64,000 bases of DNA from Spirochaetota bacterium (GTDB taxonomy: Bacteria; Spirochaetota; Spirochaetia; Treponematales; Rectinemataceae). The stretch is from NCBI GenBank assembly GCA_029265615.1, contig JAJUIB010000016.1:1-64000 (forward strand), given 5' to 3'. This document shows, one piece after another, positions 1 to 64,000 of this stretch (within the stretch, counting starts at the first letter, position 1; each line of letters starts with the position of its first letter). The notes below the pieces were generated by a model. It did no database searches. It was given only the letters and a program-made list of their open reading frames with translations, and had not been told where the DNA came from. Made by a program: the position numbers and the translations under genes.

Positions 1-1
1 C

Positions 2-91
2 CCGGAGAACCTTAAGCGCATCTGGGCGAAGGGCTATCCGACGCCGCTTAAGGCCAAGCCGGACTACCTCCCAGCCTATGCACGCGCTTAA
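2..91 (+). CDS. C-terminal end of an unidentified protein (clipped by window edge)
   Basis: An open frame enters from the left edge and ends at TAA 89-91, encoding 29 residues that finish PDYLPAYARA. It stops just before the convergent minus-strand binding-protein gene. The tail is rich in Lys, Pro and Tyr, like a soluble enzyme, but is too short to identify. The other two plus-strand frames also read through part of this stretch, so the call rests on the natural look of the peptide and its stop position. Confidence 0.4.
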   Translation, partial: PENLKRIWAKGYPTPLKAKPDYLPAYARA

Positions 92-113
92 GGAAAGGAT
101 ACACCAAGGTGCC

Positions 114-1184
114 CTATGGAACCACAAGCTTCGTAACACTAGCCATGCAGGCAAAAAAACGTTCAAGCGTTTTTTCCTTTGCCGCAGCCGCTTCAGCAAT
201 GTCATACCCCACAAGCCGCAAAGCGGAAACCGGCACCTGCCCCTCCGGCGGAGGACAGTCAGTACGCACCGAACGGCGATGAAATCGTTTTGCGACCACA
301 AGCGCGACATCTCGCCCCAGGGCGAAATCGATGAAGCGCTTTGCGGCTTCGGGGTGGGCTGCGCCGCGCACGAGCGCGATGCAGTCGGGCACCGCGCTCG
401 TGCCGTCAGCGGGAAAAACAATCTTAAGATCGGAACCGCGTCCGAGAAGCTCGCGCGCCCCCTCGTCATGATAGAGTCCTGCGAGGTACTCGCCCGAGGC
501 GACCGCGGGGAAGACCGCTGCGGATTCAGGAAGAACCTTGCCCTCGAGCGCAAGGGCAAAGGCGCGCTCGGCATCCTCCCGCCTCATGGCGCCTGATGCC
601 GAAAGTGCAGCACCGAGAGTGCGCAGGATCGTATAGGAAGAGGCGGAAACGCGCGGATCGGCAAAGGCTATAGCACCGCGGAAGCGCGGCTTGAGAAGAT
701 CGGCGAAGGAATGCGGAGCTTCGGCGTCGGAGAGAAGGCGGCCGTTATAGCCTATCGCCATCGGCAAGACCGTAAACCCGGTCCATCGGCCCGCGGGATC
801 CTTATAGGCATCGGGTATAGCCTCGGCCTCGCGCGAGCGGTATGGTTCGAAGAGATCGGCGTTCGCCGCATGGCTTTCGGCTCCGCCGCCCCAAAAAACA
901 TCGCAGGGTCCGCCACCTCCGCCTGAAAGTTCGGCGCGAAGCCGGGAAAAGAGCTCTCCCGTGCCACTTTGCACGAGACGGACGGAAAGTCCCGTACGAT
1001 CGCGGAATTCCGAGACAGCCATGCGGACGAGCTCAGCGGGATGCGAACTATAAACAACGAGATCGGGTTGGCGAGGAGAAAGCTCGCTGGGTCGCCGCGC
1101 TCCGCATCCTGTGCACAGGATCGCCAGAGTCAACGCAGCCAGCGCGGATGCAAGGCGCGGCCATGACGAAAGGCGGTCGCTCAC
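114..1184 (-). CDS. Iron(III)-type ABC transporter substrate-binding lipoprotein
   Basis: 356 residues, last visible gene of the minus-strand sugar ABC operon. An N-terminal hydrophobic stretch ends in a lipobox (LCTGC, acylated Cys about residue 27). The mature part starts with LVVYSSHPAE, followed by DVFWGGGAESHAA and NGRLLSDAEAP, the layout of FbpA/FutA/AfuA-like periplasmic binding proteins. No permease or ATPase of that class is next to it. It starts at GTG 1184 in a GTGA overlap with the HAD gene, so it is probably translationally coupled. Substrate unproven: the family also takes 2-aminoethylphosphonate, thiamine, spermidine and phosphorylated sugars. Confidence 0.82.
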   Translation of the reverse strand: MSDRLSSWPRLASALAALTLAILCTGCGARRPSELSPRQPDLVVYSSHPAELVRMAVSEFRDRTGLSVRLVQSGTGELFSRLRAELSGGGGGPCDVFWGGGAESHAANADLFEPYRSREAEAIPDAYKDPAGRWTGFTVLPMAIGYNGRLLSDAEAPHSFADLLKPRFRGAIAFADPRVSASSYTILRTLGAALSASGAMRREDAERAFALALEGKVLPESAAVFPAVASGEYLAGLYHDEGARELLGRGSDLKIVFPADGTSAVPDCIALVRGAAHPEAAKRFIDFALGRDVALVVAKRFHRRSVRTDCPPPEGQVPVSALRLVGYDIAEAAAAKEKTLERFFACMASVTKLVVP

Positions 1185-1843
1185 CTGGGCGCCCCTTGCT
1201 CCGATGCACGCTCCGGAGCGCCGCGTAAAGGCGCCGAAAAGTAGCGTTCATACAGCGAAGCAAGCGGCGCACCAAGAGCTACAAGGTCTTCGCAAAGCCG
1301 GTGAGCGGATTGGTAGCGCCGAGAGAGGATGCCGAGCGAACACGCCGCTTCGACATTTTCAACATAGTCGTCGACAAAAAAGGCTCTGTTGGGAGGCACG
1401 CGCTCAGCACTCAGAATTGCCTCGAAAAAGGCGGCCTCCGGTTTGGCGACCCCCATAAGGTGCGAAGCATACACGCGGTCAAACATCGCGTATTGGCCAA
1501 GCGCGTCATGAATCGCATAATGCGTTGCTATCGTGTTGGTTCCGCAAACGACGCGCGCGCCCCGGGCACGGAGTTCCCGGACGATGTGCTCCGTCGGTGC
1601 GTCGAGGCGGGGCTTGAACAGTGTCGCCCAGTAGTTCTCGGCGGGGAACACGCCCGCGCGGAGGGAAAATCTGCGCCAAAAGGCGGTATCGTCCATTTCG
1701 CCGCGCATGAAAGGCTGGATATCGGGATCCATCGCGCGGTTCAGTTCAGCGCCGTCAATTCCGAGGCGGCGCGCCGCCTCGGGCCTGATGTCGAAATCGC
1801 GGCATAGGACGCCGCCCATATCGAAAATGTAGAGCTCGATCAT
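1181..1843 (-). CDS. HAD-superfamily hydrolase, subfamily IA
   Basis: 220 residues. Motif I is DMGGVLC at residues 8-14 (nucleophile Asp8), unusual in having Met-Gly where Xaa-Asp (DxD) is typical, as in the YihX/epoxide-hydrolase-like IA branch. Motif II is CGTNT, motif III has the Lys of GVAKPEAAFF, and motif IV is FVDDYVENVEAA. The size matches IA phosphatases with a small helical cap. It overlaps the upstream permease (ATGA 1840-1843) and the downstream binding protein (GTGA), so it belongs to the sugar-uptake operon and may dephosphorylate an imported or derived sugar phosphate (inference). Confidence 0.85.
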   Translation of the reverse strand: MIELYIFDMGGVLCRDFDIRPEAARRLGIDGAELNRAMDPDIQPFMRGEMDDTAFWRRFSLRAGVFPAENYWATLFKPRLDAPTEHIVRELRARGARVVCGTNTIATHYAIHDALGQYAMFDRVYASHLMGVAKPEAAFFEAILSAERVPPNRAFFVDDYVENVEAACSLGILSRRYQSAHRLCEDLVALGAPLASLYERYFSAPLRGAPERASEQGAPR

Positions 1844-2709
1844 TCCTTGCCCGCGGAATAGACCGCGGAACCTCCAAGAAAGTACTTTGACAGTGTGAAG
1901 AATAGCGCAAACACAGGGATCGACGCTATTGCGGCGACGGCCATCATCGCTCCTTCGTCAGCGTTTTTCTCGGCGGCGAACTTCACGATGTACGCAGGAA
2001 TAGTCTTCATCTCCTCGCGCTGCGCGATGAGGAGCGGCCAGAGGAGATTGTCCCACTGTTGGCGGAAGGCGAGAATAGCGAGCGTGGCGGCGGCGGGGCC
2101 TGAGTTCTTGAACACCACTTCGCGAAAGATGCGCGGCTCCGAACATCCATCGATCCTAGCGGCGTCGAGTATTTCTGAGGGGAACGTTATGAGATATTGC
2201 CGCATCAGGAAAACTCCGAATGCGTTCATCAAAAACGGCAGGATAAGTCCTGCATATGAATCCTGGAGTCCGAGCTTCACAGCGATCATGTAGAGCGGTA
2301 TCATAACGGTTTCGAACGGGATCATCATCGTCGCCATGATTGCCATGAAGACAGCGTTTTTGCCCTTGAAGTCGAATTTCGCAAGGCCATAGCCCACAAG
2401 CGCAGACAAGAGGACAGTGGTGAACGCGATTGAAAGAGACACAACGAGGGAGTTGAAGATATTCCTCAAGTATATCCAGCTCCCATCGTTTCCGGCGAGC
2501 GCCTGATAGTAGTTCGACCACTTCCACTCGTGGGGAATCCAGTCATAGGGCATCTTCATGATCTCGGCTGGAGGCATGAGCGAAGCGCCGGCCATGAACA
2601 CGAGCGGCACAAGCACAAGAATCGCGAATGCGCCGATGAAAAGCCATGCGAACGCGTTCGAAGCGAAGGACATAAGGCGGAGAGCCGCGGCAGATCCGAT
2701 CTTTTTCAT
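1840..2709 (-). CDS. Carbohydrate ABC transporter permease (MalG/UgpE type)
   Basis: Inner-membrane permease of about 289 residues, CUT1 type. About six hydrophobic segments are visible, with the EAA-loop equivalent at EILDAARIDGCSEPRIFREV, which contacts the ATPase. An open frame extends further upstream, but ATG 2709 is the likely start: it overlaps the stop of the partner permease as ATGA (2706-2709) and begins MKKIGSAAALR before the first membrane segment. No cognate ATPase is encoded nearby, so a shared MsmK/UgpC-like ATPase elsewhere is likely. Confidence 0.9.
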   Translation of the reverse strand: MKKIGSAAALRLMSFASNAFAWLFIGAFAILVLVPLVFMAGASLMPPAEIMKMPYDWIPHEWKWSNYYQALAGNDGSWIYLRNIFNSLVVSLSIAFTTVLLSALVGYGLAKFDFKGKNAVFMAIMATMMIPFETVMIPLYMIAVKLGLQDSYAGLILPFLMNAFGVFLMRQYLITFPSEILDAARIDGCSEPRIFREVVFKNSGPAAATLAILAFRQQWDNLLWPLLIAQREEMKTIPAYIVKFAAEKNADEGAMMAVAAIASIPVFALFFTLSKYFLGGSAVYSAGKE

Positions 2710-3620
2710 AGCTCGGCCTCCTCGCTTCGGGAGAAGCGGAGCTGGGCCCAGGAAAGGAAGAGCATGAACAGAAACAGAAGCACGCTCATCACGCTCGCCC
2801 GACCGAGATTCTGATCGCGGAGCGCGGTGTTGTAGATGTTGAGCGTGAGGACGTTGACTGGTCCGATTGGCGCGCCCCGCTGGGTGAAAAGATACTGCGT
2901 CGAAAACGTCTTGAGGCACTGGATGAGTATCATCACCGAAACGAGGACGGTCGTCGGTCTAAGAAGAGGAAGCGTTATGCGAAAAAATCGCTGGAGCGGT
3001 CCCGCCCCGTCTATGAGCGCGGCCTCGTTAACGCTCTGCGGTATCTTGCCAATGCCGGTTATAAAGAGAATCGTAAAATAGCCGACATACTTCCAGACAT
3101 AAACGATGATGGTCGAAATTTGAACCATCGTCGCATCGGCGAGCCACTTTCGGTCAATTCCGGGGGTGCCGGCGATCCAGTTCACGAACTGGTTGGCAAG
3201 CCCTCGCGGGTCGAACACGAGTAGCCAAATAAGTGCCGCCACCGCCGAAGATAGCACCGCCGGGGAGTATAGCGCCATCTGCGCAGCGCGCTTGAACCGA
3301 CGCCTCGACGATATAAGCACTGCGAAAATCAGAGAAAGAAGGAACAAGGGGACAAATGCGCCTAACGCGAACGTGAATGTGGCGCGGACCGAATTCCAGA
3401 AGTCGGGCGAGGCGACAACCTTGGCATAATTCTGAACCCCGACAAACTTGGGGGCCTTGAGCGAGAGAAGCTTTTTATTGAAAAAGCTCGTGTAGAATGC
3501 ATTGAGAATCGGGTAAAACGAAAAAACCGAAAAGAACAACAGGCCCGGCGCCACGAAAATCCAGCCCCATCGGGCGCGGCCCCGCTCGAGGGAGCGGGCG
3601 GCTGTTTGCTTGTCACTCAC
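2706..3620 (-). CDS. Carbohydrate ABC transporter permease (MalF/UgpA type)
   Basis: 304 residues from GTG 3620, which has an AAGGAG nine bases upstream; the longer open frame runs into the intercistronic hairpin and is unlikely to be translated. The first membrane segment is at WIFVAPGLLFFSVFSFYPIL. The EAA-loop equivalent is VNEAALIDGAGPLQRFFRIT. It pairs with the overlapping downstream permease to form the membrane channel of a CUT1 sugar importer fed by the binding protein at 3712-5022. Confidence 0.92.
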   Translation of the reverse strand: MSDKQTAARSLERGRARWGWIFVAPGLLFFSVFSFYPILNAFYTSFFNKKLLSLKAPKFVGVQNYAKVVASPDFWNSVRATFTFALGAFVPLFLLSLIFAVLISSRRRFKRAAQMALYSPAVLSSAVAALIWLLVFDPRGLANQFVNWIAGTPGIDRKWLADATMVQISTIIVYVWKYVGYFTILFITGIGKIPQSVNEAALIDGAGPLQRFFRITLPLLRPTTVLVSVMILIQCLKTFSTQYLFTQRGAPIGPVNVLTLNIYNTALRDQNLGRASVMSVLLFLFMLFLSWAQLRFSRSEEAEL

Positions 3621-3641
3621 GGCGCTTGTCTCCTTGAAAAA

Positions 3642-3668
3642 GCCCGCCCGCAGGACAGGCGGGCGGGC
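3642..3668 (-). repeat. Strong intercistronic stem-loop between binding-protein and permease genes
   Basis: GCCCGCCCG (3642-3650) and CGGGCGGGC (3660-3668) form a perfect 9-bp GC stem with a 9-base loop. It lies just after the stop of the binding-protein gene and before the permease start. No T-run follows on the transcribed strand, so it is more likely an mRNA-stabilising or partial-attenuation element. Such elements often keep binding-protein levels above permease levels. Confidence 0.5.
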
Positions 3669-3711
3669 AGGTGAATACGGGGACGCACTTCTTGCCCTCT
3701 CGGCGCAGGAC

Positions 3712-5022
3712 TCACTCCTCCGCGAGAATGGCGGCGACGTCCTTTCTGAGTTTCTCAAGCGCCTTCTGCGGCTCGACACCCGCGAGCATCACCGACTCGA
3801 AGGCCTCTTTGAGCGCCGCGTCGATCTTTGAGCTCGAAGCCCCGTAGTACACCATGTGGGCCGCGGCCATATCCGTCGCAAAAACATTGGAGTAGGGCAT
3901 GGATTTGAAGGTCGGGGACTCCATGAGCGCCTTCGTGGGCTGGACCACCGCGACCTTGGCAAGGTACTCCTCTCCGTGAGAGAGCATATAGCCGAGGAGC
4001 GCCCAGGCCGCCTGCTGTTCAAGCTTGGAGGCCTGCGCATTCACCATGTAGTAGTGTCCGTAGTAGTTGTTGGGCACTCGTTTTTTCGCATCCTTCCACT
4101 GAGGGAAGGGAATAACCATCCAGTCCTTTGATTCGTAGAACGCGGGGTTTTTCGCCTTCATTCTCGCCTCCTGGTAGAGACCGGAAAGCGACATCGCGAC
4201 TTCGTTCTTGTCGAGGTCAAAGAGGTTGCGGGCCGCGGTGTAGGTCGGCGATCCAAGGTTTTTGCCGTTCGGGCCGAATTCGCGGAAATAGGAAAGGACC
4301 TTGAGCCAGGCCGCGTCGCCGACGATGGCCGTCTTGCCGTCCTTGGCGATGAGCTCGCCGCCAAGTTGCTCGACCATCGGCACGACCGACGTGAGGTAGT
4401 ACGGATAGCGGAAGTCAAAACCGCGGCGGGTGATGATCTGCCCATTCCGCTGAACGATTCGCTCCGAGACGGCCATCACCTCTTCCCAGGTCTTGGGCCA
4501 GTCCTTGTCAGGGTCGAGGCCGGCATCGCGGAATATCTTCTTGTTGAGGTAGATGCACCAATTCGTGAGTTCGAGAGGGAGGCCATAGACCTTCCCTCCA
4601 TCCATGACGGGGGCGATCATGCCGGGAAGGTATTTTGCCTCGAGTTCCTTCGCGTTCTTGACGCCGACCATCTTGAAGTCGACGGGAGCTACACGCCCGT
4701 TTGCGAGGAAGGGATACTCGTCGAACAGCTCAAGATTGAAAATCGTCGGCCCCTGGTTGGCCGCAAAGCCGGTCGTGACGATCTCCCGGATCTTACCGGA
4801 GGGATAGGTGACATAATTGACTTTCACGCCGGGATTCGCCGCGGTAAACTCGGCGATATAGCCCTTTTCAAGAGGGGCGCGATTCGCATCCTCGTGGGTC
4901 CAAATGGTGATCTCGACGCTCTTGCCCTTGAGCTCGGGCACGGCGGGAGCCTGCGCAAACGCGGTCGCCGCCGCCAGAATGGCCGCGAGCGAGAAAAGCG
5001 TAGCCCGTGTAAAGCGCTGCAT
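3712..5022 (-). CDS. Carbohydrate ABC transporter substrate-binding protein
   Basis: 436 residues from ATG 5022, preceded by AGGGAGG; the longer frame has no better start. Signal peptide with cleavage predicted after AFA near residue 23. The mature protein begins with a beta-strand typical of family 1 extracellular solute-binding proteins (VEITIWTHEDANR), followed by FTAANPGVKVNYV and YGLPLELTNWCIYLNKK. First gene of the five-gene operon running to 114. Sugar or glycerol-phosphate type substrate is likely, but no specificity residue could be assigned. Confidence 0.92.
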   Translation of the reverse strand: MQRFTRATLFSLAAILAAATAFAQAPAVPELKGKSVEITIWTHEDANRAPLEKGYIAEFTAANPGVKVNYVTYPSGKIREIVTTGFAANQGPTIFNLELFDEYPFLANGRVAPVDFKMVGVKNAKELEAKYLPGMIAPVMDGGKVYGLPLELTNWCIYLNKKIFRDAGLDPDKDWPKTWEEVMAVSERIVQRNGQIITRRGFDFRYPYYLTSVVPMVEQLGGELIAKDGKTAIVGDAAWLKVLSYFREFGPNGKNLGSPTYTAARNLFDLDKNEVAMSLSGLYQEARMKAKNPAFYESKDWMVIPFPQWKDAKKRVPNNYYGHYYMVNAQASKLEQQAAWALLGYMLSHGEEYLAKVAVVQPTKALMESPTFKSMPYSNVFATDMAAAHMVYYGASSSKIDAALKEAFESVMLAGVEPQKALEKLRKDVAAILAEE

Positions 5023-5196
5023 GGAATCCTCCCTTTGCGGATGATAGTTTCCGTCATCGATACTCCACCCGCTTTGGGAAAGCCGCAATGCGACAATCCT
5101 GATATTTTGTAGACGAATCCTGCTTCATGGTCGGATGGTATCCCTTGCAAGGCTGTTTTGGCATGGAGCACTTTCCCGAGCTTGAGCGGCCTGTGG

Positions 5197-7437
5197 CTAT
5201 TCGGCGGCCGTGAATCGTGACGCCTCCGCGCGTACGACCGCTGCAAGCTCGCCATTTCTTGCGGCGGCGACGCGGAGTTGCGCCACGACGCTGCGAAGCC
5301 CTTCAACTTCGCTGTCGACGCTCGAGGAAGACTCGCGGAGCACCGTGCCCGAACGGGCCACCTCGATAATCGCATCCTCGATAGCGCCCGAGCGGCTTTT
5401 TATTGATTCGGCCCCTGTCCTAACCCGCCGCGATATCGACTCCATCGCATCCAGCTCCTGGGCGACCCGGTCGCTGTTGCTCCGCTCGGCGGCCATGGCT
5501 TCCCGGATAGCTACCTCGAGGCTCCCGGCCTCGGTCACCAATTCTCGCATCCTTCCGAAGGAAGACTCCGCCTGATCTGCACGCCGCCGCATCGCGGCAA
5601 CTGCATCATTGACTTCTTCGAGCGTGGCGCGCACCTCGTCGGAACGTTCGGCGGTCGACTCCGCGAGCGTCCGTATCTCATCGGCAACGACTGCAAAACC
5701 CTTCCCCGCTTCCCCTGCGTGGGCCGCCTCAATTGCGGCATTCATCGCAAGGAGGTTGGTGCGCTCGGCGATAGCGGCGATCACATCGCTCGCCTCCGCG
5801 AGGCTTCCCGACTTCCTGAGCACATCCTCGGAGAGTTCGCGGACGCCGGCGATGGTTCCGACGCCCCCGATTGCAGCCTCGGTCAGCGTCTCGAAGGCGG
5901 CGCTCATGCCGTCGACGGCCACGGCACTCTGCCCGATACTCGCGACAAGCGCCTGCATTGAGGCGCGCGAGCGTTCGATCGCCTTCCACTGCTCGTCGAT
6001 CTGGGCATAAAGCCCGGCTACATCGCCCGCCGTCTCGCGCACCTGGAGTTCGGAGCGCGACAGGCGTTCCTCCTGCCGCGCGGCAAGGTCGTGAAGCTCG
6101 CCCGATGCTTCGGCGATGCGGCTGATCGCCCGATCGGTCTCCTCTGTCGCCTCGAGAAGGTCGCGCGACTCCTCTTCAAGCTCGAGCGCCGATTGCCGGA
6201 CGGCAAGGACGATCTCAGACACCGCGGCACCAACCTCGTTGAACCCGGCGGCAAGGCGGCCAAGCTCGTCCCGACGTGAAAGTTCAAGCCTGTCAGAGAA
6301 ATCCCCCTTCGCCATGCGCTCGTAAGCGGTGGCAATGCGGGCGAGGGGAAGCGTCACCGCGCGGGCGACAAAAAGCGCCGACAGCAAAAGAAGCACGAAT
6401 ACCGAAGCGATGGTAAAGATGCCCGCTGTCAGCGAATCGTCAGCGGCGCGGCGCAGGCGGGCAACCGGCATGGCGACCACAAGGCGCCAGACGCCAAGCC
6501 CGCCGAAATCAACCCGCTTTTGCACAAGATAGCAAGAAAGGCCCGCTACGCCCGACAATCGGGCCTGCGGTAGCTGCGGCACTGCCCCTGCCCCCCGGCG
6601 CCCCGAGGTCTTCGTCGCCGAAGATAGGACCTCAGCCGCATCGAGAGGGGCGGCGAAGACCTCTGCGACAAGCGCCTCCTCTTCGATCTCGGCGAATGCC
6701 TTTCCCGCAAGTGCAGGCACGCTATGCGCCACGACCATGCCTTTCGCCGAGACGAGGGCGAGCCAACCCTCTCCGAGGTCGGCACCGCCCGACACCGTTT
6801 CGGAGAGCGAGGAGAGGCTTAAGTCAAGACCCGCCACGCCAAAAAACCGCCCACCGGCGCCGCGAAGGGGAATGGCTAAGGTCGTCATGAGCGTGTGCGC
6901 ATCGTCCTCCTCGATGTAGGGCTCGATGAGCACCGGCGCGCCGATGTCGCGCGCCGCCGCGTAATATGGGTAGTCATAATAGTCCGCACCCCAGTAGGCC
7001 GTTTCTTCAACGACAGCGCCATCTTTGCGATAGACCCAGGGAGAGTAGCCCCCCGTCTTGTCGTAGCCACCTGCGTTCCGAAATGCGGCATCGCGACCGT
7101 CCCAGGCGTCGGGCTCGAAATGGGCCCACATCGCAAAGACATTGCGGTTGCGCTCGAGCTCGGCGCGAAAAAGCGCCTGCGGAAGAGCGCGCCCAGCCGC
7201 ACCCTGATCACGATACAGCGCCAAGGTCGCCGCCGCCTGGAGCGCCGTCTGAGCGACGCGGCCGAACTCCACTTCCAGAGCAAGTGCACGCTCCGCGGCG
7301 AGACGTTCGAGATAGTAGACAGACGCGTCGCGGAGCGAACGCCAGGTCGAATAGGCGCCAAGCGCCTGAAAAGCGATCACGATGGGGAGCACCGTCGCAA
7401 ACAGCAAGAGCACGATGCGTGTACGCAGTTTTTTCAT
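5197..7437 (-). CDS. Methyl-accepting chemotaxis protein with double-Cache sensor
   Basis: 746 residues from ATG 7437 (GGAG upstream). Membrane segment 1 is near residues 5-27. A large periplasmic dCache-like domain follows, with aromatic-rich [12 protein letters not shown] and [11 protein letters not shown] then [13 protein letters not shown]. Membrane segment 2 is at [19 protein letters not shown], then HAMP, then the signalling hairpin with tip [20 protein letters not shown] and [17 protein letters not shown]. No C-terminal CheR-tethering pentapeptide. Its 3' end lies 174 bases from the binding-protein start, so a functional link to that transporter is possible but unproven. Confidence 0.95.
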
Positions 7438-7500
7438 TATCACTCCGGAGCGCGGTCGCGCCGTCCTAGGGTTTACCCCACAGCCTAGTGCATCGCATGT

Positions 7501-7516
7501 GCGAATGCAAATTCGC
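7501..7516. promoter_or_regulatory. Perfect palindrome between divergent chemoreceptor and uridine kinase genes
   Basis: GCGAAT-GCAA-ATTCGC is a perfect 6-bp inverted repeat with a 4-base centre. It lies in the 204-base gap between two divergently transcribed genes, which is the expected place for a shared operator. No regulator is encoded next to it. Nothing else recognisable is seen in this gap. Confidence 0.3.
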
Positions 7517-7641
7517 CATCTCCGCCTGTAGATTGTGGGTGCGACCGCAAGCATCGGACGCATCCGGCGCTTTACCGAACCGCGGCCGCCGTGCTAGGAT
7601 CGTCAAAACCCCGCCAGCCTCAGGCGGAACGGGAAGGTTCC

Positions 7642-8262
7642 ATGTCTACAGCGAAAGTCATCGGCATCTGCGGCGGATCGGGATCGGGAAAGACGACCAT
7701 CGTCCGCAAGATATCCGAGCTCGTCTCCGACTTCGTGTTCGTACCCCAGGACAACTACTACAAATCCGCCGAATACATCTCGAACTCCAACATCACCGCG
7801 TTCAACTTCGACCATCCCGATGCCTTCGACAATGCGCTACTCATCGACCACCTCGACAGACTCCGTCGCGGCGAAGCGGTCGAGATGCCGACCTATGACT
7901 TCGTGCATCATCGTCGCCGCGAAGAGACCATCCGTGTCGAACCCAAGAAACTTGTGATCTTTGAGGGGATCATGGTTTTCACCAACCGCGAGGTGCGCAA
8001 TCGGATCGACCTCAAGATATTCGTCGATACTCCGGATGATATCCGTTTCATTCGTCGTCTCGACCGCGACATCAAAGAGCGTGGCAGAACCGTGGATTCC
8101 GTCATCCAGCAGTACCTCACCGTCGTCAGACCCGGCCACTACGAGTTCATTGAACCAACGAAGCAGTTCGCCGACATCATCATCCCCGAGGGCGGCAACA
8201 ACGAAAACGCGCTCAACGTCCTCGTGAGCTTCATCAACTCGATCATCAACGCGGCCGATTGA
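7642..8262 (+). CDS. udk: Uridine kinase
   Basis: 206 residues. Phosphorylates uridine and cytidine in pyrimidine salvage. The P-loop is GGSGSGKTT near residues 10-18, followed by FVPQDNYYK, the FNFDHPDAFD substrate motif, TYDFVHHRR, and the VIFEGIMVF strand. All are characteristic of bacterial Udk, and the length matches. Start chosen at ATG 7642, which places the P-loop at the usual distance from the N-terminus; GGGAAGG lies just upstream. It has no operon partner that would explain its function. Confidence 0.93.
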   Translation: MSTAKVIGICGGSGSGKTTIVRKISELVSDFVFVPQDNYYKSAEYISNSNITAFNFDHPDAFDNALLIDHLDRLRRGEAVEMPTYDFVHHRRREETIRVEPKKLVIFEGIMVFTNREVRNRIDLKIFVDTPDDIRFIRRLDRDIKERGRTVDSVIQQYLTVVRPGHYEFIEPTKQFADIIIPEGGNNENALNVLVSFINSIINAAD

Positions 8263-8329
8263 CGGCTGCCCCTTCCCTTCGACAGCGCGCACTTGCCGGG
8301 GCGGGAAGTGCCCGCCTATACTTACGCGC

Positions 8330-9550
8330 GTGAAAACAGAAACAGCGATACTGCCCAGTTGCGCGCAAAAGCAACAGCGCGCCCGCGTCCTCGTGATTGG
8401 TGGCGGCGGCACGGGCGCAGCCCTCGCCTATGATCTTGCACTCCGTGGTCTTTCCGTCACGCTCGTGGAAAAGGGCGAACTCACCTCGGGTACGACGGGA
8501 CGGCACCACGGCCAGCTTCATTCGGGAGCGCGCTATGCGCTGGGGGACCGCACGATCGCCCGCGAATGCTACGAAGAGACGCTCATTCTCAGGCGCATCG
8601 TCCCTGAGGCGATCGAGTACAATGGCGGCTTGTTCGTGGCACTCGACGAAGAGGAGGCGGAGCTCGCCCCTACCTTCGTCGAGGCATGCCGCGAATCGGG
8701 CATCCCTGCGCGCGAAATAGAGCCCCGGCGCGCCTGCGAGCTCGAACCTGCCATCAATCCTGCGATCCGCCGGGCTGTCTGGGTTCCCGACGGCTCGTTC
8801 GACGCCTTCCGCGTGCCGCTTGCATTTTTTGCCGCCGCGCGGAGGCTCGGCGCCGAAATAAGGCCCTGGGTCGAGGTCGTCGGCTTCGAGCGCTCGAACG
8901 GTCGCATCGTTGCCGCTCACCTTATCGATCGCTTGAGTCAGACCGCGCGCGAAGAGAGGCTTGAAGCGGACTTCTTCGTGAGCGCGACGGGGGCCTGGGC
9001 GGGCAAAGTCGGCGCGCTCGCGGGGGTCGACGTGCCCATCACTCCGGCACCTGGCGCCATGCTCGCCGTGCGCGGTCGCCTCACCGATCGAGTCCTGAGC
9101 CGCTTGCGGCGCGCGAGCGACGGCGACATCCTTGTCCCGCAGCGAGGACTTTCGATCATCGGCTCCACGGAGCGCCTCGCCGACAACCCCGATGCGGTCC
9201 TGCCAACGGAGGCCGAGGCTGAGTTCCTCAAGAGGGCCGGTGCCGAACTTGCGCCGACCTTCGCGAAGGCGGAGGTGCACGCCGTCTGGGCTGCAGCGCG
9301 GCCGCTTGCGGGGCGCGCGTCCGGCGAGGGGCGTTCGATAAGCCGCGACTTCGCCGTTATCGACCATAGCAGCCGGGACGGTCTTTCAGGCTTCGCGACG
9401 GTCATAGGCGGCAAGGCGACCGTGCTCCGCGCAATGGCCGAAAAGTCTGCCGACCTCGTCTGCAGGCTTTTAGGCGTCGAGGCGAGCTGCGATACAGCGC
9501 GTTATGCGCTTCCAAGCTGGCGCGATTTTTACTCAGGAGGCGGAGCATGA
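8330..9550 (+). CDS. GlpA-like FAD-dependent glycerol-3-phosphate dehydrogenase family protein (short form)
   Basis: 406 residues from GTG 8330. The N-terminal Rossmann FAD motif is VIGGGGTGAALAYDLALRG. GTTGRHHGQLHSGARYAL is the active-site segment characteristic of GlpA/GlpD. It ends about where the FAD/substrate domain of anaerobic GlpA ends; the C-terminal BFD-like [2Fe-2S] domain of E. coli GlpA is missing. The stop overlaps the next gene (ATGA 9547-9550), an SdhB/FrdB-like iron-sulfur protein, suggesting a two-subunit complex in which that protein accepts electrons. Glycerol-3-phosphate is the likely substrate but is not proven. Confidence 0.8.
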   Translation: MKTETAILPSCAQKQQRARVLVIGGGGTGAALAYDLALRGLSVTLVEKGELTSGTTGRHHGQLHSGARYALGDRTIARECYEETLILRRIVPEAIEYNGGLFVALDEEEAELAPTFVEACRESGIPAREIEPRRACELEPAINPAIRRAVWVPDGSFDAFRVPLAFFAAARRLGAEIRPWVEVVGFERSNGRIVAAHLIDRLSQTAREERLEADFFVSATGAWAGKVGALAGVDVPITPAPGAMLAVRGRLTDRVLSRLRRASDGDILVPQRGLSIIGSTERLADNPDAVLPTEAEAEFLKRAGAELAPTFAKAEVHAVWAAARPLAGRASGEGRSISRDFAVIDHSSRDGLSGFATVIGGKATVLRAMAEKSADLVCRLLGVEASCDTARYALPSWRDFYSGGGA

Positions 9551-10224
9551 GCCGATCGGTCATTTTACGGATCGCGCGCGGCGGCGCATTCGAGGACTTC
9601 GACATCGAGGTCCGCGAAGGCATGACGGTGCTCGATGCGCTCGAAGAAATCAGAGGGAAGCGCGAGCCCGGGCTCCGCTACCGCCACTCCTGCCACCATG
9701 GATCCTGCGGCACCTGCGGGGCCCTCATCGGCGGCCGAGAATCGCTCATGTGCCTTACACGGATCGACTCACTCGGCCCGGGGCCCGTCACGATCGAGCC
9801 GCTACGCAAAATGGTGCGCCTCGGTGACATAGCCGTTGATCCCTCCCCGCTCTTCGCCGCTCTTCCCGAGGGTGCAAGCTATCTTCGCGCAAGCGGCCTT
9901 GCGCACGGAGGCCCGCCCGACGATGGCCCTGACTACCTGCGCCTCGAGGCCTGCATCGAATGCGGCCTTTGCGTATCGGCCTGCCCGGTGCCCGAGGGAC
10001 GCCCCTTCGCGGGTCCCGCGGCGCTCGCGATGGCCGACCGCGACCGCGAGGAGCGCCCCGAGCGCGAGGCCGCTGCGCTCGGCTTCGCGTCTCGGCCCGA
10101 GGGTGTCGGAGCCTGCGATCGCGCCTATGCGTGCTCGCGGGCCTGTCCTCAGGGCGTGGCGCCGGGGCGGCGCATCAACAACCTTCGCGAAAGCCTCGCG
10201 CGGCGCGCCTCGGACAGCGCATGA
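9547..10224 (+). CDS. Succinate dehydrogenase/fumarate reductase-type iron-sulfur subunit
   Basis: 225 residues. N-terminal plant-type [2Fe-2S] site CHHGSCGTCG with a later MCLT Cys. The second domain has the cluster motifs CIECGLCVSACP and CDRAYACSRACPQG, the usual arrangement of SdhB/FrdB subunits. No catalytic SdhA/FrdA and no membrane anchor are adjacent; its translationally coupled partner is the GlpA-like flavoprotein. It therefore probably shuttles electrons from that dehydrogenase to a quinone-linked or soluble acceptor. It is slightly short for the family. Confidence 0.85.
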   Translation: MSRSVILRIARGGAFEDFDIEVREGMTVLDALEEIRGKREPGLRYRHSCHHGSCGTCGALIGGRESLMCLTRIDSLGPGPVTIEPLRKMVRLGDIAVDPSPLFAALPEGASYLRASGLAHGGPPDDGPDYLRLEACIECGLCVSACPVPEGRPFAGPAALAMADRDREERPEREAAALGFASRPEGVGACDRAYACSRACPQGVAPGRRINNLRESLARRASDSA

Positions 10225-10234
10225 ATGCAGCAGA

Positions 10235-10260
10235 GGCGCCGCACCTATAAAAGCGGCGCC
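10235..10260. terminator. Convergent-gene hairpin, possible terminator
   Basis: GGCGCCGC (10235-10242) and GCGGCGCC (10253-10260) form a perfect 8-bp stem around a 10-base A-rich loop. It sits between the converging iron-sulfur and thiolase genes and touches the thiolase stop codon. There is no clear T-run on either side, so it may act bidirectionally with help from another factor, or only protect 3' ends. Confidence 0.4.
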
Positions 10261-11522
10261 TAACGCGTTCGACGCAGCACCGTCGCGCAGTTCGTCACCG
10301 CTGAGCCGCCGACATTGAAAGCGACACCGATCTCAGGGGCAAAACGCGACGGAGACGCGCCTATGGGGGACCCTGCGAGCTGTTTGTATAGGAGCGCGTG
10401 CATCGATACGCCCGTCGCGCCGACCGGATGCCCTTTCGCCTTGAGCCCGCCCGAAAGATTGACGCACACCGCATCGTCATCCCTCCCGAAGCGCCCATAG
10501 AGGTAGTCATATCCAGCGCGACCGTCGTCAGAGAGCCCGAGGGCCTCGGTGGAGAGAAGTTGGTTGATCGTGAAGCAGTCGTGAACCTCCGCGACGTCGA
10601 CATCCCGCGCCCCGATTCCCGCTTCGGCGTATGCGCGGCGGACCGCCTCCTTTCCCGCCATGAGTTCGTACATGTTGGGGCGGCGAGAAATGGGTAGGCG
10701 CTCGTTCGCGTGCCCGATGCCGGCTATCGAGACCGCAGGTCCGCCACGCGCGCGCGCATCCTCGTCCCGCATCACCACGAGAGCGGCAGCGCCGTCCGTC
10801 ACGAGGGAGCAGTCGTGGAGCCTCAAAGGATCGGCGATCATGGGGTTCCGCTCAGGCGGAAGGGCCAGGATCGCATCCGCGCTGGAAAGGCCGAGCTTGT
10901 CGGAGGGGCCGCCCTTACCGAAGTGCGCAAGGGGATTGTCAAGCCCGTTGCGGTAGCAGAGCGCCGCGACCGTCGCAAGCATGCGCGAAAACACCTCCGC
11001 ATCGATGCCGTAGCGCGAGGCGTAGCCCTTCGCATACTCGGCGAAGAGGCCGGGGAAGGTCATGCCTCGGCTTCCCTCCTCGGGCCAGTAGGAGCAGGTC
11101 GCAAGCGCATGCGTCACGCCCTTCGTGTCAAGGAGATTCATCTTTTCGACGCCGACCACAAGCGCAACGCGCGCCCGACCCGCTTCGACAGCGTAAACGG
11201 CGTTGTAGAGCGCCACCGATCCCGAGGCGCAGGCGGCCTCGCAGCGCGTCATCGGCTTGAACCGGAGGCCGGAAGGATCTATTTCAGGGGCAAGCGCGGC
11301 AAGGTGCTCCTGTTCGGCGAAGAGGCCGGGAGCGCAGGAGGCTACCCAGACCGCATCCACGTCCGAGGCCTCGAGCCCCGCATCGGCAAGCGCGCCGCGC
11401 CCCGCCTCAACGAGGAGCTCGTGGATGGGCTTTGCATCGGCGACCTCGCCGGTTTCCTTGTTGCGCTGTACGAAATTTCCGAATTTGCCGTTATAAGCAC
11501 CTATGATGCTCACGCGACTCAT
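10260..11522 (-). CDS. SCP2-type thiolase (acetyl-CoA acetyltransferase family)
   Basis: 420 residues from ATG 11522 (AAGGAG seven bases upstream). Acyl-accepting Cys98 is in CEAACASGS. EVHDCFTINQLL and GGLKAKGHPVGATG carry the catalytic His residues in the pattern of SCP2-like/archaeal thiolases and of PhlC-type acetyltransferases, rather than classical biosynthetic thiolases. The C-terminus FNVGGSAVTNCATVL lacks the usual CGGG loop Cys. Such proteins often need an OB-fold DUF35 partner, but none is seen nearby. Last gene of the nine-gene minus operon, so it probably cleaves or forms a beta-keto bond in the pathway fed by the Liv importer. Confidence 0.85.
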   Translation of the reverse strand: MSRVSIIGAYNGKFGNFVQRNKETGEVADAKPIHELLVEAGRGALADAGLEASDVDAVWVASCAPGLFAEQEHLAALAPEIDPSGLRFKPMTRCEAACASGSVALYNAVYAVEAGRARVALVVGVEKMNLLDTKGVTHALATCSYWPEEGSRGMTFPGLFAEYAKGYASRYGIDAEVFSRMLATVAALCYRNGLDNPLAHFGKGGPSDKLGLSSADAILALPPERNPMIADPLRLHDCSLVTDGAAALVVMRDEDARARGGPAVSIAGIGHANERLPISRRPNMYELMAGKEAVRRAYAEAGIGARDVDVAEVHDCFTINQLLSTEALGLSDDGRAGYDYLYGRFGRDDDAVCVNLSGGLKAKGHPVGATGVSMHALLYKQLAGSPIGASPSRFAPEIGVAFNVGGSAVTNCATVLRRTR

Positions 11523-11553
11523 ACGCCGCTCCTTGATGGTAGTGATGGTTCGA

Positions 11554-12327
11554 TCACCGCGCTTGTGCGGCGAACTCCCTGACGAGGCGGATAAACAGCG
11601 CAGGGTCCTCGACCATGACTGAGTGCCCGACGTGATCGAGTATTGCAAGCCGCGCGTTTGGGAAGGCCGCCGCGGTTTCACGGGCCATCGCTTCGGTCAC
11701 GATCGGATCCTTTCGCCCCCAGAGCACGAGCACTGGGGATTTAAACGCGAAAAGCCGTCCCAAAAGATTGAAGCGACCGAGCGCCTCGGCGTTGCCTATC
11801 CATGCAGGCACGGCCATGCGGCGCGCGTCCTCGACGAGCCCCGAAAAGACCGCCTCGTCGGCCAGAGTGGGAACGACCGCCCTGAGCGCCTGTGCCAGGA
11901 ATTCCGGATTGGTTCGCATCGCCTCGATGAGGGGATGACGCTCGGCGGGCGTCACAAGCCCTGAGGGAGCCGCGGAATCAACAAGGACAAGACCGGACAA
12001 TGCGGCTCCATCCTTCGCCGCCATGGCCATGGCGACCGCTCCTCCCAGGGAGTGGCCTATGATGATAGGCCGCTCTATGCCGATGGCGCGTGAAAAAGCG
12101 AGCACCTCGTCCGCATAACGCTCTATGGATATTTCGCCTGGGAGTGGCCCCGAACGGCCGAAGTTCGGCATGTCAAGCGCGACCGCGTGGAGCCCCGGAA
12201 GATCCATGACCTGCTCGTACCACCTTGCAGATCCGGTGTTTCCGTGGACAAGGAGGACGGGGCGTCCCTCGCCCTTCTCGACGTAGCGGATATCGATGCC
12301 GTTAACCCCGATGAACGACTCCTTCAT
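11554..12327 (-). CDS. Alpha/beta-fold hydrolase
   Basis: 257 residues. Oxyanion region VLLVHGNTGSARWYE, nucleophile Ser93 in GHSLGG, acid Asp in LWGRKDPIV and catalytic His in DHVGHSVMVEDP make a complete triad. The size fits MhpC/RutD-like esterases or C-C hydrolases. It lies 10 bases from the LivF stop and 31 bases from the thiolase start, so it is likely part of the same catabolic operon. A hydrolase of an ester, lactone or beta-diketone intermediate would suit the context; the substrate cannot be read from the sequence. Confidence 0.88.
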   Translation of the reverse strand: MKESFIGVNGIDIRYVEKGEGRPVLLVHGNTGSARWYEQVMDLPGLHAVALDMPNFGRSGPLPGEISIERYADEVLAFSRAIGIERPIIIGHSLGGAVAMAMAAKDGAALSGLVLVDSAAPSGLVTPAERHPLIEAMRTNPEFLAQALRAVVPTLADEAVFSGLVEDARRMAVPAWIGNAEALGRFNLLGRLFAFKSPVLVLWGRKDPIVTEAMARETAAAFPNARLAILDHVGHSVMVEDPALFIRLVREFAAQAR

Positions 12328-12337
12328 GGCAGCCTCC

Positions 12338-13042
12338 TCATATGCCCAGATACGACTTGACGACGTGAGGATTGGTGCGGAGCCCCTCGGCGCTGTCCTC
12401 GATGGCGACCGCGCCGTTTTCGAGGACGTAGCCCCGATCTATGGCGCGGAGGCTCTCTCGTACGTTCTGCTCAGTCACGAGGATCGACACGCTCTTCTTG
12501 AGTTCGGCGAGCCGGTCGAACACTTCAGCGACGATGGAGGGCTGAAGCCCGAGCGAAGGCTCGTCGAGGATGAGCAGGCGCGGATTCGCCATAAGAGCCC
12601 GGCCGATTGCCACCATACGTTGCTGGCCTCCCGACATCGTCCCCGCAAGTTGCGCATAACGTTCCTTGAGGATGGGAAAGAGCTCGAGCACCATCTCGAG
12701 CTGGCGGTCGGCGATCGATGCGGCGTGCGGTATGTACGCCGCGCCGAGCTTGAGGTTGTCAGCCACAGACATGCCGGGAAAAAGCTCGCGCTCCTGGGGC
12801 ACGAGCGCGATACCTGCGCGCGCGATCTCATGCGTGGGAAGTCCGCCGATCTCCCTACCGTCGAAGCGCACGGAACCCTTCCATGGGCGGTTAATGCCTA
12901 GGATCGTGTTGATGAGCGTGGTTTTTCCGGCACCGTTCGGCCCGAAAAGCCCGACCGATTCAGCGCCGACTTCTAGCCGGACGCCCTGCAGGATACGAAG
13001 CCGGCCGTAGCCCGCCTCAAGATTCTCGATCTCAAGGATCAT
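12338..13042 (-). CDS. livF: Branched-chain-amino-acid-type ABC transporter ATPase LivF
   Basis: 234 residues. Walker A GPNGAGKTT, signature MSGGQQRMVAIGRAL and Walker B LLILDEPSLGL are intact. The C-terminus VKSYLGI is typical of LivF. It overlaps the LivG stop by ATGA (13039-13042). It energises the LivH-LivM channel together with LivG. The Liv class also transports aromatic acids, urea, amides and short organic acids, and the surrounding enzymes suggest a non-amino-acid substrate here. Confidence 0.93.
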   Translation of the reverse strand: MILEIENLEAGYGRLRILQGVRLEVGAESVGLFGPNGAGKTTLINTILGINRPWKGSVRFDGREIGGLPTHEIARAGIALVPQERELFPGMSVADNLKLGAAYIPHAASIADRQLEMVLELFPILKERYAQLAGTMSGGQQRMVAIGRALMANPRLLILDEPSLGLQPSIVAEVFDRLAELKKSVSILVTEQNVRESLRAIDRGYVLENGAVAIEDSAEGLRTNPHVVKSYLGI

Positions 13043-13758
13043 GCCGCCCCTCCGAGATAGGCTTCGATGACGCGGGGGTTCCTCGACACTTCATCGTAGG
13101 GGCCCTCGGCGATGAGTTCGCCTGCTTCAAGCACGATAACGCGGTGGGTGAGCTCGCGGATAACGCCCATGACGTGCTCCACAACGCCAACGGCAAGGCG
13201 GCGTTCCACGGCTATCCTGCGAATCGTTGCGATGAGGTCGTGCGTCTCGTCGGCATTGAGTCCGGCCATCACCTCGTCGAGAAAAAGCACCTCAGGATCG
13301 TTGGCGAGCGCCCGGGCGATCTCCATCTTCTTCGTCTCGAGAATGCTAAGCCGGGCGGTGTCGCGATCGACGTCCGAGAGCCCGAGCTCCTCGCAAAGCT
13401 CCTCCGCGGTCCGCCGCGCCGTCTTAAGTCCCTGCCCCTGCGCGAATATGGCGCCAACCATAACGTTCTCGACAAGGCTCAGGTTCTCAAGCGGATGGAT
13501 GAGCTGGTAGGTGCGCGCGATCCCCATGCGTGCGCGCTCGTGGGCAGGTAGGTAGGTGATGTCGCGGCCCTTGTATTCGATCCTGCCGGCGGTCGGCATG
13601 ATGATGCCGGAGACCAGATTAATGAAGGTAGTCTTGCCGGCGCCGTTCGGTCCGATGATGCCGAGTATCTCGCCTTCGTCCATCGCGAACGACACCTTGT
13701 TGACGGCCACGAGGCCGGAAAACCTGCAAAGCAGGTCGGTGGTGCTGAGCTTGGTCAC
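13039..13758 (-). CDS. livG: Branched-chain-amino-acid-type ABC transporter ATPase LivG
   Basis: 239 residues from GTG 13758, which overlaps the LivM stop as GTGA; the longer frame reads back into livM. Walker A GPNGAGKTTFINLVSGI is intact. The signature region reads LSILETKKMEIARAL rather than LSGGQ, and Walker B reads LFLDEVMAGLN. As I recall, this degenerate signature matches a known LivG subfamily with LTLAxRKRLE-like motifs, so the protein is probably active when paired with LivF. Confidence 0.92.
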   Translation of the reverse strand: MTKLSTTDLLCRFSGLVAVNKVSFAMDEGEILGIIGPNGAGKTTFINLVSGIIMPTAGRIEYKGRDITYLPAHERARMGIARTYQLIHPLENLSLVENVMVGAIFAQGQGLKTARRTAEELCEELGLSDVDRDTARLSILETKKMEIARALANDPEVLFLDEVMAGLNADETHDLIATIRRIAVERRLAVGVVEHVMGVIRELTHRVIVLEAGELIAEGPYDEVSRNPRVIEAYLGGAA

Positions 13759-14693
13759 GACTTTCCCCCCTCGGCGCCACGGGACATCTTGCGCGCGAGC
13801 CCAAGAATTCCCGCAGGCATGAAGAGTATGACGATGATGATGATGATGCCGTATACGATGAGATGGCCGTAAGGAATCTTGAGCTTGAGCCATTCGGAAA
13901 CAAGGCCAAGAAGCACGGCGCCGAGCACGGGGCCAACCGTTCCGTGCATTCCTCCAAGGAGCGCCATCGCAAGAGGAAGGAGGGTAAAGTCTGCAGAGAA
14001 AACGCCATCGGGTGTGGCGAATCCGTAGGATTGGACGTAGATGCCGCCGAGGAGTCCCTGGATACCCGACGTGACGGTGAATGCCACAAGAAGCCAGCGG
14101 AATATATTCACGCCGCTCGAGCTTGCCGAGATTTCATTGTTGCCGATGGCGGTGAGGGCGAATCGTATGCGGCTCTTCTCAAACCACCATGAGGCCGCGA
14201 GCGCAACCGCAAGACCTGCGAGCGTGAGCCAGTACAGTGCAGCGGCGTTCCCCCCGAAAATAACTCCGGCCGGCATGACGATTCCCTCGGGGCCTCCTGT
14301 GAAGTCATGGAGGTTGTGGATCACAATGCGGAACATCTCCGCAAGTGCGAGGGTCACGATGGAGAAGTACATCGCCCTGAGCCGCAGTATGAGGAAGCCC
14401 AAGAGGAACGCGGCCGCCGCGGCAACGACGGCCGCGAAGGGGATGGAGAGCCAGACCGGCATGCCGCCCCGGACCACGCCGAGGATCGCGGCATAGGCCC
14501 CAAGCCCGAAAAGCCCGGCTATGCCGAACGATATCTGCCCGGATCGGAGGAGCATATCCCAGGTTATGGCAAGCGCCATGTACATCATGACGTTGCGCGC
14601 CACTTGTAGCGGATACGCCCCCGCGAAGGCAGGTAGCGCTACCGCTACTGCCGCAACGACGGCCGCCACGGCGCGAGCTATGTTCCGATTCAC
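13755..14693 (-). CDS. livM: Branched-chain-amino-acid-type ABC transporter permease LivM
   Basis: 312 residues, strongly hydrophobic with about nine or ten membrane segments and the LivM-type FRIVIHNLHDFTGGPEGI loop. Start assigned to GTG 14693 because it overlaps the LivH stop as GTGA and follows GGAGGAAG; an in-frame codon five residues upstream is possible. It forms the inner-membrane pore with LivH. Confidence 0.92.
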   Translation of the reverse strand: MNRNIARAVAAVVAAVAVALPAFAGAYPLQVARNVMMYMALAITWDMLLRSGQISFGIAGLFGLGAYAAILGVVRGGMPVWLSIPFAAVVAAAAAFLLGFLILRLRAMYFSIVTLALAEMFRIVIHNLHDFTGGPEGIVMPAGVIFGGNAAALYWLTLAGLAVALAASWWFEKSRIRFALTAIGNNEISASSSGVNIFRWLLVAFTVTSGIQGLLGGIYVQSYGFATPDGVFSADFTLLPLAMALLGGMHGTVGPVLGAVLLGLVSEWLKLKIPYGHLIVYGIIIIIVILFMPAGILGLARKMSRGAEGGKS

Positions 14694-15616
14694 TTCTTCC
14701 TCCTCCACGAGACGGAGCGGCCCAGGATAACCGCGATGATAAGCACAAAGAACACGATATCCGCCCAGGCGCGCGTCTCCCTGAACGCGCGGAGAAGCTG
14801 TTCCGAAAGCCCGAGAAGGACGCTGGCGCCGAGGATACCGGGGATGTTGCCGATACCCGCCATGGCCACAAGACAGAAACTCTTCATCGTGTAGGGGGAG
14901 CCGACCTGCGGGAATATTGCCGATTTCGTGAGAAAGAGCGCGCCCATCGCGCCGACCAGCGCAAGCGCAAGAGCGAAGACGAGTCCGTAGCTACGGTTGA
15001 CATCGATACCGACTATCGCGGCGCCTCGGGGATTCTGGCCGACCGCGACGGCCGCCTTTCCCGCCGTCGTACGGGTGAGGAAGAGTCGGAGCCCCACCGC
15101 GTAGAGGATGGCGGTGGCCACGAAGACATAGGACCAGACGGGGAATGTGTTCTCCCCTATGTCGATTGACGCCGAAACGTATTCGAGCGGTATCTTGTAC
15201 GTCTGCGACGTGAACAGAATGTTCACCACCTGGGTGAGGGCGATCGCAATACCGAAGGTGAGGATGAGCTGGTTGAGTTCAGGAGCCTTGAGCGCCCGCT
15301 GAATGGTGAGGCGGAAGACCACCCAGCCAAGGAGAGCCGTCACCGCGGCCGCGGGCAGGACCGCGAAAAGCGGATCCATGCCGAGTGCCTTGCATGCGAA
15401 ATAGGTGGCGTACGCCGCTACCATCATGAACTCTCCATGCGCGAGATTCACGATGTGGACGATGCCGAGCACGAGTCCCATGGGGATCGCTATTGCCGCG
15501 TAAAGACCGGCCTGCTGGAGGCCATTGTTGATGACGGTCGGCTTCCAGAGGAGGATCAGGACCGTGGCCGCGGCAGCGAGGGCCGCGAGTATCGCCGTGC
15601 GACGTTTCAGTGCCAT
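14690..15616 (-). CDS. livH: Branched-chain-amino-acid-type ABC transporter permease LivH
   Basis: 308 residues from ATG 15616. GLYAAIAIPMGLVLGIVHIV followed by NLAHGEFMMV is the hallmark segment of LivH-type permeases. About eight membrane segments are visible. It follows livK after a 96-base gap that holds a stem-loop, then continues without spacing into livM, livG and livF. Confidence 0.93.
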   Translation of the reverse strand: MALKRRTAILAALAAAATVLILLWKPTVINNGLQQAGLYAAIAIPMGLVLGIVHIVNLAHGEFMMVAAYATYFACKALGMDPLFAVLPAAAVTALLGWVVFRLTIQRALKAPELNQLILTFGIAIALTQVVNILFTSQTYKIPLEYVSASIDIGENTFPVWSYVFVATAILYAVGLRLFLTRTTAGKAAVAVGQNPRGAAIVGIDVNRSYGLVFALALALVGAMGALFLTKSAIFPQVGSPYTMKSFCLVAMAGIGNIPGILGASVLLGLSEQLLRAFRETRAWADIVFFVLIIAVILGRSVSWRRKK

Positions 15617-15644
15617 GTGCTTGCCTTTGTTGCCGTTCTGCTTC

Positions 15645-15663
15645 GCCGCCATGGGCGGGCGGC
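15645..15663 (-). repeat. Stem-loop in livK-livH gap
   Basis: GCCGCC (15645-15650) and GGCGGC (15658-15663) form a 6-bp stem around ATGGGCG in the 96-base space between the binding-protein and first permease genes. The position is equivalent to the stronger hairpin at 3642-3668 in the sugar operon. It may stabilise the livK end of the message. No T-run follows on the transcribed strand. Confidence 0.3.
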
Positions 15664-15712
15664 GGCACCGTCCGTCCATGGTAGCTTAAGGATTAGGCCT
15701 CTCGGCCCCCCG

Positions 15713-16924
15713 TCACTTCCACGCGGGGAAGGGGTAGACTGGTTCCGCGGTCGCGACCTCGAAGGGCCAAATAACCTCCTGGATGCCGTTCTGCCACTGG
15801 AGGATCTTCTGCCTGGTGATACCCTGGTGCTTGATGATGTTCGAGGATTTGAAGGTGATCGTCTCGCCAAGCGGCGAGGCATACTTCGTCGCCTCGAGGG
15901 CCTTGATGAGGGCCGCCGGCTCCGTACTTCCCGCCGCCTTGATGCCGTCCGCAAGTATGCGCACCGCATCGTAGGACAGGAGGGCAAAGTAGGTTGCAGG
16001 CTCCTCTCGGTACTTCTTCACATATGCATCATAGAATTTTTTGCTTGCCGCATTTGTGTCATTCATCGCGGGAGACCACATGCCATAGAGCGACACATTG
16101 CGCGCAAGCTTGGAAGATCCGAAACCGATGGGCCATCCTGGGGGCGCTCCGAGGTAGATGCCCGGGCTGAATTTGAGCGCCTTGGCCTGCTCGAGCATGG
16201 GCAGAGCATCTGCGTCATAGCCGGCCCAGAGGAAGAGGTCAGGCTTGAAGGCCTTCGCCGCCTCAAGGACCGCAGTGTAATCACCGCCGCCTAAGAGCGC
16301 GCTCTTGAACGGCGCTCCGTCAATGGTATAGCGCTTATCAGCGCCGAAGAGCGCCTTTGTGGCGTCCCATGAGGATTTACCGAAGGCGCCTTCCTCGTAG
16401 GCGAGGAATATCTTCTTGATCTGGATCCGCGGGTACTTCTTTTGGATCGCGTCCCAGCCCTCGGCGTAGGAAGCTCCCTGATTGTAATCCCAGGGGTGGA
16501 GGTGAAAATAGTAGTCAGAGCCGGGCGAGGGGCCAAGGGCCTTTTCAACGATGGCGGAACTCGCGGCGCCCGTGGCCACAACGACCTTGCCGTACTTCGC
16601 GTAGGCGGGGATCTTGCCGACCTCGGCGCCCGATGCCATGCCGCCGATGAAGGCCTCGACCTTGTCGACAGTGGCGAGTTTTTCGACGGCCGCCGCGGCC
16701 TTGTCGGCCTTGCCCTCGTCATCCGCAACAATGAGCTCAAGTTTTTTGCCATTGATCCCGCCGGCGGCGTTGATCTCCTCCACGGCGAGCTGCGCCGCCG
16801 CGGAACCCTGCTTGCCGGTGATGTCGGCCAGGGTCCAGATGCCACCGATCTTGATGGTGCTCTGGGCGAAGGCTGCGCCCGAGACGAGCGCGAGCGCCGC
16901 AAGCGATGAGAGTAGCTTTTTCAT
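15713..16924 (-). CDS. livK: Branched-chain-amino-acid-type ABC transporter substrate-binding protein LivK
   Basis: 403 residues from ATG 16924 (GGAGGCAGGA upstream). Signal peptide MKKLLSSLAALALVSGAAFA, then a type I periplasmic binding fold (IKIGGIWTLADITGKQG; VEEINAAGGINGKKLELIV). It binds the substrate for the LivHMGF importer. Its place between FabG/KASIII-like genes and hydrolase/thiolase genes suggests an organic acid or aromatic ligand rather than leucine (inference). Confidence 0.92.
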   Translation of the reverse strand: MKKLLSSLAALALVSGAAFAQSTIKIGGIWTLADITGKQGSAAAQLAVEEINAAGGINGKKLELIVADDEGKADKAAAAVEKLATVDKVEAFIGGMASGAEVGKIPAYAKYGKVVVATGAASSAIVEKALGPSPGSDYYFHLHPWDYNQGASYAEGWDAIQKKYPRIQIKKIFLAYEEGAFGKSSWDATKALFGADKRYTIDGAPFKSALLGGGDYTAVLEAAKAFKPDLFLWAGYDADALPMLEQAKALKFSPGIYLGAPPGWPIGFGSSKLARNVSLYGMWSPAMNDTNAASKKFYDAYVKKYREEPATYFALLSYDAVRILADGIKAAGSTEPAALIKALEATKYASPLGETITFKSSNIIKHQGITRQKILQWQNGIQEVIWPFEVATAEPVYPFPAWK

Positions 16925-17012
16925 TCCTGCCTCCTTGCCCCCGCCGACGGCGGAAGCCATGTATTGCGGCCGTGATTTCGCGGCCACACCTAGAAAGATC
17001 CCAATGCGGATT

Positions 17013-17750
17013 CTAAAGGACGAGGCCGCCGTCCACGCGGAGGACCTGGCCGGTCACAAACGCAGATTCCTCGCTCGAGAGAAAGAGCACAGCGTTCGCG
17101 ATGTCCTGTATTTCGGCAAGACGGCCGAGGGGCGTTTTTGCGATTATGGGCTCGAGCACCTTCTCGGGCACCGTCTCGATCATCGGCGTGCGCGTATAGC
17201 CGGGCGAAACGCAGTTGGCGCGCACCTTGGCGCCCTTGCGCGCGAACTCCTTGGCCCAGCCCTTCGTCATGGCGACGACGCCGCCCTTTGTCGCCGCATA
17301 GTTCGTCTGGCCGATATTGCCGTCAAGACCGACCACGGAACTGATGCTCACGATGGAGCCCGAGCCCGCCTCCATCATGAGCGGGGCGACGGCCCGCGTC
17401 ATAATAAAAACGCCCTTGAGGTTGACATCGATGACGGCGTCCCAGTCTGAGTCGCTCATCTTCTGAATGAGGTTATCCCTCGTGATGCCCGCGTTGTTGA
17501 CGAGGACATCGATTCTCCCGCTCTCCTCCTTAATCCGCGCAACGAGCGCGTTGACCGCGCCACTGTCGGTCACATTGACGACCGCACCCTTCACGTTGGG
17601 GAAGTTCGCCTCGAGGGCGGGAAATTCCTTATCATTCATATCGAGCGCGTAGACCTTCGCGGCGCCCTCGCGCGCAAAGGTCTCCACGATGCCGCGGCCG
17701 ATACCCCGCGCGCCGCCCGTGACGACACACACCTTGCCCTGCATCCTCAT
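17013..17750 (-). CDS. Short-chain dehydrogenase, FabG-like 3-oxoacyl reductase
   Basis: 245 residues. TGGARGIGRG coenzyme loop, NNAG, catalytic Ser in SISSVVG and the YAATK Tyr/Lys pair are all present, and the C-terminus VTGQVLRVDGGLVL is FabG-like. Start at ATG 17750 with GGAG six bases upstream. It sits 13 bases after the KASIII-like gene and before livK, so it may act on a 3-hydroxy/3-oxoacyl-CoA of this operon rather than in housekeeping fatty-acid synthesis. Confidence 0.9.
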   Translation of the reverse strand: MRMQGKVCVVTGGARGIGRGIVETFAREGAAKVYALDMNDKEFPALEANFPNVKGAVVNVTDSGAVNALVARIKEESGRIDVLVNNAGITRDNLIQKMSDSDWDAVIDVNLKGVFIMTRAVAPLMMEAGSGSIVSISSVVGLDGNIGQTNYAATKGGVVAMTKGWAKEFARKGAKVRANCVSPGYTRTPMIETVPEKVLEPIIAKTPLGRLAEIQDIANAVLFLSSEESAFVTGQVLRVDGGLVL

Positions 17751-17763
17751 ACTCTTCTCCTTG

Positions 17764-18777
17764 CTATTCCTGATAGGCTCCCCAGCGGATCACCGTCGCG
17801 GCCCACACAAACCCGAGACCGGCGCCGACGAACACGACATTCGCGCCGTCGCGAATCCTGCCCGCCGCAAGGCCGAGTTCCAGCGAAAGAACCTGATCGT
17901 TTTGACCGATATGGCCGTACTCATCGAGATAGGTCGACTGCTCGGGCTTAAGCCCGAGCTCCGCGAGCACTGCTTCGTGGGCGCTCCGCTTGAAGTGAAG
18001 TATCGCAAGGTAGTCGATCGCATCGGCGGCGAGCCCTGAACGCCGCATCGCGTCGCGGATGACGGCGTAGAAGTTGGGCATGGTCACCTCGCCAAGCTTC
18101 TTCTTGAAGGCCTCGTCGTCGGGCACAATGAAGTGGGCGCGTCCTGCATCCTCTGGACGAGGAGGCCAGGCCTTCGAGCCGAGAACCGGCACATAGCACA
18201 TCTCCGAAAGGGAGCCGTCGCCTCGGAACGAAGAGGCGAGCACGGCGTTCCGCCCTGCGTTCTTCCGCAGAACAAGGGCAGAGCCGCCTGAGCCGATATC
18301 AAGCATAAAGCGCGTCGACGGAACCGAAAGGTCGATGAGATCGTTATTGCGATATCCCGAGACGAGGAGCACGGTGGAAAGATCCTCCCGCACGAGCATG
18401 AGAGACTTGGCGACCTCGAGCGCCGCCATCATAGAGCCGCACATCGCCTCCATGTCGAAGCTCCAGGCGTTCTTCGCACCGATGCGCTCGGCGACATAGA
18501 GTCCCGCGAGCCAACAGGGATAGTCCTTGTGCTGAGCGCCGCACCAGATCACGAGATCGATGTCGGCGCCCGTGATGCCCGCATCGGCAAGGGCGGCCTT
18601 TGCCGCCTCAAGGCCCATGTACGCGGTGCTCTCCCCCTCGCCTGCGACGGGCTTGCGCCTGACGCCGAACTTCTGAGCGACAACCTCCTCGGGGAGTCCG
18701 GTCGCTACCGCGAGTTCAGCGGCATCCATCCGCCTCGCAGGCAGCCAGGTGCCGTGCCCGATGATGCCGACATGCAT
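17764..18777 (-). CDS. KASIII (FabH)-like thiolase-fold enzyme, first paralogue
   Basis: 337 residues from ATG 18777, chosen because GGAGG lies six bases upstream; the in-frame ATG at 18783 abuts the Shine-Dalgarno. Active-site Cys113 lies in MEAMCGSMMAALEVA, and a His is present at LAILHFKRSAHEA where FabH has PHQAN. The third catalytic residue (Asn of HGNT in FabH) is replaced in DEYGHIGQND. It is therefore probably not a housekeeping FabH. First gene of the nine-gene operon ending with the thiolase; a role in Claisen-type acyl transfer on a CoA or small-molecule substrate is inferred. Confidence 0.85.
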   Translation of the reverse strand: MHVGIIGHGTWLPARRMDAAELAVATGLPEEVVAQKFGVRRKPVAGEGESTAYMGLEAAKAALADAGITGADIDLVIWCGAQHKDYPCWLAGLYVAERIGAKNAWSFDMEAMCGSMMAALEVAKSLMLVREDLSTVLLVSGYRNNDLIDLSVPSTRFMLDIGSGGSALVLRKNAGRNAVLASSFRGDGSLSEMCYVPVLGSKAWPPRPEDAGRAHFIVPDDEAFKKKLGEVTMPNFYAVIRDAMRRSGLAADAIDYLAILHFKRSAHEAVLAELGLKPEQSTYLDEYGHIGQNDQVLSLELGLAAGRIRDGANVVFVGAGLGFVWAATVIRWGAYQE

Positions 18778-18797
18778 GCGCATCCTCCATAAGCACT

Positions 18798-18813
18798 GAA
18801 TCGTCTCTCACTT
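18798..18813 (+). promoter_or_regulatory. Operator-like direct repeat, copy 1
   Basis: GAATCGTCTCTCACTT matches copy 2 (19021-19036) at 13 of 16 positions in the same orientation. It lies directly downstream of the predicted -10 of the minus-strand KASIII/Liv operon, where a bound repressor would block transcription start. Assigned tentatively to the double TetR regulator. Confidence 0.45.
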
Positions 18814-18816
18814 GTG

Positions 18817-18843
18817 TCTATACCGCTTTTCCGTAGCCGTCAA
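18817..18843 (-). promoter_or_regulatory. Predicted sigma-70-type promoter of the KASIII-FabG-Liv-thiolase operon
   Basis: On the minus strand TTGACG (18838-18843) and TATAGA (18817-18822) are 15 bases apart, or 16 if the -35 is read as CTTGAC. The -10 box is close to consensus. It lies 35-60 bases upstream of the first start codon of the operon. Confidence 0.5.
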
Positions 18844-18977
18844 GCGCATTTTTTTAAGAATATGAAAGAACCCGAGAATGCTGAAGACAATCCGCAACAA
18901 TCGGATTAATTTTATCGAAAATTTCGCCAGTGTGCGATTTTATACAGCGCATACACCACGCGGCGAGGAAATAGTCC

Positions 18978-19006
18978 TTGCGTCACAGCCGATCGAGGGC
19001 TACAAT
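18978..19006 (+). promoter_or_regulatory. Predicted promoter of the TetR-KASIII-CoA-transferase operon
   Basis: TTGCGT (18978-18983) and TACAAT (19001-19006) are 17 bases apart. The -10 matches consensus at five of six positions; the -35 is weak. The start codon at 19061 lies about 48 bases beyond the expected initiation site, leaving room for operator copy 2. Further upstream the gap also holds AATCCG-N7-CGGATT (18889-18907). Confidence 0.5.
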
Positions 19007-19020
19007 GCGTGAGTACAAGC

Positions 19021-19036
19021 GAATCACTTCTCACTT
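19021..19036 (+). promoter_or_regulatory. Operator-like direct repeat, copy 2
   Basis: GAATCACTTCTCACTT repeats the 18798-18813 element. It lies between the predicted -10 of the regulator gene and its Shine-Dalgarno, a position suited to autorepression. The two copies flank the divergent promoters. Confidence 0.45.
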
Positions 19037-19060
19037 ATTGCAGAGCGTGGAGACCCACGA

Positions 19061-20239
19061 ATGACAGCATACGAAGACGGCAGAGGGCAAAGGACGACAA
19101 AGGATCGGCTTGTCGAGGCGGCGATCGGCCTATTCGCCCGTAAGTGGTATGGGACCGTTTCCGTCGCGGAAATATGCCGCGAGGCAGGCCTTTCCAATGG
19201 CGTGTTCTACCGCTACTTCTCGGGCAAAGAAGAACTCTTTAAGACCATCTTGAGCCATGTGCTCGACATGATCCGCGAAGCGCTCGACGCGGTGGGAGGG
19301 GACTCGGCCCGCGAACGACTTTTCGCATACGCCGACACCATTCTCCGCTTCTCGAGCGAACACACCCAGCTCGTCGCCGTGTTCCGCGAGGGCCAGTACC
19401 GTTTTTTTGCGTACGAACACGAACTCGTCGCCATCTACGAACGCTCGCTGGGCAAGGCTCTCGGCCGCGAAGTGGGCCTCCCCGAGTACCTCTTCGCCCT
19501 GGGCGGTCTCCGTTTCTGCGCCATCCGCAAGGCATTCCAGGCTTCTCCAATCGACCATGCGACGCTGCAGGCGATCCTCGAAGGCGGCATCTTCCGCGGC
19601 CTCGGCATACGACCCGAGATCGTTTTTGGCGGCAGCGCGCATCCCCTACCAATCCCCCTCGAAGAGGGCGCGCGGGAACGGCTCCTCCGCGCGGGGAAAC
19701 GCCTTTTCGGTGAAAAAGGCTACTTCGAAACCAACATCCACGAGGTAACCGATGCGGCGGGGCTTTCCGTCGGCGCGCTATACACCTACTTCGACTCGAA
19801 AGAGAGCTTCTACGCCGAGCTCATAAAGCTCGTGGGCCACGAGGTCCGCTCGTTCATCGCGGCGAATCTCACAGCAAGCGATGCGTCGTCGCTCAACGCG
19901 CTCGAATTCGAGCTTCGGGGCCTCTGGCTGTGGCTCGTCTACCTTGCGATGGACCGCCACTGCTACAACATCGTCCGTGAGGCCGAATTCGTTATCCCCG
20001 CCGCCGTCAGGGAGTACTACAGCGCGTTCGCAGCAGGCTACCGCAGGCGCCCCTCCCCCTTGCGCCTATCCAGCGCGGCTCCATCCCTCGACGAGGAGAC
20101 CGTGATCGAATTCCTCATGGGCATCGCCCACTATTTCGGCATCGAAGTCGCCTTCGACGGCTCAGTGGCTAACGCCCGCGCGGCACTCGAGACGCTCGGG
20201 CGCTACCTTTCCCGCGGATTTTTAGACTACCTGGCCTAG
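19061..20239 (+). CDS. Tandem (double-domain) TetR-family regulator
   Basis: 392 residues made of two consecutive TetR units. Unit 1 has a helix-turn-helix at about residues 12-55 (VAEICREAGLSNGVFYRYF, then SGKEELF). Unit 2 has a second at about 208-250 (HEVTDAAGLSVGALYTYF, then DSKESFY). Each is followed by a helical ligand-type domain, so the chain resembles a covalently joined dimer. It is the first gene of the plus-strand operon and faces the KASIII-Liv operon, with paired direct repeats in the gap. The two units differ in sequence, so they may sense different ligands or only one may bind. Likely an acyl-CoA or organic-acid sensor (inference). Confidence 0.9.
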   Translation: MTAYEDGRGQRTTKDRLVEAAIGLFARKWYGTVSVAEICREAGLSNGVFYRYFSGKEELFKTILSHVLDMIREALDAVGGDSARERLFAYADTILRFSSEHTQLVAVFREGQYRFFAYEHELVAIYERSLGKALGREVGLPEYLFALGGLRFCAIRKAFQASPIDHATLQAILEGGIFRGLGIRPEIVFGGSAHPLPIPLEEGARERLLRAGKRLFGEKGYFETNIHEVTDAAGLSVGALYTYFDSKESFYAELIKLVGHEVRSFIAANLTASDASSLNALEFELRGLWLWLVYLAMDRHCYNIVREAEFVIPAAVREYYSAFAAGYRRRPSPLRLSSAAPSLDEETVIEFLMGIAHYFGIEVAFDGSVANARAALETLGRYLSRGFLDYLA

Positions 20240-20249
20240 GAGGTGAAGC

Positions 20250-21260
20250 ATGGCCAAGGCGAAATTGCTCGGCGTGGGAGTCTATGCGCCGGGAGAGCCA
20301 ATCGGCAACGAGGAGCTCAAGCGCCTCGCCGGCATCGAATTCGACGCCGAAAAACTTGAGTCCAAGATCGGTATCAAAGCGCGGCACATCGCCAAGCTCC
20401 GCGGTATCGACGAGACAAGCGCAGACTTCGCGGAAAAAGCCGCGCGTGCGGCGCTCGCCGACGCCGGGGTCGAGGCGCACGAGGTGGGGCTGTTCGTTGT
20501 CGGCACCGACACCCCCGAGTTCGTCTCGCCCGCGACTGCAATACTTCTCCAGGGTCGGCTCCAGGGCGGCGAAGCCGAAAGCGAGGCCTACGATGTGGGT
20601 GCAAGCTGCGCGAGTTTCGTCACCGCGCTCGACGCGGCATCCCGCGCGCTTGCAACCGATAGGCGGCTCCGCTACGCCCTCGTCGTGGGCGTCTACAACA
20701 TGCCCGCGCATGTGCGCCCGGGCGACGCCTTCGGCTTCTCGCTCTTCGCCGACGGGGCGGGGGCCGTGCTCCTTGGAAAAACCGAAGACGATGACCCCGC
20801 AGGCTATGTGGAAGGCTGCTTCCGCGCCGACGGGACCCAATGGAACTTTGTCGGCGTCTACGCAGGTGGCACGCGCAAGCCGCTTTCGCGTGAGCTTCTG
20901 GAATCGGGGCGTTACGGGCTTGAGCTCCTCCAGCGGCTCCCCGGCGACCGCAACGTAAAACTGTGGCCGCCGCTCGTGCGGAGCCTCCTCGAAAAGGCCG
21001 ACTGGAGCCTCGAAAACGTCCGCCATTTCATCTTTACCCAGATCAATCGCGCGGTGATCGAAGAGGTCATGGGCATTCTTGGACGCCCCCTTTCGGATAC
21101 CACCTGCGTCATGGATCGCTACGGCTATACGGGCTCAGGCTGCGTCCCCATGGCCCTCCACCACGCGCTCAAGGAGGGTCGGGTCAAACGGGGCGACGCG
21201 GTCGTGCTCGTCGCTTCGGGCGCGGGGTTCGCCGTCGGCGCCAACCTTCTTGTCCTGTAA
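20250..21260 (+). CDS. KASIII (FabH)-like protein, second paralogue with altered active site
   Basis: 336 residues, ATG 20250 after AGGAGG. The acyl-accepting Cys120 is present in DVGASCASF. The FabH His of PHQAN is Thr here (FIFTQINRAV), and the Asn of HGNT is Tyr (DRYGYTGSGC). A canonical Cys-His-Asn decarboxylative triad is therefore absent. The fold motifs at the C-terminus (VVLVASGAGFAVGANLLVL) are intact. It lies between the double TetR and the CoA-transferase. It may be a transacylase, a partner subunit of the other KASIII-like protein or of the thiolase, as PhlA is for PhlC, or an enzyme with displaced residues. Confidence 0.85.
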   Translation: MAKAKLLGVGVYAPGEPIGNEELKRLAGIEFDAEKLESKIGIKARHIAKLRGIDETSADFAEKAARAALADAGVEAHEVGLFVVGTDTPEFVSPATAILLQGRLQGGEAESEAYDVGASCASFVTALDAASRALATDRRLRYALVVGVYNMPAHVRPGDAFGFSLFADGAGAVLLGKTEDDDPAGYVEGCFRADGTQWNFVGVYAGGTRKPLSRELLESGRYGLELLQRLPGDRNVKLWPPLVRSLLEKADWSLENVRHFIFTQINRAVIEEVMGILGRPLSDTTCVMDRYGYTGSGCVPMALHHALKEGRVKRGDAVVLVASGAGFAVGANLLVL

Positions 21261-21270
21261 GGAGCACACG

Positions 21271-22578
21271 ATGAATTCCAGGGAAATTTACACGCAAAAA
21301 CTTGTCGCCATCGACGAGGCGGTATCGCGCATCCAGAGTGACAATGACGTTGTCGTGGCGCAGGCCGCTAGCGAGCCGCAGGGCTGCATGGCCCGCTTCC
21401 ACACCATCGCCGACCGCGTCGAAAACGTCCGGGTGTTTTCGGTGCTCACGCTCAAGCCCTACGACTTCTATATGCGTCCCGAAATGCGTGGCCGCTTCGA
21501 GCTCGCAAGCTGGTTTCACGCACCCGGTTCGCGCGCCGCAATCAAGGCCGGCACAGGCACCGTAACCTTCGTCCCCAACATGCTCCACCGGGCTGCAAGC
21601 GACCGCATCCATGCCCGAAGGCCGGACATCTTCTTCGGCACCTGCACACCTCCCGACAAGCACGGCTTTGTCTCGCTCTCGCTCGGCATAACGTACGAAA
21701 AGGACATCATCGAAGCGGCGCGAACCGTCGTGCTCGAGGTGAACCCCCGGCTTCCGCGGACCTTCGGCGACACGCAGCTTCATGTATCTGAGGTCGATCT
21801 GTTCGTCGAGCACGAACAGGAGGTGCCGATGATCCCCGCGGCCGACCCGTCGCCGACCGACCTCAAAATCGGCGAGTACATCGCCGATCTCATCGAGGAC
21901 GGATCGACGATCCAGCTCGGCATCGGCGGCATACCCAACGCCGCAGCTCTCGCCCTCAAAAGCAAAAAGGAGCTTGGCGTTCACACGGAAATGCTCGTCG
22001 ACTCGATGATGGAACTCTACGAGATGGGCGTCATCACCAATTCGCAAAAGTCACTCAAACGCGGCAAATTCGTCGCGACCTTCGCCTACGGTTCACGCAG
22101 GCTTTACGACTGGCTCGATGACAATGTCGCCGTCGAGTTCCAGCGCGGCCGCTGGACCAACGACCCCGCTGTCATCGCGCAAAACTCCCGCATGGTCTCC
22201 ATCAACACCTGCCTTGCGGTCGATCTTACCGGCCAGGTAGCAAGCGAATCCATCGGCGCGACGCAGTATTCGGGAACCGGCGGCCAGTCGGACACGGCCC
22301 AAGGCGCGGTTGCCGGAATGGATGGACGCGGAAAGAGCATCATCGCCTGCTACAGCACGGCAAAGAACGGAACCGTCTCCACGATCACGCCCCTTCTCCC
22401 CGAGGGCTCAGCGGTCACCCTGCACCGCTCCTTCGTGGACCATGTCGTCACCGAATGGGGCGTCGCACGGCTCCGCGGAAGAACAGTCCGCGAGCGGGCG
22501 CGAGAGCTTATCGCCGTCGCCCACCCCGACTTCCGCGCCGAACTTACCGAAAGCGCGCGAAAACTCGGCTACCTCTGA
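21271..22578 (+). CDS. Acetyl-CoA hydrolase/CoA-transferase family protein (4-hydroxybutyrate or acyl CoA-transferase type)
   Basis: 435 residues from ATG 21271 (AAGGAG upstream). VFSVLTLKPYDFY, the glycine-rich QLGIGGIPNAAA loop, and the catalytic Glu of ASESIGATQYSGTGGQ identify the Cat2/4HbCT family. It moves CoA from acetyl-CoA or another donor to a carboxylic acid, so it would activate an acid brought in by the divergent Liv importer or release one at the end of the pathway. The gene follows the second KASIII-like gene by 10 bases. Confidence 0.9.
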   Translation: MNSREIYTQKLVAIDEAVSRIQSDNDVVVAQAASEPQGCMARFHTIADRVENVRVFSVLTLKPYDFYMRPEMRGRFELASWFHAPGSRAAIKAGTGTVTFVPNMLHRAASDRIHARRPDIFFGTCTPPDKHGFVSLSLGITYEKDIIEAARTVVLEVNPRLPRTFGDTQLHVSEVDLFVEHEQEVPMIPAADPSPTDLKIGEYIADLIEDGSTIQLGIGGIPNAAALALKSKKELGVHTEMLVDSMMELYEMGVITNSQKSLKRGKFVATFAYGSRRLYDWLDDNVAVEFQRGRWTNDPAVIAQNSRMVSINTCLAVDLTGQVASESIGATQYSGTGGQSDTAQGAVAGMDGRGKSIIACYSTAKNGTVSTITPLLPEGSAVTLHRSFVDHVVTEWGVARLRGRTVRERARELIAVAHPDFRAELTESARKLGYL

Positions 22579-22635
22579 CCACGGGGCGTGAGCGCCCGGC
22601 GCTCCGCCCATTGCGGCGGGGCGCCGCAAAGCGAT

Positions 22636-23472
22636 ATGCTTGCGCCCGTGCCCGTCGACGCTCACATCCACTTCATCGACCTTGCCGAACGCGATCCCGG
22701 CTTTGCCGCCGCCTACACGTCAGGCGGATACCTTGCCTGCGCCGCAAGCCACGACGCGGAAGAATACCGTGAGACCATGGCCTTGCGCCGCCCGGCCCCT
22801 GCGAGACCGGAGGGGCTTCGCTTCGCGGCGAGTTTCGGCATCCACCCGCAGTGGCCAGTCTGGACGCACGCCGACTTTCTTGCAGAGCGCGCAGCAGCCG
22901 GAGAGATCGACGCGATAGGCGAATCGGGATTCGACTTCTTCGGTGACCGCCCCGAACGCGTCCGCACCGAAGAGAACGAGCGAATCCAGCGCGCGGTCTT
23001 CGAATTTCAGCTCGAACTCGCCCTTGCGCACGGTCTTCCCATGGTGCTCCACCTGCGAAAGGCAACCGACCTTCTCTTCGCCTATGCGCCGCGTCTTAAA
23101 CGCCTCCCGGCTCTGATCCTCCACGCCTACGCGGGAACAGCTCAGGAGGCGCTCGACCTCCTTAAGCGCGGCGTCCCCGCCTGGTTCTCTTTTGGCGCGG
23201 CTGTGCTCAACGGCCACAAGCGCGCCATCGCGGCATGCGCCGCGCTTCCCGTCGAGCGTATTCTGCCCGAAACCGACGCGCCGTGGCAGCCACCGCGAGG
23301 CGAACCCTTTTGCAAGCTCGAACACATAACACGCATCGAGCGCGGCATCGAAGCGGCGCGGGGGGTGCCGCCTGGCTCGCTCGAAGAGGTTTTCGCGTCC
23401 AGCTTCCATACGGTGTTCCCGCATTTGGGCGCGTACGCGCGATGCTGCACGGATGAAGGAACAGAGACATGA
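22636..23472 (+). CDS. TatD-family metal-dependent hydrolase
   Basis: 278 residues from ATG 22636, which places the metal-binding VDAHIHFID near the N-terminus; a GTG at 22588 would add 16 residues. Further metal ligands are in FGIHPQW, GESGFDF, LHLRKA, LHAYAG and PETDAPW. Family members are Mg-dependent DNases or D-aminoacyl hydrolases. It is coupled to tcdA by an ATGA overlap, an arrangement without an obvious pathway link. RBS is weak. Confidence 0.88.
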   Translation: MLAPVPVDAHIHFIDLAERDPGFAAAYTSGGYLACAASHDAEEYRETMALRRPAPARPEGLRFAASFGIHPQWPVWTHADFLAERAAAGEIDAIGESGFDFFGDRPERVRTEENERIQRAVFEFQLELALAHGLPMVLHLRKATDLLFAYAPRLKRLPALILHAYAGTAQEALDLLKRGVPAWFSFGAAVLNGHKRAIAACAALPVERILPETDAPWQPPRGEPFCKLEHITRIERGIEAARGVPPGSLEEVFASSFHTVFPHLGAYARCCTDEGTET

Positions 23473-24200
23473 GCTTCGACCAGAGAACGCGGATACTCCT
23501 CGGCGACAAAGGCATGGAGGCGCTCAAACGCACCTCCGTGGCGGTCTATGGGCTTGGAGGAGTCGGCGCCGCCTGCGCGATGGACCTCGTCCGCGCGGGC
23601 GTGGGCAGAATCGTTGCACTCGACTTCGACGACGTGGCGGAATCGAACCTCAATAGGCTCTATTTCGGCTATTACGAAGAAATCGGCCGGCCCAAGGTCG
23701 AGGTGTTCGCCGAATACGCCCACCGCGTGAACCCTTATGTCAGGGTCGAGGCGGCGGCCCGCTTCTTGTCGGGAGAAAGCGCGCCTGGCGCCATCGCGCC
23801 GGGATGTGCCGTGCACATCGACTGCGTTGACTCTCTCACTCCGAAGGTCAACCTCATCGCGACCCTGCTCGAAGCCAAGGCACTCTTTGCCTCAAGCATG
23901 GGCACCGCGGGCAGACTCGACCCGGCGCGGCTCAGACTTGGCTCGTTCTGGGAGTCGCGCGGATGCCCCCTTGCGCGCGATGTGCGTAACCGCTTGAGGA
24001 GGATCGGCGCAACGGGCGACTTTCCCGCCGTGTGGAGCGACGAGCCTCCAACGCCACCGGTGGAGCGACCTCCAGGCCCCGAAGAGGCACAAAAGGCCCC
24101 GGGTCGCGTGCGGAAGATGCAAGGATCAGCGCCCTTTGTGCCCCAGGCTGCGGGGCACCTCCTTGCAAGCTGGGCCGTGCGCACTATCCTCGGCATGTAG
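23469..24200 (+). CDS. tcdA: tRNA threonylcarbamoyladenosine dehydratase (ThiF/TcdA family)
   Basis: 243 residues. Nucleotide-binding YGLGGVGAACAMDL, then DFDDVAESNLNRLYF and IDCVDSLTPKVNLI are the adenylating-enzyme signatures, and SRGCPLARDVRNRLRR is typical of TcdA/CsdL. It cyclises t6A to ct6A at position 37 of ANN-decoding tRNAs using ATP. An acidic Pro-rich insert near residues 185-210 (PPTPPVERPPGPEE) is typical in position for this family. Translation probably couples to the TatD gene. Confidence 0.9.
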   Translation: MSFDQRTRILLGDKGMEALKRTSVAVYGLGGVGAACAMDLVRAGVGRIVALDFDDVAESNLNRLYFGYYEEIGRPKVEVFAEYAHRVNPYVRVEAAARFLSGESAPGAIAPGCAVHIDCVDSLTPKVNLIATLLEAKALFASSMGTAGRLDPARLRLGSFWESRGCPLARDVRNRLRRIGATGDFPAVWSDEPPTPPVERPPGPEEAQKAPGRVRKMQGSAPFVPQAAGHLLASWAVRTILGM

Positions 24201-24242
24201 CCTAGCTATCCGCTTCAAGCCAAGGCGCAAAAGCGCCGCGCT

Positions 24243-24659
24243 TTAAGGACCTGAGGAGCCGCCTTTTTTCCTGCCGAACAGGCCGCGCCGACGCGGCTTC
24301 TCGGCCTGGGGCTGCGGGCGCGCACGGGACACAAGGATACGGGTGCCGCGCTCGGGATCGGAGACGATAAGCTCGGTCTCCACCATCGTCGAGGCGAGCG
24401 CAAGCTCCGAGGCGTCCACGCGTTTCCCGACGAGGGCGCCATAGTATTCCGAAAGTTCTGGCTGGCGCGGCCCCTTGAGCGTCGCACGCAGGGCCGCAAG
24501 GCGCTCAGGACCAAGGTTGAAATGCGGCGCCTCAGCAAGACAGCTCGAGCGTTCCTCGCCAAAATCGAACGAGAGCCGCACCTCGCGCGCACCTTCGAGG
24601 TAGAGGTATTTAAGAAGCTCCTCCCCGACGCGCATGAGTTGGACGGTCTCAGCGTCCAC
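24243..24659 (-). CDS. Small conserved-looking protein of unknown function with basic tail
   Basis: 138 residues from GTG 24659, preceded by GGAGGAGG four bases away, an exceptionally strong site that fixes this start inside the end of the upstream DUF1576 gene (11-base overlap). The sequence is soluble, with LLKYLYLEGAREVRLSFDFG and VGKRVDASELALASTMVETE, and ends in a cluster of Arg/Lys (EKPRRRGLFGRKKGG) that could contact membrane or nucleic acid. No known domain recognised. Genetic coupling suggests a role with the membrane protein. Confidence 0.65.
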   Translation of the reverse strand: MDAETVQLMRVGEELLKYLYLEGAREVRLSFDFGEERSSCLAEAPHFNLGPERLAALRATLKGPRQPELSEYYGALVGKRVDASELALASTMVETELIVSDPERGTRILVSRARPQPQAEKPRRRGLFGRKKGGSSGP

Positions 24660-25980
24660 GGTTCCTCCTCCGCTCGGAGAGTGCCTCGAGGAAGGGCGTG
24701 AGCATGCCCGCGACGAGACCGCCCGAGAAGCCGTTGTTGTAGAGGTTGAGGCCGCCGTGAAGGTAGCCAACGTTGACGACGATGACAAGGTGCAGCGCGC
24801 CTGCAAGCATGCCTGCAAGGGGGCCGTATCTCCCCGCGATGGGCGCAAGGCAGGTGCCAAAGAGCGCGGCGAGAAGGGGCCCCTCATCAGAAGGCGAATA
24901 ACGCGACAGAGTCGCCGCGATCCACACGCCGGCCATGACCGGTAGCACATTCCTCGGCTGCTTGCCGAATGCAGAAAAGCCGCACATCGTAAGAAGCCCG
25001 CCGATGGTGGGGCCGTTCAGGTCGCCGCCGACGATGACGACGTATGAAAGTCCCAGAAAGCCGACTACGCCCATGTTGACGAGCGCGGGGCCGATGCCGA
25101 AGCTACGCGGAAAGTCGCTCACAAGCCGCCCCGTTGATGCGATGATGCCGCGAAGCCCGTCTCCGAGGCGAGGGCCGTAGATCGCACCGAGCGCGATGAG
25201 CGAGGAAAAAAATACGACAAGCACGGGTATAAAAACCCCGCCGTTGCCCTTCGCCCAGGCACCGCCGCCTGGGATCTCGATGCCGGCGGCGCGGAAAACG
25301 GACATGACGACCGTGCCGATGAAGCCGGCAGTAAGGCCGACGTTGTAGAGGTTGTAGCCCTGGTGTAGCTGGAGAAGATGCGTGGCAAGCGGGGGGAGGA
25401 AAAATCCCGCCGCGATGCCCGCGGCCGCGCCCGCGACGTAGTTCCAGGGCGCGGCAAGGCCGAAGCCAAAACTCACCTCGCTCACGAGCGGCGCAAGCGC
25501 GGTGCCGAAGAGCGCAACGATGACAAACTCGGAAAATGGCCTCCGTACAGCCTGCGCATGGAGCCAGACCCCGGCGATCACCGGCCAGATGTTGTAGATG
25601 TTCTTCCCGAAGAGCGAAAAGCCTGCAACGGTGAACACCACGGCGAGCGCAGGCCCCGAAGGAACCACGCGGAGTGCGAGAAGGATGAGCGCGGCGGCAA
25701 GCGAGCAGAGGCCCGCGTTCACAAATGGAGCGCCCAGGCCCGCCTTGGCGAGGTAGTCGTTGATGAGGACATCGGGCTCGCGGACAAGCGTCGCAAGACC
25801 GCGAGCGACCGCGGCAAGATCGAAGCGCGCGAGCGCAAGACCGAACACGAGAAAGACAAGCGGGTAGACGACGAGCACGCGTCCGACAAGGGGGGAATCC
25901 TCAGGCAGGCTTCCGACGGCCCGGAACCGGAAGGGGGTTCTCACGGCCTTGATTATCGCAGGCGCCTGCTCGGGGTGCAA
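24649..25980 (-). CDS. DUF1576-family polytopic membrane protein
   Basis: 443 residues, about 10-12 membrane segments. The two halves are alike, each with repeated themes (LFGTALAPLVSEVSFGFGLA / LFGTCLAPIAGRYGPLAGML; HQGYNLYNVGLTAGFIGTVV / HGGLNLYNNGFSGGLVAGML), indicating an internal duplication with inverted or parallel topology. This matches DUF1576 proteins, of unknown transport function. Start is unsettled: the frame opens at TTG 25980, and an internal GTG a dozen codons in is an alternative. Confidence 0.8.
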   Translation of the reverse strand: MHPEQAPAIIKAVRTPFRFRAVGSLPEDSPLVGRVLVVYPLVFLVFGLALARFDLAAVARGLATLVREPDVLINDYLAKAGLGAPFVNAGLCSLAAALILLALRVVPSGPALAVVFTVAGFSLFGKNIYNIWPVIAGVWLHAQAVRRPFSEFVIVALFGTALAPLVSEVSFGFGLAAPWNYVAGAAAGIAAGFFLPPLATHLLQLHQGYNLYNVGLTAGFIGTVVMSVFRAAGIEIPGGGAWAKGNGGVFIPVLVVFFSSLIALGAIYGPRLGDGLRGIIASTGRLVSDFPRSFGIGPALVNMGVVGFLGLSYVVIVGGDLNGPTIGGLLTMCGFSAFGKQPRNVLPVMAGVWIAATLSRYSPSDEGPLLAALFGTCLAPIAGRYGPLAGMLAGALHLVIVVNVGYLHGGLNLYNNGFSGGLVAGMLTPFLEALSERRRNRGR

Positions 25981-26037
25981 GGGTCTTTTCCCGGCGCACG
26001 ATCACTGCTACAATAACCGCACGACGGAGGATGTACC

Positions 26038-27198
26038 ATGCCCTTTTTTAGGCCCTTCCGCCTCGAGCGGTTTTTCGCGGCGCACGAGTTTTCGGCACAG
26101 CACCTCCTTTGCACCTCGGACTGCGAAACCATGAGCGTCCGCGAGCTTCTCGCCCTCGAGCCGGAAAGCGAGGAAAGGCTTCTTGCCCTCCGCCTCGGCT
26201 ATACGGAGACGCGCGGGGATCCCGGACTCCGCGCCGACATCGCGCGACTCTACACGGGTCTCAGCCCCGACGAGGTCTTCGTCCATGCGGGCGCGGAGGA
26301 GGCGATCCTCAACCTTTGTCTTGCGGTCCTTGCACCGGGAGATCACGTCGTCGTCAACTTCCCCTGCTACCAATCTCTCGCGGAGATACCGCGCGCCCTC
26401 GGCTGCGCGGTGTCGCCCTGGAGGTTCCGCGAGGAAAACGGGCGCTGGCGGCTTGATCTTGACGAGCTCGACAGGCTCCTCCGCGCCCGTACCCGCCTCG
26501 TCGTTCTCAACTTGCCGCACAACCCGACCGGCGCCCTTATGCCCCGGGCCGACTTCGAGCGGGTGGTCGATGCGTGTAGGCGCGCCGGAGCGCTACTCCT
26601 CGTCGACGAGGTGTACCGACACCTCGAGCGCGACCCCGAGAGGCGCCTCCCCTCCGCCTGCGATATCTACGAAAACGGTGTGTCGCTCAACGTGCTTTCT
26701 AAAAGCGCGGGGCTCGCAGGACTCAGGATCGGCTGGCTCGCCTCGCGGCGCGCCGACATCCTCGACGAGGTCGCCATCGTAAAGGACTACAACTCGATCT
26801 GCGCTTCGGGCCCGAGCGAGGTCCTTGCGGGCATCGCGGTGCGCAATTTCGCGGCGATTGCCGAAAAGAACCGCGCACGTTGCGCGGCGAACCTCGGGCT
26901 ACTTGCCGCTTTTTTCGCGCGCCATCCCGGCTTCGCCGCCTGGAGCGACCCCGAGGGCGGCTCCATCGCGTTTCCGCGGCTCGGTCCGGATGCGGCCCGC
27001 GCCTTCCCGTCCAGCGAAGGGAAAGGCGGCGATGCGGAACGCCTCGCCCTAAGGCTCCTCGCCGATGCGGGCGTGCTACTCCTCCCCGGCGCCTACTACG
27101 ACTTCGATCCCGCCTATTTCCGGATCGGCTACGGCCGCGCATCGATGCCCGAGGCGCTTAAGGCGCTCGAAGCCTGGGTCGAAAGGCAGGGCCTGTAG
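26038..27198 (+). CDS. PLP-dependent aminotransferase, class I/II
   Basis: 386 residues, GGAGG seven bases before ATG 26038. The TETRGDPGLRADIARLYTG substrate region, NLPHNPTGALM (pyridine-ring Asn), DEVYRHLE and the Schiff-base Lys in LSKSAGLAGLRIGW are all present, as is the C-terminal Arg of FRIGYGR. It is convergent with a MocR-type regulator, a pair that is often functionally linked, but amino-acid specificity cannot be read. A hairpin (GCAGGG 27186-27191 with CCCTGC 27202-27207) covers its stop codon. Confidence 0.92.
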   Translation: MPFFRPFRLERFFAAHEFSAQHLLCTSDCETMSVRELLALEPESEERLLALRLGYTETRGDPGLRADIARLYTGLSPDEVFVHAGAEEAILNLCLAVLAPGDHVVVNFPCYQSLAEIPRALGCAVSPWRFREENGRWRLDLDELDRLLRARTRLVVLNLPHNPTGALMPRADFERVVDACRRAGALLLVDEVYRHLERDPERRLPSACDIYENGVSLNVLSKSAGLAGLRIGWLASRRADILDEVAIVKDYNSICASGPSEVLAGIAVRNFAAIAEKNRARCAANLGLLAAFFARHPGFAAWSDPEGGSIAFPRLGPDAARAFPSSEGKGGDAERLALRLLADAGVLLLPGAYYDFDPAYFRIGYGRASMPEALKALEAWVERQGL

Positions 27199-27226
27199 GG
27201 CCCCTGCGACCCAGCCTCGGCCTAGC

Positions 27227-28528
27227 CTAGCCTCCAAAGGTAGCGTAGAGCGCCCGCTCAAGGCGGGCGAGCGCCGCCGGCCATTCCGCCTCGCCGACCG
27301 ACATAAAGGAAAGCCGAAAGTGCGCCCGTGTCTCGGCCGCTAAGCCAAAGCGGGAACCCTCCGCCCATGGCGCCCGCTCAAGGCGCGGTTCCGCGGGCGC
27401 GCGCACCCAGAGATTGTAGCCGCGCGAGGCGGCAGGCACGGAGAGCGCGGGGAAGGACGAAAGCAGCCGCAGAAGCTCATCCCGGCGCCGCGTCGCGATC
27501 TTGACACAGGCCTGCTCGTGCCGATCGAGGAGGCCACTCGCGACGAGGCGTTCCACAAAGAACTGAAGCCATGCGGCGGGCCCCGGATCCGTTTCCGCTC
27601 GCAGGCGCGCAAGCGCGGCGAGGAAGTGTGGCGGCGCCGCGATAAGACCGATGCGCAAACCCGGCGCGCTCGATTTTGCAAGCGACTTGATCCAGATCGT
27701 GCGCTCGGGGACAAGATCGACAAAGCGTGGCACGTTCGAAGGTTCGAGTTCGGAGAGGTAGTCATCCTCGATGACCACAAGCTCGCGACGCCTTACGATC
27801 TCTGCGATGGCGCGCTTCCGCTCGGCCGAATAGCACAGCCCCGTCGGATTGTGGATATCCGGAACCGTGTAATACAGCGCAGGGCCTCCGCCCCCCTGTT
27901 CCGCCCAGAAACGGTCAAAGGCCTCGGGGTCAGGCCCCTCCTCGCCAAAGGGGATCGACGCGCGCGGCCGGAACATCGAAAGGGCGCCCGGATAGGTCGG
28001 TTCCTCGACCAGCGTCTCGGGCGCGCCGCGTCCGCTCGGACGAAAGGCGCCGCGACGCTCGCCACCAGAAAAGAGCCTGCGGCAGAGATCAAGCCCCTGC
28101 TGTCCTCCCGAGATGAGTAGGAGCGATTCGGGCGCAAGCGCAAAACGCCGCGCGAGCGTTTTAAGCAGACGAGGCTCGCCACGCGCATCGGAAGCCGAAA
28201 AAACCCTTTCCCGCTCGACCGCGAGCACCTCGGCAAAGAGCGCGCCCGCCTCTTCATAAGGAAAAAACTCCTCCGATACACGCGCGGCGGAAAAGTCCCC
28301 CGCGCGCTCCTCTGGCGGCGCGGGAAAGCGCACATAGCTTCCCGAACCTTGGCGATTGTCAACGAACCCGGCGGCAGCCAAAAGATCGAAGGCCTTTTGC
28401 GCGGTGAGCTTGTTGCACGCATAGCGCTCGGCAACCTCGCGGATCGAGGGGAGGCGTTCGCCCGGCCGCACTTCCCCTTCGTCGATCATGCGCTTTAAGT
28501 CTTCGACAATTCGCTCATAGACATGCAT
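27227..28528 (-). CDS. MocR-type GntR regulator with aminotransferase domain
   Basis: 433 residues from ATG 28528 (GAGAGGTGG upstream). The N-terminal winged helix covers residues 1-75 (GERLPSIREVAERYACNKLT; DNRQGSGSYV). A fold-type I PLP domain follows, with YTVPDIHNPTGLCYS, VVIEDDYLSEL and the PLP Lys in KSLAKSSAPGLRIGL. MocR proteins usually control PLP, amino-acid or transporter genes. The convergent aminotransferase at 26038-27198 is the nearest candidate partner. Confidence 0.92.
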   Translation of the reverse strand: MHVYERIVEDLKRMIDEGEVRPGERLPSIREVAERYACNKLTAQKAFDLLAAAGFVDNRQGSGSYVRFPAPPEERAGDFSAARVSEEFFPYEEAGALFAEVLAVERERVFSASDARGEPRLLKTLARRFALAPESLLLISGGQQGLDLCRRLFSGGERRGAFRPSGRGAPETLVEEPTYPGALSMFRPRASIPFGEEGPDPEAFDRFWAEQGGGGPALYYTVPDIHNPTGLCYSAERKRAIAEIVRRRELVVIEDDYLSELEPSNVPRFVDLVPERTIWIKSLAKSSAPGLRIGLIAAPPHFLAALARLRAETDPGPAAWLQFFVERLVASGLLDRHEQACVKIATRRRDELLRLLSSFPALSVPAASRGYNLWVRAPAEPRLERAPWAEGSRFGLAAETRAHFRLSFMSVGEAEWPAALARLERALYATFGG

Positions 28529-28712
28529 CCACGCCACCTCTCGACGCAAAGACACGAGTATACGTGCACCACATCACCACCAAAGGCTTTGTGCGGCATG
28601 CACGCCCATCGTAGCGTGCAAAAAACATAGCACAGGCCCCCCTTAAGAGGGAACATGCGCGAGCGCCTCATCTGCGGCGGCGCCATCATGAGGCTTGCCG
28701 CACAACGCTCCC

Positions 28713-28745
28713 AAAAAACGCTGGCCGCCCTTTGGGCGGCCAGCG
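28713..28745 (-). terminator. Rho-independent terminator of the DUF5692 gene
   Basis: A perfect 12-bp stem, CGCTGGCCGCCC (28719-28730) and GGGCGGCCAGCG (28734-28745), closes a 3-base loop. On the minus strand it is followed by TTTTTT (28713-28718). It lies about 45 bases beyond the stop at 28789 and is the clearest intrinsic terminator in the window. The rest of the 28529-28788 gap shows nothing else. Confidence 0.9.
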
Positions 28746-28788
28746 ATGAGCACAGAGACGGACAACCGGCTCTTCGTCCGCGGGGGCC

Positions 28789-29703
28789 TCACCGGCCTGC
28801 GGCGACGCGCGTGTATGCGGCAAGATCGGTAAAGAGCTCTTCCTTGAGGGGATTCTTCCGGTGCTTAACGACCCTGTAAAGCCAGAAACCGAAGACCGTA
28901 AGATTGGAGACGAAGGAAAGGCCGCTCACCACCCAGAGCGCATCGACGCGGTGGGAGGACTTCACCGCGAACATCGAAGTGTCAACGAATCCAGGGAAGC
29001 ACATCACGAACATCATCCAGATCGCGAGGGTCTGTGCCCGGTGCTGGAGCCAGGCGCCCCGCTTGATAAGGAAGGCGGGGATGGTGCACGAGACGAGCAG
29101 GGCGGCGCCGGCATAGAACGCATGGTCGGAGACGCAGTTATAAACGTAGGCGAAATTCCACAGGTCGTAGGCGACAATCCAGAACCAGAGCATGTCCGGC
29201 CAAAGCATATCCTGCGTTTTGTCCTTGCTGATGAAAATACCCATCCAGCCCGTGATCGTAATGATGTTGAGGATGCCCGCAATGCCGTTGAGCACGTTCC
29301 AGGGCCCGCCCACCATCATCACGCCGTCGATCATGCCCTGCATGCCAGCAACCTGAAAATCGCGGATCACGGCTTCGAGAATGTTGAGCGCGAGGATGAA
29401 GGGGGGGAACATCAGCGCCAGCTTGTTCGCCGCAATTTTCTTGTGGTAACGGAGCGCCATGAAACCGAGCGTGCCCGCAAGCGCGGAGTAGACCTTTGCC
29501 CAGTGGAACCAGGTACCGACACTCGTGCCGGGACCGGCGCTACGCGGCCACACCGCAACCGTCAGCACGAGGGGCAGAGCGATGAACATCGCCCGCGACA
29601 GCCATTTGCTTGCACGGGCAAGCTCGTTGAGGAGCATGAGGCCAAAGAGCACGGCGAACCACATGAGCGCGGAATACCAGGGTATGGACTGGAATAGGAA
29701 CAT
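28789..29703 (-). CDS. DUF5692-family membrane protein
   Basis: 304 residues with about eight to nine membrane segments. MMVGGPWNVLNGIAGILN, the WPDMLWFWIVAYDLWNFAYV segment and the C-terminal NPLKEELFTDLAAYTRVA are reminiscent of DUF5692 proteins, whose role is unknown. It is transcribed alone: its own promoter at 29790-29818 and terminator at 28713-28745 bracket it. No enzymatic motif seen. Confidence 0.75.
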   Translation of the reverse strand: MFLFQSIPWYSALMWFAVLFGLMLLNELARASKWLSRAMFIALPLVLTVAVWPRSAGPGTSVGTWFHWAKVYSALAGTLGFMALRYHKKIAANKLALMFPPFILALNILEAVIRDFQVAGMQGMIDGVMMVGGPWNVLNGIAGILNIITITGWMGIFISKDKTQDMLWPDMLWFWIVAYDLWNFAYVYNCVSDHAFYAGAALLVSCTIPAFLIKRGAWLQHRAQTLAIWMMFVMCFPGFVDTSMFAVKSSHRVDALWVVSGLSFVSNLTVFGFWLYRVVKHRKNPLKEELFTDLAAYTRVAAGR

Positions 29704-29789
29704 GGGAACCTCGCGAGCGCGGGGGGCGAAAGGGCTCCGGCGCGCGGGAGAGCTAGAGCGTTGCGCATCCGGCGACGCCGGGATGCTCC

Positions 29790-29818
29790 AGTATCTTCCT
29801 CATGGAAAGCAATGTCAA
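29790..29818 (-). promoter_or_regulatory. Strong predicted promoter of the DUF5692 gene
   Basis: On the minus strand a perfect -35 TTGACA (29813-29818) and GATACT (29790-29795) are 17 bases apart. The start codon is about 85 bases downstream of the expected initiation site. A second copy of the 9-base block containing TTGACA (TGTCAACAT on plus, 29846-29854) lies 33 bases upstream of the first (29813-29821), so tandem promoters or a repeated activator site are possible. The surrounding 29820-29940 stretch is clearly AT-richer than the genes. Confidence 0.6.
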
Positions 29819-29944
29819 CATACGGGCAATTTTTACCGACATAATTGTCAACATCGCACACTTTTGTCTATATAAACACAAACGTCACTCATTTTACCCA
29901 CTATCGTCGCAGAGTAGCCACATATACCAGGAAGCTAGCCGGAT

Positions 29945-30682
29945 TTAAACGCGCGCCGTTTTCCGCGCATAGAGCTTGCGCCTGCCTGCGCGGCCGACTT
30001 CGACAAGGAGCCCGGCGCGTGCATAGGCGTACAGGAGCTTCCGCACACGCTCGGGCGCTACGCCGAGAGCCTCGCCCAAGCCGCGCGAATCAAAAGGTGT
30101 GGCAAGATCGCGCGGAATGAGCGAAAGCCAGTCGCTTCGTGTCGTAAGCCGCCGCGACGACAGAAGCTCTTCGAGCATGCGGTCGGCCGTGCGGTCGCCG
30201 CGCCGTTTCCAGGAGCCCGAACCATCGCGGACTCGGAGCACGGCGTCACGGACAAACACCACCTCAAACGACACGCGCGGCGCGGCGATGAGCGCGCTTG
30301 CGTGCACGAGCTCGTCGAAAAGCTGGTAGATGTCGCCGTGCTTGGGGCTCCGCCGCTCCGAGACAAGCTCACCCGAATCGGGATTAAGACGCCTGATGCG
30401 CGTCTCCACGGCGATGGGATAGACGACGCGGACACGATGGCCCCGCGCGGCAAGATAGAGTACCTTGGGAGCGAGCTTCCCGAGCCCAACGGTTTGCACC
30501 TCGAGGAGCTCGCCGTCCGCCTTCACGAGGTCGACCACCTTGCCGTCGACGGGAACCTCGAATCGGTCGCCCGGCCCCGCAAGCCGCCTTTTGAGCTCGG
30601 CGTGGAGGCTTCCCTCGGCGTATAGGTTGATACCTGCGTGCTCGGCGAGCTCGGTGAGGGAAGATGCAGTCCGCGCGGGCAT
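29945..30682 (-). CDS. Unknown protein: PD-(D/E)XK-nuclease-like core plus winged helix
   Basis: 245 residues. The first 75 residues contain a Glu-bearing helix (GSLHAELKRRL), then VPVDGKVVDLVKADGELLEVQT followed by an Ala/Leu-rich helix and a VRVVYPI strand. This order (E, then D, then E-x-Q on the next strand) fits a PD-(D/E)XK core with Gln in place of Lys. The last 90 residues (DWLSLIPRDLATPF; LGEALGVAPERVRKLLYAYA) look like a winged helix with a basic end. Single gene with no clear operon partner. Could be a repair or restriction-related nuclease, or an inactive DNA-binding relative. Confidence 0.6.
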   Translation of the reverse strand: MPARTASSLTELAEHAGINLYAEGSLHAELKRRLAGPGDRFEVPVDGKVVDLVKADGELLEVQTVGLGKLAPKVLYLAARGHRVRVVYPIAVETRIRRLNPDSGELVSERRSPKHGDIYQLFDELVHASALIAAPRVSFEVVFVRDAVLRVRDGSGSWKRRGDRTADRMLEELLSSRRLTTRSDWLSLIPRDLATPFDSRGLGEALGVAPERVRKLLYAYARAGLLVEVGRAGRRKLYARKTARV

Positions 30683-30693
30683 GCCGCACTATA

Positions 30694-30730
30694 GCCCCGC
30701 CCCTGAGCGAAGGCAATACGGGGGCGGGGC
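30694..30730 (-). terminator. Large GC stem-loop after the NapH-pair operon
   Basis: GCCCCGCCCC (30694-30703) and GGGGCGGGGC (30721-30730) form a perfect 10-bp stem with a 17-base loop, 12 bases beyond the stop of the 30742-31578 gene. There is no U-run, so it may be a Rho-assisted end or a 3' protecting structure. Confidence 0.45.
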
Positions 30731-30741
30731 GGTTTTCCGCG

Positions 30742-31578
30742 CTATTTGGGCGCAAGCGCCGAAAGCCTCTCCTTCATCTCGGAAAACGAAAGGCCCTTGG
30801 CCGCGCAGTAGTCGCGCACCGTTTCGGAAGGCTTTCCAAGGCCGCCAAGAAGCGCTTCGATGGCCGCAAGGTCAAAGCCCCAGGATTTAAGGTCGCCGAA
30901 CGTGGTTTTTCCGGTGACGGTCCCCGCCGTGGCTACATGCGTCTCGCCGGCTCCCGTTGTACCGCCTGCACCCCCCGCCGCGCCGCCAGCGGACAAAGCG
31001 GTGGCGGCAGGCGCGGACGTGGCGGCCGCCTGCGCGCTACCGCCAGCGGGCGGCACGGCGACCTGCGCGGTGCTCGTCTTTCCCGCTTCGGCGCTCGGCT
31101 GCGGGAAGGCCCGCGTGGCGGCGGCTTCGATCGCGGCGCGATCCCCTCTACCCTCCGCGCGGAGCACCGCGATCGCGGAAAGCGGCAATATTGTGTCCGC
31201 CTCGGGCGCATGCGGTAGCCCCGTATACAGGGCGACAAAAAGCCGCACGGAATCGGTGCCGATCTCCGAACCCGCGGGCAAACCCATAGCGGCGTACTTT
31301 GCCTCGAGGCTGTTCGCTTTGTCCGTCGCGGAAGCAGCCCCGAAGGCCGTAAGAATGCTAGCTACGGGGATATTGAAGGCCTTCCCCACATCCGCCCAGG
31401 TATAGGAGCCACGAATGTCCCCCGGACTCGGCATGCCCGCGAATTCGCCCGTTTTGATGCGGGCAGGCTCCTTCGTATTCTGCGTCTTCCACAGACCGAG
31501 TCCCGCAGAAAGCGCGATGCCGCCAAACACGGCGCCAAGGACAAGGACGCCGAGCGTCCGCGTGTTGACGCGTATCAT
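30742..31578 (-). CDS. Membrane-anchored protein with two copies of a small helical domain, partner of the NapH-like protein
   Basis: 278 residues. One N-terminal membrane anchor (LGVLVLGAVFGGIALSAGLGL), then DIRGSYTWADVGKAFNIPV, a helix-turn module often seen appended to NapH/NosR-like ferredoxin proteins. After a long Ala/Gly/Thr-rich flexible linker (about residues 150-225) a second related module reads GKTTFGDLKSWGFDLAAIEA and LGKPSETVRDYCAAKGLSF. No cofactor motif. It overlaps the ferredoxin membrane gene by ATGA, so it is probably a periplasmic scaffold of that electron-transfer unit. Confidence 0.7.
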   Translation of the reverse strand: MIRVNTRTLGVLVLGAVFGGIALSAGLGLWKTQNTKEPARIKTGEFAGMPSPGDIRGSYTWADVGKAFNIPVASILTAFGAASATDKANSLEAKYAAMGLPAGSEIGTDSVRLFVALYTGLPHAPEADTILPLSAIAVLRAEGRGDRAAIEAAATRAFPQPSAEAGKTSTAQVAVPPAGGSAQAAATSAPAATALSAGGAAGGAGGTTGAGETHVATAGTVTGKTTFGDLKSWGFDLAAIEALLGGLGKPSETVRDYCAAKGLSFSEMKERLSALAPK

Positions 31579-32453
31579 ACCGCGCCTCCTTTGGCGGCCG
31601 CCGTACCGGACTCCTCAAGCCGCCCCGCGGCAAGCTCAACCGTTCCGGGAACAGGACATGCCGCCTCGCTCGTGCACATAAGACAGCTTATGCATTGATG
31701 GTCGCGAACGAGGGTCGCCCCCTCGACCTCGATGTTCATGGGACAGGCCCGTGTACAGGCATGACAGGCGATGCAGGTCGAGGCCTTGCGCCTGATGCCG
31801 AAAATGCGTAGCAGGTTGAACAAGCCGAGGAATGCACCGTAAGGACAGGCATATTTGCAGAAAGGCCGTTCGATGGCGAGCGAGGCGAGAACCGTGAGGC
31901 CGAGCGCGACAAAGCCCCCCACCGCAACCTCTCCCGTCCAAAAATTAAAAAGAGCATAGTAGGGATCATAGTCCTGGAAAAAAAGTTTCCCCGAGACGAT
32001 CGTCATGTAGCTCACCCAGACGAAAACGCCGTACCGGAGAAAGCGAAGCGCCTTGTCGAGCCTGGGAGGGAGGAGCGCGTTGTAGCGTTTGCCGAAGAGC
32101 CTCTTCCCAATCTTGCCTATCCATTCCTGGAAGCTACCGAAGGGGCAGGCCCAGCCGCAGATCGCGGGTCCAAAAAGGAGCGCAAGAACGAGCGAGATGA
32201 CCGCCAGGACAACGGAGGACTGGTGTACCTTTTTGACGAGCGTGCCAGCGCTCGCAAGCTGCCAGAACGACACCACCCCGCCGAAGGGACAGATCGCGTG
32301 AAGCGATGCAGAGCCCGCAAGGGGGAGTTCGACGCCGCGTTCCTTGAGTGCGCTCGTCGTCACGATGAGCGCGACGAGCACGAAGAAAAACACCTGAATA
32401 ACGCGCCGCCATACTTGGGCCGAGCGGCGCCGTGCCATTGCACGTTCGGGCAT
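31575..32453 (-). CDS. NapH/CcoG-like 4Fe-4S membrane protein
   Basis: 292 residues. Four or five membrane segments carry the two CxxxCP motifs of this class, CGWACPFGSFQEW and CKYACPYGAF. The C-terminal cytoplasmic part has two [4Fe-4S] sites, CIACHACTRACP and the less regular CISCLMCTSEAACP (an extra residue before the last Cys). NapH-like proteins move electrons from quinol or a flavoprotein across the inner membrane. No NapG, RnfG or FMN-binding protein is next to it, so the acceptor is unknown. Confidence 0.88.
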   Translation of the reverse strand: MPERAMARRRSAQVWRRVIQVFFFVLVALIVTTSALKERGVELPLAGSASLHAICPFGGVVSFWQLASAGTLVKKVHQSSVVLAVISLVLALLFGPAICGWACPFGSFQEWIGKIGKRLFGKRYNALLPPRLDKALRFLRYGVFVWVSYMTIVSGKLFFQDYDPYYALFNFWTGEVAVGGFVALGLTVLASLAIERPFCKYACPYGAFLGLFNLLRIFGIRRKASTCIACHACTRACPMNIEVEGATLVRDHQCISCLMCTSEAACPVPGTVELAAGRLEESGTAAAKGGAV

Positions 32454-32523
32454 AGGAACCTCCTTGCGCTAGGGAGATGCGCCATGCGTGGATTCGGCCA
32501 CAGGCTGGCGCAGCTATATTCTT

Positions 32524-32542
32524 AAAGCAAGAAGCATGCCAA
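32524..32542 (-). promoter_or_regulatory. Possible sigma-54 promoter of the NapH-like operon
   Basis: The minus strand reads TTGGCATGCTTCTTGCTTT, which fits YTGGCACG-N4-TTGCW with one change and has GG and GC exactly 10 bases apart. It lies about 70 bases upstream of the start at 32453, which has its own AAGGAGG. Spirochaetes commonly have RpoN. No enhancer-binding protein is encoded nearby, so this remains a pattern match. Confidence 0.35.
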
Positions 32543-32657
32543 AAACAAAACAATGCGACGAAACGTAAAAACACAGCGGGTGGCCCTGCATCCGCATCTC
32601 TCAGTCATACCGGACTCTAACCACCATAATTTGAGGAAAAAAAGGATGCAAGGCTCC

Positions 32658-32693
32658 GGGAAAAAAACGCCCGTAGCGGGGCGCTTTTTCCCG
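32658..32693 (-). terminator. Intrinsic terminator of the tup-moa operon
   Basis: CGCCC (32668-32672) and GGGCG (32679-32683) with flanking A7 and T5 make a hairpin whose minus-strand transcript ends in UUUUUUU. It lies about 30 bases beyond the stop of mog. Because the flanks are A and T, it could also end plus-strand transcripts. Confidence 0.7.
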
Positions 32694-32715
32694 CAAGGCG
32701 GAGATCACCGCCGCT

Positions 32716-33183
32716 TTAATGCCCTTCGCCGCGCGCCATTTTGACGCCATGCTCCAAGAGCGGCGCAAGAAGCGCCGCGCAAAAGCGCGCGGCGCGCTCG
32801 CTTCCGGGGAAGTTCACGACATACTGCATGCCGCGCATCCCCGCCTCGCCGCGCGAGAACACGGAGTTCGGCGTCTCCTCGAGCGAGCGCAGGCGGAGAT
32901 ACTCCGCGATGCCGGGCATAGCACGGTCGCAATACGCGCGGGTCGCCTCGGGCGTACGGTCGCGGGGCGAGGGGCCCGTGCCCCCCGTCGTGATGATCCA
33001 ATCCGCGTCCGGGTGCCTGCCCAAGGCGGCGAGCACCGAGGACTCGCCGTCGGGAACAACCTCGCGCTCGATCTCCGCCTCCGGGAGCGCCGCGCGAAGG
33101 CACTCCTCGATCGCGGGCCCCGAACGGTCGGCGTACACGCCCGCGGCGGCCCTATCCGATACGGTAACGACCGCGATCCGCAC
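32716..33183 (-). CDS. mog: Molybdopterin adenylyltransferase (MogA/MoaB family)
   Basis: 155 residues. VVTVSDRAAAGVYADRSGP, TTGGTGPSPRDRTPEAT and VNFPGSERAARFC match the molybdopterin-binding adenylyltransferase fold. It adenylates molybdopterin before metal insertion by MoeA. Last gene of the tungstate/cofactor operon. Its start lies 32 bases inside the end of the MOSC gene, so coupling is likely. Confidence 0.92.
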   Translation of the reverse strand: MRIAVVTVSDRAAAGVYADRSGPAIEECLRAALPEAEIEREVVPDGESSVLAALGRHPDADWIITTGGTGPSPRDRTPEATRAYCDRAMPGIAEYLRLRSLEETPNSVFSRGEAGMRGMQYVVNFPGSERAARFCAALLAPLLEHGVKMARGEGH

Positions 33184-33649
33184 GACGCACCTCCCCCCCC
33201 CGTATGACGCGCGCGAATATCCCCTTGCGCGGCATCACGCAATCACCGACAAGCCTCCTGATCTCGCAGGCGGCATGGCACTCCTTGCCGATCCTCGAGA
33301 CCTCGAGCACCGCCTCGCCCATTTCGATCCTCGTGCCGATGGGTAGCTCGTGGAGAGCGACGCCGCGCGTCGTGACGTTTTCCGCGAAGTCACCGGGTCG
33401 GATGCCGTCAACGTCCGCCTTGATGCAACCGGACACGCGCCCCGAACGAAGGAGCTCGTCGGCGGCCTCGATTTCCTCGACCGCGAGAAATGAAACCTGG
33501 CGGTCCTCAGCCCCTCCTGCGTGGGCGTCGCACGCGACGCCCTTACCCGCCTCGAGGAGCACGGTATCAACGGGCTTTTTTCTGACGCCCTTCCGATCTG
33601 AAACGTTGAGCGAAACTATTTCGAATTCCCCCATAGGTGCAATCGGCAT
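33152..33649 (-). CDS. MOSC-domain protein
   Basis: 165 residues from ATG 33649; the stop of moaC and this start share a base (TGATG). A KGVRKKPVDTVLL strand, DAHAGG and QVSFLAVEEI, then CHAACEIRRLVGDCVMPRKG contain the MOSC Cys pattern. MOSC domains bind molybdopterin or transfer sulfur to it; stand-alone versions occur in moa operons. Probably handles the tungsten or molybdenum pterin here. Confidence 0.9.
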   Translation of the reverse strand: MPIAPMGEFEIVSLNVSDRKGVRKKPVDTVLLEAGKGVACDAHAGGAEDRQVSFLAVEEIEAADELLRSGRVSGCIKADVDGIRPGDFAENVTTRGVALHELPIGTRIEMGEAVLEVSRIGKECHAACEIRRLVGDCVMPRKGIFARVIRGGEVRRADRGRYRIG

Positions 33650-34113
33650 CACGACACCTCCTCCTTGGTCTTTTCGACGAGCCTGATCTCCCCGATGCGC
33701 ATATCCTTGTCGACCGCCTTGCACATGTCGTACACCGTGAGCGCGGCAACGGAGACCGCAGTCAGCGCCTCCATCTCAATGCCGGTCTTGTCGGTGCAGA
33801 CCGCCCTCGCCTCGATGGCGACCCCCCGTCCGTCGAGGGCGAGGTGGACTTTCACATGCTCGATCTCGATGTTGTGGCACAGAGGAATGAGCTCGCTCGT
33901 CCGCTTGGCAGCCATCACACCCGCAATGCGCGCGGCCGCAAGAACATCGCCCTTCGAAAGCGCGTTTGCGCGTACGAGCTCGATCGTCGACGGCGAAAGG
34001 TCGATACGCCCCGCGGCCCAAGCCGTGCGCCGCATTCGCGGCTTTGCCGAGACATCGACCATCCGCGCCTTTCCCCCCTCGTCTACATGCGTAAGCCCTT
34101 CCTGCACGATCAC
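33649..34113 (-). CDS. moaC: Cyclic pyranopterin monophosphate synthase MoaC
   Basis: 154 residues from GTG 34113, which has ATAGGAGG just upstream and overlaps the moaA stop as GTGA. THVDEGGKARMVDVS, SELIPLCHNIEIEHV, KTGIEMEALTAVSVAALTVY and the catalytic Lys/Asp region KAVDKDMRIG are hallmark MoaC motifs. It converts the MoaA product to cPMP. Confidence 0.95.
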   Translation of the reverse strand: MIVQEGLTHVDEGGKARMVDVSAKPRMRRTAWAAGRIDLSPSTIELVRANALSKGDVLAAARIAGVMAAKRTSELIPLCHNIEIEHVKVHLALDGRGVAIEARAVCTDKTGIEMEALTAVSVAALTVYDMCKAVDKDMRIGEIRLVEKTKEEVS

Positions 34114-34907
34114 CCTCCTATCTGGCCGACCTCGAGGCCCGTACAAATCCCCCCTCGTTTGGGCTTTTGCGCGACGGCGGTAGCGATGCTCCCTTCAAGA
34201 TCGCCGAAATCCACCTTGACTGCGACGTTCCCGTGCAAGCAGGGCCTAAGCGTCCCGTCCGCGAGTAGCCTGAGCCGGTTGCACTGCTCACACCGTGGCG
34301 GCCGATCGTAGTCGCCGCCGTCGCGTTTCTCCTCTGACAAGCGGTAGCGCGCGATGAACTGGATTTCGGCGCCTATATATTTCGCATAACGCCTAAGCTC
34401 ATCGAAGTCAGCATCGGTCGAATCCTCAAGCGCGACGACGTTGAGCTTGACGGGCATGCCCGCATGTCGGGCTGAGTCGATACCTTCGAGGGCATCCGCA
34501 AGCCTGCCGCCCCGGGTCACCGCCGCGTACCGCGCCGCATCAAGCGTGTCGAGCGAAACGTTGACCGAATCAAGGCCGCGCGCGGCGAGCTCGGCGGCGA
34601 CCGGGGCGAGGAGCGTGCCGTTCGTTGTCATGGCAAGTCGCTCGATGCCCTGAACCCGCGCGAGTATTCCGACGAGTTCGGGAAGCCCGCTTCGGACAAG
34701 CGGCTCGCCGCCCGTGAGGCGTAGCTTGCGAAAGCCGAGCCGCGCGGCGGCAGACGCAACCGAGGCGATCTGCTCAAAGGAAAGGACCTCCTCGCGGGGG
34801 AGGAGCGGAACGCCCTCCGCGGGCATGCAGTAGACGCAGCGAAGATTGCAGCGGTCGGTCACGGAGACGCGGAGGTAGCTTATCTCACGACCGTATGAGT
34901 CGCGCAT
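34110..34907 (-). CDS. moaA: Compact GTP 3',8-cyclase MoaA (radical SAM)
   Basis: 265 residues from ATG 34907, inside the end of moeA. The SAM cluster motif CNLRCVYC, LTGGEPLVR, the second cluster CEQCNRLRLLADGTLRPC and the C-terminal Gly-Gly (GQIGG) are all kept. It is about 60 residues shorter than usual: between IQFIARYRL and PPRCEQC only about 14 residues remain where standard MoaA has about 55. Rest of the barrel is intact. It converts GTP to 3',8-cH2GTP with MoaC. Confidence 0.9.
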   Translation of the reverse strand: MRDSYGREISYLRVSVTDRCNLRCVYCMPAEGVPLLPREEVLSFEQIASVASAAARLGFRKLRLTGGEPLVRSGLPELVGILARVQGIERLAMTTNGTLLAPVAAELAARGLDSVNVSLDTLDAARYAAVTRGGRLADALEGIDSARHAGMPVKLNVVALEDSTDADFDELRRYAKYIGAEIQFIARYRLSEEKRDGGDYDRPPRCEQCNRLRLLADGTLRPCLHGNVAVKVDFGDLEGSIATAVAQKPKRGGICTGLEVGQIGG

Positions 34908-36108
34908 CGACCATGCTCCCTTCCTCGAGCCGCTCGATCCCGAGCTCCATGCGGACAAGGCAGTCGGCCTCGGCAAGCACGTTGAGCATCGAGGATCCGT
35001 GGTAGGAAAGCGGCTTGATGCAGAGCCCCCCGGGCTCTGCATCAAGCCGCGCGGGCAGGAATTCGACACGGTCAGCACCCTTCCGCGAAAGCGGTGTGGC
35101 AAGCCGTGCGCGAACAATTCTTGAGTCCACGGGCTGCGGAAGCCCCATGCGCGCCTTAAGATGGGGGCGCACGAGCAGTTCGAAGTTGACAAAGGTGGAA
35201 ACGGGATTGCCAGGAAGGCCGAAGACTGCCTTATGCGCGCGCGTCCCGAAATAGGTCGGCTTACCGGGACGCATCGCAAGTTTGTGAAAAATCGGCTCGA
35301 CGCCGCAGGCCTCGAGGGCGCGCGGCACATGGTCAAAGTCGCCCATCGACACCCCGCCCGAGACGAGAACGACCTCGCATTCGTCGAGGGCCTGCGCGAG
35401 CGCCGATGTAAGCGCTGCGGGCTTGTCGGGGAAGGCACCGTAAAACCGCGCCTGTGCGCCGATGGCGCGCGCCTGGGCGGCAAGCTGCGGGCCGTTTGAG
35501 TCATAGATCGAGGCAGCCTTAAGTGCGTCTTGTACGTTTACAAGCTCATCACCGGTCGAGATGACGCCAACGCAAGGCCGCCGCGCCACCTCGACTTCCG
35601 CTATGCCGGCAGAAGCGAGGATGCCGATGTCCTGCGGCGCGAGGATGCGCGGCTCAAGAAGGATGGCGCCGCGGCCAAGGTTTTCTCCCCGGCGGATGAT
35701 GTTGGAAACCGACTCGGGCCGCAGAAAGCGCACACAGGCGGCACCGGAGGCGTCGCGCCCCGCGTCCTCGCTCCACTCTATGCGTTGTACGCCCGCGGCC
35801 CCGTCAGGGAGGGGCGCACCCGTCATGATCCGGACACATTCGCCGGGCGCAAGCTGCCGGGGCGCCGGGGAGCCGGCGGCAACCGTCCCGACCACACGAT
35901 AGACGCCGCGCCCGCTAGAGCAGTCAGGAGCGAAGGCATAGCCATCCATCGCCGATTTGTCGAAGGGCGGATGATCGATCGGCGAGACGACGGGCCGAGG
36001 GAGGGCGCGCCCGAGCGCCTCGTCGAGCGGAACGCGCTCGAAATGGGGCGGCGGCGCCGCTTCGACGACGAGGCGGAGAGCCTCGTCGGGGTGGAGGTTT
36101 TCACGCAC
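34885..36108 (-). CDS. moeA: Molybdopterin molybdenumtransferase MoeA
   Basis: 407 residues. VVSPIDHPPFDKSAMDGYAF, PRQLAPGECVRIMTGAPLP, VISTGDELV and VSGGVSMGDFDHVPRALEACG are the MoeA domains in order, followed by the beta-barrel domain IV. It inserts the metal into adenylated molybdopterin; given the tungstate transporter in the same operon, the metal may be tungsten. It ends over the moaA start by 23 bases. Confidence 0.94.
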   Translation of the reverse strand: MRENLHPDEALRLVVEAAPPPHFERVPLDEALGRALPRPVVSPIDHPPFDKSAMDGYAFAPDCSSGRGVYRVVGTVAAGSPAPRQLAPGECVRIMTGAPLPDGAAGVQRIEWSEDAGRDASGAACVRFLRPESVSNIIRRGENLGRGAILLEPRILAPQDIGILASAGIAEVEVARRPCVGVISTGDELVNVQDALKAASIYDSNGPQLAAQARAIGAQARFYGAFPDKPAALTSALAQALDECEVVLVSGGVSMGDFDHVPRALEACGVEPIFHKLAMRPGKPTYFGTRAHKAVFGLPGNPVSTFVNFELLVRPHLKARMGLPQPVDSRIVRARLATPLSRKGADRVEFLPARLDAEPGGLCIKPLSYHGSSMLNVLAEADCLVRMELGIERLEEGSMVDARLIRS

Positions 36109-36110
36109 GG

Positions 36111-36791
36111 CTATTCTTTCCTTTCGGCGACGGTTCCGCCCTCAACATGGAGGACGCGGGCGCCAAGCGCCTTTATGAGATCGCGGTCATGGGTCGCAAC
36201 AACGAGCGTCGCGCCGCGCTCCGCCTCCGAGGCGAGGGCGTGCGCGATGAGGGCCCGTGCCCCGGCGTCCGCATTCGCCGTGGGTTCGTCGAGGAGGAGG
36301 ATGTCGGCGCCCGAGCACAGCGCGCGAGCGAGCGCGACGCGTTGCGCCTCTCCGCCCGAAAGCCCTCCGGTCCGCCGTTCGCCATAGCCTTCAAGTCCGA
36401 GGCGAATAAGCTGTTCCTCCGCATGTCCGTGCGCGGCCGCTCGGCCCACCCGCGCCTCAAGAACAATGCGCAGGTTGTGCGATACCGTTCCTGAGAAGAG
36501 CCAAGGGTGCTGGTGGACGTAAACGCTCCGCCTGCGCAGCGCCGCGGAGCACGTTGCGCGCTCTCCAAGAAAGAGGACGCTTCCGCCGCTTGGCTCGATG
36601 AGTCCGTTGAGGAGCTTGAGGATGCTCGTCTTGCCCGCGCCGTTCGGGCCTAAGAGCGCAAGCCGTTCGCCCTTGAAAATCGCGAGGCGGGGGATTGCGA
36701 GAACGGGCCGCCCGTCTTGAGGCAGTCGGCGGCGCGGCGGGCCATAGCAGAGTTCCAGCCGCTCGATCGTGAAAAGGGGCTCAGCGCTCAT
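36111..36791 (-). CDS. tupC: Tungstate-type ABC transporter ATPase
   Basis: 226 residues. Walker A GPNGAGKTS, LSGGEAQRVALARAL and Walker B ILLLDEPTANAD are intact. Its start lies 11 bases inside the permease end and its stop is 2 bases before moeA. Together with the TupA- and TupB-like proteins it forms a high-affinity oxyanion importer. Confidence 0.9.
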   Translation of the reverse strand: MSAEPLFTIERLELCYGPPRRRLPQDGRPVLAIPRLAIFKGERLALLGPNGAGKTSILKLLNGLIEPSGGSVLFLGERATCSAALRRRSVYVHQHPWLFSGTVSHNLRIVLEARVGRAAAHGHAEEQLIRLGLEGYGERRTGGLSGGEAQRVALARALCSGADILLLDEPTANADAGARALIAHALASEAERGATLVVATHDRDLIKALGARVLHVEGGTVAERKE

Positions 36792-37452
36792 GGGGCCTCA
36801 ACGCGTGGACCGCGAAGTTGACGGCAAGAGCGATCGAAAAAAGCGCAATACCGAAAGCGGCGGCGCGTCCGAACTCGCCCGTCGAGGTGTCGAGGGCGAT
36901 GGAGGTGGTCATGGTCCGCGTGACGAAGCGGATGTTGCCCCCGAGGAGCATGGCCACGCCGACTTCTCCGGTAACACGGCCGAAGGCGGAGACGAAGGCG
37001 CCCGCCATTACGCTTGCCCCCTCGCGGAGGACCGCGGCAAACCTGTGCGGCCCCCGGATGCCAAGCGTTTCAAGGGTCTCGAAAAAACGCACGTCGAGGC
37101 GCGCAAGGCCGGACCAGACGAGGTTCGCGACAAGGGGGAAGGCGAGGAGCGCTTCACCAAGCACGATGCCCTGCGGGGCGAAGAGCCAGCCAAGCGAGCC
37201 CAAGGGGCCCGTCCGCGATATAAGCGCATACACGGCAAGGCCGATCACCACCGTCGGAAGGGCAGTGAGCGCACCCGTGACGGCGAGCGCCATCCTACGG
37301 AGGCGCGTGTCCTTTCCCGCCATCCAGACGCCGAACGCAACGCCGGGAAACAGCGAAAAGAGCGTCGCAAAAAAGGAAAACTCTAGGCTCCGGGCTATGG
37401 TGCCCCAGGTCTCCGGATCGCCCGAAACAAGAAGGCGGAGCGCCTCGCGCAC
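36781..37452 (-). CDS. tupB: Tungstate-type ABC transporter permease
   Basis: 223 residues from GTG 37452, which has ATAGGGG upstream and begins 10 bases after the tupA stop; a longer frame reads back through tupA and is rejected. About five to six membrane segments, with FETLETLGIRGPHRFAAV as the ATPase-contact loop and GEVGVAMLLGGNIRFVTR typical of TupB/WtpB-like permeases. Confidence 0.9.
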   Translation of the reverse strand: MREALRLLVSGDPETWGTIARSLEFSFFATLFSLFPGVAFGVWMAGKDTRLRRMALAVTGALTALPTVVIGLAVYALISRTGPLGSLGWLFAPQGIVLGEALLAFPLVANLVWSGLARLDVRFFETLETLGIRGPHRFAAVLREGASVMAGAFVSAFGRVTGEVGVAMLLGGNIRFVTRTMTTSIALDTSTGEFGRAAAFGIALFSIALAVNFAVHALRPHER

Positions 37453-37462
37453 TGCGTGCCCC

Positions 37463-38275
37463 CTATCGGTAGAGGCGGAAGCAGCGTTCCCCACCAAGCT
37501 CATAGGCTTCGATAAGCGCCTGCCCCCGCGCACTCATGAGCCAATCCTCAAGCGCACGCGCACCCTCGGCGTTCACCCCGGGCCGCCGCGCGGGATTCAC
37601 CCTGATGACGGCATAGGGATTGCGGAGCACCGCATCCCCCCGAAAGAGCGCCACAAGGCCGAGGCGCCCGCGCAGTGCACACCAGGTTGCATGGTCGACC
37701 AGTGTGTATCCTCCAAGCTCATCGGCCATGCGGAGCGTCTGCGCCATACCCTGCCCCGCCTCGCGGTACCAGATGCGACCTGAGGGCGCAAGACCGGCGG
37801 AGCGCCACACTTCGCGTTCCTTCGCATCGGTGCCTGATTTGTCGCCACGGGACACGAAGGGCGCACCCGCGCGGAATATCGCGGCAAAGGCCTCGGACGC
37901 GCTTCGCGCCGCAGCGACCCCTGCGGGGTCGGAGGCCGGACCGACCACCACGAACTCGTTGTACATGAGCTCGCGGCGATCGATACCGGCGCCTTCGGCG
38001 ATGAAGCCTGCCTCCGCATCGCGGTCGTGAACGAGGAGGATGTCCGCGTTGCCGTCCCGGCCGAGCCTGATCGCGGCGCCGGAACCGACGGCGGTCACGT
38101 CGACGCGATATCCGCTCTCCGCGGCAAATGCGGGGATAAGAACGTCGAGAAGCCCCGAGTCACGAAGGCTCGTCGTCGTAGCAAGGCGGATGCGGGGATT
38201 CGCAGGCGGACGCCCCTGTGCGTACACACAGGAGGCGAGTAGGAGGGCGGTGACAAGGGCGCAGAGCCGCTTCAT
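37463..38275 (-). CDS. tupA: Tungstate-binding protein of ABC transporter
   Basis: 270 residues. Signal peptide or lipobox-like MKRLCALVTALLLASC, then the TupA anion-binding motif ATTTSLRDSGLLD, the ADILLVHD strand and FVSRGDKSGTD. The TTTS motif separates TupA from molybdate-specific ModA. First gene of the eight-gene tup-moe-moa-MOSC-mog operon, so tungstate uptake and pterin cofactor assembly are made together, suggesting tungsten enzymes in this cell. Confidence 0.93.
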   Translation of the reverse strand: MKRLCALVTALLLASCVYAQGRPPANPRIRLATTTSLRDSGLLDVLIPAFAAESGYRVDVTAVGSGAAIRLGRDGNADILLVHDRDAEAGFIAEGAGIDRRELMYNEFVVVGPASDPAGVAAARSASEAFAAIFRAGAPFVSRGDKSGTDAKEREVWRSAGLAPSGRIWYREAGQGMAQTLRMADELGGYTLVDHATWCALRGRLGLVALFRGDAVLRNPYAVIRVNPARRPGVNAEGARALEDWLMSARGQALIEAYELGGERCFRLYR

Positions 38276-38278
38276 GGG

Positions 38279-38409
38279 GAGGTCTCCTTTCCAAACGGGA
38301 GGCCCGGAGGTTTCCCTGCCGGACCCTCGGCCGCGCGCATGGAGCGCGCAGCCTCGATCGCGCCGCCCTGGCAGAGGCTTAAGGGCGCTTCGCGATTCGG
38401 AGCGGGCTT
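38279..38409 (-). ncRNA. Candidate Moco/Tuco riboswitch leader of the tup-moa operon
   Basis: The minus-strand leader begins CGCTCCGAA near the predicted transcription start and ends with GCCTCCCGTTTGGAAAGG just before the tupA start. From memory, these blocks match conserved 5' and 3' parts of the Moco RNA family (CTCCGA near the start; GCCTCCC followed by GGAAAGGAG at the end). The final GGAG is the tupA Shine-Dalgarno, and the CCTCC block can pair with it, implying translational shut-off when cofactor is plentiful. The operon content is exactly what such RNAs control; Tuco variants accompany tungstate genes. Confidence 0.7.
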
Positions 38410-38438
38410 ACGCTAGCAGAACGGCAATCCGTCGTCAA
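38410..38438 (-). promoter_or_regulatory. Predicted promoter of the tup-moa operon
   Basis: On the minus strand TTGACG (38433-38438) and TAGCGT (38410-38415) are 17 bases apart. The -10 box is weak (three of six). Initiation would fall right at the start of the riboswitch-like leader, giving a 5' leader of about 125 bases. Confidence 0.45.
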
Positions 38439-38546
38439 GCGCGATAGGCCGCGCCCAGGCCAGACAGCGGGAAATCGCTCGCCGCGCGGCAGCCGTTCTC
38501 GGTATCTTTAAAACGTGATGCGGCAGAAGCCGCGAAAGGGGGCCCC

Positions 38547-39071
38547 ATGTCCGCAAGCGAGGCGAGTAACGGAACGGCGATCATGGGCGGTGGATGCTTT
38601 TGGTGCCTTGAGGCGGCCTTCGAGCTCCTCCCCGGCGTCATTGACGTGGAGAACGGCTACGCAGGCGGCGACCGCCCCGATCCGACCTACGAGGAGGTCT
38701 GCACAGGGCTCACGGGCCACGCGGAAGTCGTTCGCATCACCTTCGATCCGGACAGCGTGTCCTACGAAGAGCTCCTTGAGCTATTTTTTAGGATTCACGA
38801 CCCCACCACCGAAGACCGCCAGGGGGCCGACATCGGTAGCCAGTATCGATCGGTCATCTTCTATCTCGATGAGGAACAGCACCGCGCCGCGGAGGCCGCC
38901 CTGCAGGAGGAGCAGCACCGCCTCGTCGACCCCATCGTCACCGAGCTCCTTCCGGCTCCGCGGTTTTGGCGCGCCGAGGAGTACCACCAGGACTACTTCC
39001 GCACGCACCCCGAAGCGGCCTACTGCCGCGCCGTCATCGCGCCAAAGCTAAAAAAAGCCGGCCTTCGCTAA
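38547..39071 (+). CDS. msrA: Peptide-methionine (S)-S-oxide reductase MsrA
   Basis: 174 residues. GGGCFWCLEAAF holds the nucleophile Cys17; the usual GYAGG, HAEVVRITFDP and later AEEYHQDYF motifs are present. There is no distal resolving Cys pair at the C-terminus, so Cys20 of CFWC or an external reductant may resolve the sulfenic acid. It repairs oxidised methionine. Monocistronic between two unrelated operons. Confidence 0.95.
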   Translation: MSASEASNGTAIMGGGCFWCLEAAFELLPGVIDVENGYAGGDRPDPTYEEVCTGLTGHAEVVRITFDPDSVSYEELLELFFRIHDPTTEDRQGADIGSQYRSVIFYLDEEQHRAAEAALQEEQHRLVDPIVTELLPAPRFWRAEEYHQDYFRTHPEAAYCRAVIAPKLKKAGLR

Positions 39072-39119
39072 AAGGCCTTCACTTGAGGGCCACTAGAATT
39101 TTCTTGCCCTGCGCGCTAT

Positions 39120-39153
39120 GTTAACAACGTTCACTGGTTAACACTGTTCACAG
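39120..39153 (+). promoter_or_regulatory. Two tandem TetR-type operators
   Basis: GTTAACAACGTTCACTG (39120-39136) is followed at once by GTTAACACTGTTCACAG (39137-39153), 14 of 17 identical. Each begins with an imperfect 15-bp palindrome (GTTAAC-N3-GTTCAC), the size of a TetR dimer site. They end 12 bases before the start of the adjacent tetR gene, so autoregulation is the simplest reading. Confidence 0.6.
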
Positions 39154-39165
39154 GCGTGAGGAAGC

Positions 39166-39771
39166 ATGTCCACAGACGCACAGGATACAGCATCGACGCC
39201 GACGCGGATTAGGCGCGCCGCGGAGGAGATTCTCGCCGAAGGGGGCTATGAGGCCCTCTCGATGCGCAAAATCGCATCGAGGATCGGCCTGTCGCAAGCG
39301 GCCATCTACCGCCACTACAAAGACAAGGATGAACTCGTCGGCACGATTGTCGCAGCCGGGTATGCGGAACTCGTCGCCCTTGTCGAAAGGCTAAACGAAA
39401 AAGGCGGCTCACCCGCGGAGATTCTTGCGCACACGGTCCGCGCCTATGTGGGCTGGGCGGAAGAACGGCCGGAGCTCTTCAAGGCACTCCTCCTCCGCGA
39501 GGTGCGTCCCGCAAGCGCAGGCGTCGCGGGCCTTGCGCCCGGCGTCGCCCGGCGCCGCCGCACCTTTGGCCTTCTCGCCGACCTCCTTGCACGGGGCATG
39601 GAGGAGGGGCTCTTTGCCCGCGCCGATCCAGAGCTCACCGCGCAGGCGGTCTGGACGTCCATCTTTGGCCTCGCGGCGCGGCTTGTCCTCGAAGGCGAAT
39701 TGCCGCGCGAGCATCGCGAAGCGCTCATCGAGCGGCAGGTGAACATCATCGTCCGGGGGCTCAGCCCATGA
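39166..39771 (+). CDS. TetR/AcrR-family regulator
   Basis: 201 residues, GAGGAAG before ATG 39166. The helix-turn-helix is at about residues 10-56 (MRKIASRIGLSQAAIYRHYK, then DKDELVG). The C-terminal domain (RPELFKALLLREVRPASAGV; VWTSIFGLAARLVLEGEL) resembles the WHG-type TetR C-terminal domain. It sits downstream of tandem operators and upstream of a flavodoxin-FMN lipoprotein-membrane protein set it probably controls. Confidence 0.93.
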   Translation: MSTDAQDTASTPTRIRRAAEEILAEGGYEALSMRKIASRIGLSQAAIYRHYKDKDELVGTIVAAGYAELVALVERLNEKGGSPAEILAHTVRAYVGWAEERPELFKALLLREVRPASAGVAGLAPGVARRRRTFGLLADLLARGMEEGLFARADPELTAQAVWTSIFGLAARLVLEGELPREHREALIERQVNIIVRGLSP

Positions 39772-39882
39772 GGTGCGCCCCCTTACAGGCGGCGCCCGCG
39801 TGGTGCCCGCAAGGCTTCGCATCGGGCGCCGTCGGCGCATCGCGAAGCCCGGGTGCGGGGCCGCCTCGGAAAGGAGCGGCAC

Positions 39883-40422
39883 ATGAATGCGCTCGTCGTG
39901 TTTCACAGTAGGCATGGTGCGACCGAGGAGGCCGCGCACGCAGTAGGGCGCGGCCTTGCGGCCGCAGGGCACAAGGCGGAAGTTCTGCCGCTCGCCTCTG
40001 CGCCCGCCTCGCTCGCCTCGTACAACCTTGTCGTCCTGGGCGGGCCCATCTATATGGGGAGCTGGCCCAAGGAACTCCTCGCCTGGATGGCGTGCAGAAA
40101 GGCGGAACTCGACCTTGCGCGGCTTGCGCTTTTTATCCTGGGCTCCCTGCCCGAGGATCACGCGGCGAAACTCCGGAGCGCACTTGGCGCCTCGGAGGCG
40201 GAAAGCCTACTTCCCCGCATTGAAGCGGTTGCGCGCTTTGGCGGACGGCTCCCGACCCACGGGGCAAGCCTTGGGGAGCGCCTCATAATGCGCCTTGTGG
40301 GGAGCATGAGCGCACGCGAGGGGATTAGGCCCGTGCAGCTCGATCTTGCCGAGGCGGAGGCCTTTGGCTCAAGCCTTGGCTCAAGCCAGGGCGCATGCCC
40401 GCACACCAAGATCCACGCATAA
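39883..40422 (+). CDS. Flavodoxin-domain protein (HemG-like)
   Basis: 179 residues from ATG 39883 (AAGGAG upstream). FHSRHGATEEAAHAVGRGL is a flavodoxin FMN phosphate loop variant, and VVLGGPIYMGSWPKELLAW the ring-binding loop of the HemG-type flavodoxin_5 group. HemG relatives oxidise protoporphyrinogen, but no heme gene is near. Next to an FMN-binding lipoprotein and a membrane protein, a role as electron carrier is more likely. Confidence 0.85.
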   Translation: MNALVVFHSRHGATEEAAHAVGRGLAAAGHKAEVLPLASAPASLASYNLVVLGGPIYMGSWPKELLAWMACRKAELDLARLALFILGSLPEDHAAKLRSALGASEAESLLPRIEAVARFGGRLPTHGASLGERLIMRLVGSMSAREGIRPVQLDLAEAEAFGSSLGSSQGACPHTKIHA

Positions 40423-40432
40423 GGAGGCTGTC

Positions 40433-40846
40433 ATGAACCGTAGCATCCATCGCCGCTTTTTCACCGCCGCACGTAGCGTCGCCTTTAGCGTCGCACTCTG
40501 CGCCGCCTTTAGCGCAAGTCTCGTAGCCTGCACAACGCCATTCGTCCCCCCCGCCGTGACGCCCGCACTCAACGGCCTTTCCGGCAGCTACACGGGCTCC
40601 TACGATGCGGGCATCGTCAAGGCGAGCGTCGCCGTCGAGGTCGCGCAGGGAGGGAGCATTGCGTCCATCACAATACTTTCGCACACCTGTAGCTCCATCG
40701 GGAAAAAAGCAGAAGCGATCACCGGGCGCGTCATCAAGGAGCAAAAGCTCGAGGTCGATGTAGTCGCGGGCGCAACCGTCTCGAGCAAAACGATCCTGAA
40801 GGCGATCGAAACCGCGCTTCGTGCGCCCAAGGAGGGCCAGGAATGA
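40433..40846 (+). CDS. FMN-binding-domain lipoprotein
   Basis: 137 residues from ATG 40433 (AAGGAGG). A long signal sequence ends in the lipobox SLVAC (acylated Cys about 33), placing it outside the inner membrane. The single FMN_bind domain contains GSYTGSYDAGIVKASVAVEV and the flavinylation motif VVAGATVSSKTI, whose Thr would be esterified to FMN by an ApbE transferase (not encoded here). Likely a one-electron flavin relay. Confidence 0.88.
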   Translation: MNRSIHRRFFTAARSVAFSVALCAAFSASLVACTTPFVPPAVTPALNGLSGSYTGSYDAGIVKASVAVEVAQGGSIASITILSHTCSSIGKKAEAITGRVIKEQKLEVDVVAGATVSSKTILKAIETALRAPKEGQE

Positions 40847-41781
40847 ACATTGCACACACCCGCGGGGAAACGAGAACAGCGCGGAAGGAAGCCGCATGGC
40901 GTGCCGCGATCGGCCTTGCCATCGCGGTGTTCGCCCTCGCCGCCGTCGCCGCAGCGCTCGGCCTTGCCTCGGTCCGCGCACCGCGCAGCGGCCCCGGCAG
41001 AGTGACAAGCGCCTGGGGCGCGACGGTGGAGCTCGACGGCCGCGGCGTCTACCGCTATGAGTCGGTTTCGAGCGCACTCCAAGTGCGTGCGAACGACGCG
41101 ATCACCCTCGCCATCGTCCTCCCGCTCCTCGTCGCGGGCATCATCCTCGCGCTGCAAAGAAGCCAGGGCGGCGCCCTCCTCCTCGCGGGCCTTCAGGGCT
41201 ACTTCCTCTACACCTACCTCAGCTTCGCGCTCGGCCTCCAGTTAAACGAGCTCTTTTTACTCTATGTGGCGCTGTTCGCCGTGAGTCTTGCGGGCCTTGT
41301 CTTCGCCGCACTCTCAGTCGACGTCGACGCGCTTGCCGCGCGCGCCGGGACACACTTCCCCAGGCGCTCGGGCGTCGTACTCAGCCTTGCCGTCGCTCTC
41401 TTTTTAGGCGCAAGTTGGATCGGCGGACGCGTTCTCCCGGCGATGGCCACGGAGGAGCTCCGCGTCACCCTCCTTGAGCACTACCACACCTTGTTCATCC
41501 AGGCCCTTGATCTCGGCATCGTGGTGCCGGCGGCGGTCCTCACGGCGTTCTGGCTTCTCCGCCGCGACGCGCGCGGCTACATCCTTGGCACGCTCCTCTT
41601 TGTAAAGGGCGCGACGCTCGGCCTTGCGGTGTTCGCGATGGGCCTGATGCAACGTCGCGCGGGGGAAAAGCTTCCCTTGCCCTTCCTCGCAGGCTTTGGC
41701 CTCCTTGCGGCCGTTTCCTTCGTACTTGCCGTCCGGGCGCTCATGAGCGCGGGCTTCGAAGCGCAATCCCGCGAGGACTGA
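40843..41781 (+). CDS. Polytopic membrane protein of unknown function in flavin operon
   Basis: 312 residues, about seven or eight membrane segments with a short extracytoplasmic loop after the first (LDGRGVYRYESVSSALQV). No heme-ligand His pattern or known domain is clear. It overlaps the FMN lipoprotein stop as ATGA, so they are translated together. It may be the inner-membrane partner that passes electrons to the lipoprotein, or a simple transporter. Confidence 0.75.
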   Translation: MNIAHTRGETRTARKEAAWRAAIGLAIAVFALAAVAAALGLASVRAPRSGPGRVTSAWGATVELDGRGVYRYESVSSALQVRANDAITLAIVLPLLVAGIILALQRSQGGALLLAGLQGYFLYTYLSFALGLQLNELFLLYVALFAVSLAGLVFAALSVDVDALAARAGTHFPRRSGVVLSLAVALFLGASWIGGRVLPAMATEELRVTLLEHYHTLFIQALDLGIVVPAAVLTAFWLLRRDARGYILGTLLFVKGATLGLAVFAMGLMQRRAGEKLPLPFLAGFGLLAAVSFVLAVRALMSAGFEAQSRED

Positions 41782-41789
41782 AGTCCTCG

Positions 41790-41807
41790 GGCGGCGTAAC
41801 GGCCGCC
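41790..41807. terminator. Hairpin between convergent membrane-protein genes
   Basis: GGCGGC (41790-41795) and GCCGCC (41802-41807) form a 6-bp stem with loop GTAACG. A run of six A bases follows at 41812-41817, which is not a U-run for the plus strand and lies before the stem on the minus strand. Weak terminator at best. Confidence 0.3.
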
Positions 41808-41842
41808 GGCGAAAAAACCGTGGAAGCGTCCGGAGCTCAGCC

Positions 41843-42739
41843 TCAAGCCTCCGGTGCAGCACCGCCACGCCCTGGCTTCGGGCTACGCTCGTTGTTGATC
41901 CAAAGACCGCAGAGGATGAGCGCGATGCCCAGGGCGGCGCGCAGGTTGAGCCGCTCGCCTGCGAAAACGATGCCGAGGAGCATCGTGAGCGCGGTTTCCC
42001 AGTAGAACACCACCGAGCCGCGGCTTGCAGGCACCGTCTTGTAGCCATAGGCCATGAGCGCCTGGGCGAAAAATCCGCCGAGCCCCACCGCGAGAAGAAG
42101 GGCTATGCCCGGGATCCCGCCCGTGACGAGGGGCGGCGCAGGCGGCGCAAAGGCGAAAAGAGGAAGGCCGAAAAGGCAGGGTGAAAGGTAGAGCACAAAG
42201 GGGTTCTCGCCTGCAGCGCTCGCACGGCGGACAACATTGACGGCAAGACCCGCGAGCACCGCCCCCCCGAGGGCAAGGAGGTCACCCGCAAGAGAGGCGC
42301 CGCTCCCGTCGCGGACAACGAGGAGGGCGCCAAGGACGCAGATGCCTGCGCTCGCAAGCGTGCGCGGAGGGGCGGGCTCGCCGAATACAAGCGCACCGAA
42401 GAGCGCGACAAACAGCGGATAGGTGTTCGAGAGCACCGTCGCGCGGCCGGGCCCCGTGAGCGTCACCGCGGCGTAGGTCGCAATCATGGAGAGCGAACCG
42501 AACAAGCCGCGGAAAATCACGGCGCCGATTCGCTTAGGCCGCGTTCCGGGAAAGGCGGCAGCGAGGGTGACGATGCACAGGATCGCGCCTAGGGCAAAGC
42601 GCGAGGCGGAGACAAACAGCGGTGAGTAATAGGCGCCTGAGAGCTTGACGCAGAGCGAGGTGAACGCGAATATCGTAGCCGCACTGTAGAGCGCGGCCTG
42701 ACCTTGTACGCGCAACGAGGATTCCTCCGGCGTGGGCAT
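41843..42739 (-). CDS. EamA/DMT-family transporter
   Basis: 298 residues from ATG 42739. Ten membrane segments arranged as two EamA repeats: LGAILCIVTLAAAFPGTRPK with VLSNTYPLFVALFGALVFGE in the first, and ASRGSVVFYWETALTMLLGI with FAGERLNLRAALGIALILCG in the second. Exporters of amino acids, nucleotides or metabolites belong here; the substrate cannot be predicted. The RBS is weak, and the upstream frame extension is not natural-looking. Confidence 0.9.
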   Translation of the reverse strand: MPTPEESSLRVQGQAALYSAATIFAFTSLCVKLSGAYYSPLFVSASRFALGAILCIVTLAAAFPGTRPKRIGAVIFRGLFGSLSMIATYAAVTLTGPGRATVLSNTYPLFVALFGALVFGEPAPPRTLASAGICVLGALLVVRDGSGASLAGDLLALGGAVLAGLAVNVVRRASAAGENPFVLYLSPCLFGLPLFAFAPPAPPLVTGGIPGIALLLAVGLGGFFAQALMAYGYKTVPASRGSVVFYWETALTMLLGIVFAGERLNLRAALGIALILCGLWINNERSPKPGRGGAAPEA

Positions 42740-42811
42740 CCTACGCCCCGCGCCCCGGCTGGAGCAAGTGGGCAAACGGGCCACACGTAAGCATCGCGCA
42801 AAGGAGACGCC

Positions 42812-43381
42812 ATGGCGCAGCATAAAGGACAGGCGCAGGGTCGAAACGTGCTCAAACTCGCCGCCTTCGCGCTTTTCTTCGCGTTTTTTCACTTCGCTTA
42901 CGATTGGTGGCCGGGGCCGCTTACCGCGCTCGTGAGCGGGATCGACGAATCGGTTTTTCAGCATGCAAAAATCGGCTATTTCGCCTGGATCGCCGCCTCG
43001 ATCGTCGAGGCGCTCGCTGCGCATCCTGCGCGCGCATCCTTAAGCGACTGGATAGCGAGCCGCCTCTGGGGCGCGGGGCTCGTCGTCGGCCTTTTCACCG
43101 TCGTTTGGTACCTTGCACCCGCGCTCTACGGACCGCTCCCAAGCGACGCGATCGAGGTGCTCTGGGCCTTTGCCTCCATACTTGCAGGCGGCGCCGTCGC
43201 GCAAGCCCTCGAACAGCAGCTCCTCCGAGCACCGCTCTCGCGCTTCCTCCGGGTGCTCGCCTTCGCATCCGCGGGCCTCGCACTCTTCCTCTTCGTCCGC
43301 TTCACCCGCGAACGTCCCTGGGTCGACCTTTTCGCGCCGCCTGCGAAGCCTCAAGCCGCGGTGCCGCCGATCCGTCCATGA
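42812..43381 (+). CDS. DUF6512-like small membrane protein
   Basis: 189 residues, AAAGGAG before ATG 42812. Four or five membrane segments; FFHFAYDWWPGPLTALVSGI and DESVFQHAKIGYFAW look like DUF6512 proteins, whose members share an N/D-ESVxxHxK motif. Function unknown. Its stop overlaps the DUF1848 start (ATGA 43378-43381). Confidence 0.7.
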   Translation: MAQHKGQAQGRNVLKLAAFALFFAFFHFAYDWWPGPLTALVSGIDESVFQHAKIGYFAWIAASIVEALAAHPARASLSDWIASRLWGAGLVVGLFTVVWYLAPALYGPLPSDAIEVLWAFASILAGGAVAQALEQQLLRAPLSRFLRVLAFASAGLALFLFVRFTRERPWVDLFAPPAKPQAAVPPIRP

Positions 43382-44313
43382 TCGTTTCAGCATCGCGCCG
43401 CTGCGATCTTCCCGCCTTCGCGATGGAGTGGTTCATGAACCGCGTCCGCGCCGGCTTTTGCGAGGTGCGCAATCCCTTCGACGCGCGGCGGCTGCGCCGC
43501 GTATCGCTTCGCCCCGAAGATGTCGATTGCATCGCCTTCTGGACCCGCGATCCGCGCCCACTCCTCGCCGCAGAGGAAGAGCTACGCGCGCAAGGCTTCG
43601 CCTTTTTCGTCCACGTGACGATCACGGGCTACCCCCGCATTCTTGAACCGCACGTGGTGGCAACCGATGACGCAATTGAGGCCTTCTCCGCCCTTGCAGC
43701 GCGCATAGGTCCCGAACTCGTGGTCTGGCGCTACGATCCCATTATCTTTGCGCGCGGAAGGGAGGGCCAGCCCGAGCTCGACGCGGATTACCATCTGCGT
43801 AGCTTCGAGCAGCTTGCACAGGCGCTTCAGGGCGCGACGCGGCGCGTCGTCATCTCATTCCTCGATGAGTACCGCGGAACAAGATCCGCGCTTAACGCAG
43901 CAGGGTACGGCGAGCCGCGCTTCGGAAGTCCGCTTGGCCGCCGGGACGAGGGCGCCGCCGAACTCGACAGGGAGTGCCTCGCCCTCGCCGGAGAACTTGC
44001 GGCGATCGCCCGCCATCGTGGCATGGAGCCGCGCTCCTGCGCGGAACCTGCGAATCTTGCCGCGGCGGGCATCGAGCCAGCGGCCTGCATCGACCCCGCG
44101 CTCGTCGCACGCGCCGTCGTCGCACGCGCCGTCGTCGCGCCCGACGTAGGGAAACCGCTTAACCTCGGCCGCGACAAGGGGCAGCGCAGCCACTGCCTCT
44201 GCGCGCCGAGCGTCGACATCGGCGCCTATGGCATATGCCGCGCAGAATGCGTCTACTGCTACGCGCGCCGCGGCTCACCGCGGCCCGTCTCACCCACGCA
44301 GGCTGCCCTGTAA
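43378..44313 (+). CDS. DUF1848-family protein with C-terminal CxxxCxxC cluster
   Basis: 311 residues from ATG 43378. The start IVSASRRCDLPAFAMEWF, FWTRDPRPLL, VHVTITGYP and VVWRYDPIIF are DUF1848 hallmarks and resemble TIM-barrel radical-SAM relatives such as SplB. The CxxxCxxC motif (CRAECVYCYA) is at the far C-terminus rather than the N-terminus, after CLCAPSVDIGAYG, so the iron-sulfur site would close the barrel from the end. A small in-frame duplication encodes RAVVARAVVA near residues 243-252. Activity unknown. Confidence 0.85.
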   Translation: MIVSASRRCDLPAFAMEWFMNRVRAGFCEVRNPFDARRLRRVSLRPEDVDCIAFWTRDPRPLLAAEEELRAQGFAFFVHVTITGYPRILEPHVVATDDAIEAFSALAARIGPELVVWRYDPIIFARGREGQPELDADYHLRSFEQLAQALQGATRRVVISFLDEYRGTRSALNAAGYGEPRFGSPLGRRDEGAAELDRECLALAGELAAIARHRGMEPRSCAEPANLAAAGIEPAACIDPALVARAVVARAVVAPDVGKPLNLGRDKGQRSHCLCAPSVDIGAYGICRAECVYCYARRGSPRPVSPTQAAL

Positions 44314-44357
44314 GGCCCCGCCTTTGTCAGCGGCGGCCGAAGACGGGGCCCTCGCGG

Positions 44358-45947
44358 CTAGAACACGAAGCCCAGGCCGGCGCCTCCGCCGAAATACCAC
44401 GAGCGGATGTAGTCCCATTCGCCTGAGCCGTAGACCGAAAGGACAAGGCCGTTTTCGGGCGCGTACCAGTGGAGCTCGAGGCCGAAAGCGAGGGGGCGGT
44501 CAAGGGCGAGGCCGCCTGCAAGAACTTCGGTGCGCGCCGCGGCGGAACAGCCAAGCGCAAGATCGCCGCCGAGCGCTCCCGCAAATAGAGCCTCGAAACC
44601 GCCCCGCAGATAGGCCCAGGCAAAAAGCCCCGGTGTCGCCCAACGCAGGTCTCCCCATTCAGGGTAGTAGGTCGACGCGCGGAGCTCGCCGCTTGCGAAG
44701 GCGCGAATGGCGCCCGCGCGCTGTTCGAGCACCAGCCCCGCGCCAAGACCGGGGAAACGGCCGAGCCCATCCCAGCCAGGCGGATAACCGGCGGATGCGG
44801 CGTCGATGAAACTCGCATACCCCGCCGTCGTAAAGAGCGCGGCGGCGGTGTCGCCCCGGAGGAGCGCCCATTTCAGCGAAGCGGAGGCAGCAGCCCAGGA
44901 GTTTTTTTCGGTTTCGCCCCCCACATAGGGCACGACAAGCCCCGAAACGACAAGCTCGGCCGCGTCCCCAAAGAGACCGCCGGCACGGATGCCCGCGAAA
45001 ACCGGCGCGCGGGCAGTAAGGGCCTCGCCATCGGGGACAAAGACCGCGTAGGCCCCCGCCGCGGACTGGAAGCGGCCGTTCGCAAGAAGACGGGCGTCTG
45101 GCGCGAAGAGGGCGCCGGAAAAGCCGCCGTGCAGACTTGAAAAGCGGCCCGAGTCGCGAACGGGCGCAATCGTGACGCTCGTTTCGCAGGATGCGGCGCC
45201 GCCATCAACGCCCCGCCCCTCGACGCGCAGGCGGTAGCTCCCCGGCGCGAAGGGGCGGCCGCCTGAATCGCAGCCGTCCCAGGAAAGGCGTTCGAAGCGC
45301 TCGTCGATCAGAACAGGGCCGCGGCGGACAAGCTCCCGTCCCGCCGCGTCAAGGACGCTGAAGATCGCCTCGCCCCGTGCGCTCGCAGAAAAGGCGAATG
45401 TCGTTCGACCAAGCCCCCCTGGTTCGCGGGGATCGAATAAAGCGGGTGAAGCCTCGGCTGCGCTGAGCGAAAAAGCCGCGGGGAAAAGCTGGGCCTCGAG
45501 TTCAATACTCGCGTTGGGGTAGACACGGACCGTCTGGCTCCAGTCCTCGTAGCCGAAAGCTGAGGCACGGATGACGTGCTCACCGGCGGCAAGCTCAATG
45601 CGGTTACCAAGGACAAAAGTGCTGTCGGCGTAGAGATTCGCCCCAGGTGGGAGGCCGCGGACCGACACCCAGCCCCGTGGCTCGGCGGCACTGATAATGA
45701 TGTACGTGGTTGTGCCGGCACTCGCCGCGGGCGCCTGCGGTGCAGGATGGGCAGGCGTCGAGGGAGTCTGCGCTTCCTTCTTTTTCGCCGCGGCCGCGCG
45801 TGCTGCCGCGGCGTCAGCCCCGGCCGAGGCACCGTAGGTCGATCCTGAGGTCGTGGAGCAGGAAGCGGCAAGAAGCAAGCCCACCGCACAAAGCGCGGCA
45901 AGGAGCATCCCGGGACGGCGTGCTGTGCATGTGGCTGACATTGGCAT
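44358..45947 (-). CDS. PEGA-domain envelope lipoprotein with C-terminal beta-barrel-like region
   Basis: 529 residues, ATG 45947 after AAGGGGAGA. A lipobox ends LAASC (Cys about 30), then an Ala/Lys/Pro-rich linker. A PEGA domain follows at about 90-150 (VSVRGLPPGANLYADSTFV; GEHVIRASAFGYEDW), then an Ig-like FlgD/CHU-type repeat (DGCDSGGRPFAPGSYRLRVE). The last 230 residues alternate Gly/aromatic strands and end in GLGFVF, as outer-membrane proteins do. Probably a surface or outer-membrane structural protein. Divergent from hslO with only 87 bases between. Confidence 0.78.
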   Translation of the reverse strand: MPMSATCTARRPGMLLAALCAVGLLLAASCSTTSGSTYGASAGADAAAARAAAAKKKEAQTPSTPAHPAPQAPAASAGTTTYIIISAAEPRGWVSVRGLPPGANLYADSTFVLGNRIELAAGEHVIRASAFGYEDWSQTVRVYPNASIELEAQLFPAAFSLSAAEASPALFDPREPGGLGRTTFAFSASARGEAIFSVLDAAGRELVRRGPVLIDERFERLSWDGCDSGGRPFAPGSYRLRVEGRGVDGGAASCETSVTIAPVRDSGRFSSLHGGFSGALFAPDARLLANGRFQSAAGAYAVFVPDGEALTARAPVFAGIRAGGLFGDAAELVVSGLVVPYVGGETEKNSWAAASASLKWALLRGDTAAALFTTAGYASFIDAASAGYPPGWDGLGRFPGLGAGLVLEQRAGAIRAFASGELRASTYYPEWGDLRWATPGLFAWAYLRGGFEALFAGALGGDLALGCSAAARTEVLAGGLALDRPLAFGLELHWYAPENGLVLSVYGSGEWDYIRSWYFGGGAGLGFVF

Positions 45948-46034
45948 GAATCTCCCCTTAACTGTCTTTCAGTATAGCACGGACGCGCAGGGCTTCCTTG
46001 ACGGAGTTCCGCGTCGAGGCGTACTTTCAGAGCC

Positions 46035-47045
46035 ATGATTCAGGCACAGATCGAGGATCGCAGGCTCAGGGCGCAGCTTTTGACCCTTGCTCCGGACGGC
46101 GCAAGCCTCTTCACCCTCGCAGGCGAGGGAGGCCCGCCCGGCGGCGAGGCCCGCGGGGTCCTTGTCCACGGCACACGCATGGTAAACGACGTGCGGGCGA
46201 ATCATCGCCTCGGCCCCGTCGAAACCATCCTCCTCGGCCGCGCCTACCTCGCCGCGGCACTCGTAGGCGCCACCATGAAGGGCGAAGACCGCATCGCCAT
46301 TCGTATCCAGGGCGACGGTCCGGCCGAAGGGCTTTCCGTCGAAGGCCGCGCCGTAGAAGCGGCCCCGTCGAGGGAGGGGCGGCCGCCCCAGGAGGGCCGG
46401 GCCGGCGTCGAGGTGCGCGGCTATCTCTTCCGCTCGCCCATCCCCTGTGCCGAAGCACCCGCGGAGGCCGAACTCGGACGGCTTTTCGGCACAGGATCGC
46501 TCGCGGTAACGCGTTTCATCGCAGGCGCGCCGCGCCCCTTTACCGGCACCGTGGCGATGCGCGGTGGGCACTTCGCCGAAGAGCTCGCAGCCTACTACCT
46601 TGAGTCGGAGCAAACCCGGACAGCCTTTCGTCTTTCGGTACGACTCGACGAGGAAGGGCGCGCCATCGGCGCAGGCGGCGCCTTCGTGCAGGCCCTGCCG
46701 GGATCTCGCGACGAGTTCATCGCCCGGGTAGAGGCCGCGCTTCTCGGCCTCCCCTCGCTGGGCTCATGGTTCGCGGAGAAAGGCGATGCGCCAAGCCTGC
46801 TTGCCTCAGCCTTCGGCGAATTGGGGCTCGCCATCCGCGAACAGCGCACAATCCGATTTTTCTGCCCCTGCGAACGCGGGCGTTTTTCATCATTTCTCGC
46901 CGCGGCAAGCCCGGACTTTCTCCGCGAGCTCGCCACCGAAGGCCCCTGGCCCGTCGAGCTGCGCTGCCACAACTGCGGGACGGTCTATCCCTTCGAACGC
47001 GCAGAGCTTGCCGCGCTCCTTGCCGCGCGAGAAGCCGGGCGCTAA
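46035..47045 (+). CDS. hslO: Redox-regulated chaperone Hsp33
   Basis: 336 residues. N-terminal fold with LGPVETILLGRAYLAAALVG and GPAEGLSVEGR, and the Zn-binding redox switch CPCERGRF followed about 40 residues later by CHNCGTVY. Under oxidative stress the four Cys release Zn and activate holdase function. An insert near residues 108-121 (PSREGRPPQEGRAG) is unusual. Its stop overlaps the end of the convergent hydrolase gene by four bases. Confidence 0.93.
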   Translation: MIQAQIEDRRLRAQLLTLAPDGASLFTLAGEGGPPGGEARGVLVHGTRMVNDVRANHRLGPVETILLGRAYLAAALVGATMKGEDRIAIRIQGDGPAEGLSVEGRAVEAAPSREGRPPQEGRAGVEVRGYLFRSPIPCAEAPAEAELGRLFGTGSLAVTRFIAGAPRPFTGTVAMRGGHFAEELAAYYLESEQTRTAFRLSVRLDEEGRAIGAGGAFVQALPGSRDEFIARVEAALLGLPSLGSWFAEKGDAPSLLASAFGELGLAIREQRTIRFFCPCERGRFSSFLAAASPDFLRELATEGPWPVELRCHNCGTVYPFERAELAALLAAREAGR

Positions 47046-47875
47046 CGCCGCGGCCCCGGTCCGAGAAAATCCACTGCAAAGGCGGCCGCAGTAGCGCCGT
47101 CCCGATCGAAGGGAAAGACGTGACCGGCGCCGGGGAGCATCCGCGTCTCGATGGAAGCCGCCGCTTGAGCCCGCGTCGCGACGAACCTCGCCACCTCGGG
47201 CGGAACCGTCTCGTCGCGCTCGCCGACAACAACGAGGATGTGCGAGCGAACGCCGGGGAGAAGGCGGCATGCGCGACGCCGTAGCCACTCGAGTTCCGCC
47301 GCCATCACAACAAGATCGTCCGAACGGTATTCGCGATGGAGCGTGACGCGATCGGGGTCGCCCGCTTCGCCTTCGGGCACCGGCCGCCCGTGCCTGATGA
47401 CGGGCGCAAAGCGGGCAACGAGGGGCGCGAGGGCGAAGGCCCTCCGGGACAGCGCAAAGGCGGGGGCAAACAGGATAAGACGCGCAGGTTCGCGCTCGTC
47501 CTCCTCCGCTTTGCGCGCGGCGACGAGCGTCGCAAGGAGGCCGCCCATCGAGTGGCCGAGCAGGTGGACGCGGCCATACTCCGCACGGAGCTCGAGGTAG
47601 GCGTCAAGGGCGCGCCGCGCCCAGTCCTCGGCGCGGGTTGCAAGAAAATCGGCGCGGCAGGTTCCGTGGCCGGGATAGCGCGGCGCCAGCACCGCATACC
47701 CCGCCGCAGCAATGGCCTCAGCCTGGATGGAAAGCTCACCCGGATGCCCCGTGAATCCATGAAGGAGGAGAACCGCCTCCGTAGCGCCGGGCGGGTCCTT
47801 CCGTATCGGCAGGGCGGCGCGGAGGGGCGGCACCGGATGAGAGGGGGCAGCGAAGAGTCTTCCGCGGCCGCTCAT
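47042..47875 (-). CDS. Alpha/beta hydrolase, carboxylesterase/monoglyceride-lipase-like
   Basis: 277 residues. LLLHGFTGHPGELSIQAEAI, RYPGHGTCRADF, nucleophile GHSMGG, Asp in VVVGERDETVPP and His in LPGAGHVFPFDRD make a full triad in the style of Est30-type carboxylesterases. It overlaps the 5' neighbour, a diacylglycerol-kinase-like gene, by four bases, so a lipid-related substrate is plausible. Confidence 0.9.
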   Translation of the reverse strand: MSGRGRLFAAPSHPVPPLRAALPIRKDPPGATEAVLLLHGFTGHPGELSIQAEAIAAAGYAVLAPRYPGHGTCRADFLATRAEDWARRALDAYLELRAEYGRVHLLGHSMGGLLATLVAARKAEEDEREPARLILFAPAFALSRRAFALAPLVARFAPVIRHGRPVPEGEAGDPDRVTLHREYRSDDLVVMAAELEWLRRRACRLLPGVRSHILVVVGERDETVPPEVARFVATRAQAAASIETRMLPGAGHVFPFDRDGATAAAFAVDFLGPGPRR

Positions 47876-48957
47876 CGCACAGCCCCTTGTTCGGGCTCAA
47901 GCACGTTGTAGCAGGGCTCCGTGAGCTCCATCGTAAGCGGGAAGTCTTGCGGAGACAGCTCCGTCACTTCGCCGTCGCGCTGGAGAAGGATGCCGCGCCC
48001 GTAGTCGAACACGACGCGTTCGGCAGAGAAGAGCCGCACAACGTCGCCGCCGAGACTCCGATGTCCCCCGGACGCAATGCGATCCTTAAAGGCGAGCTTT
48101 TTAAGGAGCGGCATCGAGAAGACCACGCAGGCGTTGTCCTTGTCGGGGAGGATGGGCTTGTTCGCGCCGTACTGCCGGTTGCCGGACGCGCCAAACGCGA
48201 AAAGAAGGCAGGTCTCGCGGAACGCGGCGCAGAGCCTGCCCCTGCTGTCCGTCGCACGGACACCGAGGGGAGCGAGTGGCCAGGCCAGTTCGTAGAAGAC
48301 CGAGGCGACGTCTACCCAGAACTTGTAGGAATCGCCGGGAAAGGCTGTTTTGAGGCGGTTGGTCATGTCGCAAACATAGGCGTCGAGGCCGATGCTCGCG
48401 ATGTTAAACGAGTACATGGGGAGCTTGCCGCCTAGAGGGTTCGGGATCACGCGGATGGCGCGCCGCGGAACGGCGCTGGCCGGGCCGAGGAGCCGCCCGA
48501 GGCAGACGTCGAGGCTGCGCCCCTCGGAGCCGTCATTGCCCGTGCCAAAGGGCAGGCGGAGAAGGGCGAAGCGCTCGCGCTCCTCCGGGGAAAGGTCGGC
48601 GAGCACACTTGTGGTCTCGAGCGAGGTGCCATCCCCGCCTGCGGTGAGGAGGAGGCGGCGCGTTCCCGGCCGGTCGCCCCGCGCCTCGGCGACGATGGCC
48701 CGCGCGATGTCCGCCGCATGGCCGCAACGTTCGGTGCGATGGAGCCGGATGCGTACGCCGCCTGACCGGCGCGGCAGGGCGGCGGCTTCCGCCTCAAGGC
48801 GTCCGAGTTCCTCCTTGCGAAGCCGGGCGTAGGCGCGGCGCGTAAACCCGCCCGCACGGGGATTGGCGACGAGGTCCACGAGGAGATCCTCGCCCGAAAA
48901 GACCGGGCTGTGTTCAAAAAGCCGGCCGAGAGAGGCTGCAAGGTCTTCAGGATACAT
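47872..48957 (-). CDS. Diacylglycerol-kinase catalytic-domain lipid kinase
   Basis: 361 residues from ATG 48957. DLLVDLVANPRAGG, LLLTAGGDGTSLET (nucleotide loop) and RLPFGTGNDGSEG are the DAGK/YegS motifs, slightly altered (GTGND with Ser-rich follow-up). The second domain GLDAYVCDMTNRLKT and FGASGNRQYGANKPILPDKD fits the lipid-kinase beta-sandwich. It likely phosphorylates a diacylglycerol or sphingoid-type lipid. RBS is weak. Confidence 0.88.
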   Translation of the reverse strand: MYPEDLAASLGRLFEHSPVFSGEDLLVDLVANPRAGGFTRRAYARLRKEELGRLEAEAAALPRRSGGVRIRLHRTERCGHAADIARAIVAEARGDRPGTRRLLLTAGGDGTSLETTSVLADLSPEERERFALLRLPFGTGNDGSEGRSLDVCLGRLLGPASAVPRRAIRVIPNPLGGKLPMYSFNIASIGLDAYVCDMTNRLKTAFPGDSYKFWVDVASVFYELAWPLAPLGVRATDSRGRLCAAFRETCLLFAFGASGNRQYGANKPILPDKDNACVVFSMPLLKKLAFKDRIASGGHRSLGGDVVRLFSAERVVFDYGRGILLQRDGEVTELSPQDFPLTMELTEPCYNVLEPEQGAVR

Positions 48958-49083
48958 GGTGGCTCGAGTGTATCCCCGGCCGCCAGCCTTGTCCATGCGA
49001 ATGTGCACCCCCCACGTCCGCGCCTAGAGGCTTGCACAAAGGCAGTCTATACTGCCTTTTTTCGTCATGCGAAGGAGGCATCG

Positions 49084-49851
49084 ATGGACATCATTACGGA
49101 ACGGCTTTCCTGCCTGCAGGGGGGCAGGGTGCTCGACCTCGCGACGGGCTCGGGTGCCTTTGCGCGGCGGCTTGCGGAGGGGCTCGCTACATACGAAGAG
49201 CTTGTCGCAGTTGACAGCGCGCCGCGTGCGGTTGAAACCGCCGCGCAGAACCTTTCTGGGCTCCGCGCGGCCCGTGTGGAACTCGCCGACGCAGGAGCCC
49301 TCCCCTACCCCGATGCACGCTTTAACCTCGTCGGCATCGCGAATTCACTCCACCACCTTCGCGAACCTAAAGCGGTTCTGGCAGAGGCGCTCCGCGTCCT
49401 TGCACCGGGCGGCCACCTCGTGGTCCTCGAAATGCACCGCGAGGCAGGCGAGGATGCGACAGACGCGAATGCAGTGGCCGCCAATGCGGCCATGACCCAC
49501 GTTCTCCTCCACCACTGGTGGGGCGCAATCGACCGGGCGGGGGGTCTTTATCACGCGGAAACCTTCGACCGCGCCACGATTCGCGCACTAATGTGCATCC
49601 CGAGGCTCGAGGAGGTTTCGGTCGACGAGCTTGAAGACGACTCAGGCGATCCGCGCGACCCCGACACGCTCGCGGAAATCGAGGCCGTCATCGCTCAGTA
49701 CCGCGCAAAGGTCGCGGCCCTCCCGCCCGGCGCCGCAACGGAGGCCGAGCGCGGCGAGCTTGCGGCCCGGGGCGAAAAGCTCCTTGAGCGCGCGCGGACG
49801 ATAGGCTTCCGCTCGGCCCCCTCGATGCTCTGTATCGGGCGTAAGATCTAG
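49084..49851 (+). CDS. SAM-dependent methyltransferase, class I
   Basis: 255 residues from ATG 49084 (GAAGGAGG five bases upstream). Motif I VLDLATGSGAFARRLAE, motif II VAVDSAPRAVETA, then LADAGALPYPDARFNLV and GIANSLHHLREP are typical of UbiE/Methyltransf_11 proteins. A C-terminal helical extension of about 70 residues (LAEIEAVIAQYRAKV) is less common. Substrate unknown. Stands alone between convergent operons. Confidence 0.9.
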   Translation: MDIITERLSCLQGGRVLDLATGSGAFARRLAEGLATYEELVAVDSAPRAVETAAQNLSGLRAARVELADAGALPYPDARFNLVGIANSLHHLREPKAVLAEALRVLAPGGHLVVLEMHREAGEDATDANAVAANAAMTHVLLHHWWGAIDRAGGLYHAETFDRATIRALMCIPRLEEVSVDELEDDSGDPRDPDTLAEIEAVIAQYRAKVAALPPGAATEAERGELAARGEKLLERARTIGFRSAPSMLCIGRKI

Positions 49852-49910
49852 CGCCCCGTAAAACTGGCGGCGCACTAGGGCGAGGACAGGTGCCGCGCCC
49901 TAAGCGCCCG

Positions 49911-50894
49911 CTAGAACCGGTAGATGAAGCGCCCCGTCACGGGGCGCGCAGCATCGGAGGAGAACACCGCCTTGCGAAAACCGTAGAGCACCGCCTCGTC
50001 GAGATCCGCGTAGCCTGAGGACTCGAGCACCTCCACCTCGGCGAGGGAGGGCATCGCCTCCTTCGTCGCAGCAGGTGCCACGGTGAAGGAGAGCACCACC
50101 GGCTTTAGGGTCTTGCCGATCTTGTAGTCCGCGCGGGCGGGGTCGTAGCCTGCGTCCTCGAGGACAAGCCAGAGAGCCTCGCGCTCGGCAAGGGGGACCG
50201 GCGCCTTGAGGCTTAAGACGTTGCCCGGCTTTGCGTAGAAGCGTTCGATGATGCGCCGCCGCTCCTCGGTCGTCATGGGGCTCCGGGCGTTCGGTCCCGC
50301 CTTCGCGCTTTCGAGCACCCAGGGATCAAGATAGAGCGGTGGCGGCAAAAAACGATAGATCGGCACGTAGAGGCTGCGCCTGATCTTCCCTGCCTCCCCG
50401 CCGAACGAGGTCTCATAGTCGTTTCCGGCCTCGCTACCGCGCGCGACTTCGGGCGTAGGCGGGGCGGGCTGTGCCGTTGCCGCGGCAGACGAGGAGGACG
50501 CGGCAGAGGACGCGGCAGAAGCCGCGGCAGAAGCCGTGGATGGAGCCGCGGCCGCTGCAGGCTGCTGTTTTGGAGCCGTCTGCTTAGGCGGAGGCGGAGA
50601 CGCAGGCGCGATAGGCCTAGGCGCGGCGGCCGGGGCTACGGACTCCGGGACGCTCGGCGGTGAGGGCTCAGGCTGCAGGGGAACCATCGGCTCGACCACG
50701 CCGCGCTCAGACTGCCCCTCAGGGCTCCCCAGACGGACCATGACCGGCCCCGAAAAATCCGTGTAGGTCTCGACCTTGAGCGCCTCGACCAGGGCAAGCG
50801 TCCCGAACGCAAGCAGATAGGCCGCGGCGGCGGCTCCCCAGGACAGGAGGCGCCGCCGCCGATCCTGCCCCTTGAGCCAGACCTCGCGGGTCAC
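49911..50894 (-). CDS. tonB: TonB-like energy transducer
   Basis: 327 residues. One membrane anchor near residues 17-38, a long Pro/Ala/Ser periplasm-spanning linker (about 68-150), and a C-terminal domain with VEVLESSGYADLDEAVLYGF as in TonB. The linker includes short Ala-Ser repeats encoded by 12-base units (50481-50536). It starts inside the ExbD stop region (50891-50894), giving the order exbB-exbD-tonB for proton-driven uptake through outer-membrane receptors. Confidence 0.88.
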   Translation of the reverse strand: MTREVWLKGQDRRRRLLSWGAAAAAYLLAFGTLALVEALKVETYTDFSGPVMVRLGSPEGQSERGVVEPMVPLQPEPSPPSVPESVAPAAAPRPIAPASPPPPKQTAPKQQPAAAAAPSTASAAASAASSAASSSSAAATAQPAPPTPEVARGSEAGNDYETSFGGEAGKIRRSLYVPIYRFLPPPLYLDPWVLESAKAGPNARSPMTTEERRRIIERFYAKPGNVLSLKAPVPLAEREALWLVLEDAGYDPARADYKIGKTLKPVVLSFTVAPAATKEAMPSLAEVEVLESSGYADLDEAVLYGFRKAVFSSDAARPVTGRFIYRF

Positions 50895-51349
50895 GGCGCG
50901 CCCGGCGCCTTTGCGGCGCCGCCTACGCGGCCGCCTGTGGTCGGGGCCGCAGGACGCGTCGTAAGGCCAACCCCCTCGATCCCATGGGCGCGCAGGGTGT
51001 CGAGCACCGAAACCATGAGCTGATAGGGCATATTCTTGTCGCCCTCGAGAACCGCTCGCCGGTCCTTCGGCTCGATCTTCTCCACCGCCTTCGCGATAAG
51101 AGCGTCAAGCCCCGCGAGGGTCGTGCGCTCCTTGCCCACATAGAGCTCGTCCTCGGAAACCGCGACAATCCTGATCTCCGTCACCGCGACTGCCGCGGCG
51201 GTTGTCGCGCCAGGGAGCTCAAGCGCAATGCCCGGCGCGGTTTTGAAGACGCTCGTAATCATGAAGAAGATAACAAGTTGATAGACGACGTCGATGAGCG
51301 GCGTAAGATCGATGTTGATCGTCGGCTTAAGCCTCCGCTCGAACCTCAT
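50891..51349 (-). CDS. exbD: ExbD/TolR biopolymer transport protein
   Basis: 152 residues. INIDLTPLIDVVYQLVIFFM includes the proton-relaying Asp in the single membrane helix, then a periplasmic domain TAVTEIRIVAVSEDELYVGK and VLEGDKNMPYQLMVSVLDTL. Typical length and pattern. Coupled to exbB (GTGA-type overlap at 51346-51349). Confidence 0.95.
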   Translation of the reverse strand: MRFERRLKPTINIDLTPLIDVVYQLVIFFMITSVFKTAPGIALELPGATTAAAVAVTEIRIVAVSEDELYVGKERTTLAGLDALIAKAVEKIEPKDRRAVLEGDKNMPYQLMVSVLDTLRAHGIEGVGLTTRPAAPTTGGRVGGAAKAPGAP

Positions 51350-51978
51350 GCCTTACCCCCCTCCCCGTTCGTGCGGCTTGCGTTGATCATGAGGACGAAG
51401 GCGTTCACCTGGTTCTCCATCTTGACGAGGATGAGATTCACCTTCGTCACGAGGTAGTTATAGAAAATGACAGCCGGCACGGCGACGACAATGCCGCCCA
51501 CCGTCGTGATGAGCGCCTCGGAAACGCCACGGGCAAGAATCGAGGGATCGGCGACCGAGCCGAATCTGCCGAGGACGCCAAAGGCCTTCATGGTGCCGGT
51601 GACCGTGCCGAGAAGACCAAGAAGTGGCGCGATGTGCGCAATTGTGCCAAGGGCGGATATTCCCTTCTCGAGGCGGGGTACCTCCTGAGCGGCGGCGTCC
51701 TTGAGCACCTCCTTCATCGTCGCCTCGGGATAGGCGCGGTGCTCGATGCCCACCCGCATGAGGCCGGAAAGCGGCGAAAGGTTCTGGTCGCAGATGGCGA
51801 GCGCCTCATCGAAGTGTCCCTTTTCGAGCGAAGCCTTGATGCGCTGGAAGAGCTTTTCCTCGTCGACGCGGATCTTGCGGAAGTAGAGAAGCCGTTCGAT
51901 GATGATCGCGGCGCCGACGAGCGACAGGGCCATGATGATCCAGAGGACAAGGCCCCCCTTCACGATGAAACCGATCAT
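51346..51978 (-). CDS. exbB: ExbB/TolQ/MotA proton-channel protein
   Basis: 210 residues, AAGGAG before ATG 51978. GLVLWIIMALSLVGAAIIIE, then RGVSEALITTVGGIVVAVPAV with the channel Thr residues, preceded by LGTIAHIAPLLGLLGTVTGT, are ExbB hallmarks. First gene of the TonB energy operon. No TonB-dependent receptor is seen in this window. Confidence 0.95.
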   Translation of the reverse strand: MIGFIVKGGLVLWIIMALSLVGAAIIIERLLYFRKIRVDEEKLFQRIKASLEKGHFDEALAICDQNLSPLSGLMRVGIEHRAYPEATMKEVLKDAAAQEVPRLEKGISALGTIAHIAPLLGLLGTVTGTMKAFGVLGRFGSVADPSILARGVSEALITTVGGIVVAVPAVIFYNYLVTKVNLILVKMENQVNAFVLMINASRTNGEGGKA

Positions 51979-52135
51979 TGCACGCTCCTTGGGGCGAGTG
52001 TTCCCGATTGTCCTAAAGGCACAGTATAGCGCAAGGTAGCGCCCTACGGACAGGGAACGCCCGCAAGGGCCCCGCGGTTACGAAAATTTACCCCGCGGGC
52101 GCCCCACAGAGGAGCCTTTTAAGGAAAGACCTCTT

Positions 52136-52162
52136 AAGGCAATGCCTTAAAAGGCAATGCCT
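52136..52162. repeat. Two copies of a small palindrome after the AGPS-like gene
   Basis: AAGGCAATGCCTT (52136-52148) and AAGGCAATGCCT (52151-52162) are near-perfect palindromes in tandem, directly at the stop codon of the minus-strand gene. Either copy can form a hairpin, or the two can pair with each other. No U-run follows, so a role in 3' protection or termination is only possible. The rest of the 51979-52161 gap holds a plain ExbB upstream region. Confidence 0.4.
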
Positions 52163-53892
52163 CACCGTCCTGGCTTCCGCATAAAGCGCCTTTTCTCGTC
52201 GGGCAGGTCGAGGGCGATGGTGCCGCCCGGATTCATGATGCCCTTGGGGTCAAAATAGCGCTTGATGGCGCGGAAGAGCCCGATCGCCTCCGGCCCGACG
52301 TCGCCCTCGAGCCAGGGAGCGAAAGCCTTGCCGATGCCGTGGTGGTGGCTCATCGTGGCACCGTGCTTCTGAATCGCGTCGAGTATGCCCGACTGGTAGG
52401 CAAGGTACTCGTCGATGTCGTCCATCTTCGCGATAAAGATAAAGTAGAGGTTACAGCCCTGTGGATAGAAGTGCGACATGTGGGTCATACAGATGGTGTT
52501 CGGCCGGGAATGGCAGAACGCGCGCACGCCCGTGTGCACCTCTTCGAGGTTCGACCAGTTCACCGAGCATTCGAGGGTATCCATGAGGATGCCGAAATCC
52601 TGGAGGTCCTCGCGCATGTAGGGGTCCCGGAAGCGCCCATGCTCCCAGCTCTTCTGGACGAAGCCGGTTGTCGACATAGCGCCGTGCCGCTTGCAGACCG
52701 CATGGACCTTACGCGCCACATGGCGACTGAAACCGGCCTCACCGTCGGCGGTGCCGAGCATGAGACAGCGCTCGCCCTTTTTGAAGCCGCGCAGGCGCAT
52801 GAGCGTGTCGAGCACCGTGCCTTCGACGCCGTAGAGCTTGAGCGCGACATCGGACTCCTCGGGATCGGAGAGTCGGAAAACGGAAGGATGGCCGAACTCG
52901 CCCTGCATGATCTCGCGCGCTGCCTCCTTCGCCTCCTCCCAGTTCGGGAAGATGTACGAGTAGCGCCGCGTGTTCTCAGGCGCATACATGCGGAAGCGCA
53001 AGGTCGCCGCGTAAAGAACACCGAAGGCACCCTCGCTCCCCATCATGATTTCGTCAATATCAGGACCGTTCGCGGCGGCGGGGAATTCCCCCGTGCGGAG
53101 GTCGCAGGTCGGGCAGACGTAGTCCTGGGCAATGACCATGTCGGCCGCATTGCCGTAATAGGTCGAATTCTGGCCCGAGCCCCGCGTCGTCACCCAGCCG
53201 CCGACCGCACTGTACTCGAAGCTCTGAGGGAGGTGGCCGCAGGTGTAGGCACGGCTCGCACCGTGGAGCGCGACAGCATTCCTGAGTTGCCGCTCGAGCT
53301 CGGGGCCCTGCATCCCGGCCTCGACCGTGATGGTGTGGTTCTTCTCGTCGAACTTGAGCACGCGGTTGAGGTGGACGCGCATGTCGAGGGTGACGCCGCC
53401 CTTCACCGCCTCGACGCCGCGCGTCACCGACGAGCCGCCGCCGTACACGTAGAGCGGGATGACGTGCTCATTGCAGTAGTCGACGATAGCGCGAAGGTCC
53501 TCGCGGCTTTTCGGCTGGAGCACGAGGTCGGGGATGTTCTCGATAATGCCCTTTCTGAGGCGCATCGCATCGACCATGGTCTTGCCGTAGGCGACGCGGA
53601 GTCGGTGATAGACGTCGGTGAAGGCGTTCTCGCTTCCGACGACCGCCGTCAGGGCCTCAACGTGGCGGGACTCAAGGCGGCAGGGCAGGTTCTCAGGCAC
53701 CGTCTCCATCCCCGTCTCGCGCGGATGCATGAAGTGCTCGTCATCAAGCCCGAAGGTCTCCTTCATGAGCGCGTAGAGCCGCTTGTTGGGATGCTTGTAC
53801 GCCTCGGGATCCCCCCACTTGAAGATTGAACGGAAGCTCCGCTCAGGAAGACTACCCTCGAACCACTTCGGCGTAAATCCGGCATTTCTCAT
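52162..53892 (-). CDS. Alkyldihydroxyacetonephosphate synthase-like FAD-binding oxidase
   Basis: 576 residues, AAGGAG before ATG 53892. The VAO/FAD-4 domain has PLYVYGGGSSVTRGVEAVKG, then GHLPQSFEYSAVGGWVTTRG and SGQNSTYYGN, and the C-terminal SHHHGIGK, the conserved His cluster of AGPS. This is closer to AGPS than to GlcD or lactate oxidases. AGPS exchanges acyl for alkyl on acyl-DHAP in ether-lipid synthesis. Its operon with Glp-type dehydrogenases and a FGGY kinase fits a glycerol-phosphate/DHAP substrate, but an oxidative role on another polyol phosphate cannot be excluded. Confidence 0.85.
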   Translation of the reverse strand: MRNAGFTPKWFEGSLPERSFRSIFKWGDPEAYKHPNKRLYALMKETFGLDDEHFMHPRETGMETVPENLPCRLESRHVEALTAVVGSENAFTDVYHRLRVAYGKTMVDAMRLRKGIIENIPDLVLQPKSREDLRAIVDYCNEHVIPLYVYGGGSSVTRGVEAVKGGVTLDMRVHLNRVLKFDEKNHTITVEAGMQGPELERQLRNAVALHGASRAYTCGHLPQSFEYSAVGGWVTTRGSGQNSTYYGNAADMVIAQDYVCPTCDLRTGEFPAAANGPDIDEIMMGSEGAFGVLYAATLRFRMYAPENTRRYSYIFPNWEEAKEAAREIMQGEFGHPSVFRLSDPEESDVALKLYGVEGTVLDTLMRLRGFKKGERCLMLGTADGEAGFSRHVARKVHAVCKRHGAMSTTGFVQKSWEHGRFRDPYMREDLQDFGILMDTLECSVNWSNLEEVHTGVRAFCHSRPNTICMTHMSHFYPQGCNLYFIFIAKMDDIDEYLAYQSGILDAIQKHGATMSHHHGIGKAFAPWLEGDVGPEAIGLFRAIKRYFDPKGIMNPGGTIALDLPDEKRRFMRKPGR

Positions 53893-53903
53893 GTCAATGC
53901 TCC

Positions 53904-55469
53904 TTAAACCCTGCGTCCAACAATTTCAGGGTAATTAGTTATTTCGCGTATCTCTTCATAGAGCGGCATGAGCGCCGCGTGCATCCTGCGGTATACGCGT
54001 TCGTAAAGTTCCCGGTAGAGTTCCGCCCTGACCTGATCTGGCTCGAATACGGTGGAGCGGCGTGCCATCGCCTTCGCAGCCGCCTCGACGTCGGGGTAGA
54101 CGCCGACACCAGCCGCCGTCACCATCGCCGCGCCGAGGCCGCTTGTCTCGAAAGTCTCTCCCCGAGCGAGGGGGAGGTCGAACACGTCAGCCGTTATGCG
54201 GCAGATCTCATCAGACTGGCTTGCACCGCCAGAGACTAAAAGCTCGCGCACTCTGGCGCGCCCCGCCCGCTCGATGGCGCCAAGTCCATCCTTGAGGCCG
54301 TAAGCGAGGCCCTCGATGATCGCCCTGTAGAGGTAGGCCCGGTCGTGCACATCGCCAAAACCAATCACTGCACCCTTCGCCGAAGGCATCTTGAGCGAGG
54401 GGGTCCAGTAGGGCTGCATCATGAGCCCGTGGCCGCCCGCGGGCGTTCTGCGCAAGAGCTCGTCGAGCATCGCCTCGGGGGCGATGCCGCGGCGCTCCGC
54501 CTCGACTACTTCGGCGTAGGCGAACTGGCGCTTGAACCAGGTAATCATCCAGTAGCCGCGGAATATCTCGACCTCGGCGTTGTAGCGGCCGGGGATAGGC
54601 GCAGGGTATGCCGGCATAAAAGCGATCGGTTCGAAGTAGCGCTCGCTTGTGGTCTGTATCGTCGCGGTGGTGCCGAACGAGAGACTTGCGGACCCGGGCC
54701 CTGTCACCCCCATACCGAGAGTCTCGCAACCCTTGTCGGACCCGGCGGCCACGAGCGGCACGCCCGCGGGGATGCCGGTCTCGCGGGCGGCCCGCTCAGA
54801 TATCCGCCCGATAATCTCGCCCGCCTTGACAAGGCGCGGTAGCTTCTCGTGCGGCACGGGAAAGAGCCGTGCGTTGAGCGATCCAGGCTTTGCCCAGTCC
54901 TGGCGCCGGTAGTCGACCGGAATATGCCCGATGACCGAGGCGACCGAATCGGCGAACTCGCCTGTAAGGCAATGCGTGAGGTAGCCGGATACCATGGCAA
55001 CCTTGTGCGTAGCCGCCCAGATCTCAGGCTCGTGCTGCATAATCCAGTTGGTCTTGCCTTCCTCCTGCGTGGCGATAACCGCCTCGCCCATGCCCACGAG
55101 GCTGAGCGCAAGCCGCAGGGGCAGAGATGGACGGTAAGGCGGCGCCGCCTTACGCACATCGAGCCAGAGTATCGCCTTGCGGAGCGGCTTTCCCGATGCG
55201 TCCAGACAGATCACCGAATCGCGCTGGGCAGTGACCCCAACCCCTGCGACCGTCTCCATAAGCTCAGGGCGCTCCGCGGCAATGCCGCGGCAGGCCTCGA
55301 CGGCCGCGCGCCAATACACACGAGGATCCTGCTCGGCCCGGCCTGGCTCGCCCTGCTCGTAGGGCTCGTACTCGACCTTGCGCTTCGCAAGGAGGTGCCC
55401 TTCTAAGTCGAAGACGAGAGCCCGCGTACTCTGAGTGCCGCAGTCTATGGAAAGAAGCGTTTCACGCAT
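53904..55469 (-). CDS. FGGY-family carbohydrate kinase
   Basis: 521 residues from ATG 55469, four bases after the DUF1667 stop. LLSIDCGTQSTRALVFD phosphate-binding loop, GVTAQRDSVICLD, IEGLAYGLKDGLGAIERAG and SGGASQSDEICRITADVF are FGGY motifs. Glycerol, xylulose, erythritol and related sugars are substrates of this family; the surrounding glycerol-phosphate-type genes favour glycerol or a close polyol. Not diagnostic of GlpK itself. Confidence 0.9.
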   Translation of the reverse strand: MRETLLSIDCGTQSTRALVFDLEGHLLAKRKVEYEPYEQGEPGRAEQDPRVYWRAAVEACRGIAAERPELMETVAGVGVTAQRDSVICLDASGKPLRKAILWLDVRKAAPPYRPSLPLRLALSLVGMGEAVIATQEEGKTNWIMQHEPEIWAATHKVAMVSGYLTHCLTGEFADSVASVIGHIPVDYRRQDWAKPGSLNARLFPVPHEKLPRLVKAGEIIGRISERAARETGIPAGVPLVAAGSDKGCETLGMGVTGPGSASLSFGTTATIQTTSERYFEPIAFMPAYPAPIPGRYNAEVEIFRGYWMITWFKRQFAYAEVVEAERRGIAPEAMLDELLRRTPAGGHGLMMQPYWTPSLKMPSAKGAVIGFGDVHDRAYLYRAIIEGLAYGLKDGLGAIERAGRARVRELLVSGGASQSDEICRITADVFDLPLARGETFETSGLGAAMVTAAGVGVYPDVEAAAKAMARRSTVFEPDQVRAELYRELYERVYRRMHAALMPLYEEIREITNYPEIVGRRV

Positions 55470-55473
55470 GGCT

Positions 55474-55845
55474 TTACGCCCTTTCAAGAGAGTCCGTGGC
55501 GACGAGATCGACGCCAAGACCGCAGAGATCGCGCAGGATCACGTCACCGCAGGCGACAGGCGCCTCAACGATGAGACCGTCGAGCGCGCGGCAGACCTCC
55601 ACGAGGCGGCCGAGGGGCACCGCACCCGCGGTCTTGACGGGAAGCCGCCGCAGCGCCGCGCCCCGTATCGCGACTGTCGTCGTGAGCACGCGGCGCGGAT
55701 CGGCGATTTCAGAGCGAGCATAGTCCTCTCCCCGTCGACACGCGTTGCCCGATACACCGACTAACAAGCCACCTTCGTCCGTTTCGACCTCGAGCGCACA
55801 GCCCCGTGGACAGACGACGCACACAAATTTCCGCTTAGCGCCCAT
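55474..55845 (-). CDS. DUF1667 protein with N-terminal CxxC
   Basis: 123 residues from ATG 55845 (GGGGGAAGG). FVCVVCPRGCALEVE and GNACRRGEDYARSE carry a four-Cys pattern (CxxCxxxC plus C) able to hold metal or an iron-sulfur cluster. DUF1667 genes usually follow a GlpA-like and a GlpB-like FAD oxidoreductase, as here, so it is probably the third, small subunit of this dehydrogenase. Overlaps the FAD gene by 11 bases. Confidence 0.9.
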   Translation of the reverse strand: MGAKRKFVCVVCPRGCALEVETDEGGLLVGVSGNACRRGEDYARSEIADPRRVLTTTVAIRGAALRRLPVKTAGAVPLGRLVEVCRALDGLIVEAPVACGDVILRDLCGLGVDLVATDSLERA

Positions 55846-57181
55846 CGCCTTCCCCCTTGTCCGCAAGCTCGAGCGAAATTTGCGTAGCGCCTTCAGGTAC
55901 CGCGGCTACGTCGATTTCGAGTCGCTCCATCTCGGGCGGGCGGAGCACCGCATAACGCTTTTTAAGCACGGTTGCACCACCTGATGCGACGCGCACCACG
56001 CCGCCTTCGGCCCTTGTCGCGTTGACGCGGAAATAGAGTACGGCCTTGCCCCCGCGGGCGCGGTCGATAAACTGGGGCACCGCGTAGAGGAAGCCCGATC
56101 CCGCCTTGACCGGAATAAGTTCTCGCTCTGGAATCGGTACTCCTTCGCGCCGTGCGGCGGCGAACAGGGCGGCCGCCCTTCCCGCTTGCTCGCCCGATTC
56201 GGAGACGTAGTCGACAAGGTCGTTCACATGGAGCGCGTTACCGCAGACGAAGATGCCCTCGTCCGCGCGCTCGGCTTCCGCCATGCGCCCCTCCTGATCG
56301 ACGCGCGGCCCGCGCGTCGCAGGATCGAGCGCAAGCCCAAGCGACACGGCGAGCTCGTTCTCGGGGATAAGGCCGACTGATAGGACAAGGGTGTCGCATT
56401 CGACATATCGCTCGCTGCCCGGGATCGGTGTTCCGCGCCGATCCACGCTGGCGACCGTCACCCCCTGAACCCGCCTGTCGCCATGCACCGCGGTCACCGT
56501 CGTCGAAAGGTTGAGGGGTATGCCGAAGTCCTCGAGGCACTGCCGCACATTGCGCGACAGCCCCGACGGCTCGCTCTTTATCTCGTAGACGCCCTCGACC
56601 TCCACGCCCTCGAGGAAAAGCCTCCGCGCCATGATGAGACCGATGTCGCCCGAACCAAGGATGACCGCACGGTGTCCCGGAAGAAGACCCTCGATATTGA
56701 CAAGGTGCTGGGCGAGCCCCGCGGTGAAAACGCCCGCAGGGCGCTCGCCGTGGATAAACACCTGGCGATCGGTCCTTTCGCGGCAGCCGGTCGCAAGCAC
56801 AAGGCTCCGCGCTGCCGCGACGAAGACGCCTTCGTCCCGGCTCACGCATTCAAGCACATACCGCACACCTCCGTCTCCACAGGTCTCGCGCCTTGCGGCG
56901 TGAACAAAGGCGCCAAGGTGCGTAGCGAGCACCGTCCCCTTTGACGTCGCCTCCACGACGCGGTCGGCAAATCTCCGCGCATATTCGGGCCCCGCAAGCT
57001 GCTCGCCAAAGCGGACGAGCCCGAAGCCGTCGTGCACGCACTGTTTGAGAATTCCCCCGAGGCGGTCTTCGCGCTCGATGATCCCCGTTCGCGCTCCGTT
57101 TTCCGCCGCCGAAAGCGCGGCGGAAAGTCCCGCGGGCCCACCGCCAACCACGAGGACGTCGTAGTCCTTTCTCGACACCAT
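55835..57181 (-). CDS. FAD/NAD-dependent oxidoreductase, companion of GlpA-like dehydrogenase
   Basis: 448 residues from ATG 57181 (GGAGGG). VLVVGGGPAGLSAALSAAENG FAD site (Gly-rich), GGILKQCVHDGFGL, the second dinucleotide fold VILGSGDIGLIMARRLFLEG and GIFVCGNALHVNDLVDYVSE. Related to HcnB/OoxA and thioredoxin-reductase-like subunits without the redox Cys pair. It likely passes electrons between the GlpA-like flavin and NAD or a DUF1667-held cluster. Confidence 0.9.
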   Translation of the reverse strand: MVSRKDYDVLVVGGGPAGLSAALSAAENGARTGIIEREDRLGGILKQCVHDGFGLVRFGEQLAGPEYARRFADRVVEATSKGTVLATHLGAFVHAARRETCGDGGVRYVLECVSRDEGVFVAAARSLVLATGCRERTDRQVFIHGERPAGVFTAGLAQHLVNIEGLLPGHRAVILGSGDIGLIMARRLFLEGVEVEGVYEIKSEPSGLSRNVRQCLEDFGIPLNLSTTVTAVHGDRRVQGVTVASVDRRGTPIPGSERYVECDTLVLSVGLIPENELAVSLGLALDPATRGPRVDQEGRMAEAERADEGIFVCGNALHVNDLVDYVSESGEQAGRAAALFAAARREGVPIPERELIPVKAGSGFLYAVPQFIDRARGGKAVLYFRVNATRAEGGVVRVASGGATVLKKRYAVLRPPEMERLEIDVAAVPEGATQISLELADKGEGDGR

Positions 57182-57185
57182 AACT

Positions 57186-58940
57186 TCAAGCCCTCCGCTT
57201 CGTCTCGCCGAGCGCGATGCGCGATCCTGGCCCCTTTTTCGTAACCTCGGAAAGCTCGACGCCGAGCTCGCTGGCGAGGATCTCCATGACGCGCGGCGTG
57301 CAGAATCCGCCGTGGCAGCGTCCCATACCCGCACGCACGCGGCGCTTTACCGCGTCGAGACTCCTTGCGGAAAGCGGCGCGCGGACTGCGTCGCGTATTT
57401 CGCCCTCGGAGACCTCCTCGCAGCGGCAGACGATGCGGCCGTATTCGGGCCGCCGTGCGACAAGCTTCGCGCGTTCCTCAAGCGAAAGGCGGCGCAGGTC
57501 GACGGGCGCCTCGCGGAAGGGCCTGAACGCGGTGTTCGGCACGATACGCGTTGAAGTTCCAAGAATGTCGAGCGTCATCTTCGCGACATCCTCCGCGATC
57601 GCGGGCGCGGAGGCGAGTCCCGGCGATTGGATGCCGGCCGCATGCACAAGGTTCGCGACGCGGCGCGAGGGCTCGATGACGAAATCCTCCTCCCATGTGC
57701 AGGGGCGCACACCCGCGAAGTACGTTATGGCCATCGAGGGTGAAAGTTTCAGATTGAGTCCAATGTGCCGCTCGAGCTGCCTGATTTCCGCGGGGCTCGT
57801 TGCGTAGAGCTCGCGACCGGGAAGTTCGTTCGCGGTCGGTCCGACGAGAATGTTGCCCTCCACCGTCGGAACGAGGCCTCCGCCCTTCGTGTGCGTTCGC
57901 GCCTGGAGGAGGGAGGGCTTTGCCATGATGTGCCGCTGAAAGTCGCCCGACTGCACATCGAGAATCATGTCAGTGCCTCGCCGCTGATGAAGGCTGAAGA
58001 ATCGGTCGTCGGCCCATCCTGCGACGACATCGGCCCAGTTGCCCGCAGCGTTGACGACCACCTTGACGGAGAAATTCCCCCGGTCTGTCCTAACATGCGT
58101 TATGCGATTCCCCTCCCGCTCAAAGCCCGTCGCGAGCGTGAAGAGCGATATGCGCACCCCATTTGCCGCAGCGCTCTCCGCGAGGGCTACCGTCGCCTTG
58201 TAGGGCGAGATGATGCCGGCACTCGGAAGGAAGAAGGCGCCGTGCTGGTCACCTGTTACCCAGGGTTCCTCTGCACGGAGCCGACGCGCGCTCCAGTACT
58301 CCCAGCCGTCGACACCATTTTTCGCCGCGCGAGACGCGAAGGCGGGGTAGAGCGCCGCGTGGGCCCGGCTTTCATAGATCACGATCGAGCCGGGACGGGA
58401 GAACTCGATGCCGAGTTCGCGAGCAAGCGGCTCCCAGAGACGGTTTCCGCGCACATTGTAGGCGGCCTTGCGCGTACCCGGCTTCGCGGCGAAGCCGTCG
58501 TGGATCATGCCATCGTTGCGGCTCGATGTATGGCACGCAACGTCTTCTTCCTTTTCAAGGAGAATCACGGAGATGCGCCACTTGGAAAGTTCGCGCGCGA
58601 TCGCGCAGCCTACAACGCCTCCCCCCACCACCGCCACATCGAAGGAAAGCCCCTCGAGGGGGTGTTCGCCGCTCGCGACGTCGCCGTTACCGACGTCGCC
58701 GTTACCGGCGCCTGTCAGGGCGCCGCGTGGCTGCTCGGTCGCCGCCCAGGGCGCCTCGGCGGCGACGATGTCGTTGACGACCCCGCGATAGCCTCGGTTC
58801 GCGGCAAAGTAGCCAGCCGCGAGCCGTGCTTCCCAGGTGTCGGTCTCTCCTTCGAGAACAATCGCGCCGCGGTCCTCGCGGGCATCCACATCCCGGCCCG
58901 CAATCCGGCGTAGCCCCTCGCGTAGCTTTTCCAGTTTCAC
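57186..58940 (-). CDS. GlpA-like FAD dehydrogenase with N-terminal BON-like domain and C-terminal BFD [2Fe-2S] domain
   Basis: 584 residues from GTG 58940 (AGGAGG upstream; GTGA overlap with the regulator). Residues 1-62 resemble a BON/transport-associated fold (DREDRGAIVLEGET-like start AREDRGAIVLEGETDTWEAR and GYRGVVNDIV). A linker repeats GNGDV twice (about 78-88). The GlpA FAD domain starts DVAVVGGGVVGCAIARELS, with CHTSSRNDGMIHDGF active-site segment. The C-terminal BFD domain has IVCRCEEV and GMGRCHGGFC. Likely oxidises a glycerol-3-phosphate-type substrate with the next two gene products. Confidence 0.88.
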   Translation of the reverse strand: MKLEKLREGLRRIAGRDVDAREDRGAIVLEGETDTWEARLAAGYFAANRGYRGVVNDIVAAEAPWAATEQPRGALTGAGNGDVGNGDVASGEHPLEGLSFDVAVVGGGVVGCAIARELSKWRISVILLEKEEDVACHTSSRNDGMIHDGFAAKPGTRKAAYNVRGNRLWEPLARELGIEFSRPGSIVIYESRAHAALYPAFASRAAKNGVDGWEYWSARRLRAEEPWVTGDQHGAFFLPSAGIISPYKATVALAESAAANGVRISLFTLATGFEREGNRITHVRTDRGNFSVKVVVNAAGNWADVVAGWADDRFFSLHQRRGTDMILDVQSGDFQRHIMAKPSLLQARTHTKGGGLVPTVEGNILVGPTANELPGRELYATSPAEIRQLERHIGLNLKLSPSMAITYFAGVRPCTWEEDFVIEPSRRVANLVHAAGIQSPGLASAPAIAEDVAKMTLDILGTSTRIVPNTAFRPFREAPVDLRRLSLEERAKLVARRPEYGRIVCRCEEVSEGEIRDAVRAPLSARSLDAVKRRVRAGMGRCHGGFCTPRVMEILASELGVELSEVTKKGPGSRIALGETKRRA

Positions 58941-59776
58941 GCACTGCCTCCTATCCCGCCCTCGGCGCCGCCATTCTCAGCGCCGCCATTCTCGGCGCTG
59001 CCGTCCACGGAGCCGCACACCGCGCCCCGCGATCCAAGCGCGCGACGGAGGGTCCGTTCGCCGTACTCGAGGATGTTCCGCATCGCCTGTGCAGCACCCT
59101 CGCCCCGCCCCGCCGCGATTTCCGCAACAAGGTCGCGGTGGAGCCCGAACACGACGGGCAACACCGTGAAGTCACCGTAGAAACGGTCGAGGATCTGCAA
59201 GTAGATTCGCTTGAGCGAATTCATAAGAAGAGGGAACACATCGTTCCCCGATGCGAGCGCGATGTCGTGGTGGAACTCGTAGTCAAGGAGTGCAACATCG
59301 CGCGCCTCGCGCGGCTCAAGCAGGCGCTCCTTGGCGAGTACCTTCTCGAGCGCATCGAGCTGGGCGGGCGTCCGCCTGCGTGCGGCAAGACGGGCGGTTT
59401 CCGTTTCGAAGAGGAGGCGGAGCTCAAGGAGGCTGTCAAAGAGCCGCGGAGAAAGATCGCCGCCTGCATAGCTCATGAGCGATAGGAGCATTTCCACCGA
59501 ACCCTCGCGCCGCCAGTCCGCGACAAAGACGCCTCTCCGCGCTTCGATGCGCACAAGGCCGCGCTGTGAAAGCTCATTGAGCGCCGCATGGACGACGGGG
59601 CGCGAGGCTCCAAGACTCTCCGCAAGCTCACGCTCCGCAGGGAGCTGGTCCCCCGGCGCAAAGCGCCCCGAGAGGATGAGCGATTCGAAGCGGGCGATGA
59701 ACTCATCCTTGCGCGCACGCGGCGTGCGCGGCGATTCAGGCGATGTCCGCTGAGGCCCGGGCGATTCTTCTGGCAT
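58937..59776 (-). CDS. FadR-type GntR regulator (FCD domain)
   Basis: 279 residues from ATG 59776, which has AAGGA upstream; a longer frame would run through the palindromic operator and is rejected. Winged helix about residues 20-90 (GDQLPAERELAESLGASRPV; VRIEARRGVFVADW). FCD ligand domain with DYEFHHDIALASGNDVF and LHRDLVAEIAAG metal/ligand His residues. The C-terminus carries short ENGGA/ENGGAEGG repeats. First gene of the operon to 52162, probably autoregulated by the site at 59791-59805, with a polyol phosphate or related acid as ligand (inference). Confidence 0.92.
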   Translation of the reverse strand: MPEESPGPQRTSPESPRTPRARKDEFIARFESLILSGRFAPGDQLPAERELAESLGASRPVVHAALNELSQRGLVRIEARRGVFVADWRREGSVEMLLSLMSYAGGDLSPRLFDSLLELRLLFETETARLAARRRTPAQLDALEKVLAKERLLEPREARDVALLDYEFHHDIALASGNDVFPLLMNSLKRIYLQILDRFYGDFTVLPVVFGLHRDLVAEIAAGRGEGAAQAMRNILEYGERTLRRALGSRGAVCGSVDGSAENGGAENGGAEGGIGGSA

Positions 59777-59790
59777 ATCCAGTCCTTGCA

Positions 59791-59805
59791 TCTGGTAATA
59801 CCAGA
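59791..59805. promoter_or_regulatory. FadR-type operator of the Glp-like operon
   Basis: TCTGGTAATACCAGA is a perfect 15-bp palindrome and contains TGGT-N3-ACCA, the FCD-GntR consensus (TNGT-Nx-ACNA). It lies just upstream of the Shine-Dalgarno of the regulator gene, so binding would block the operon's own transcript. No second copy was noticed in the window. Confidence 0.75.
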
Positions 59806-59955
59806 ACTCTACGATCAAAATTCTCACCCGTCAAGAAAAAAGATGCAGGTAACGCCTCAATCTCCGCGCATCCCCGTGCGGCGTATTACCCCTGCGCGGC
59901 GGACAGAGCAGTGCCCGGGCGCTCTGGCAGAGCGCCGCGCAGCAAGGAGGCTCGC

Positions 59956-60336
59956 ATGAACTCACTCAACTCCATTTTGATCGAAGGGAATCTGACCCGG
60001 GACCCGGAGAGCAAAACCCTCCCCTCAGGCGGTCAGGTCTGCAATTTTGCCCTCGCCTCGAATCGCTTCTATCGCCAGGGCGAGGAGCTCGAAAAGGAAG
60101 TGTCCTACTTCGACGTCGAAGCCTGGTCGAAGCTCGCGCTCGCCTGCGCGGAAAACCTGCAGAAGGGGCGCGGGGTGCGCGTGGTCGGCCGGCTCAAGCA
60201 GGACCGCTGGACCGACACCGACGGCCGCCCGCGATCGAGGGTGAAGATCGTCGCCGAGCACGTCGAGTTCAAACCGCTTTTTAAAAAAGAGACTGTAGCG
60301 CAGCCTGAGGGGCGCGAGGCGGAGCCGGTCTACTAG
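59956..60336 (+). CDS. ssb: Single-stranded DNA-binding protein
   Basis: 126 residues from ATG 59956 (AAGGAGG five bases upstream). NSILIEGNLTRDPESKTLPS, VCNFALASNRFYRQGEE and FDVEAWSKLALACAENLQ are the OB-fold motifs. It ends after the OB domain in VAQPEGREAEPVY with no acidic DDIPF-type tip and no Gly/Pro-rich tail, so it cannot recruit partners in the usual way. It may be a second, short SSB paralogue rather than the main one. Confidence 0.92.
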   Translation: MNSLNSILIEGNLTRDPESKTLPSGGQVCNFALASNRFYRQGEELEKEVSYFDVEAWSKLALACAENLQKGRGVRVVGRLKQDRWTDTDGRPRSRVKIVAEHVEFKPLFKKETVAQPEGREAEPVY

Positions 60337-60344
60337 CAGAAAGC

Positions 60345-60382
60345 GGGCTTCGCGCGGCCTTCGGGAACGACGCGCGAAGCCC
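60345..60382 (+). terminator. Long hairpin after ssb
   Basis: GGGCTTCGCGCG (60345-60356) and CGCGCGAAGCCC (60371-60382) are a perfect 12-bp inverted repeat with a 14-base loop. A T6 run occurs further on (about 60399-60404), not directly at the stem. Probable terminator or 3' stabiliser of the ssb message, also facing the convergent iclR. Confidence 0.5.
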
Positions 60383-60450
60383 CGCCCACCCATCCCCCTT
60401 TTTTGACGTTGGGGAGAAGCCGCTCGCGCCGTTCCCAAAAGCCCCGCGCC

Positions 60451-61302
60451 CTATTCGGAGGAATCGGCGCCAAAACTCAAAGAGGGGCGGAAGGCATATT
60501 CAACCGTGGGCGGGCCACCTGCAAGCGGCGTCTTCCAAGCCTCGCCCGAGACAGCGCCATCGCGCCGTAGCGCGGCGAGCGCGAGCGCGGCCGCCTTTCG
60601 CAGCGCCTCGACCATCCGGTCGCGAACGACAGGATCACGCATGCGTGCGGTGGGGCCGGACACGCTCATCGCGCCGTAAAAATCGGCCTCAGGAAGGCCG
60701 ATCGGGATCGCCATACAGGTAAGACCGGTTTCGTACTCTTCGCGGTCCATGCCATAGCCGAGCTCGCGCGCCTTCGCCGCCTCGCGGAGTACCTCTTCGG
60801 GATCGGTCACCGTCTTGTCATTAATGCGGGGAAGGGGCCCCGCCCCCAGAATAGCGCGCGCGCGGTCTTCGGGGAGTATGGACAGAATGGCCTTGCCGAC
60901 GCCAGTGCAGTAGAGCGGCAGGCGGTCGCCGGGCGCCGAACGCATACGGAGTGAGCGATCCGCCTCGGCGCGGTCAAGGTACACCGCGCTAGCGCCTGCA
61001 AGGCAGGCGAGATTGGCCGTTTCCCCCGTCTCCCGCGCAAGGCGCTCAAGATGGGGGCGAACCCGTTCGACAACGAGGGAGCGCACGGGCACCCGCGTCC
61101 CCAGTTCATAGAGCGCAAGGCCGAGCGACCAGCCCGCCTGCCTGCGCTCGGCGACGCCGCGCGACTCAAGCACCGAGAGATAGCGGAGGGCGGTCGCCTT
61201 GTTCATGCCGGTGTCGCGCGATAGCTTAGCAAGACTCACCTCGCCGTCGGTGCGCGCCAGGTAAAAGAGAAGGTCGATAGCCTTGCCGGCGGACTCGCTC
61301 AT
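60451..61302 (-). CDS. IclR-family transcriptional regulator
   Basis: 283 residues, AGGAG before ATG 61302. Winged helix residues 1-60 (SLAKLSRDTGMNKATALRYL; GVAERRQAGWSLG), then the IclR effector domain (RPHLERLARETGETANLACL; YCTGVGKAILSIL; GYGMDREEYETGLTCMAIPI with a conserved Cys). A C-terminal tail of about 35 residues is extra. No catabolic operon lies adjacent; its target may be elsewhere. The 61303-61539 gap upstream has only GC-rich partial palindromes. Confidence 0.93.
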   Translation of the reverse strand: MSESAGKAIDLLFYLARTDGEVSLAKLSRDTGMNKATALRYLSVLESRGVAERRQAGWSLGLALYELGTRVPVRSLVVERVRPHLERLARETGETANLACLAGASAVYLDRAEADRSLRMRSAPGDRLPLYCTGVGKAILSILPEDRARAILGAGPLPRINDKTVTDPEEVLREAAKARELGYGMDREEYETGLTCMAIPIGLPEADFYGAMSVSGPTARMRDPVVRDRMVEALRKAAALALAALRRDGAVSGEAWKTPLAGGPPTVEYAFRPSLSFGADSSE

Positions 61303-61539
61303 ACTGCCCCTGCTCCTCTATGGTTTATCCCGCAAAACACTATTTCACCGAACAAACTACTCTGCAGGGTATCACTGCCGCAGGCTGTCGTCAAGCGAAG
61401 AAAATAAACCCGTTCAAGCTGCGCGCAAACAAACGCGGAAACCGCAAAGGCCCCCTGAGGCCTCAAGGCCGCGCGGTCAAGCCCCGCGGCCAGGGCCCCC
61501 GTGACCCAAGGTGGCGCTCACGCGCCTCAGCCTGTGATC

Positions 61540-63627
61540 TTAGACCGACGGCATCTCGGGCGGCTGCCAAAAGCCGTCTTTCCAGTTAAATCGTCCGGTC
61601 TCCGGTAGCACCCGCCCCTCGAGCGCGGCCTTGGCGACCTGCTTATAGAGCGGCTTCTGAAGCTCGATCTGGGAAAAATCGAGAATGAACTTGCCGATCC
61701 CCTCTTTTTTAAGAAAGGGGATGCGGTCGACGATCGAAAAGGGCGTTTCGGGGATGACGCACGAATAGTCGCGCCCCGTGACAAGCTCGTAGCCGAGCCC
61801 TTCGCGATCGGTGAATCGTTTCCACTCGTACTTGCGCGACAAATCCGCCCGAATGCGAAAGAGGGGCGGGTACGAAAAAACGATCGGCATCCAGGCCTTG
61901 GCGGGCACCGATTCCGCAACCTTGAGGAAGTTCTGCTTGCCGATCTCGTAGGGCGGCACAAGACAACGGGCGCCTTCCTCGAGGAGGAAGGCGGCGGCAT
62001 AGCGGTTAAAGGCATAGAGCCAGGGCCCTGCGATCACAAAAACCGGTCGCCCCTTCCCGTCGAGCCGCCCGCGGAGCATGCCAAGCTGCGCCGGATTGTT
62101 CGCGACAAAAAAACGTTGCCCTGCGGCAATCCAATAGTCGAGCTCGTCGGCAAGCCAGGCCGCATCGCCTTCGGGGAAATAGGGGTCGAGCCAGAGCACG
62201 AGATTGTCCCGCTTGAAGGGGAGCTCCTTCTCATGGCGGCGGAGTCCTTCTGAGTTTTTCCGGTCAAGGACGATCATCGCCTTTTCGGGCCTGACCGCGA
62301 GGAGCACATGGAGATCGGCGACGCGGCCGACGAGGGCATAGAGCCCCTCTGGCAGAACCTCGAGTTCGGCCTTGTCGAGCTTCGGATAGCTCGGTCGCGG
62401 CGCAAGGTCACGGCTCGGGAATTGGTGATAGCGCTCAAGATCGCGCGGCAGGACGGGCTTCCAGCGTTTGCCCATGGCCTTGGTCTGCACAAGGTAGACC
62501 TCGTCGCCCTGATGGGACTCCCCGTCGAAGCGGAGAAGAAGGCCCTTCGGATTCTCCTTAATCCCCTTAAGCCGCGTCGTAAAGCGCCCCGAATCGTCCG
62601 CGCGATGCACGCGGAGCGAATCGCCCTCGCTAAGCCCTACCGCCTTCGCACTCTCCATGAGCGCCCAGCGGCCGTCCTCGTAACTCCGGATGTCGCGGAT
62701 CTTGCCGAGGGGGATGCCCGTGCCGCCCGGCTGATCGGGCTTGATGTAGTCAAGATCGACTGAGCCCGCGATGGCGAAGTGCGTCTTGCGCCGGGCGAAA
62801 TCCGCCTGCAAAAGCGACTGCGCCTTGGCAAGAGCCTTGTCGCGGTCGATGCGCCAATTGTCGAGCATGTGGCGGTATGCAGCGACGACGGCGCCGACAT
62901 ATTCGGCGCTCTTCATTCGGCCCTCGATCTTAAAAGAGGACACCCCCGCATCGACAAGCTCGGGCACGAGGTCGATGAGCTCAAGGTCGTCAGGCGAAAA
63001 ATAGTAGCCCGAAGCCTCCTCGGTGGCGTAGAGACGACGGCAAGCCTGCGCACAGAGGCCGCGGTTTGCGCTCTTACCGCCCAGGTAGCTTGAAAACAGA
63101 CAGAGCCCCGAGGCGCTCACGCAGAGCGCGCCGTGGACAAAGACCTCGACCTCGAGGTTTGTCCCTTGGACGACGCCGCGGATTTCCTCGAGCGAAAGCT
63201 CGCGGGCAAGGACGACGCGCTTAAAGCCCTGGCGGGATAGAAAATTCGCCCCACGCGCGGAGGCGACGTTCATCTGGGTCGAGGCGTGAAGCTTAAGCGC
63301 CGGAAAAAAGTCGCGTACAAGCTTCACCACACCGAGGTCCTGGACGATGATCCCATCCGGCCCCACCCGTTCAAGGTACTGAAGGAGCTGATAGAGCCGA
63401 TCGGCCTCGCGCTGTTCAAAGACGGTGTTCACCGTGACATAGAGCTTTTTATGCACCCGGTGGCAGGCCTCGACGGCGGCCTCGAATTGGTTGAAGGCGA
63501 AATTTGCGGAGCGCATGCGCGCATTAAAGCTGCGGAGCCCGAGATAGACGGCATCGGCGCCCTCGCCTAAGGCGGCATCGAGCGCTTCGGGACTGCCTGC
63601 GGGGGCAAGGAGTTCAACGGTGGACAT
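61540..63627 (-). CDS. U32-family protein, RlhA-type 23S rRNA hydroxylase-like
   Basis: 695 residues. N-terminal APAGSPEALDAALGEGADAVYLG, then HASTQMNVASARGANFLSRQ, VEVFVHGALCVSASG, and the conserved Cys set (C in HGALC, GLC, RGLCAQAC), which bind an iron-sulfur cluster in RlhA/TrhP-like U32 proteins. IEGRMKSAEYVGAVVAAYR follows, then a DUF3656-like middle and a C-terminal extension ending in GRFNWKDGFWQPPEM. RlhA hydroxylates C2501 of 23S rRNA with prephenate. Weak RBS at ATG 63627. Confidence 0.9.
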   Translation of the reverse strand: MSTVELLAPAGSPEALDAALGEGADAVYLGLRSFNARMRSANFAFNQFEAAVEACHRVHKKLYVTVNTVFEQREADRLYQLLQYLERVGPDGIIVQDLGVVKLVRDFFPALKLHASTQMNVASARGANFLSRQGFKRVVLARELSLEEIRGVVQGTNLEVEVFVHGALCVSASGLCLFSSYLGGKSANRGLCAQACRRLYATEEASGYYFSPDDLELIDLVPELVDAGVSSFKIEGRMKSAEYVGAVVAAYRHMLDNWRIDRDKALAKAQSLLQADFARRKTHFAIAGSVDLDYIKPDQPGGTGIPLGKIRDIRSYEDGRWALMESAKAVGLSEGDSLRVHRADDSGRFTTRLKGIKENPKGLLLRFDGESHQGDEVYLVQTKAMGKRWKPVLPRDLERYHQFPSRDLAPRPSYPKLDKAELEVLPEGLYALVGRVADLHVLLAVRPEKAMIVLDRKNSEGLRRHEKELPFKRDNLVLWLDPYFPEGDAAWLADELDYWIAAGQRFFVANNPAQLGMLRGRLDGKGRPVFVIAGPWLYAFNRYAAAFLLEEGARCLVPPYEIGKQNFLKVAESVPAKAWMPIVFSYPPLFRIRADLSRKYEWKRFTDREGLGYELVTGRDYSCVIPETPFSIVDRIPFLKKEGIGKFILDFSQIELQKPLYKQVAKAALEGRVLPETGRFNWKDGFWQPPEMPSV

Positions 63628-63659
63628 GTCCCGATATTAGCAAATTTTACACGCTGTGG

Positions 63660-63745
63660 ATAGCGCGGCATAGCCGCGGCTACACCTTCACGGCGAAGCC
63701 GTGAAGGTGGGCGCTACAAGCGAGCGCCTGCGGGCGTAGCGCGCC
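63660..63745. repeat. Cluster of hairpins between the envelope gene and the U32 gene
   Basis: Three stems lie in a row: GCGGC-N3-GCCGC near 63664, a perfect 12-bp CACCTTCACGGC (63683-63694)/GCCGTGAAGGTG (63698-63709) with loop GAA, and GCGCTAC/GTAGCGC around 63711-63743. They follow the stop of the minus-strand envelope gene. The middle one would fold very stably; there is no U-run. Confidence 0.55.
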
Positions 63746-63747
63746 CT

Positions 63748-64000
63748 TTATTTATGAAAGCGGTAGGCGAGCTTGAAAATCCCCTGCGCGCTGTGAAGCG
63801 CAGGCTTTCCTTCGGGGAGGAGCCATTTGAGCTTTTGGCCGTAGCCGAGCTCGATGTACTGATCCCCCCCGAGCGGGATGTAGATGTTCCCCCGGAGAGC
63901 GAGCGTGTGGCTATCGTAGGCGTTCGTCTCTTTATTCCAACTGGTACTCGGCGCAGGCTGGAGCGCCTCGAAGGTGAAACGCTGGAACTCATACTCGATC
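63748..64000 (-). CDS. C-terminal part of an envelope (beta-strand-rich) protein, clipped by window edge
   Basis: The frame open to the right edge ends at TAA 63748-63750. It encodes 83 residues with alternating polar/hydrophobic strands (TLALRGNIYIPLGGDQYIEL; GYGQKLKWLLP; GIFKLAYRFHK). An aromatic-rich last strand is typical of outer-membrane beta-barrel proteins. There is no ATG in this frame inside the window, so a frame with an internal ATG in the same place is a shadow. Identity otherwise unknown. Confidence 0.7.
   Translation of the reverse strand, partial: IEYEFQRFTFEALQPAPSTSWNKETNAYDSHTLALRGNIYIPLGGDQYIELGYGQKLKWLLPEGKPALHSAQGIFKLAYRFHK

Follow-up and report, generated by a model that had tools for sequence, protein, structure and literature searches.

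A P3-bearing Moco RNA precedes a tungstate uptake and cofactor synthesis operon in a Spirochaetota genome

The Moco RNA motif (Rfam RF01055) occurs in two forms, distinguished by the helix P3. According to Regulski 2008 (PMC2408646), P3-bearing RNAs are found exclusively with MPT/Moco genes, whereas P3-lacking ones accompany Tuco, with tupA and tupB taken as Tuco markers. Upstream of E. coli moaA the RBS lies within P1 and expression is repressed by Moco, while Tuco has no effect on this RNA, which bears P3 (PMC2408646). No direct binding was demonstrated in that study, the cofactor being unstable (PMC2408646). No explanation other than the 2008 correlation has been proposed for how a single riboswitch fold could tell a Mo from a W cofactor, and the open PMC literature searched yielded no direct test of this idea.

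Here we describe a family member that bears P3 despite standing before tupABC. The window, the whole 64-kb stretch of DNA analysed, was searched with cmscan against all of Rfam and gave a single hit, RF01055, on the minus-strand leader 38402-38284, between a divergent msrA-like gene (38547-39071, plus strand) and tupA. The score of 40.5 bits, just 4.5 above the gathering threshold of 36, corresponds to E-values of 3.5e-6 for 64 kb and 4227 families, 3.3e-8 for the local stretch, and 3.5e-8 for the match in its own genome. The first-pass annotation had recognized a Moco-family riboswitch here from CTCCGAA (38402-38396) and GCCTCCCGTTTGGAAAGG (within 38302-38285), and both indeed lie on the minus strand directly upstream of the tupA ATG at 38275. 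It had left the form as Moco/Tuco; the family assignment stands, while a Tuco-type architecture does not fit, since P3 is present.

Helices P1 to P5, whose folding had been anticipated, all form in the RF01055 alignment and in the free fold alike, and the conserved junction nucleotides are in place. The leader stretch folds at -67.4 kcal/mol, compared with -53.9 +/- 4.1 kcal/mol for dinucleotide shuffles, none of 200 being as stable (z -3.3). On the minus strand, the 5' strand of P1 (CUCC, 38399-38402) is followed by P2 (38357-38396), in which the tetraloop-receptor region is degenerate (CCUUAAG/CCAGG, not CCUAAG/UAUGG). P3 (38329-38353) is a 10-bp hairpin, GGCUGCGCGCUCCAUGCGCGCGGCC, delimited by the fold and by comparison with 22 other P3 segments. 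P4 (38300-38326), with its GAAA tetraloop at 38314-38311, and P5 (CCCGUUUGG, 38291-38299) were placed, like the 5' strand of P1, by the RF01055 alignment and the fold. The 3' strand of P1 (GGAG, 38284-38287), assigned from sequence and fold, coincides with the Shine-Dalgarno of tupA, 8 nt upstream of the ATG. The predicted aptamer fold pairs it with CUCC on the 5' side of P1; the CCTCC block to which this pairing had earlier been ascribed sits in P4/P5, where no such pairing is predicted.

The RNA lies upstream of Moco/Tuco transport and synthesis genes, and HMMs bear out the gene order first read from the sequence, tupA-tupB-tupC-moeA-moaA-moaC-MOSC-mog, all on the minus strand. The tungstate-binding protein TupA (37463-38275; NF041772, E 1e-59) has PDB relatives 3LR1 and 5MY5 and intact TTTS and SRGD motifs, the arginine of its SRGDxSGT corresponding to R118 of D. 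alaskensis TupA, which links the leader to tungsten-cofactor genes. TupA and the permease TupB (36781-37533; NF041773, E 2.6e-48) are best family matches, yet both fall below the curated NCBIfam cut-offs; tupB probably starts downstream of the mechanically assigned ORF start. The ATPase gene tupC (36111-36791) was assigned from its ABC_tran match, position and conserved order. There follow moeA (34885-36108; HMMs), the only MoeA gene of the genome; moaA (34110-34919), whose ORF, listed to 35504, starts inside moeA and matches TIGR02666 from residue 200; moaC (33649-34146, mechanical start; TIGR00581, with the MoaC match from about residue 15); a MOSC-domain protein gene (33152-33724; PF03473); and a mog-type molybdopterin adenylyltransferase gene (32716-33183; NF006932, TIGR00177). 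The RNA and the eight genes behind it, in unchanged order, recur in seven relatives, which belong to other genera of the family; the relatives that bear names are Spirochaetota MAGs. About 260 nt beyond mog, the window contains a NapH-like ferredoxin gene and two unassigned ORFs (29945-32453); in another genome (G006), too, mog is followed by homologues of the ferredoxin and of the ORF after it.

P3 is a real, covarying helix. The P3 segment of the leader has a z of -4.3 against mononucleotide shuffles, the mean for 23 segments being -3.3, and compensatory changes occur in the outer layers, with layer 4 occupied by CG, TA, GC, AT, GT and TG. Since P3 is present, the leader is of Moco-type architecture as defined by Regulski 2008. 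Its distribution was surveyed across 84 distinct RF01055 hits from 30 genomes of the family and 50 genomes with TupA relatives, a set of related and partly incomplete genomes; P3 was called by eye with the aid of constrained folds, each set of tandem copies entered the count once, and loci L154 and L184 were left out of the P3 classes. Among tup-linked RNAs, 17 of 25 classifiable ones have P3 and 8 lack it (2 more are outside the classes), and in the window's spirochaete family all 11 have it. The helix is also present before class V WOR (YdhV-type) operons in 8 of 8 cases, one of them seen just to its ydhY. P3 was found in none of four RNAs of other AORs, none of nine before extracellular solute-binding protein operons, one of six before L-glutamate gamma-semialdehyde dehydrogenase genes, and neither of two before purB(-guaB). 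P3 therefore sorts with gene class (Fisher p ~6e-8, kinship of the genomes being ignored) and not along the published Mo/W line; the survey breaks the rule that P3 means Moco only, without naming the metal cofactor sensed.

The surveyed RNAs include several of separate interest. A second P3-bearing RF01055 hit in the same genome (51.1 bits) heads a class V WOR operon, ydhY-ydhV-ydhW-fdhD-tatC (L004:5487-11010, contig C7). A strong hairpin lies 3' of this aptamer and, because it precedes the Shine-Dalgarno, the expression platform differs from that of the tup RNA. A third match in the genome, on contig C16, scored 15.2 bits, below threshold, and was set aside. One Spirochaetota genome has near-identical P3-bearing Moco RNAs upstream of tupA and of tupB, each gene with its own. 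Six loci, including one of the same genus (L038, whose gene matches TIGR01236), carry RNAs, mostly P3-less, whose immediate downstream gene encodes an NAD-type L-glutamate gamma-semialdehyde dehydrogenase. This enzyme contains neither Mo nor W and, by analogy with metE under B12 riboswitches, could act as a backup, free of the cofactor, for a tungsten aldehyde oxidoreductase. In two genomes a P3-less RNA precedes purB, followed in one by guaB (IMP dehydrogenase); these purine genes lead toward GTP, from which the pterin cofactor is made. At nine loci a P3-less RNA precedes an extracellular solute-binding protein, the next protein being, in one case (L175), a weak match to PF00174, the oxidoreductase molybdopterin-binding domain.

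As to the metal, XO-family enzymes normally use Mo and AOR-family enzymes W. The genome encodes four of the former and five of the latter with a single MoeA, and it may use both metals. Neither it nor its genus has a ModB over cut-off. TupABC is the only recognised Mo/W importer of the genome, in which no DMSO-reductase- or sulphite-oxidase-family enzyme was found. With four XO-family enzymes here, and XO-family enzymes in 30 of 30 family genomes, a tungsten-only genome was ruled out. At motif positions assigned in this analysis, the MoeA of the window carries Lys (within RPGKP) and apparently Ser, both of Mo type, where the W-specific MoeA1 of M. extorquens has the Arg and Ala that bias it to W; MoeA residues were accordingly dropped as proof of W. 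With one MoeA, TupABC as the sole recognised importer and both XO and AOR enzymes, P3 is not a safe guide to the metal here: the RNA may sense the Mo-cofactor, the W-cofactor or either.

Two readings of the signal were weighed. One, to which we give a little under even credence, is that P3 does not decide the metal and that the RNA senses tungsto-pterin or the cofactors of both metals. It draws on the tup linkage of 17 P3-bearing RNAs and on the P3-bearing RNAs of the eight class V WOR operons, the enzyme of one organism with TupABC having a preference for W (PMC13328260). In addition, P3-bearing tup RNAs occur in genomes with separate ModABC. Against it stand the E. coli P3-bearing RNA, unresponsive to Tuco (PMC2408646), and the P3-less RNAs on all four W-type AOR operons of the surveyed genomes, which show that P3 still sorts with something. 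Extended to the phylum, and held just as tentatively, P3-bearing RNAs of Spirochaetota may regulate the operons of tungstate uptake and of class V WOR in response to the W cofactor or both, in which case the equation of P3 with Moco and its absence with Tuco would be wrong or lineage-bound.

The other reading, possible although we are inclined to doubt it, keeps P3 as the mark of a strict Moco sensor, as in Regulski 2008, with TupABC also importing molybdate for the XO-family enzymes. The presence of P3 itself, the XO-family enzymes of all 30 family genomes and the Mo-type residues of MoeA favor such a sensor, and in a genus without ModB over cut-off Mo must enter some other way. TupA of DaG20 does bind molybdate at 6 nM, but tungstate at 6 pM (PMC5517513), and known TupA proteins favor tungstate ~1000-fold or more. 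Hard to fit, too, are five genomes that have ModB over cut-off, in which tup has the P3-bearing RNA upstream and the modB contigs are free of RF01055 hits. A Moco signal on tup would not be senseless there, because in the four of these five whose operon could be read through it also holds the shared moeA, moaA and moaC.

For the switch itself, a promoter-like pair of hexamers was recognized by eye and in aligned upstream regions of relatives: TTGACG (38433-38438) and, 17 nt away and 7 nt before the aptamer, TAGCGT (38410-38415), both on the minus strand. Transcription from it would begin roughly at base 1 of the aptamer. The pair lies under the threshold of the automatic promoter scan, which called none; CTTGAC, in an unchanged position, and a TANNNT box recur upstream of most tup-linked relatives. 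As the GGAG of P1 is the Shine-Dalgarno, and GGAG(G) lies 5 to 9 nt before a start codon in all 16 tup-linked P3-bearing RNAs examined, translation-off control is likely. Closing P1 in the ligand-free full leader costs ~3.9 kcal/mol, so that binding energy would be needed and the cofactor could act as the switch. The on-state is not clean, because the Shine-Dalgarno of the ligand-free leader is predicted to pair partly with coding sequence (probability ~0.6, RNAfold).

The leader would thus form the first 119 nt of an mRNA spanning tupA to mog, transcribed from its own promoter. Ample molybdo- or tungsto-pterin cofactor would bind the P2-P5 core and stabilise P1, holding the 5' CUCC on the Shine-Dalgarno and turning tupA translation off, probably together with the genes coupled to it downstream; at low cofactor levels P1 would open and the uptake and synthesis genes would be translated. 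Ligand class, OFF direction and translational platform are inferred by analogy with E. coli moaA and the rest of the family. Taken together, a P3-bearing RF01055 riboswitch with its own promoter and cofactor-driven translational repression of the eight-gene operon is very probably the right explanation. Transcriptional control through a terminator or Rho, which has precedent in the terminators of some Moco RNAs (PMC2408646), appears improbable, with the Shine-Dalgarno inside P1, 8 nt before the ATG, and no intrinsic terminator found by automatic scan in 38150-38650. A functionless chance match, conceivable for GC-rich sequence scoring modestly over threshold, has a negligible probability given the window-wide E-value and is contradicted by conservation of the RNA, in position and architecture, across genera and by the covarying P3.

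The leader RNA is a genuine but ordinary member of the known Moco RNA family, apart from its P3 before tup. P3-bearing and P3-less copies within one genome, with the P3-bearing one on tungstate uptake, offer natural test pairs for the 2008 proposal. The leader shares with the E. coli moaA-type RNA helices P1-P5, P3 among them, the CUCCGA start, the GAAA-capped P4, the CCUCCCG...GGAAAGGAG end, a Shine-Dalgarno inside P1 and cofactor-synthesis genes downstream; it differs in that tupABC, not moaABCDE, comes first and that the P2 tetraloop receptor is degenerate. With the P3-lacking, Tuco-type RNAs of Regulski 2008 it has in common the tup genes downstream, whereas it differs from them in having P3.
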